A model generated the notes under the pieces. It made no database searches, was not told the origin of the DNA, and saw only the letters and a list, made by a program, of their open reading frames with translations. Position numbers and translations under genes: made by a program. Below, piece after piece: positions 1-10,194 of a DNA stretch of 10,194 nt. The stretch lies in NCBI GenBank assembly GCA_027063755.1, contig JAMORD010000061.1, positions 1 to 10,194 on the forward strand, in the 5' to 3' direction. Numbering within the stretch: position 1 is the stretch's first letter; each line of letters opens with the position of its first letter. The stretch comes from a bacterium (lineage in GTDB: Bacteria > Coprothermobacterota > Coprothermobacteria > Coprothermobacterales > JAADFF01).

Positions 1-2
1 AG

Positions 3-293
3 AAAGAGCTGCAGGAAATGGCATATTATCTAGACTTTTTTCTCTTTATTCATGTTTCATGGATAAAAACCCATTATAAAGAAGCATATACGAACATTTG
101 GCATATGCAATGGAAAAATGAGGAAGTGCATTGCTGTAAAAACTATGTTAGTCGTGAAGAATGGTTGAATTGTATTGAATTAGCACATTCTAAGGTATTA
201 AAGGAAATAATTTCTATATATGGGGAATTACCTTCTTATGTTTCAAATATGCTTGCATGGATGGTAATTTACAAGATATGCTCGAACTTGTAG
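3..293 (+). CDS. 3' end of an unknown A+T-rich gene (partial)
   Basis: The frame is open from the first complete codon of the window to a TAG at 291-293, so this is probably the C-terminal part of a gene that starts to the left. The ATG at 18 lacks a properly spaced ribosome binding site: AGGA lies only about 2 nt before it. The visible 96 residues are rich in aromatic residues (YYLDFFLF, IWHMQW) and include a Cys pair (HCCKNY). I do not recognise a family. Base composition is A+T-rich like the operon at 1514-6688 and unlike the guaA fragment that follows within about 20 nt. I infer that it is the tail of an accessory (cargo) gene. It could also be a short complete gene starting at 18. Confidence 0.55.
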   Translation, partial: KELQEMAYYLDFFLFIHVSWIKTHYKEAYTNIWHMQWKNEEVHCCKNYVSREEWLNCIELAHSKVLKEIISIYGELPSYVSNMLAWMVIYKICSNL

Positions 294-314
294 TTTTGAG
301 AAAGCATACTTTGA

Positions 315-521
315 GTATATATAGGTGATGAGCGCACATATGAAAACGCTGTAGTGCTGAGGGCTGTTGTCTCCACCGACGGCATGACAGCCGACTGGGC
401 AAGGCTACCATATGACTTCCTTGACCATGTAGCCCGCAGAATAGTAGGCGAGGTAAGGGGCATAAACAGGGGGGCATATGATATCACATCAAAGCCACCG
501 GGGACCATAGAGTGGGAGTGA
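315..521 (+). pseudogene. guaA: GMP synthase C-terminal remnant (guaA 3' end)
   Basis: The reading frame from 315 to the TGA at 519-521 encodes the dimerisation-domain end of glutamine-hydrolysing GMP synthase, the enzyme that turns XMP into GMP. Recognisable blocks are [43 protein letters not shown] and the terminal [14 protein letters not shown]. There is no start codon or upstream domain: a TGA in frame at 312-314 closes the frame and unrelated A+T-rich sequence lies beyond. The usual RVVYDI appears here as RGAYDI, possibly early decay. The fragment keeps its own terminator at 539-565. It is a 3' remnant left when foreign DNA joined the gene. An intact guaA would be expected further left, outside this window. 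Confidence 0.85.
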
Positions 522-538
522 GGTGCTTTTAAAGCTTG

Positions 539-565
539 AAAAAGCCCCCGATAAGGGGGCTTTTT
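539..565 (+). terminator. Rho-independent terminator behind guaA
   Basis: A perfect inverted repeat, AAAAAGCCCCC / GATAA / GGGGGCTTTTT, forms an 11-bp stem with a 5-nt loop and ends in a T tract. It lies 17 nt after the guaA stop codon and before the ribosome binding site of the next gene, so it ends guaA transcription on the plus strand. Confidence 0.92.
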
Positions 566-624
566 ATTCCTCGGGGAAAAGGTGGGGGTATTATAGAAGA
601 AAAACATATATGGAGGCGATAACA

Positions 625-1446
625 TTGCGTGTACCTATTGTTAAAACACCTACAATGTATCTTGATGACCTTGGCGTGTGGGTGAAACTGGAAAACCTCC
701 AGTATACAGGTAGCATAAAGGTGCGTCCTGCTTACTTTATATTGGAAGATGCCATGAGAAAAGGGATACTGAAGAAGGGAGATACCTTTGTAGAGGCTTC
801 TTCTGGCAACACGGCCATTGCCATGGCACACCTTGCCCCTATACTTGGGCTGAAGTTTAAGGTGGTGCTCCCCACAGATGCGTCCCCAGAGAGAAAAAAG
901 ATACTACGCTATCTTGGTGCCGATGTGATAGAAGTTGAAAGGGACAAGGTAATAGATACAGTAAGGCATATGGCAGAAGAAGGGGGCTATTTCTACACAG
1001 CCCAGCACTACACACCTATAAACGGTCTTGCCCACGAGCTGACAACGGGCCCTGAAGCCCTTGCCGACCTTCCCGATGTGCCCGACTGCATAGCCCTTGG
1101 AGTGGGGACCGGTGGGACCATATCGGGACTTGCCCATTTCTTCAGAAAGCTGAAACCTGATATCTATGTAGTTGGTATCAGACCAAAGGAGGGCACGGTG
1201 ATAGAAGGCCTTAGCAGAAACTACCTACCTGCATATGACAAAGATGCTGTGGATACAGAGATAGAGATTGCCCCTGAGGAGGTGTGGGAGTTTCACGGCT
1301 ACCTTGCCAAGAAACATGGACTATTTCTTGGCTATTCGGCAGCTGCTAACATATTAATAGCCCATAGGCTGAAGACAGAGAGAAGGTGCGACATTGTCTT
1401 TACCGTAGCCCCTGACGGCGGAGATAGGTATATAAGTAGGTTGTAG
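625..1446 (+). CDS. Cysteine synthase-like PLP enzyme (CysK/CysM family)
   Basis: A cytosolic fold-type II PLP enzyme, most likely making cysteine from an activated serine and sulfide. Numbered from the TTG start it has 273 residues, slightly short for a family that is usually about 300. Motifs: GSIKVR with the PLP-binding lysine at K32 (relatives usually have K-D-R), ASSGNT at 58-63 with N62 contacting the cofactor ring, the phosphate loop GTGGTISG at 161-168, GYSAA near 236-240, and PDGGDRYIS at 263-271 near the end. I chose TTG 625 because GGAGG (612-616) sits 8 nt upstream. An earlier in-frame start at 523 would run through the guaA terminator. The last 15 codons recur, diverged, at 6725-6772. 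The related beta-cystathionine or threonine synthase-type activities cannot be excluded. Confidence 0.85.
   Translation: MRVPIVKTPTMYLDDLGVWVKLENLQYTGSIKVRPAYFILEDAMRKGILKKGDTFVEASSGNTAIAMAHLAPILGLKFKVVLPTDASPERKKILRYLGADVIEVERDKVIDTVRHMAEEGGYFYTAQHYTPINGLAHELTTGPEALADLPDVPDCIALGVGTGGTISGLAHFFRKLKPDIYVVGIRPKEGTVIEGLSRNYLPAYDKDAVDTEIEIAPEEVWEFHGYLAKKHGLFLGYSAAANILIAHRLKTERRCDIVFTVAPDGGDRYISRL
1399..1446 (+). repeat. Left copy of the cysteine synthase 3'-end repeat
   Basis: These 48 bases, the last 15 codons plus stop of the cysteine synthase-like gene, align without gaps to 6725-6772. There are 9 mismatches, nearly all synonymous, and 14 of 15 residues are identical. The pair brackets the A+T-rich operon like left and right junctions of an inserted element. 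Confidence 0.85.
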
Positions 1447-1469
1447 ATAAAAATTGGATTATTATGTAG

Positions 1470-1475
1470 TATAAT
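1470..1475 (+). promoter_or_regulatory. Candidate -10 box for the deaminase operon
   Basis: A perfect TATAAT sits in the 67-nt gap before the deaminase gene, about 38 nt upstream of its GTG. I find no good -35 hexamer at 16-18 nt, so this is either a weak or activator-dependent promoter or a chance match in A+T-rich DNA. Confidence 0.35.
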
Positions 1476-1513
1476 GTAAATGATTTTATTAAAACTTGTT
1501 GGAGGCGTATGTA

Positions 1514-3898
1514 GTGGATTGGAGACAACTTGTTGAACCTATGGTCAGCGTATTAAGATCTGCTCGTTGTGCAGGCACATACATAATTTCCCGATCTATT
1601 TATTACTTTTTAAAGAAATGCTATGTTGATGTCATCTCTTCTCAGCTTATGTATCATTCTGCCTTTGCAACACAGGCAGTTAGTTCTATTGATGATATTT
1701 GTGATGATTTAGGAGAACCGTCCAAAAGAGATAGTCTTGTTAGGTGTTTTTTGTGTTCACTAGATAAATTAGTTGGTTATGTTATAGATGAATCTGGAAA
1801 TGTTATAGATCCTTATGTGTATTGGCGTATATCCCTTATGGTGAATCCTTATTTGCTATGGAGTTATTGGGCCTTAAAAAAAGGTTTATCTTGTAAGATA
1901 GATGCTTTGGATGATTTCCTTATACCTCTTAGAAGGTCTATTCAGCTTGACTCTCCTATTGATAGGCATGTTCATTTTGAATCCTCTTTGTATCCTGATG
2001 ATTTGATGAGTTTTCTTCTAAGTAATGAGGGAATTTTATGGTATTCGAATGTGAAGAGAAAGATGGAGAAAAATCGATCTAGAAATAGCGTTAAACCAGA
2101 TAGGTTTGTTCCTATAGTACCAGCAGATAAGAGAATTGTAAGTGTTGAAAAGTTGTGGGATGAATTTCCGCATTATACACTTACGCGTTATGGAAAAAGA
2201 CTTTGGCAAAACATGATTGTAAGTACCTGGGAGATGTTTGTTTCCTTATCTGGGAATATTCTTCTTCTAGGCAGAAAGCCTTCTTCCATGGATATTGCTA
2301 TATTCCTTTCTGGTAATTTTACAAGTCGCCCCTTTGTTATATGTAAGGATTTTCCGACACTAACACGATGTCTTTTACAGGTTGTATGGAATGAGTGGAA
2401 TGACAACCGAAAAAGGATTTTGCTGTCCGACTATGCTGTGTTTGCTTTGATCCTTTCTAATATTTTGTGGGCATCATTTGGTGATACTAGAGTTGAAGGA
2501 TTGAAAATATTTGCGGAAGGTATATATAGTCATCCTCTTAAGGATATATCAAAGGGAATAAGAAAGCAACTAGTAAAAAGGTATTTGAAAGGAAAAACTG
2601 TTACTCATAGTAGTTCTAAGGTTATTTATTGGTACGAGAGAAGTATATTGAGAAGAATGGGAACCAGCAATGCGACAGAATTAAGAATTTCTCTTCTAGA
2701 TAACCATTTTGATGGCGGAAAACTTGAAAATACACTTGGTGTGATTCAAAGAGATTTGCAAGAAATAGAAGATAAAAAGAAAATAGATGTTGTTCTGCAT
2801 TATATAAAGTATATTAGGAACGAAAAGGAGAGAAGCGATCTAATATATAACCTTTTTAGTGGAAGAGTTCATAAATATGTAAAGAAGTGGGTTAATGAAA
2901 CAGAGTCTACATTCCTTTATTTAATTAATAATGTCGGTAAAGATGAGATTAGAGTTATTGCAGGAATTGATGCTGCTTCTGATGAGATGTGGACACCTGT
3001 ATGGTTGCTGGCGCCTTTTTATAGGTTTTGGTATGTTGGTGTTTTATTATACGCGAGTAAGTTAAAACTTGATTTTAGAAGAATGACCTTTCATGCTGGC
3101 GAAGATTTTCTTGATATTGTTAGTGGTATTCGCCGTATGTTTGATGTTCAGATGATGATAGATGAGTTTGGTACAGGTATTAAAGGTATTGGCCATGGTA
3201 TAGCCTTTGGTGTTGATCCTTTCCATATGGGTTTAGGAACTTCCGTTATACCGTTTTTTGATTATTTTATGAATATTTGGTTCCTTACGTACCTTTATGA
3301 AAGTTATTCTATGCCAGATGGTTATTCCATGGAGTTTAAAGGGGTTATAAGAAAAGAGATGAAAAATCTTACAAGTAAGATAGGGATGCCAGACTTATCT
3401 TTGGAGGATTGGATGATGATGTATCCGCTGTTGTTTAAAGTACCGGCACTTTTTATGGGAGAAATATTCAATCATGGTTTGGTTAAGAGAATTTGGTATA
3501 CATCCAATGGTCTTGAGCAATTATGTGATAGTGGGAAAAATGTTTCTAGTCTTATTAAAGTTATGCGTGCTTTGACATCTGAAGAGAAGAATAACAAGGC
3601 GAAAATACTAGTATCACCAATATTTCCTCCTGAGGTGCTTTCTGTTAGTAAACAAGAAGAAATTGTTAGAATGCTTTCTGACTTGATAAAGAAAGGTATT
3701 AATAGAAAAAAAATAACACCTGAGATTTGTGTTACCTCTAATATGCTTATCAGGGATATTAAGGATCCTTTTATCCATCCATGGGCTTCTCACTATGCAG
3801 AAAATGGGGAGTATAGTGTGGGAACAGATAATCCATTGTTTACCTTATCTATTCCCGAACTTGAACTTTATTTCTTACATAGAAAAAGGAGGGGATAG
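1514..3898 (+). CDS. rdrB: RADAR adenosine deaminase RdrB
   Basis: This 794-residue protein carries a full adenosine deaminase active site spread over a very long chain. Numbered from the GTG start: H152-V-H154 (metal ligands), GID at 484-486, H527-A-G-E530 (metal ligand and catalytic Glu), GIGH561G, and GTD772NP near the C-terminus (metal-ligand Asp). Ordinary adenosine deaminases have about 350 residues; here roughly 330 residues separate HxH from GID, and about 210 separate GHG from TDNP. That size and layout match RdrB, the RADAR effector that deaminates adenosine nucleotides or RNA to inosine during phage infection. GTG 1514 is chosen because GGAGG (1501-1505) lies 8 nt upstream. The stop is 1 nt before the ATPase start, so the two are co-translated. 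The second Asp of the usual TDDP motif is Asn. Catalysis is inferred from motifs, not tested. Confidence 0.85.
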   Translation: MDWRQLVEPMVSVLRSARCAGTYIISRSIYYFLKKCYVDVISSQLMYHSAFATQAVSSIDDICDDLGEPSKRDSLVRCFLCSLDKLVGYVIDESGNVIDPYVYWRISLMVNPYLLWSYWALKKGLSCKIDALDDFLIPLRRSIQLDSPIDRHVHFESSLYPDDLMSFLLSNEGILWYSNVKRKMEKNRSRNSVKPDRFVPIVPADKRIVSVEKLWDEFPHYTLTRYGKRLWQNMIVSTWEMFVSLSGNILLLGRKPSSMDIAIFLSGNFTSRPFVICKDFPTLTRCLLQVVWNEWNDNRKRILLSDYAVFALILSNILWASFGDTRVEGLKIFAEGIYSHPLKDISKGIRKQLVKRYLKGKTVTHSSSKVIYWYERSILRRMGTSNATELRISLLDNHFDGGKLENTLGVIQRDLQEIEDKKKIDVVLHYIKYIRNEKERSDLIYNLFSGRVHKYVKKWVNETESTFLYLINNVGKDEIRVIAGIDAASDEMWTPVWLLAPFYRFWYVGVLLYASKLKLDFRRMTFHAGEDFLDIVSGIRRMFDVQMMIDEFGTGIKGIGHGIAFGVDPFHMGLGTSVIPFFDYFMNIWFLTYLYESYSMPDGYSMEFKGVIRKEMKNLTSKIGMPDLSLEDWMMMYPLLFKVPALFMGEIFNHGLVKRIWYTSNGLEQLCDSGKNVSSLIKVMRALTSEEKNNKAKILVSPIFPPEVLSVSKQEEIVRMLSDLIKKGINRKKITPEICVTSNMLIRDIKDPFIHPWASHYAENGEYSVGTDNPLFTLSIPELELYFLHRKRRG

Positions 3899-3899
3899 C

Positions 3900-5015
3900 A
3901 TGCCATATACGGTTATTGATTTAACACCAGAAGACTTGTATACCAATGTGTTCGGTGTTAGCTACGGAGATAAAAATGACGGTAAGAGAAAAGATATTTT
4001 TATTGTTCAGCAGTATGTTGACTTTTTAGACGAAGTAGAACATCTTGTATCTCAAAGTAACGATGGGAAAATGAAGGGAATATTTCTTGATGGACAAAGG
4101 GGAAGTGGTAAAAGCACAATTGTATTTAATCTTTTGCGAGATGAGGATTGGTTAAATAAACATAGTTTTCTTCCTTTACCAGAACCTATAGATTTACCTT
4201 CTACAAGTATGTCGATTCTTGTATGGTTTCTTAATTTTCTCTTGTTTCTAAGCGGAGATATTGATGGAGGAGTAGATGTTTGTGAGAAATCGGATATTTC
4301 GGATTTGATGGGATTAGCTAAACAGATAGAAGTTATAGTTAATAGCGACAATGTAGACTATTGGACTCAAATTAACGTAGAAATTTTTCAGATAAGATCA
4401 AAGATAGCGAGTGTTGCTAAAAGAGTTTTGGAAAAGAAGAAAAAGAAGTATTTTCTTATTGTGGTTGATGATCTGGATATGGCGCAAAGCCAATTTATTG
4501 CTCGTTTCTTTAGGGATGTTTATTTTTTCTTAGGGGATGTGCCTCTGGTTGTGATAGGAGTGGGGGATCTTTATCATCTATTGAAAATTTTGTGTTTGTA
4601 TGAGGTTAACGAGTTGAAAGTAAATGGTTCATGTTGGGAGGGAGATGAAGAGAAATATATTATTGATGAGCGTATAAGAGCTAGATTTGAAAAGGTCTTT
4701 GGTTCTGTTTATAATATTGTTCCAATATCTAAGGTGGGTTTCTTTGTTAGGTATCCTGTTTCTAACAAAATTTCTTCGCAGACGGCTTCCAAACCGTATA
4801 AAGATGTTTCTTTGTCTACTTATATAAATAACTTTGTTGCTAATGGTTATCTATTCAGTTCATTAGTTGCATGGTTTTTGCTTCAGAATGTTTCTCTTAG
4901 GCAACTTGTAATGATCCTTACAGAAATAGAGATTGCAAGAAGAGAAGGGAAAAAAATTATGTTTCATGAGCTTTTTAAAATATTTGTCCGTAAGTTATAT
5001 GTGGATTTGATATAA
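3900..5015 (+). CDS. rdrA: RADAR-type P-loop ATPase, RdrA N-terminal half
   Basis: A 371-residue cytosolic ATPase. Walker A is G65-QRGSGKST (65-73) after the strand KGIFLD. Walker B is FLIVVDDLD (185-193). Downstream come DERIRARFEKVF (257-268), possibly holding the arginine finger, and VSLRQLVMIL (331-340), resembling a sensor-2 helix. The DDLD Walker B is typical of the KAP/AAA-like group to which RdrA belongs. RdrA usually has about 900 residues with the ATPase near its N-terminus; this chain stops after the ATPase core. ATG 3900 has AGGAGG (3887-3892) 7 nt upstream, overlapping the end of rdrB. Its position directly behind the deaminase makes a partner role likely, but assignment to RdrA rests on context plus the ATPase motifs. 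A longer in-frame start at 3729 would lie inside rdrB and is rejected. Confidence 0.75.
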   Translation: MPYTVIDLTPEDLYTNVFGVSYGDKNDGKRKDIFIVQQYVDFLDEVEHLVSQSNDGKMKGIFLDGQRGSGKSTIVFNLLRDEDWLNKHSFLPLPEPIDLPSTSMSILVWFLNFLLFLSGDIDGGVDVCEKSDISDLMGLAKQIEVIVNSDNVDYWTQINVEIFQIRSKIASVAKRVLEKKKKKYFLIVVDDLDMAQSQFIARFFRDVYFFLGDVPLVVIGVGDLYHLLKILCLYEVNELKVNGSCWEGDEEKYIIDERIRARFEKVFGSVYNIVPISKVGFFVRYPVSNKISSQTASKPYKDVSLSTYINNFVANGYLFSSLVAWFLLQNVSLRQLVMILTEIEIARREGKKIMFHELFKIFVRKLYVDLI

Positions 5016-5038
5016 GAATTTGATAGGAGGCGAAAACT

Positions 5039-6688
5039 ATGGAGAAACACAGAGTGTATCTTGCTTTTCTTCGGAATCTTCTAGATAAGTTGAGAAGGGT
5101 ATCTGCTAATAGAAATGTAAAAGCCTCTAATTTTTGGGATTTTATTAAAGAAATAGATGGTTCCCATAAGAATACATTCATTTTGCAGCAGTACTACCGT
5201 GAACTTATTTTTGAGAGAGAAGAAGATACAGGTCTGTATAAGATCTACCCATTTCCAGTTATGTTTAATCGAATTTTAGATCTTATAGTTATGACAAGCT
5301 TGTTTGCAAGAGATGAAGTTTATGATTATCGAGATCTTATTGATGTTCTCCGTGATTTTATAGACGAGTTTGAAAAATATCTGGATATGTATCCGGAAAT
5401 GACCTGTAGAGAAGGGTGTGAATGGAATAGGAAAGAAAAAAGAAAACGGGAATCTGAGGAAATTTCATTGAGTGATTCAGAGGATACGTGTGATCATAGA
5501 TGCAAAGATGATGAATATGTGAATGATACTGATTGTGATGTTTCGGCTGGGATGAATCCTTTTTCACATACTCTCTCCTATTATGATTTGATAGTTTCTA
5601 CTCTGACAGATAGAATTAATGAGAATGAATTTGAGATTTTAGAGAAAATGGAAGAGGAAGATTTAGAGGATGAACCTCAGGATAGTGGTAACAAAAAGTA
5701 TCAGGAGAATAAATTATCTACTATAAAATCATTTTATTATGAACTAATGCGATTTGGTATTTTTCCCCAAAGTGCATATACTGCAGGTCTAGATAAAGTT
5801 GCTATAACTGTTGATTTGCCGTTAGGACGTGTTAAAAAGGCGATTGTTGTTTCTTTGACTTTGGCAAAATGGCTTGCTGAGTTTGTTGTAGACGAGGAAT
5901 TTGTACTAAATATAGATGGATGTTGCTTTGATGTTAGTGAAACCATATTTTCCGAAACATTGGTACCAATTTTAAATGATAAAAGACGACTTCAAGAAAT
6001 TAGAGATTATGTTATAGCTCAAGGTCTTACTTCAAGGGCAAGAAACATAAACGTTATTGGTTTTGAGATAGTTCCCTTGTTGGCAACTGGTATCTTCTAT
6101 TTACCTTTTATTAATTGTATTTGCCCTTCATGTAGTATCAATGTTAAACTGAATCAACCTACTGCTTTGAGATTTGCCAATATCTATCCTAAGATGATAG
6201 GAACTATTGTATCAAGCGTTAAATGTGATTGTTTTAAAGGTTGGTATGAATGGGAGAAATTTGTATGGTGTTATCAGGAATGTAAGTATCTATTCGAATT
6301 TAGAGAAATTGTGGATAAAAAGAATAGACAGGTAAGTAATTATAGGGGTAAGAAAAAGTCAAAGGGACAAAATACCGGTGTTAAACCGAGAACCCCAGTA
6401 TATAAAAATATTGTTAAAGCATTTGATAAAATCTTTGCTAATAAATCTGATAAGGCTTATAAGTATTGGAAGAAAGAGTTATCGTTTCTTTTTAATCATA
6501 AGCATCTTTCTGATGATGATATAGAATCAATAAGCAGCGGGGCAAAGTTAGTAGCGGTAGAGCTTTATAAATGGCTTGAACATAAGAAAGACAGACAAGG
6601 AAATGACATTTATAATTATGGAAAAAAGACTCAGAGAATTCGGGATTTATGTGTTTGGTTGTATAGGAATAATGAACAGGGTCAGTAA
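5039..6688 (+). CDS. Third operon protein, probable detached RdrA C-terminal half
   Basis: A 549-residue soluble protein that I do not recognise by a signature motif. AGGAGG (5025-5030) lies 8 nt before ATG 5039, and 23 nt separate it from the ATPase stop, so it is translated independently in the same operon. Residues 1-120 look helical. Residues 123-215 form a charged, acidic low-complexity stretch with scattered Cys. Residues 225-430 look like a globular domain with a Cys cluster, C360-I-C-P-S-C365 and C396-D-C398, plus C411 and C415, that could bind zinc. Residues 430-450 are basic. With the 371-residue ATPase it sums to 920, close to one full RdrA, so I infer that it is the C-terminal part of RdrA as a separate chain. 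It is not like the known RADAR accessory membrane proteins, since no transmembrane segments are evident. It could instead be a new third component. Confidence 0.6.
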   Translation: MEKHRVYLAFLRNLLDKLRRVSANRNVKASNFWDFIKEIDGSHKNTFILQQYYRELIFEREEDTGLYKIYPFPVMFNRILDLIVMTSLFARDEVYDYRDLIDVLRDFIDEFEKYLDMYPEMTCREGCEWNRKEKRKRESEEISLSDSEDTCDHRCKDDEYVNDTDCDVSAGMNPFSHTLSYYDLIVSTLTDRINENEFEILEKMEEEDLEDEPQDSGNKKYQENKLSTIKSFYYELMRFGIFPQSAYTAGLDKVAITVDLPLGRVKKAIVVSLTLAKWLAEFVVDEEFVLNIDGCCFDVSETIFSETLVPILNDKRRLQEIRDYVIAQGLTSRARNINVIGFEIVPLLATGIFYLPFINCICPSCSINVKLNQPTALRFANIYPKMIGTIVSSVKCDCFKGWYEWEKFVWCYQECKYLFEFREIVDKKNRQVSNYRGKKKSKGQNTGVKPRTPVYKNIVKAFDKIFANKSDKAYKYWKKELSFLFNHKHLSDDDIESISSGAKLVAVELYKWLEHKKDRQGNDIYNYGKKTQRIRDLCVWLYRNNEQGQ

Positions 6689-6698
6689 CTGCTAAGGC

Positions 6699-6720
6699 GA
6701 GGGGAATTTATTTTCCCCTC
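6699..6720 (+). terminator. Hairpin at the end of the RADAR-like operon
   Basis: GAGGGGAA (6699-6706) pairs perfectly with TTCCCCTC (6713-6720) across the loop TTTATT, 11 nt after the last stop codon. The T tract behind it is poor, since the cysteine synthase remnant starts at 6725, so termination may be weak. Confidence 0.6.
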
Positions 6721-6724
6721 TTAC

Positions 6725-6772
6725 TTCACCGTAGCTCCCGACGGCGGCGACAGGTATATAAGCAAGCTGTAA
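6725..6772 (+). pseudogene. Second copy of cysteine synthase 3' end
   Basis: This encodes FTVAPDGGDRYISKL followed by TAA, matching the last 15 residues of the intact gene (FTVAPDGGDRYISRL). The nine base differences are synonymous, apart from one Arg/Lys change and TAG versus TAA in the stop codon. It therefore diverged while still coding and is not a fresh duplication. It has no start and homology ends abruptly on the left. Its stop lies 2 nt from the stop of the convergent GT2 pseudogene, the spacing expected of native neighbours. This suggests that it is the original resident gene end, cut off by the cassette. Confidence 0.85.
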
Positions 6773-6774
6773 AT

Positions 6775-8014
6775 TTAAAATCTTGGAGTTTTATCCCATT
6801 TAATGGGTGCACTTTTCTTCGGGCTTTCCGTTGTTGTATCCAAGCATTGGCCAATATTACTAGCCATGCTTGGGCATGTGTAAAATATATAATGGTTGCT
6901 ATGATGATATTTTCGGCGTTAGCTCACCTTCTAAAAATGCCGTCACAATAAGTTGTGTTGCATATATCCACCACGATTCAAACCATAGGGTTAATAGGGG
7001 TAGATGAGTGCCTGCTGAGAATATACCCAAAAGACCCTATACAAACCATAAGTCTGATAGTATGACAAATGTGAATGAAAAACACATAATAAACAGATAT
7101 TAGTTGTATGTCGTTCCAGAGTTTTCTACGACTGCGATACTCCTTTGTCGCTATGATCTTCTGCACAAGGTATAGGTTGTCTATCATCCATCGTGTGCGT
7201 TGTTTGAACCATACGGAAAATTTTTCTGATTCTTGTTTCCACGATTGAGAACGGGGTTCTATGGCTATGAGATAGTCACGGGCTGTGAGGGTAAGACTCT
7301 GTTCGGCATCTTTGGCAAGGGCGTATTTGTCCCAGCCTCCTATTTCATCGAGCATATGCCTTTTTATCATTATGTTTGTGCCAGGGAAGCTACCTAACTT
7401 AAGGAGTTTCCACCTGCCAGATTGCATAGTTATCTAATATAGCAAGCTTTCTAACCCGATCATGGTTGTTAGTATCGTCTTGTACATGTTGTGAGACCGA
7501 TAGTATCCGGCAGCCCCTCCATATTTTTCGTTTTCCATGAGTTTGTAGACAAGGAGATTTACGGCATCGGGGTTAGGTCTATTATCGGCATCGTAAACGG
7601 CGATAACTTCTTCGTAGCTAATGTGCCTTCCGTAGTTGAGAATACGGGATTTTCCTTTAGGTTCTCCCGGTGGCACTTTCACATGATGTATATTGACAAA
7701 TATGCCTGCCCAGAATTCGGCTATGTCACCTGTTCTGTCAGTGCTATTGTCGTTGAGTGGGTATATGTTCATAGGGCCTTCATATTCAAGAGATGCTATT
7801 GCATCAAGTGTTTCAAATAAGACAACTTCTTCATTGGGGGGCAGGGATAAAAACGGCTACACTATGGTATGTTAGGCTCTTGCTCCATGGTTTCTACTTT
7901 GTATATGATGCCCAATATACCAAGAATAGTGTAATAAAACATGATGCCCCAGAAGGCTACCACGATAAAGTAAAACAGCCAAGATAGTGCTTTAATAAAT
8001 AGCATTGCTGTCAT
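6775..8014 (-). pseudogene. Decayed family 2 glycosyltransferase (processive, membrane-bound type)
   Basis: Read leftwards from ATG 8014-8012 (start MTAMLFIKAL, then a long hydrophobic segment) to TAA 6777-6775 (ending KWDKTPRF). The piecewise product is about 413 residues, normal for bacterial GT2 synthases of this type. Landmarks: VAVFIPA...NEE, NDNSTDRTGD, YDADNRPNPDA (DxD), SFPGTN, GGWD, KDAEQSL and QRTRW, then C-terminal membrane helices. Such enzymes polymerise a polysaccharide from nucleotide sugars at the inner membrane. Lesions: frameshifts near 7855-7867, at the run of six G at 7836-7841, near 7060-7075, near 6895-6915 and near 6795-6808; in-frame TAG at 7434-7436 and 7037-7039. The start overlaps the upstream gene's stop as ATGA, a trace of translational coupling. 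The family call is firm; the polymer made is unknown. Confidence 0.85.
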
Positions 8015-8688
8015 TGTGTGTGATCCCTTATAATTTTCTCATTTATCTCCTGATTTTCTGTTGCCGATATGGTATTATATATTTCCATATACTTTCTCAG
8101 TTCTTCTCCCAATATTCTGGGATGTTTTCCCAGCTTCTGGAGTATTCTATTTATCACTATATTGGCTTTATCTGTATCTGTTCCCTGTAGCATGATGACA
8201 AGGGTGTTATTTCCAGTCTTCCCTACTATGTTGTATCCCCTTCTGATGCTATCGAGTATGGTATTACCTATAATTCTTAAAAGGGTCTCGGGCTCTTTGC
8301 CCAGAGGGGTTTTTATCTTTATGAGATTTTCTTCCTCTGTGTATATCAGGGCTACTATGAGCCACCACGACAGGAATATGGTGGCAAAGAGCAGTTGATG
8401 GGTAATTAGTTGAACCTGATTGACACGCTAGTGTAGCATGGCATAGGTCACCACAAATAGCGATAGTCCAAATATGATGGTGCTCGCAATAATGATACAA
8501 CTGAGAATAGAGTAGGTATACATGATAATAAATGTTAGCAACGCAACGACAAGCAGTGGGAGAAATTCTACAGCTGATAAAATATGACCTCCTATATATG
8601 TTGGTATGATTCCTATTATCGATAACACACCTATGAGGTATGTTTTTACCTACTTTATGCGATATGCGATTTGATACCAATTGTTCAA
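8011..8688 (-). pseudogene. Decayed membrane protein of the polysaccharide cluster
   Basis: One frame runs leftwards from about TTG 8688 to TGA 8013-8011, broken only by TAG at 8650-8652 and 8428-8430. Reading through both gives about 225 residues. The first half holds several hydrophobic segments (for example FLPLLVVALLTFII, IIIASTIIFGLSLF and LLFATIFLSWWLIVALIY). The soluble second half includes TPLGKEPETLL, NTLVIMLQGTDTDKAN and GKHPRILGEELRKYMEIY. I do not recognise the family. Its stop overlaps the GT2 start by ATGA, and GH5 lies upstream on the same strand, so it was probably an accessory membrane subunit of polymer synthesis or export. The start is uncertain: no convincing ribosome binding site precedes 8688. 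Confidence 0.6.
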
Positions 8689-8725
8689 CTTACGTTTTTC
8701 TACCTAATATTTGCTTTATATAAGT

Positions 8726-8754
8726 ATTATATCTCAAGATAAGAACTGTTCCAA
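8726..8754 (-). promoter_or_regulatory. Sigma70-like promoter ahead of the membrane protein and GT2
   Basis: On the minus strand TTGGAA (8754-8749), a 17-bp spacer and a perfect TATAAT (8731-8726) lie in the gap between the GH5 pseudogene end and the membrane protein pseudogene. Transcription would start about 30 nt before the proposed start codon. Confidence 0.5.
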
Positions 8755-8785
8755 TGATATATTGCTATAAAAATTTGTTTTAATT

Positions 8786-9772
8786 TTATAATATCTTTTC
8801 TTTGGGCTGGCACGGATATAGCACGGCCATGAGCACAAGATGCCTATCGCTTCTCCACTGGTAATACTCTATATCGTAGAGTTGGCCATCGGCATTGATG
8901 ACAAAGGGTATGCGGGCATACAGCAGAGAGCAGGACATGTATGAGGCAAAGACCATCTGCGGGCTATGGTATATGTGTCTCCTTTGTTATAGTTGCCGGG
9001 CATCCATGCTCCAACCCATGTATGCAAGCCCGTTTTCTTCTTCCACTGCAATGCCGACTTCATATAAGAGATTTTTCGTACTCTGTGCCTGTGGTCCACT
9101 GCTTGTTTGTGCCTATCTTGGGGTTGGGGCCTGCTGTGTAGAAGTGCCACTCTCCCATGATATAGTTGTCACCTGGTGGAATATACAGCTCATCAAGATA
9201 GTACGGATTCGAGGTATAACGGGATCGTATGAATATGTACGGTATGGGTCTACTTTTCTTATGATTGGTATCACCTGTTTGTAAAACTCGTTTAGGAGAT
9301 CTGGGTAGTTATTGAGTTTTTTACCCACCTCAATAATCATGTCGTAGGACAGCAGGTAGGGATAATCTTTAAACTCATGAGCTATCTTATCCCAAAATGC
9401 CACTGAATGTTTTAGTGTATGCTGGGAAGGATGCTTGTGAAGTCTTTGGTGGCATATGCAATGAAGCCCCACCTTAAAGCAGTCGTCTACCACACGGTGC
9501 AGGAGCGCTATAGTCTCTGTGCTGTCGCCTGCCACACGTATGCGGACATGCTGAAAACCTATATTTTTAAAGTCAAGGATCACTGTGGCCGTGTAGCCCT
9601 GTCTCCACTTGTTAAATGTTACCCAGTTTGCATCTATGCCAATACCAAGCATGCGCTAATACTCTGCTGGTGATATAGGGCTATGAATAGGATTCAGAGC
9701 CTTGAGTGCAGGTATGTTGCCCAGCAGTATAGCCAGTATAGATATGATGACTGCCATCTGTTTATGTTTCAT
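8786..9772 (-). pseudogene. Decayed secreted GH5-like glycoside hydrolase (cellulase type)
   Basis: Read leftwards from ATG 9772-9770, with AAGGT 7 nt upstream, to TAA 8788-8786. The piecewise product is about 329 residues. It begins with a signal peptide (MKHKQMAV, then a hydrophobic core to about residue 20). Landmarks: MLGIGIDANW, NIGFQHVRIRV, IAHEFKDYPYLLSYDMIIEVG (probable acid/base Glu), GEWHFYTAGPNP (probable nucleophile Glu), HTWVGAWMPGNYNKGD and PFVINADGQLYDIEYYQW near the end. GH5 enzymes cleave beta-linked glucans; beside a GT2 synthase such an enzyme would trim or edit the polymer outside the membrane. Lesions: in-frame TAG 9656-9658 and frameshifts near 9205-9215, 9058-9070 and 8957-8970. 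Family assignment is good, substrate unknown. Confidence 0.8.
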
Positions 9773-9871
9773 GTCTATTACCTTCATGGGCCACATATTT
9801 TCCAATCCCTTTTTATACACATAAACGCCTTTCATAAAGATATACAATAAAAGGTGAAAGGGGTGGTTGCC

Positions 9872-10194
9872 GTGGAGTACGATCTGACAAAGCCGATAGA
9901 GATAGCAGAGGATGTTTTCTGGGTAGGTTATGTGGTACCAGATGACCCATTTCAGTGTCATGTGTACCTAATTAAGAATGGAAAAGAGAGCATTCTCATA
10001 GACCCTGGTAGCAAGATTGTGTTGCCCGTTGTGCTTGAGAAGATTGTGTCCCTTGTGCCCCTGAGAGATATCAAATATATTATCTTTCACCATCAAGACC
10101 CAGATATTACCGGCTCATTTGAGATTCTTGAGCAGCTATTTCCGGAAGGAGAGCGTTATGTTATAACCCACTGGCGTAGTGCCACCCTGCTAAA
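9872..10194 (+). CDS. MBL-fold protein, ODP-like (5' part only)
   Basis: The visible 107 residues start at GTG 9872, preceded by AAAGGGG (9857-9863) at 8 nt, and run off the right edge. After VFWVGYVVPDDPFQCHVYLI and the strand ILIDPGS (41-47) comes H73-HQDPDITGS82, the metal-binding motif of the metallo-beta-lactamase-fold group related to the oxygen-binding diiron domain of flavodiiron proteins. These domains bind two iron atoms and react with or sense oxygen or nitric oxide; some are fused to flavodoxin or signalling domains. Which fusion applies here is not visible. The gene is divergent from the GH5 pseudogene, with about 100 nt between them, and its frame is intact, unlike the decayed cluster beside it. 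Confidence 0.75.
   Translation, partial: MEYDLTKPIEIAEDVFWVGYVVPDDPFQCHVYLIKNGKESILIDPGSKIVLPVVLEKIVSLVPLRDIKYIIFHHQDPDITGSFEILEQLFPEGERYVITHWRSATLL

What the first reader, a model, noticed from the sequence alone, without database searches (positions are those of the whole stretch)
1514..6688. RADAR-like defence operon with deaminase first and a split RdrA
Seen: a 794-residue protein with all adenosine deaminase catalytic motifs, then a 371-residue P-loop ATPase, then a 549-residue protein, spaced 1 and 23 nt apart and each with a strong ribosome binding site. Known: RADAR pairs a large AAA-type ATPase RdrA (about 900 residues) with a large deaminase RdrB (about 800), and in described loci rdrA usually comes first. 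Inference: this is a RADAR variant with reversed gene order and RdrA divided into an ATPase chain and a separate C-terminal chain. The split is not a frameshift, because the gap holds a stop codon, an AGGAGG and a new ATG.
Basis: partly seen in the sequence, partly recalled or inferred. Interest (0 to 1): 0.85.

Follow-up and report, generated by a model that had tools for sequence, protein, structure and literature searches.

The report
Divergent RADAR-like three-gene defence operon
A bacterial insertion carries a very distant relative of the RADAR anti-phage system, with its RdrB-type deaminase gene first and, in place of the usual large RdrA gene, a small ATPase gene plus a third gene of unknown origin, so it may show which parts of RADAR can be separated.

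Summary
In detail: three intact, tightly packed genes (794, 371, 549 aa), each with a ribosome-binding site. The 794-aa protein is a very divergent RdrB relative: all zinc and catalytic residues, the RdrB-only signature (HAGEDF...GIR), and the RdrB side of a tree against ordinary adenosine deaminases; but it scores 135 bits where even outlying canonical RdrBs score at least 298. The 371-aa protein is an AAA+ ATPase whose best-scoring family is the N-terminal module of RdrA, but KAP-type ATPases match RdrA equally well, so RdrA descent is not proven. The 549-aa protein has the size of the missing RdrA C-lobe but no detectable similarity; that says little, since C-lobes of about half of the most divergent true RdrAs are also undetectable. 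In 101 RdrB-bearing loci RdrA lies upstream in 91 and downstream in none, so the deaminase-first order is so far unique; no second copy was found. The operon is a low-GC insertion at the 3' end of a cysteine-synthase-like gene, flanked by 51-nt repeats; a same-genus genome shows the empty site. Verdict: RADAR-like, a new variant of a known kind; 'split RdrA' is possible but unproven, and defence is untested.

The parts
1514..3898 (+). RdrB-like adenosine deaminase, 794 aa (GTG start; TTG 1496 is an alternative), all zinc and catalytic residues and the RdrB-only HAGEDF...GIR signature
3900..5015 (+). Stand-alone AAA+ ATPase, 371 aa, of the RdrA/KAP-like kind (Walker A 65-72, Walker B 188-193); covers only the extent of the RdrA N-terminal module
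5039..6688 (+). 549-aa protein without detectable relatives; candidate separate sensor/adaptor subunit (possibly the RdrA C-lobe equivalent); Cys-rich (CIC at 360-362, CDC at 396-398)
1501..1505 (+). Shine-Dalgarno GGAGG of the deaminase gene
3886..3892 (+). Shine-Dalgarno AAGGAGG of the ATPase gene, inside the deaminase 3' end
5025..5030 (+). Shine-Dalgarno AGGAGG of the 549-aa gene
6701..6717 (+). Terminator-like hairpin after the operon
   Evidence: not above the shuffle expectation
1398..1448 (+). Upstream copy of the flanking direct repeat: 3' end of the cysteine-synthase-like gene (523-1446); the copy that differs more from the relative, probably brought in by the insertion
6724..6774 (+). 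Downstream copy of the direct repeat: orphan 3' end of the same gene, followed by the sequence that follows the gene in the same-genus genome

Best explanation
A RADAR-type, nucleotide-deaminating anti-phage operon of divergent architecture, carried on a 5.3-kb insertion at the 3' end of a cysteine-synthase-like gene. The RdrB-like protein is the effector, probably deaminating (d)ATP to (d)ITP. The 371-aa AAA+ ATPase takes the place of the RdrA motor: it probably forms a ring and switches the deaminase on. The 549-aa protein most likely supplies, as a separate chain, what the RdrA C-terminal lobe supplies in RADAR (sensing infection or docking the ring). Shown here: gene structure, RdrB homology with a complete active site, an RdrA/KAP-like AAA+ module next to it, the insertion and its empty site. 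Inferred: that the ATPase descends from RdrA rather than from another KAP-like ATPase, ATP-to-ITP activity, ring formation, the role of the third protein, and defence itself.
For: Deaminase: NCBIfam RdrB 3e-7, PADLOC RdrB 4e-6, RdrB is the best match among PDB sequences; 135 bits and 99.7% against an 85-sequence RdrB profile, above ordinary ADAs at 42-90 bits; RdrB side of the tree, support 99; RdrB-only residues D531, F532, R540, A564, G566 present. ATPase: best-scoring of five families tested (RdrA 95%/30 bits, KAP 87%/22, AAA_16 52%/17, ORC-like 51%/9, STAND5 7%/1); motif-by-motif alignment with RdrA; model Z 17-20 to RdrA, 12 to the next family, with an RdrA-based alignment; same Pfam profile as canonical RdrAs. 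An RdrB-type deaminase is otherwise always next to an RdrA where assessable. Canonical RADAR turns (d)ATP into (d)ITP and RdrA stimulates RdrB (PMC9994260).
Against: Both proteins score far below canonical RADAR (135 against at least 298 bits, and 24 against at least 148 bits). KAP ATPases match the RdrA profile as well as the window ATPase does, and a tree with the ATPase held with KAP is not worse. The ATPase model was built on RdrA sequences, which favours RdrA. The N-terminal ~385 aa of the deaminase align only around HxH. The 549-aa protein has no detectable link to RdrA. Only one locus is known; no activity data.
Confidence: 0.55

Rival explanations
1. The first two genes are a RADAR-like pair, but the 549-aa protein is an unrelated accessory, sensor or regulatory subunit and not an RdrA C-lobe.
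For: No similarity to RdrA in profile comparison; about three times the Cys content of RdrA C-lobes, and none of 75 RdrAs has a C..C-spacer-C.C pattern.
Against: Its length is that of the missing RdrA part; C-lobes of about half of the most divergent true RdrAs score as low in leave-one-out, so no match says little; the (poor) model is mostly helical, as is the RdrA C-lobe.
Confidence: 0.45
2. An independent pairing: a deaminase of RdrB descent works with a KAP-like or other AAA+ ATPase that is not an RdrA, so this is a separate defence system that shares only its effector with RADAR.
For: 8 of 15 KAP ATPases reach the RdrA profile at 95% or more, as the window ATPase does; holding it with KAP gives a tree no worse than the free one (p-AU 0.66); order and size differ from every RADAR locus.
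Against: RdrA outscores KAP and three other families for this protein (profile sizes differ); the free quick tree puts it with RdrA, support 97.9 (long branches); its KAP score is below the Pfam cut-off.
Confidence: 0.3
3. A metabolic deaminase operon, not defence.
For: No assay; no other defence gene recognised in the window.
Against: Ordinary ADAs lack the RdrB signature; the operon is a low-GC insertion absent from the same-genus genome; other loci with such deaminases are RADAR.
Confidence: 0.05
4. A canonical RADAR locus broken by frameshifts, or an assembly chimera.
For: Fragmented assembly (251 contigs); genes downstream look broken compared with the relative.
Against: Three intact frames with own ribosome-binding sites; frameshifts cannot reverse gene order; both edges match the empty site in a same-genus genome.
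Confidence: 0.03

Closest known systems
RADAR (RdrA-RdrB)
   Same: A large RdrB-type deaminase with the same catalytic residues and signature motifs, encoded beside an AAA+ ATPase of RdrA/KAP-like kind in one operon
   Different: Deaminase gene first; ATPase is 371 aa instead of about 640-1180; extra 549-aa gene; both proteins far outside the canonical score range and below NCBIfam cut-offs; no PADLOC RdrA match
Cad1 (CARF-adenosine deaminase of type III CRISPR)
   Same: A defence deaminase that turns ATP into ITP (abstract of PMC11645235)
   Different: Cad1 is a CARF-deaminase fusion in type III CRISPR loci; no CARF match was reported here
KAP-family P-loop ATPases
   Same: Second-best family for the ATPase (87%, 22 bits)
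   Different: Score below the Pfam cut-off (17.3 against 20); no deaminase partner known to me

Membership tests
RADAR / RdrB | Zinc ligands and catalytic glutamate of the deaminase (E. coli RdrB H152, H154, H498, E501, H530) | tested here: met
   H152, H154, H527, E530, H561 and D772 align
RADAR / RdrB | RdrB-specific residues absent from ordinary ADAs (D and F after HAGE, GxR, GH.xAxG) | tested here: met
   Invariant or nearly so in 88 RdrBs, absent or rare in 15 ADAs, present here
RADAR / RdrB | Groups with RdrB rather than ordinary ADAs in a tree | tested here: met
   15 ADAs split from RdrBs plus window with support 99; inside or sister to canonical RdrBs is undecided (p-AU 0.37)
RADAR / RdrB | Profile score within the range of known RdrBs | tested here: not met
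   135 bits against at least 298 for the most divergent RdrBs with relatives left out; 29 bits against the NCBIfam cut-off of 800
RADAR / RdrA | RdrA-type N-terminal AAA+ module | tested here: inconclusive
   RdrA is the best of five families (95%, 30 bits), but KAP ATPases match RdrA equally well and the tree does not decide; far below canonical RdrAs
RADAR / RdrA | Single ~900-aa chain with AAA+ module and helical C-terminal lobe | tested here: not met
   The ATPase chain ends at 371 aa, at about the end of the RdrA AAA+ module
RADAR / RdrA | C-terminal lobe present in any chain | tested here: inconclusive
   No match for the 549-aa protein, but C-lobes of about half of the most divergent true RdrAs have none either
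RADAR locus | rdrA directly upstream of rdrB | tested here: not met
   RdrA upstream in 91 of 101 loci, downstream in none, 10 cut or without detectable RdrA; reversed here
RADAR function | ATP/dATP to ITP/dITP, ring and dodecamer assembly, phage protection | not testable with these tools
   needs biochemistry

The most novel reading that the evidence does not exclude
A separate three-subunit defence type in which an RdrB-descended deaminase is run by a stand-alone KAP/RdrA-like motor and a separate, so far unknown sensor protein: either an ancestral-like unfused RADAR or an independent system built around the same effector.
Probability: 0.4. Interest if true: 0.72.

Novelty: new variant of a known kind. 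Interest (0 to 1): 0.52.

Why it matters
In canonical RADAR the motor and the presumed sensor lobe sit on one chain, and how infection is sensed is unknown. A natural version with a separate motor and a separate third protein would let motor, sensor candidate and deaminase be removed or swapped one at a time in laboratory strains. It also extends RdrB-type deaminases well beyond what PADLOC and NCBIfam models recognise with confidence.

Tried and rejected
Relatives of the operon: scans of 85k genomes, viral contigs, plasmids, phages and several hundred whole genomes gave only canonical RADAR loci or ordinary deaminases and no second copy of this architecture; the alignment scan requires a conserved HAGED pattern and kept the best 80 of 343, so relatives that vary there could be missed. 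ATPase controls: a first set of 27 mostly non-ATPase controls reached at most 2% against RdrA and looked convincing; P-loop controls, then KAP, AAA_16, STAND5 and ORC-like sets showed that this does not prove RdrA descent, so the claim was lowered. Structure of the 549-aa protein from one sequence: mean pLDDT 40, not searched. Split RdrAs as precedent: L080 is a frameshift relative to L041 (overlapping matches); L050 and L067 carry RdrA in two frames in canonical order, not checked further. Clade-wise RdrA profiles against the 549-aa protein: nothing. Weak Pfam hit Iron_traffic (0.007) of the 549-aa protein: short, below cut-off. AU test on the full RdrB tree did not finish.

Full report
Observation. 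The three genes are real and intact: 1514-3898 (794 aa), 3900-5015 (371 aa), 5039-6688 (549 aa), separated by 1 and 23 nt, each with a clear Shine-Dalgarno sequence. Their GC is 33-35%, against 48% in the upstream gene and 41% downstream.

Deaminase. NCBIfam and PADLOC RdrB models hit weakly but first, and RdrB is the best match among PDB sequences. An alignment with plasmid RdrBs keeps every zinc and catalytic residue. Against a profile of 85 RdrBs from genomes, plasmids and viral contigs the protein scores 135 bits, and 99.7% by profile comparison over 364 columns. Ordinary ADAs score 42-90 bits; the most divergent RdrBs, with relatives left out, 298 bits or more. In a tree 15 ADAs separate from RdrBs plus the window with support 99; the window has the longest end branch (3.28), and inside or sister to canonical RdrBs is undecided. 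RdrB-only residues are all present. Next to the last zinc ligand it has Asn (N773) where 84 of 88 RdrBs have Asp; three others share Asn.

ATPase. Against a 75-sequence RdrA profile the 371-aa protein reaches 94%, with an alignment over Walker A, the following LP..P stretch, Walker B, a K-containing motif and an Arg in the sensor-2 region. An AlphaFold model made with RdrA N-termini (mean pLDDT 76) matches RdrA at Z 17-20, ORC at 12, but its alignment favours RdrA. Its Pfam profile is that of canonical RdrAs. A stricter control tempers this: 8 of 15 KAP ATPases reach 95% or more against RdrA. The window protein itself scores best with RdrA (95%, 30 bits), then KAP (87%, 22 bits), AAA_16 (52%, 17 bits), ORC-like and STAND5. 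A quick tree puts it with RdrA (97.9), yet a tree holding it with KAP is no worse (p-AU 0.66). It is therefore an RdrA/KAP-like AAA+ ATPase, RdrA being the most likely kin because of its deaminase neighbour. It lies far from canonical RdrAs (24 against at least 148 bits).

Third protein. No relatives in any collection searched, and no match to RdrA beyond controls. This is not decisive: when the C-terminal parts of the 24 most divergent RdrAs are tested the same way, about half score below 1%. E. coli RdrA has 947 residues and the ATPase corresponds to about its first 400-476, so the missing part is about 470-550 residues, near 549. Structure prediction from one sequence failed.

Gene order. 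In 101 loci with an RdrB, RdrA lies upstream in 91 and downstream in none; the other ten are cut by contig ends or lack a detectable RdrA. Eight of these loci came from separate genome searches and all are canonical. The window's order is a true departure.

Insertion. The 3' end of the cysteine-synthase-like gene (1398-1448) is repeated at 6724-6774. In the same-genus genome the gene is followed directly by the sequence that in the window begins after the second copy, and that genome has no such deaminase. So the operon is a 5.3-kb insertion at a gene 3' end, without a recombinase gene of its own. A fragment of guaA lies at 320-523, and the contig with the complete guaA carries another 3' fragment of the cysteine-synthase-like gene: the region looks like a repeatedly used integration site.

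Mechanism. By homology: infection is sensed by the ATPase plus third protein, which stimulate the deaminase to turn (d)ATP into (d)ITP, as shown for RADAR (PMC9994260). Only the anatomy is shown here; the rest is inference.

Verdict. RADAR-like operon of divergent architecture: a new variant of a known kind. It is not filed as canonical RADAR, because gene order, RdrA architecture and family scores were tested and not met.

Noticed in passing
window 320-523 and L110 6585-6788: A 204-nt copy of the 3' end of guaA (92% identical to the complete guaA on contig C62) lies just before the cysteine-synthase-like gene, suggesting another integrative insertion at guaA.
   Followed up: partly
L110 (G000:C62) 9067-9207: A third copy of the cysteine-synthase 3' end (76% identical) lies on another contig of the same genome, after guaA and a 683-codon minus-strand frame without Pfam match; the integration site seems to have been used repeatedly.
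   Followed up: partly
window 6978-10194: Genes downstream of the operon are intact in the same-genus genome (L108: 415-aa glycosyltransferase-like and following genes) but appear in fragments here: decay or assembly errors.
   Followed up: no
window 3830-3832 (deaminase residue 773): Asn replaces the usual Asp next to the last zinc ligand; 3 of 88 RdrBs share this; possible effect on substrate choice.
   Followed up: partly
L146 3274-5199 (G325): A short RdrA (641 aa) in an otherwise canonical RADAR locus.
   Followed up: no

What the first reader, a model, noticed from the sequence alone, without database searches (positions are those of the whole stretch)
6725..6772. Cassette sits inside a duplicated 3' end of a cysteine synthase gene
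The last 48 bases of the intact gene (1399-1446) recur at 6725-6772 with nine differences, almost all synonymous. A recent target duplication would be near identical, so the two ends diverged as functional genes in separate lineages. The incoming DNA apparently brought its own gene end, or the whole gene, so the host enzyme stayed intact while the old end was stranded. This resembles islands that enter at a gene's 3' end and rebuild it.
Basis: partly seen in the sequence, partly recalled or inferred. Interest (0 to 1): 0.7.

Follow-up and report, generated by a model that had tools for sequence, protein, structure and literature searches.

The report
Defence cassette beside duplicated gene end
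A 5.3-kb block that looks like a distant, rearranged RADAR anti-phage system sits between an intact cysteine-synthase-like gene and a stranded 48-base copy of that gene's old end, and a sister species lacking the block shows what the site looked like before.

Summary
Window 6725-6772 matches the last 48 bases of the cysteine-synthase-like (PALP) gene at 39/48 positions; shuffled sequence never exceeded 28. Eight of nine differences are synonymous. Its PALP stop lies 2 bp from the convergent GT2 gene, and the sequence across that joint matches 6724-8324 at 91%. The stub is therefore the pre-insertion PALP end, still joined to GT2. The intact PALP carries a different allele of that end. Whether the whole gene or only its end was imported is not settled: PALP divergence from G001 shows no break at 1399.

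The inserted block (1447-6724) has three AT-rich genes: an RdrB-like deaminase with its active site intact, a 371-aa RdrA-like ATPase, and a 549-aa protein of unknown family. It is RADAR-like, with reversed order and no detectable RdrA C-terminal half. No integrase was found. A second truncated gene end, of guaA (320-523), and a decayed third PALP on contig C62 suggest repeated block exchange here. The best explanation is homology-assisted import from a relative, with a non-homologous right junction; an att-type insertion is the main rival.

The parts
3..293 (+). end of an ORF of unknown family (ORF X), AT-rich, directly before the guaA fragment
   Evidence: Open frame, no Pfam, PADLOC, NCBIfam or PHROGs match, GC 31%
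320..523 (+). 5'-truncated 3' end of guaA (GMP synthase), followed by PALP
   Evidence: 92% identical to the intact guaA end on G000:C62; GMP_synt_C 2e-24; 67 open codons
625..1446 (+). intact cysteine-synthase-like (PALP family) gene; coding start approximate
   Evidence: Pfam PALP 1.2e-54; 87% aa identity to G001 over residues 101-273
1399..1446 (+). 3' end of the intact PALP gene (the functional copy of the repeat)
   Evidence: Repeat D1; 9/48 differences from the stub, 7/48 from G001
1447..6724 (+). inserted block, absent from congener G001
   Evidence: G001:C91 aligns to 923-1448 and to 6724 onward with nothing between; GC 34% versus 48% in PALP
1496..3898 (+). RdrB-like adenosine-deaminase-fold protein, 800 aa
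   Evidence: PADLOC RdrB 4e-6; NCBIfam RdrB 3e-7; PDB 8fnv/8fnw E 0.002; H158, H160, HAGED 533-537, GH 566-567, SN 748-749, D778 shared with six RADAR RdrBs
3900..5015 (+). P-loop ATPase, 371 aa, RdrA-like N-terminal domain, no detectable RdrA C-terminal half
   Evidence: Pfam AAA_16 7e-5; hhalign against six RdrAs: probability 92%, E 7.5e-7 over residues 60-224
5039..6688 (+). third cassette protein, 549 aa, unknown family
   Evidence: No meaningful family, PDB or RdrA-profile match
6701..6717 (+). terminator-like hairpin ending the cassette, just before the stub
   Evidence: not above the number expected by chance, so suggestive only
6725..6772 (+). stranded old 3' end of PALP (16 codons including stop)
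   Evidence: Same 16-codon reading as G001; 4/48 differences, all third positions
6773..8040 (-). GT2 glycosyltransferase gene, frameshifted here, intact (415 aa) in G001; its stop lies 2 bp after the PALP stub
   Evidence: 92% nt identity to G001 with several frame-breaking indels; Glycos_transf_2

Best explanation
Shown: congener G001 has PALP directly followed, 2 bp after its stop, by the convergent GT2 gene, and the window keeps that same joint at 6725-6775. A 5.3-kb block with RADAR-like genes now lies before it. The last 48 bases of the old PALP stayed attached to GT2, while the gene before the block ends in a different allele. Inferred: linear DNA from a related species, carrying its own PALP (perhaps with the guaA end before it) followed by the cassette, recombined by homology on the PALP/guaA side and by non-homologous or micro-homologous joining on the right, inside the last codons of the resident PALP. 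The enzyme was never interrupted, because a complete PALP came with, or was rebuilt by, the incoming DNA. The guaA fragment before PALP and a decayed further PALP on contig C62 suggest this happened more than once here. The cassette probably defends against phage by altering the purine nucleotide pool, as RADAR does; this is inferred from the intact deaminase active site.
For: Empty site and continuity of the stub with GT2 in G001. The two ends within one genome differ at 7/16 third positions, at least as much as either differs from the other species (5/16 and 4/16), so they have separate histories. All four stub-to-G001 differences are at third positions, so the stub was coding until recently. 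PALP divergence from G001 is uniform to its stop and greater than in the GT2 flank (third positions 0.63 versus 0.84, P = 5e-7). No recombinase among the predicted proteins scanned. The second gene-end fragment, 204 bp of guaA, is longer than the 12-54 bp repeats reported for integrase elements at gene ends, and C62 carries guaA, a 678-aa gene and a decayed PALP in that order. One-sided homologous import is a documented process (PMC3240628).
Against: PALP third-position identity to G001 (0.64) equals that of another gene in the right flank (0.63, metallo-beta-lactamase), so PALP need not be foreign. The donor has not been found. Only one congener was available, and its contig starts inside PALP. 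Linkage of C62 with C61 is inferred, not assembled. The genome is a fragmented assembly (251 contigs, 88% complete), so strain mixing cannot be excluded.
Confidence: 0.6

Rival explanations
1. Site-specific integration: a small element with an att site mimicking the PALP 3' end recombined at the resident PALP end, rebuilt the gene and displaced the old end, as tyrosine-integrase elements do. The integrase acted in trans or was lost.
For: The repeat is exactly the 3' end of the gene (48 bp); ICEs of streptococci have direct repeats of 12-54 bp that in some target genes are the exact gene end, guaA among the targets (PMC4701971). The identical topology is expected.
Against: No integrase among the predicted proteins scanned. 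Repeats are 81% identical with at most 11 bp in a row. No break in divergence at 1399, though power is low. The guaA fragment is 204 bp, and its truncation point is not at the known guaA att core GAGTGGGA near the stop (PMC9376610).
Confidence: 0.22
2. Tandem duplication of the guaA-PALP segment within or between congeners (merodiploid formation), followed by loss of one copy of each gene. The stub and the guaA fragment are relics of deleted copies, and the cassette came in separately.
For: G000 has three PALP ends and two guaA ends; guaA is intact with a decayed PALP on C62, while PALP is intact with a truncated guaA on C61. Transformation can create merodiploids (PMC3784515).
Against: The copies are too different (81% and 92%) for a recent self-duplication. 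The stub shows no coding damage in its 16 codons, unlike the decayed PALP on C62.
Confidence: 0.13
3. Assembly or binning artefact: the contig joins two strains.
For: The genome is fragmented, and guaA and PALP occur in more than one version.
Against: The two copies share at most 11 bp in a row, so no k-mer would be expected to bridge them. The cassette ORFs are intact. The right flank is colinear with G001.
Confidence: 0.05

Closest known systems
RADAR anti-phage system (rdrA-rdrB; PMC9994260)
   Same: RdrB-like protein with all deaminase motif residues and similar length (800 aa); an adjacent ATPase resembling the RdrA AAA+ domain
   Different: Gene order reversed (deaminase first), ATPase 371 aa instead of about 900, no detectable C-terminal half, an additional 549-aa protein, far below the curated RdrB and RdrA cut-offs
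Integrative elements inserted at gene 3' ends (for example ICEs and GIsul2 at guaA; PMC4701971, PMC9376610)
   Same: Target gene stays intact; a short copy of its exact 3' end lies at the far side of the insert
   Different: No integrase found; repeats 81% identical; the guaA fragment is 204 bp
Homology-facilitated illegitimate recombination (PMC3240628)
   Same: Explains homologous exchange on one side and a non-homologous junction on the other
   Different: Known from laboratory transformation and conjugation; the donor here has not been found

Membership tests
RADAR | RdrB with an intact adenosine-deaminase active site | tested here: met
   H158, H160, H533, E536, H567, D778 aligned with six RADAR RdrBs
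RADAR | RdrB reaches the curated NCBIfam cut-off (800 bits) | tested here: not met
   29.2 bits, E 3e-7
RADAR | RdrA AAA+ domain with Walker motifs beside RdrB | tested here: met
   GQRGSGKST and VVDDLD; hhalign probability 92%, E 7.5e-7
RADAR | RdrA of about 900 aa with a C-terminal helical lobe | tested here: not met
   ATPase is 371 aa; the 549-aa neighbour shows no match to RdrA; a distant C-terminal homologue cannot be excluded
RADAR | rdrA precedes rdrB | tested here: not met
   Deaminase gene comes first here; the ATPase gene comes first in all six comparison loci
RADAR | Assembly of RdrA and RdrB, ATP-to-ITP deamination, phage defence | not testable with these tools
   Needs biochemistry
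Integrase-borne island at a gene 3' end | Site-specific recombinase in the element | tested here: not met
   No recombinase in Pfam, NCBIfam or PHROGs scans of the predicted proteins
Integrase-borne island at a gene 3' end | Direct repeat of the gene's exact 3' end, near-identical in its core | tested here: inconclusive
   Exact 3' end, 48 bp, but 81% identity and at most 11 bp in a row
Homology-facilitated import | Empty site in a relative, with a foreign allele on one side and a non-homologous junction on the other | tested here: inconclusive
   Empty site and abrupt right junction shown; foreign origin of PALP likely but not proven

The most novel reading that the evidence does not exclude
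The locus is an integrase-free exchange hotspot at guaA-PALP, where successive defence and peptide-type cassettes arrive each with its own housekeeping gene or gene end as anchor. The newest cassette is a compact, reversed-order RADAR type with a truncated RdrA and a new third component.
Probability: 0.3. Interest if true: 0.6.

Novelty: new variant of a known kind. Interest (0 to 1): 0.42.

Why it matters
It gives a readable before-and-after case of how a defence cassette can settle behind a housekeeping gene without breaking it and without an integrase of its own. The cassette also widens what a RADAR-like system may look like: the ATPase is less than half the usual size, and a third protein may replace the missing part.

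Tried and rejected
Target-site duplication on insertion: rejected, because the copies differ at 9/48 and the stub is continuous with, and nearer to, the G001 arrangement. Chance match: rejected by shuffles. An old insertion with later decay of the stub: unlikely, since all four differences from G001 are at third positions. Divergence of PALP from G001 as proof of foreign origin: not conclusive, because another flank gene is equally divergent. The 549-aa protein as the split-off RdrA C-terminal half: no profile match. Structure models of the 371- and 549-aa proteins without alignments were too poor to search (mean pLDDT 38 and 40). Scans of viral contigs and genome contigs found no close relative of the cassette or of PALP. 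Whole-genome searches of 386 relatives gave only three other full-length RdrB-like proteins. No RNA family or tRNA lies in the window.

Full report
What was checked. The window is contig C61 of an incomplete genome assembly (1.5 Mb, 251 contigs, 88% complete, 1.7% contamination). One member of the same genus is held, G001, and the other order-level relatives are 0.8-1.4 Mb genomes.

The repeat is real. The last 48 bases of the cysteine-synthase-like gene (1399-1446) recur at 6725-6772 with 39 identities. The best match elsewhere in the window is 25/48, and 300 shuffles never exceeded 28. Eight of nine differences are synonymous, and seven of nine are at third positions. The gene belongs to the PALP family; cysteine synthase is a reasonable but untested name.

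The empty site exists. G001 contig C91 aligns to window 923-1448 and to 6724 onward, with nothing like 1447-6723 between. There the PALP stop lies 2 bp from the stop of a convergent, intact 415-aa GT2 gene. The 48 bases in G001 differ from the stub at four third-codon positions and from the intact gene's end at seven positions. The stub plus GT2 is therefore the old arrangement, and the cassette's right boundary lies just before the last 16 codons of the resident gene. The 48 bases by themselves are too few for a significant ranking (Fisher P = 0.46); the unbroken alignment through the stub into GT2 carries the argument.

What was replaced is less certain. Third-position identity with G001 is 0.63 for PALP 923-1398, 0.69 for its last 16 codons, 0.75 for the stub, 0.84 for GT2 and 0.90 for the GGDEF gene, but 0.63 for the metallo-beta-lactamase gene further right and 0.70-0.77 for three other genes of G001 contig C91 whose G000 counterparts lie on contig C81. 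PALP is thus clearly more diverged than the adjoining flank (P = 5e-7) and somewhat more than the three background genes (P = 0.007), with no step at 1399. A whole-gene import fits this best. A native PALP with only a new end is not excluded, because loci here differ widely in divergence.

The neighbourhood shows further traces of the same kind. Window 320-523 is the 3' end of guaA, cut off at its 5' side and placed before PALP. The intact guaA lies on contig C62 (92% identical over this stretch), followed by a 678-aa gene on the other strand, a decayed PALP with a large internal deletion, a short cysteine-containing ORF and the start of a radical-SAM gene. The left end of C62 matches the end of a G001 contig (C24), and the right part of C61 matches G001 C91, so the two G000 contigs plausibly belong to one locus. 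Their linkage is inferred. Three PALP ends and two guaA ends in one genome indicate repeated import or duplication here.

The cassette. The first gene encodes an 800-aa protein that matches RdrB in PADLOC (4e-6), NCBIfam (3e-7) and the solved structures 8fnv/8fnw (0.002). Aligned with six RADAR RdrBs it keeps the two N-terminal histidines, HAGED, GH, SN and the late aspartate, so a working deaminase is likely. The second gene encodes a 371-aa P-loop ATPase that aligns with the RdrA AAA+ domain (hhalign probability 92%, E 7.5e-7). The third, 549 aa, has no recognisable family. In all six comparison loci a 640- to 1030-aa RdrA gene precedes rdrB; here the order is reversed and the ATPase is short. 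It should be called RADAR-like, not RADAR. In RADAR, RdrB turns ATP into ITP and inosine nucleotides accumulate on infection (PMC9994260); the same is inferred here.

Mechanism. Homology on the PALP/guaA side with a non-homologous joint inside the last codons of the resident PALP explains the intact gene, the foreign-looking allele, the stub and the absence of an integrase. Such one-sided events are documented (PMC3240628). Integrase elements can produce the same picture, with direct repeats of 12-54 bp that may be exact gene ends (PMC4701971), so this rival keeps a sizeable share. It is disfavoured by the lack of a recombinase, the 81% identity of the repeats and the 204-bp guaA fragment.

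Noticed in passing
window 6773-9760: GT2, GGDEF and GH5 genes are intact in G001 but carry frameshifts and deletions here (for example 141 bp lost from the GGDEF gene), so the right flank is decaying while the cassette genes are intact.
   Followed up: partly
window 320-523: A 5'-truncated guaA end precedes PALP, while the intact guaA lies on contig C62.
   Followed up: yes
L006 (G000:C62) 8864-9207: A decayed additional PALP copy with a large internal deletion (about residues 71-217).
   Followed up: partly
L006 (G000:C62) 9757-10186: A short cysteine-containing ORF followed by the start of a radical-SAM gene, possibly a ribosomal-peptide (RiPP) cluster.
   Followed up: no
L006 (G000:C62) 6827-8863: A 678-aa probable membrane protein without NCBIfam or PHROGs matches, lying between guaA and the decayed PALP.
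   Followed up: no
L039 (G001:C91) right end and L062 (G001:C24) end: Both G001 contigs end at this locus, and a full guaA was not found in G001; the region is probably an assembly gap there.
   Followed up: partly
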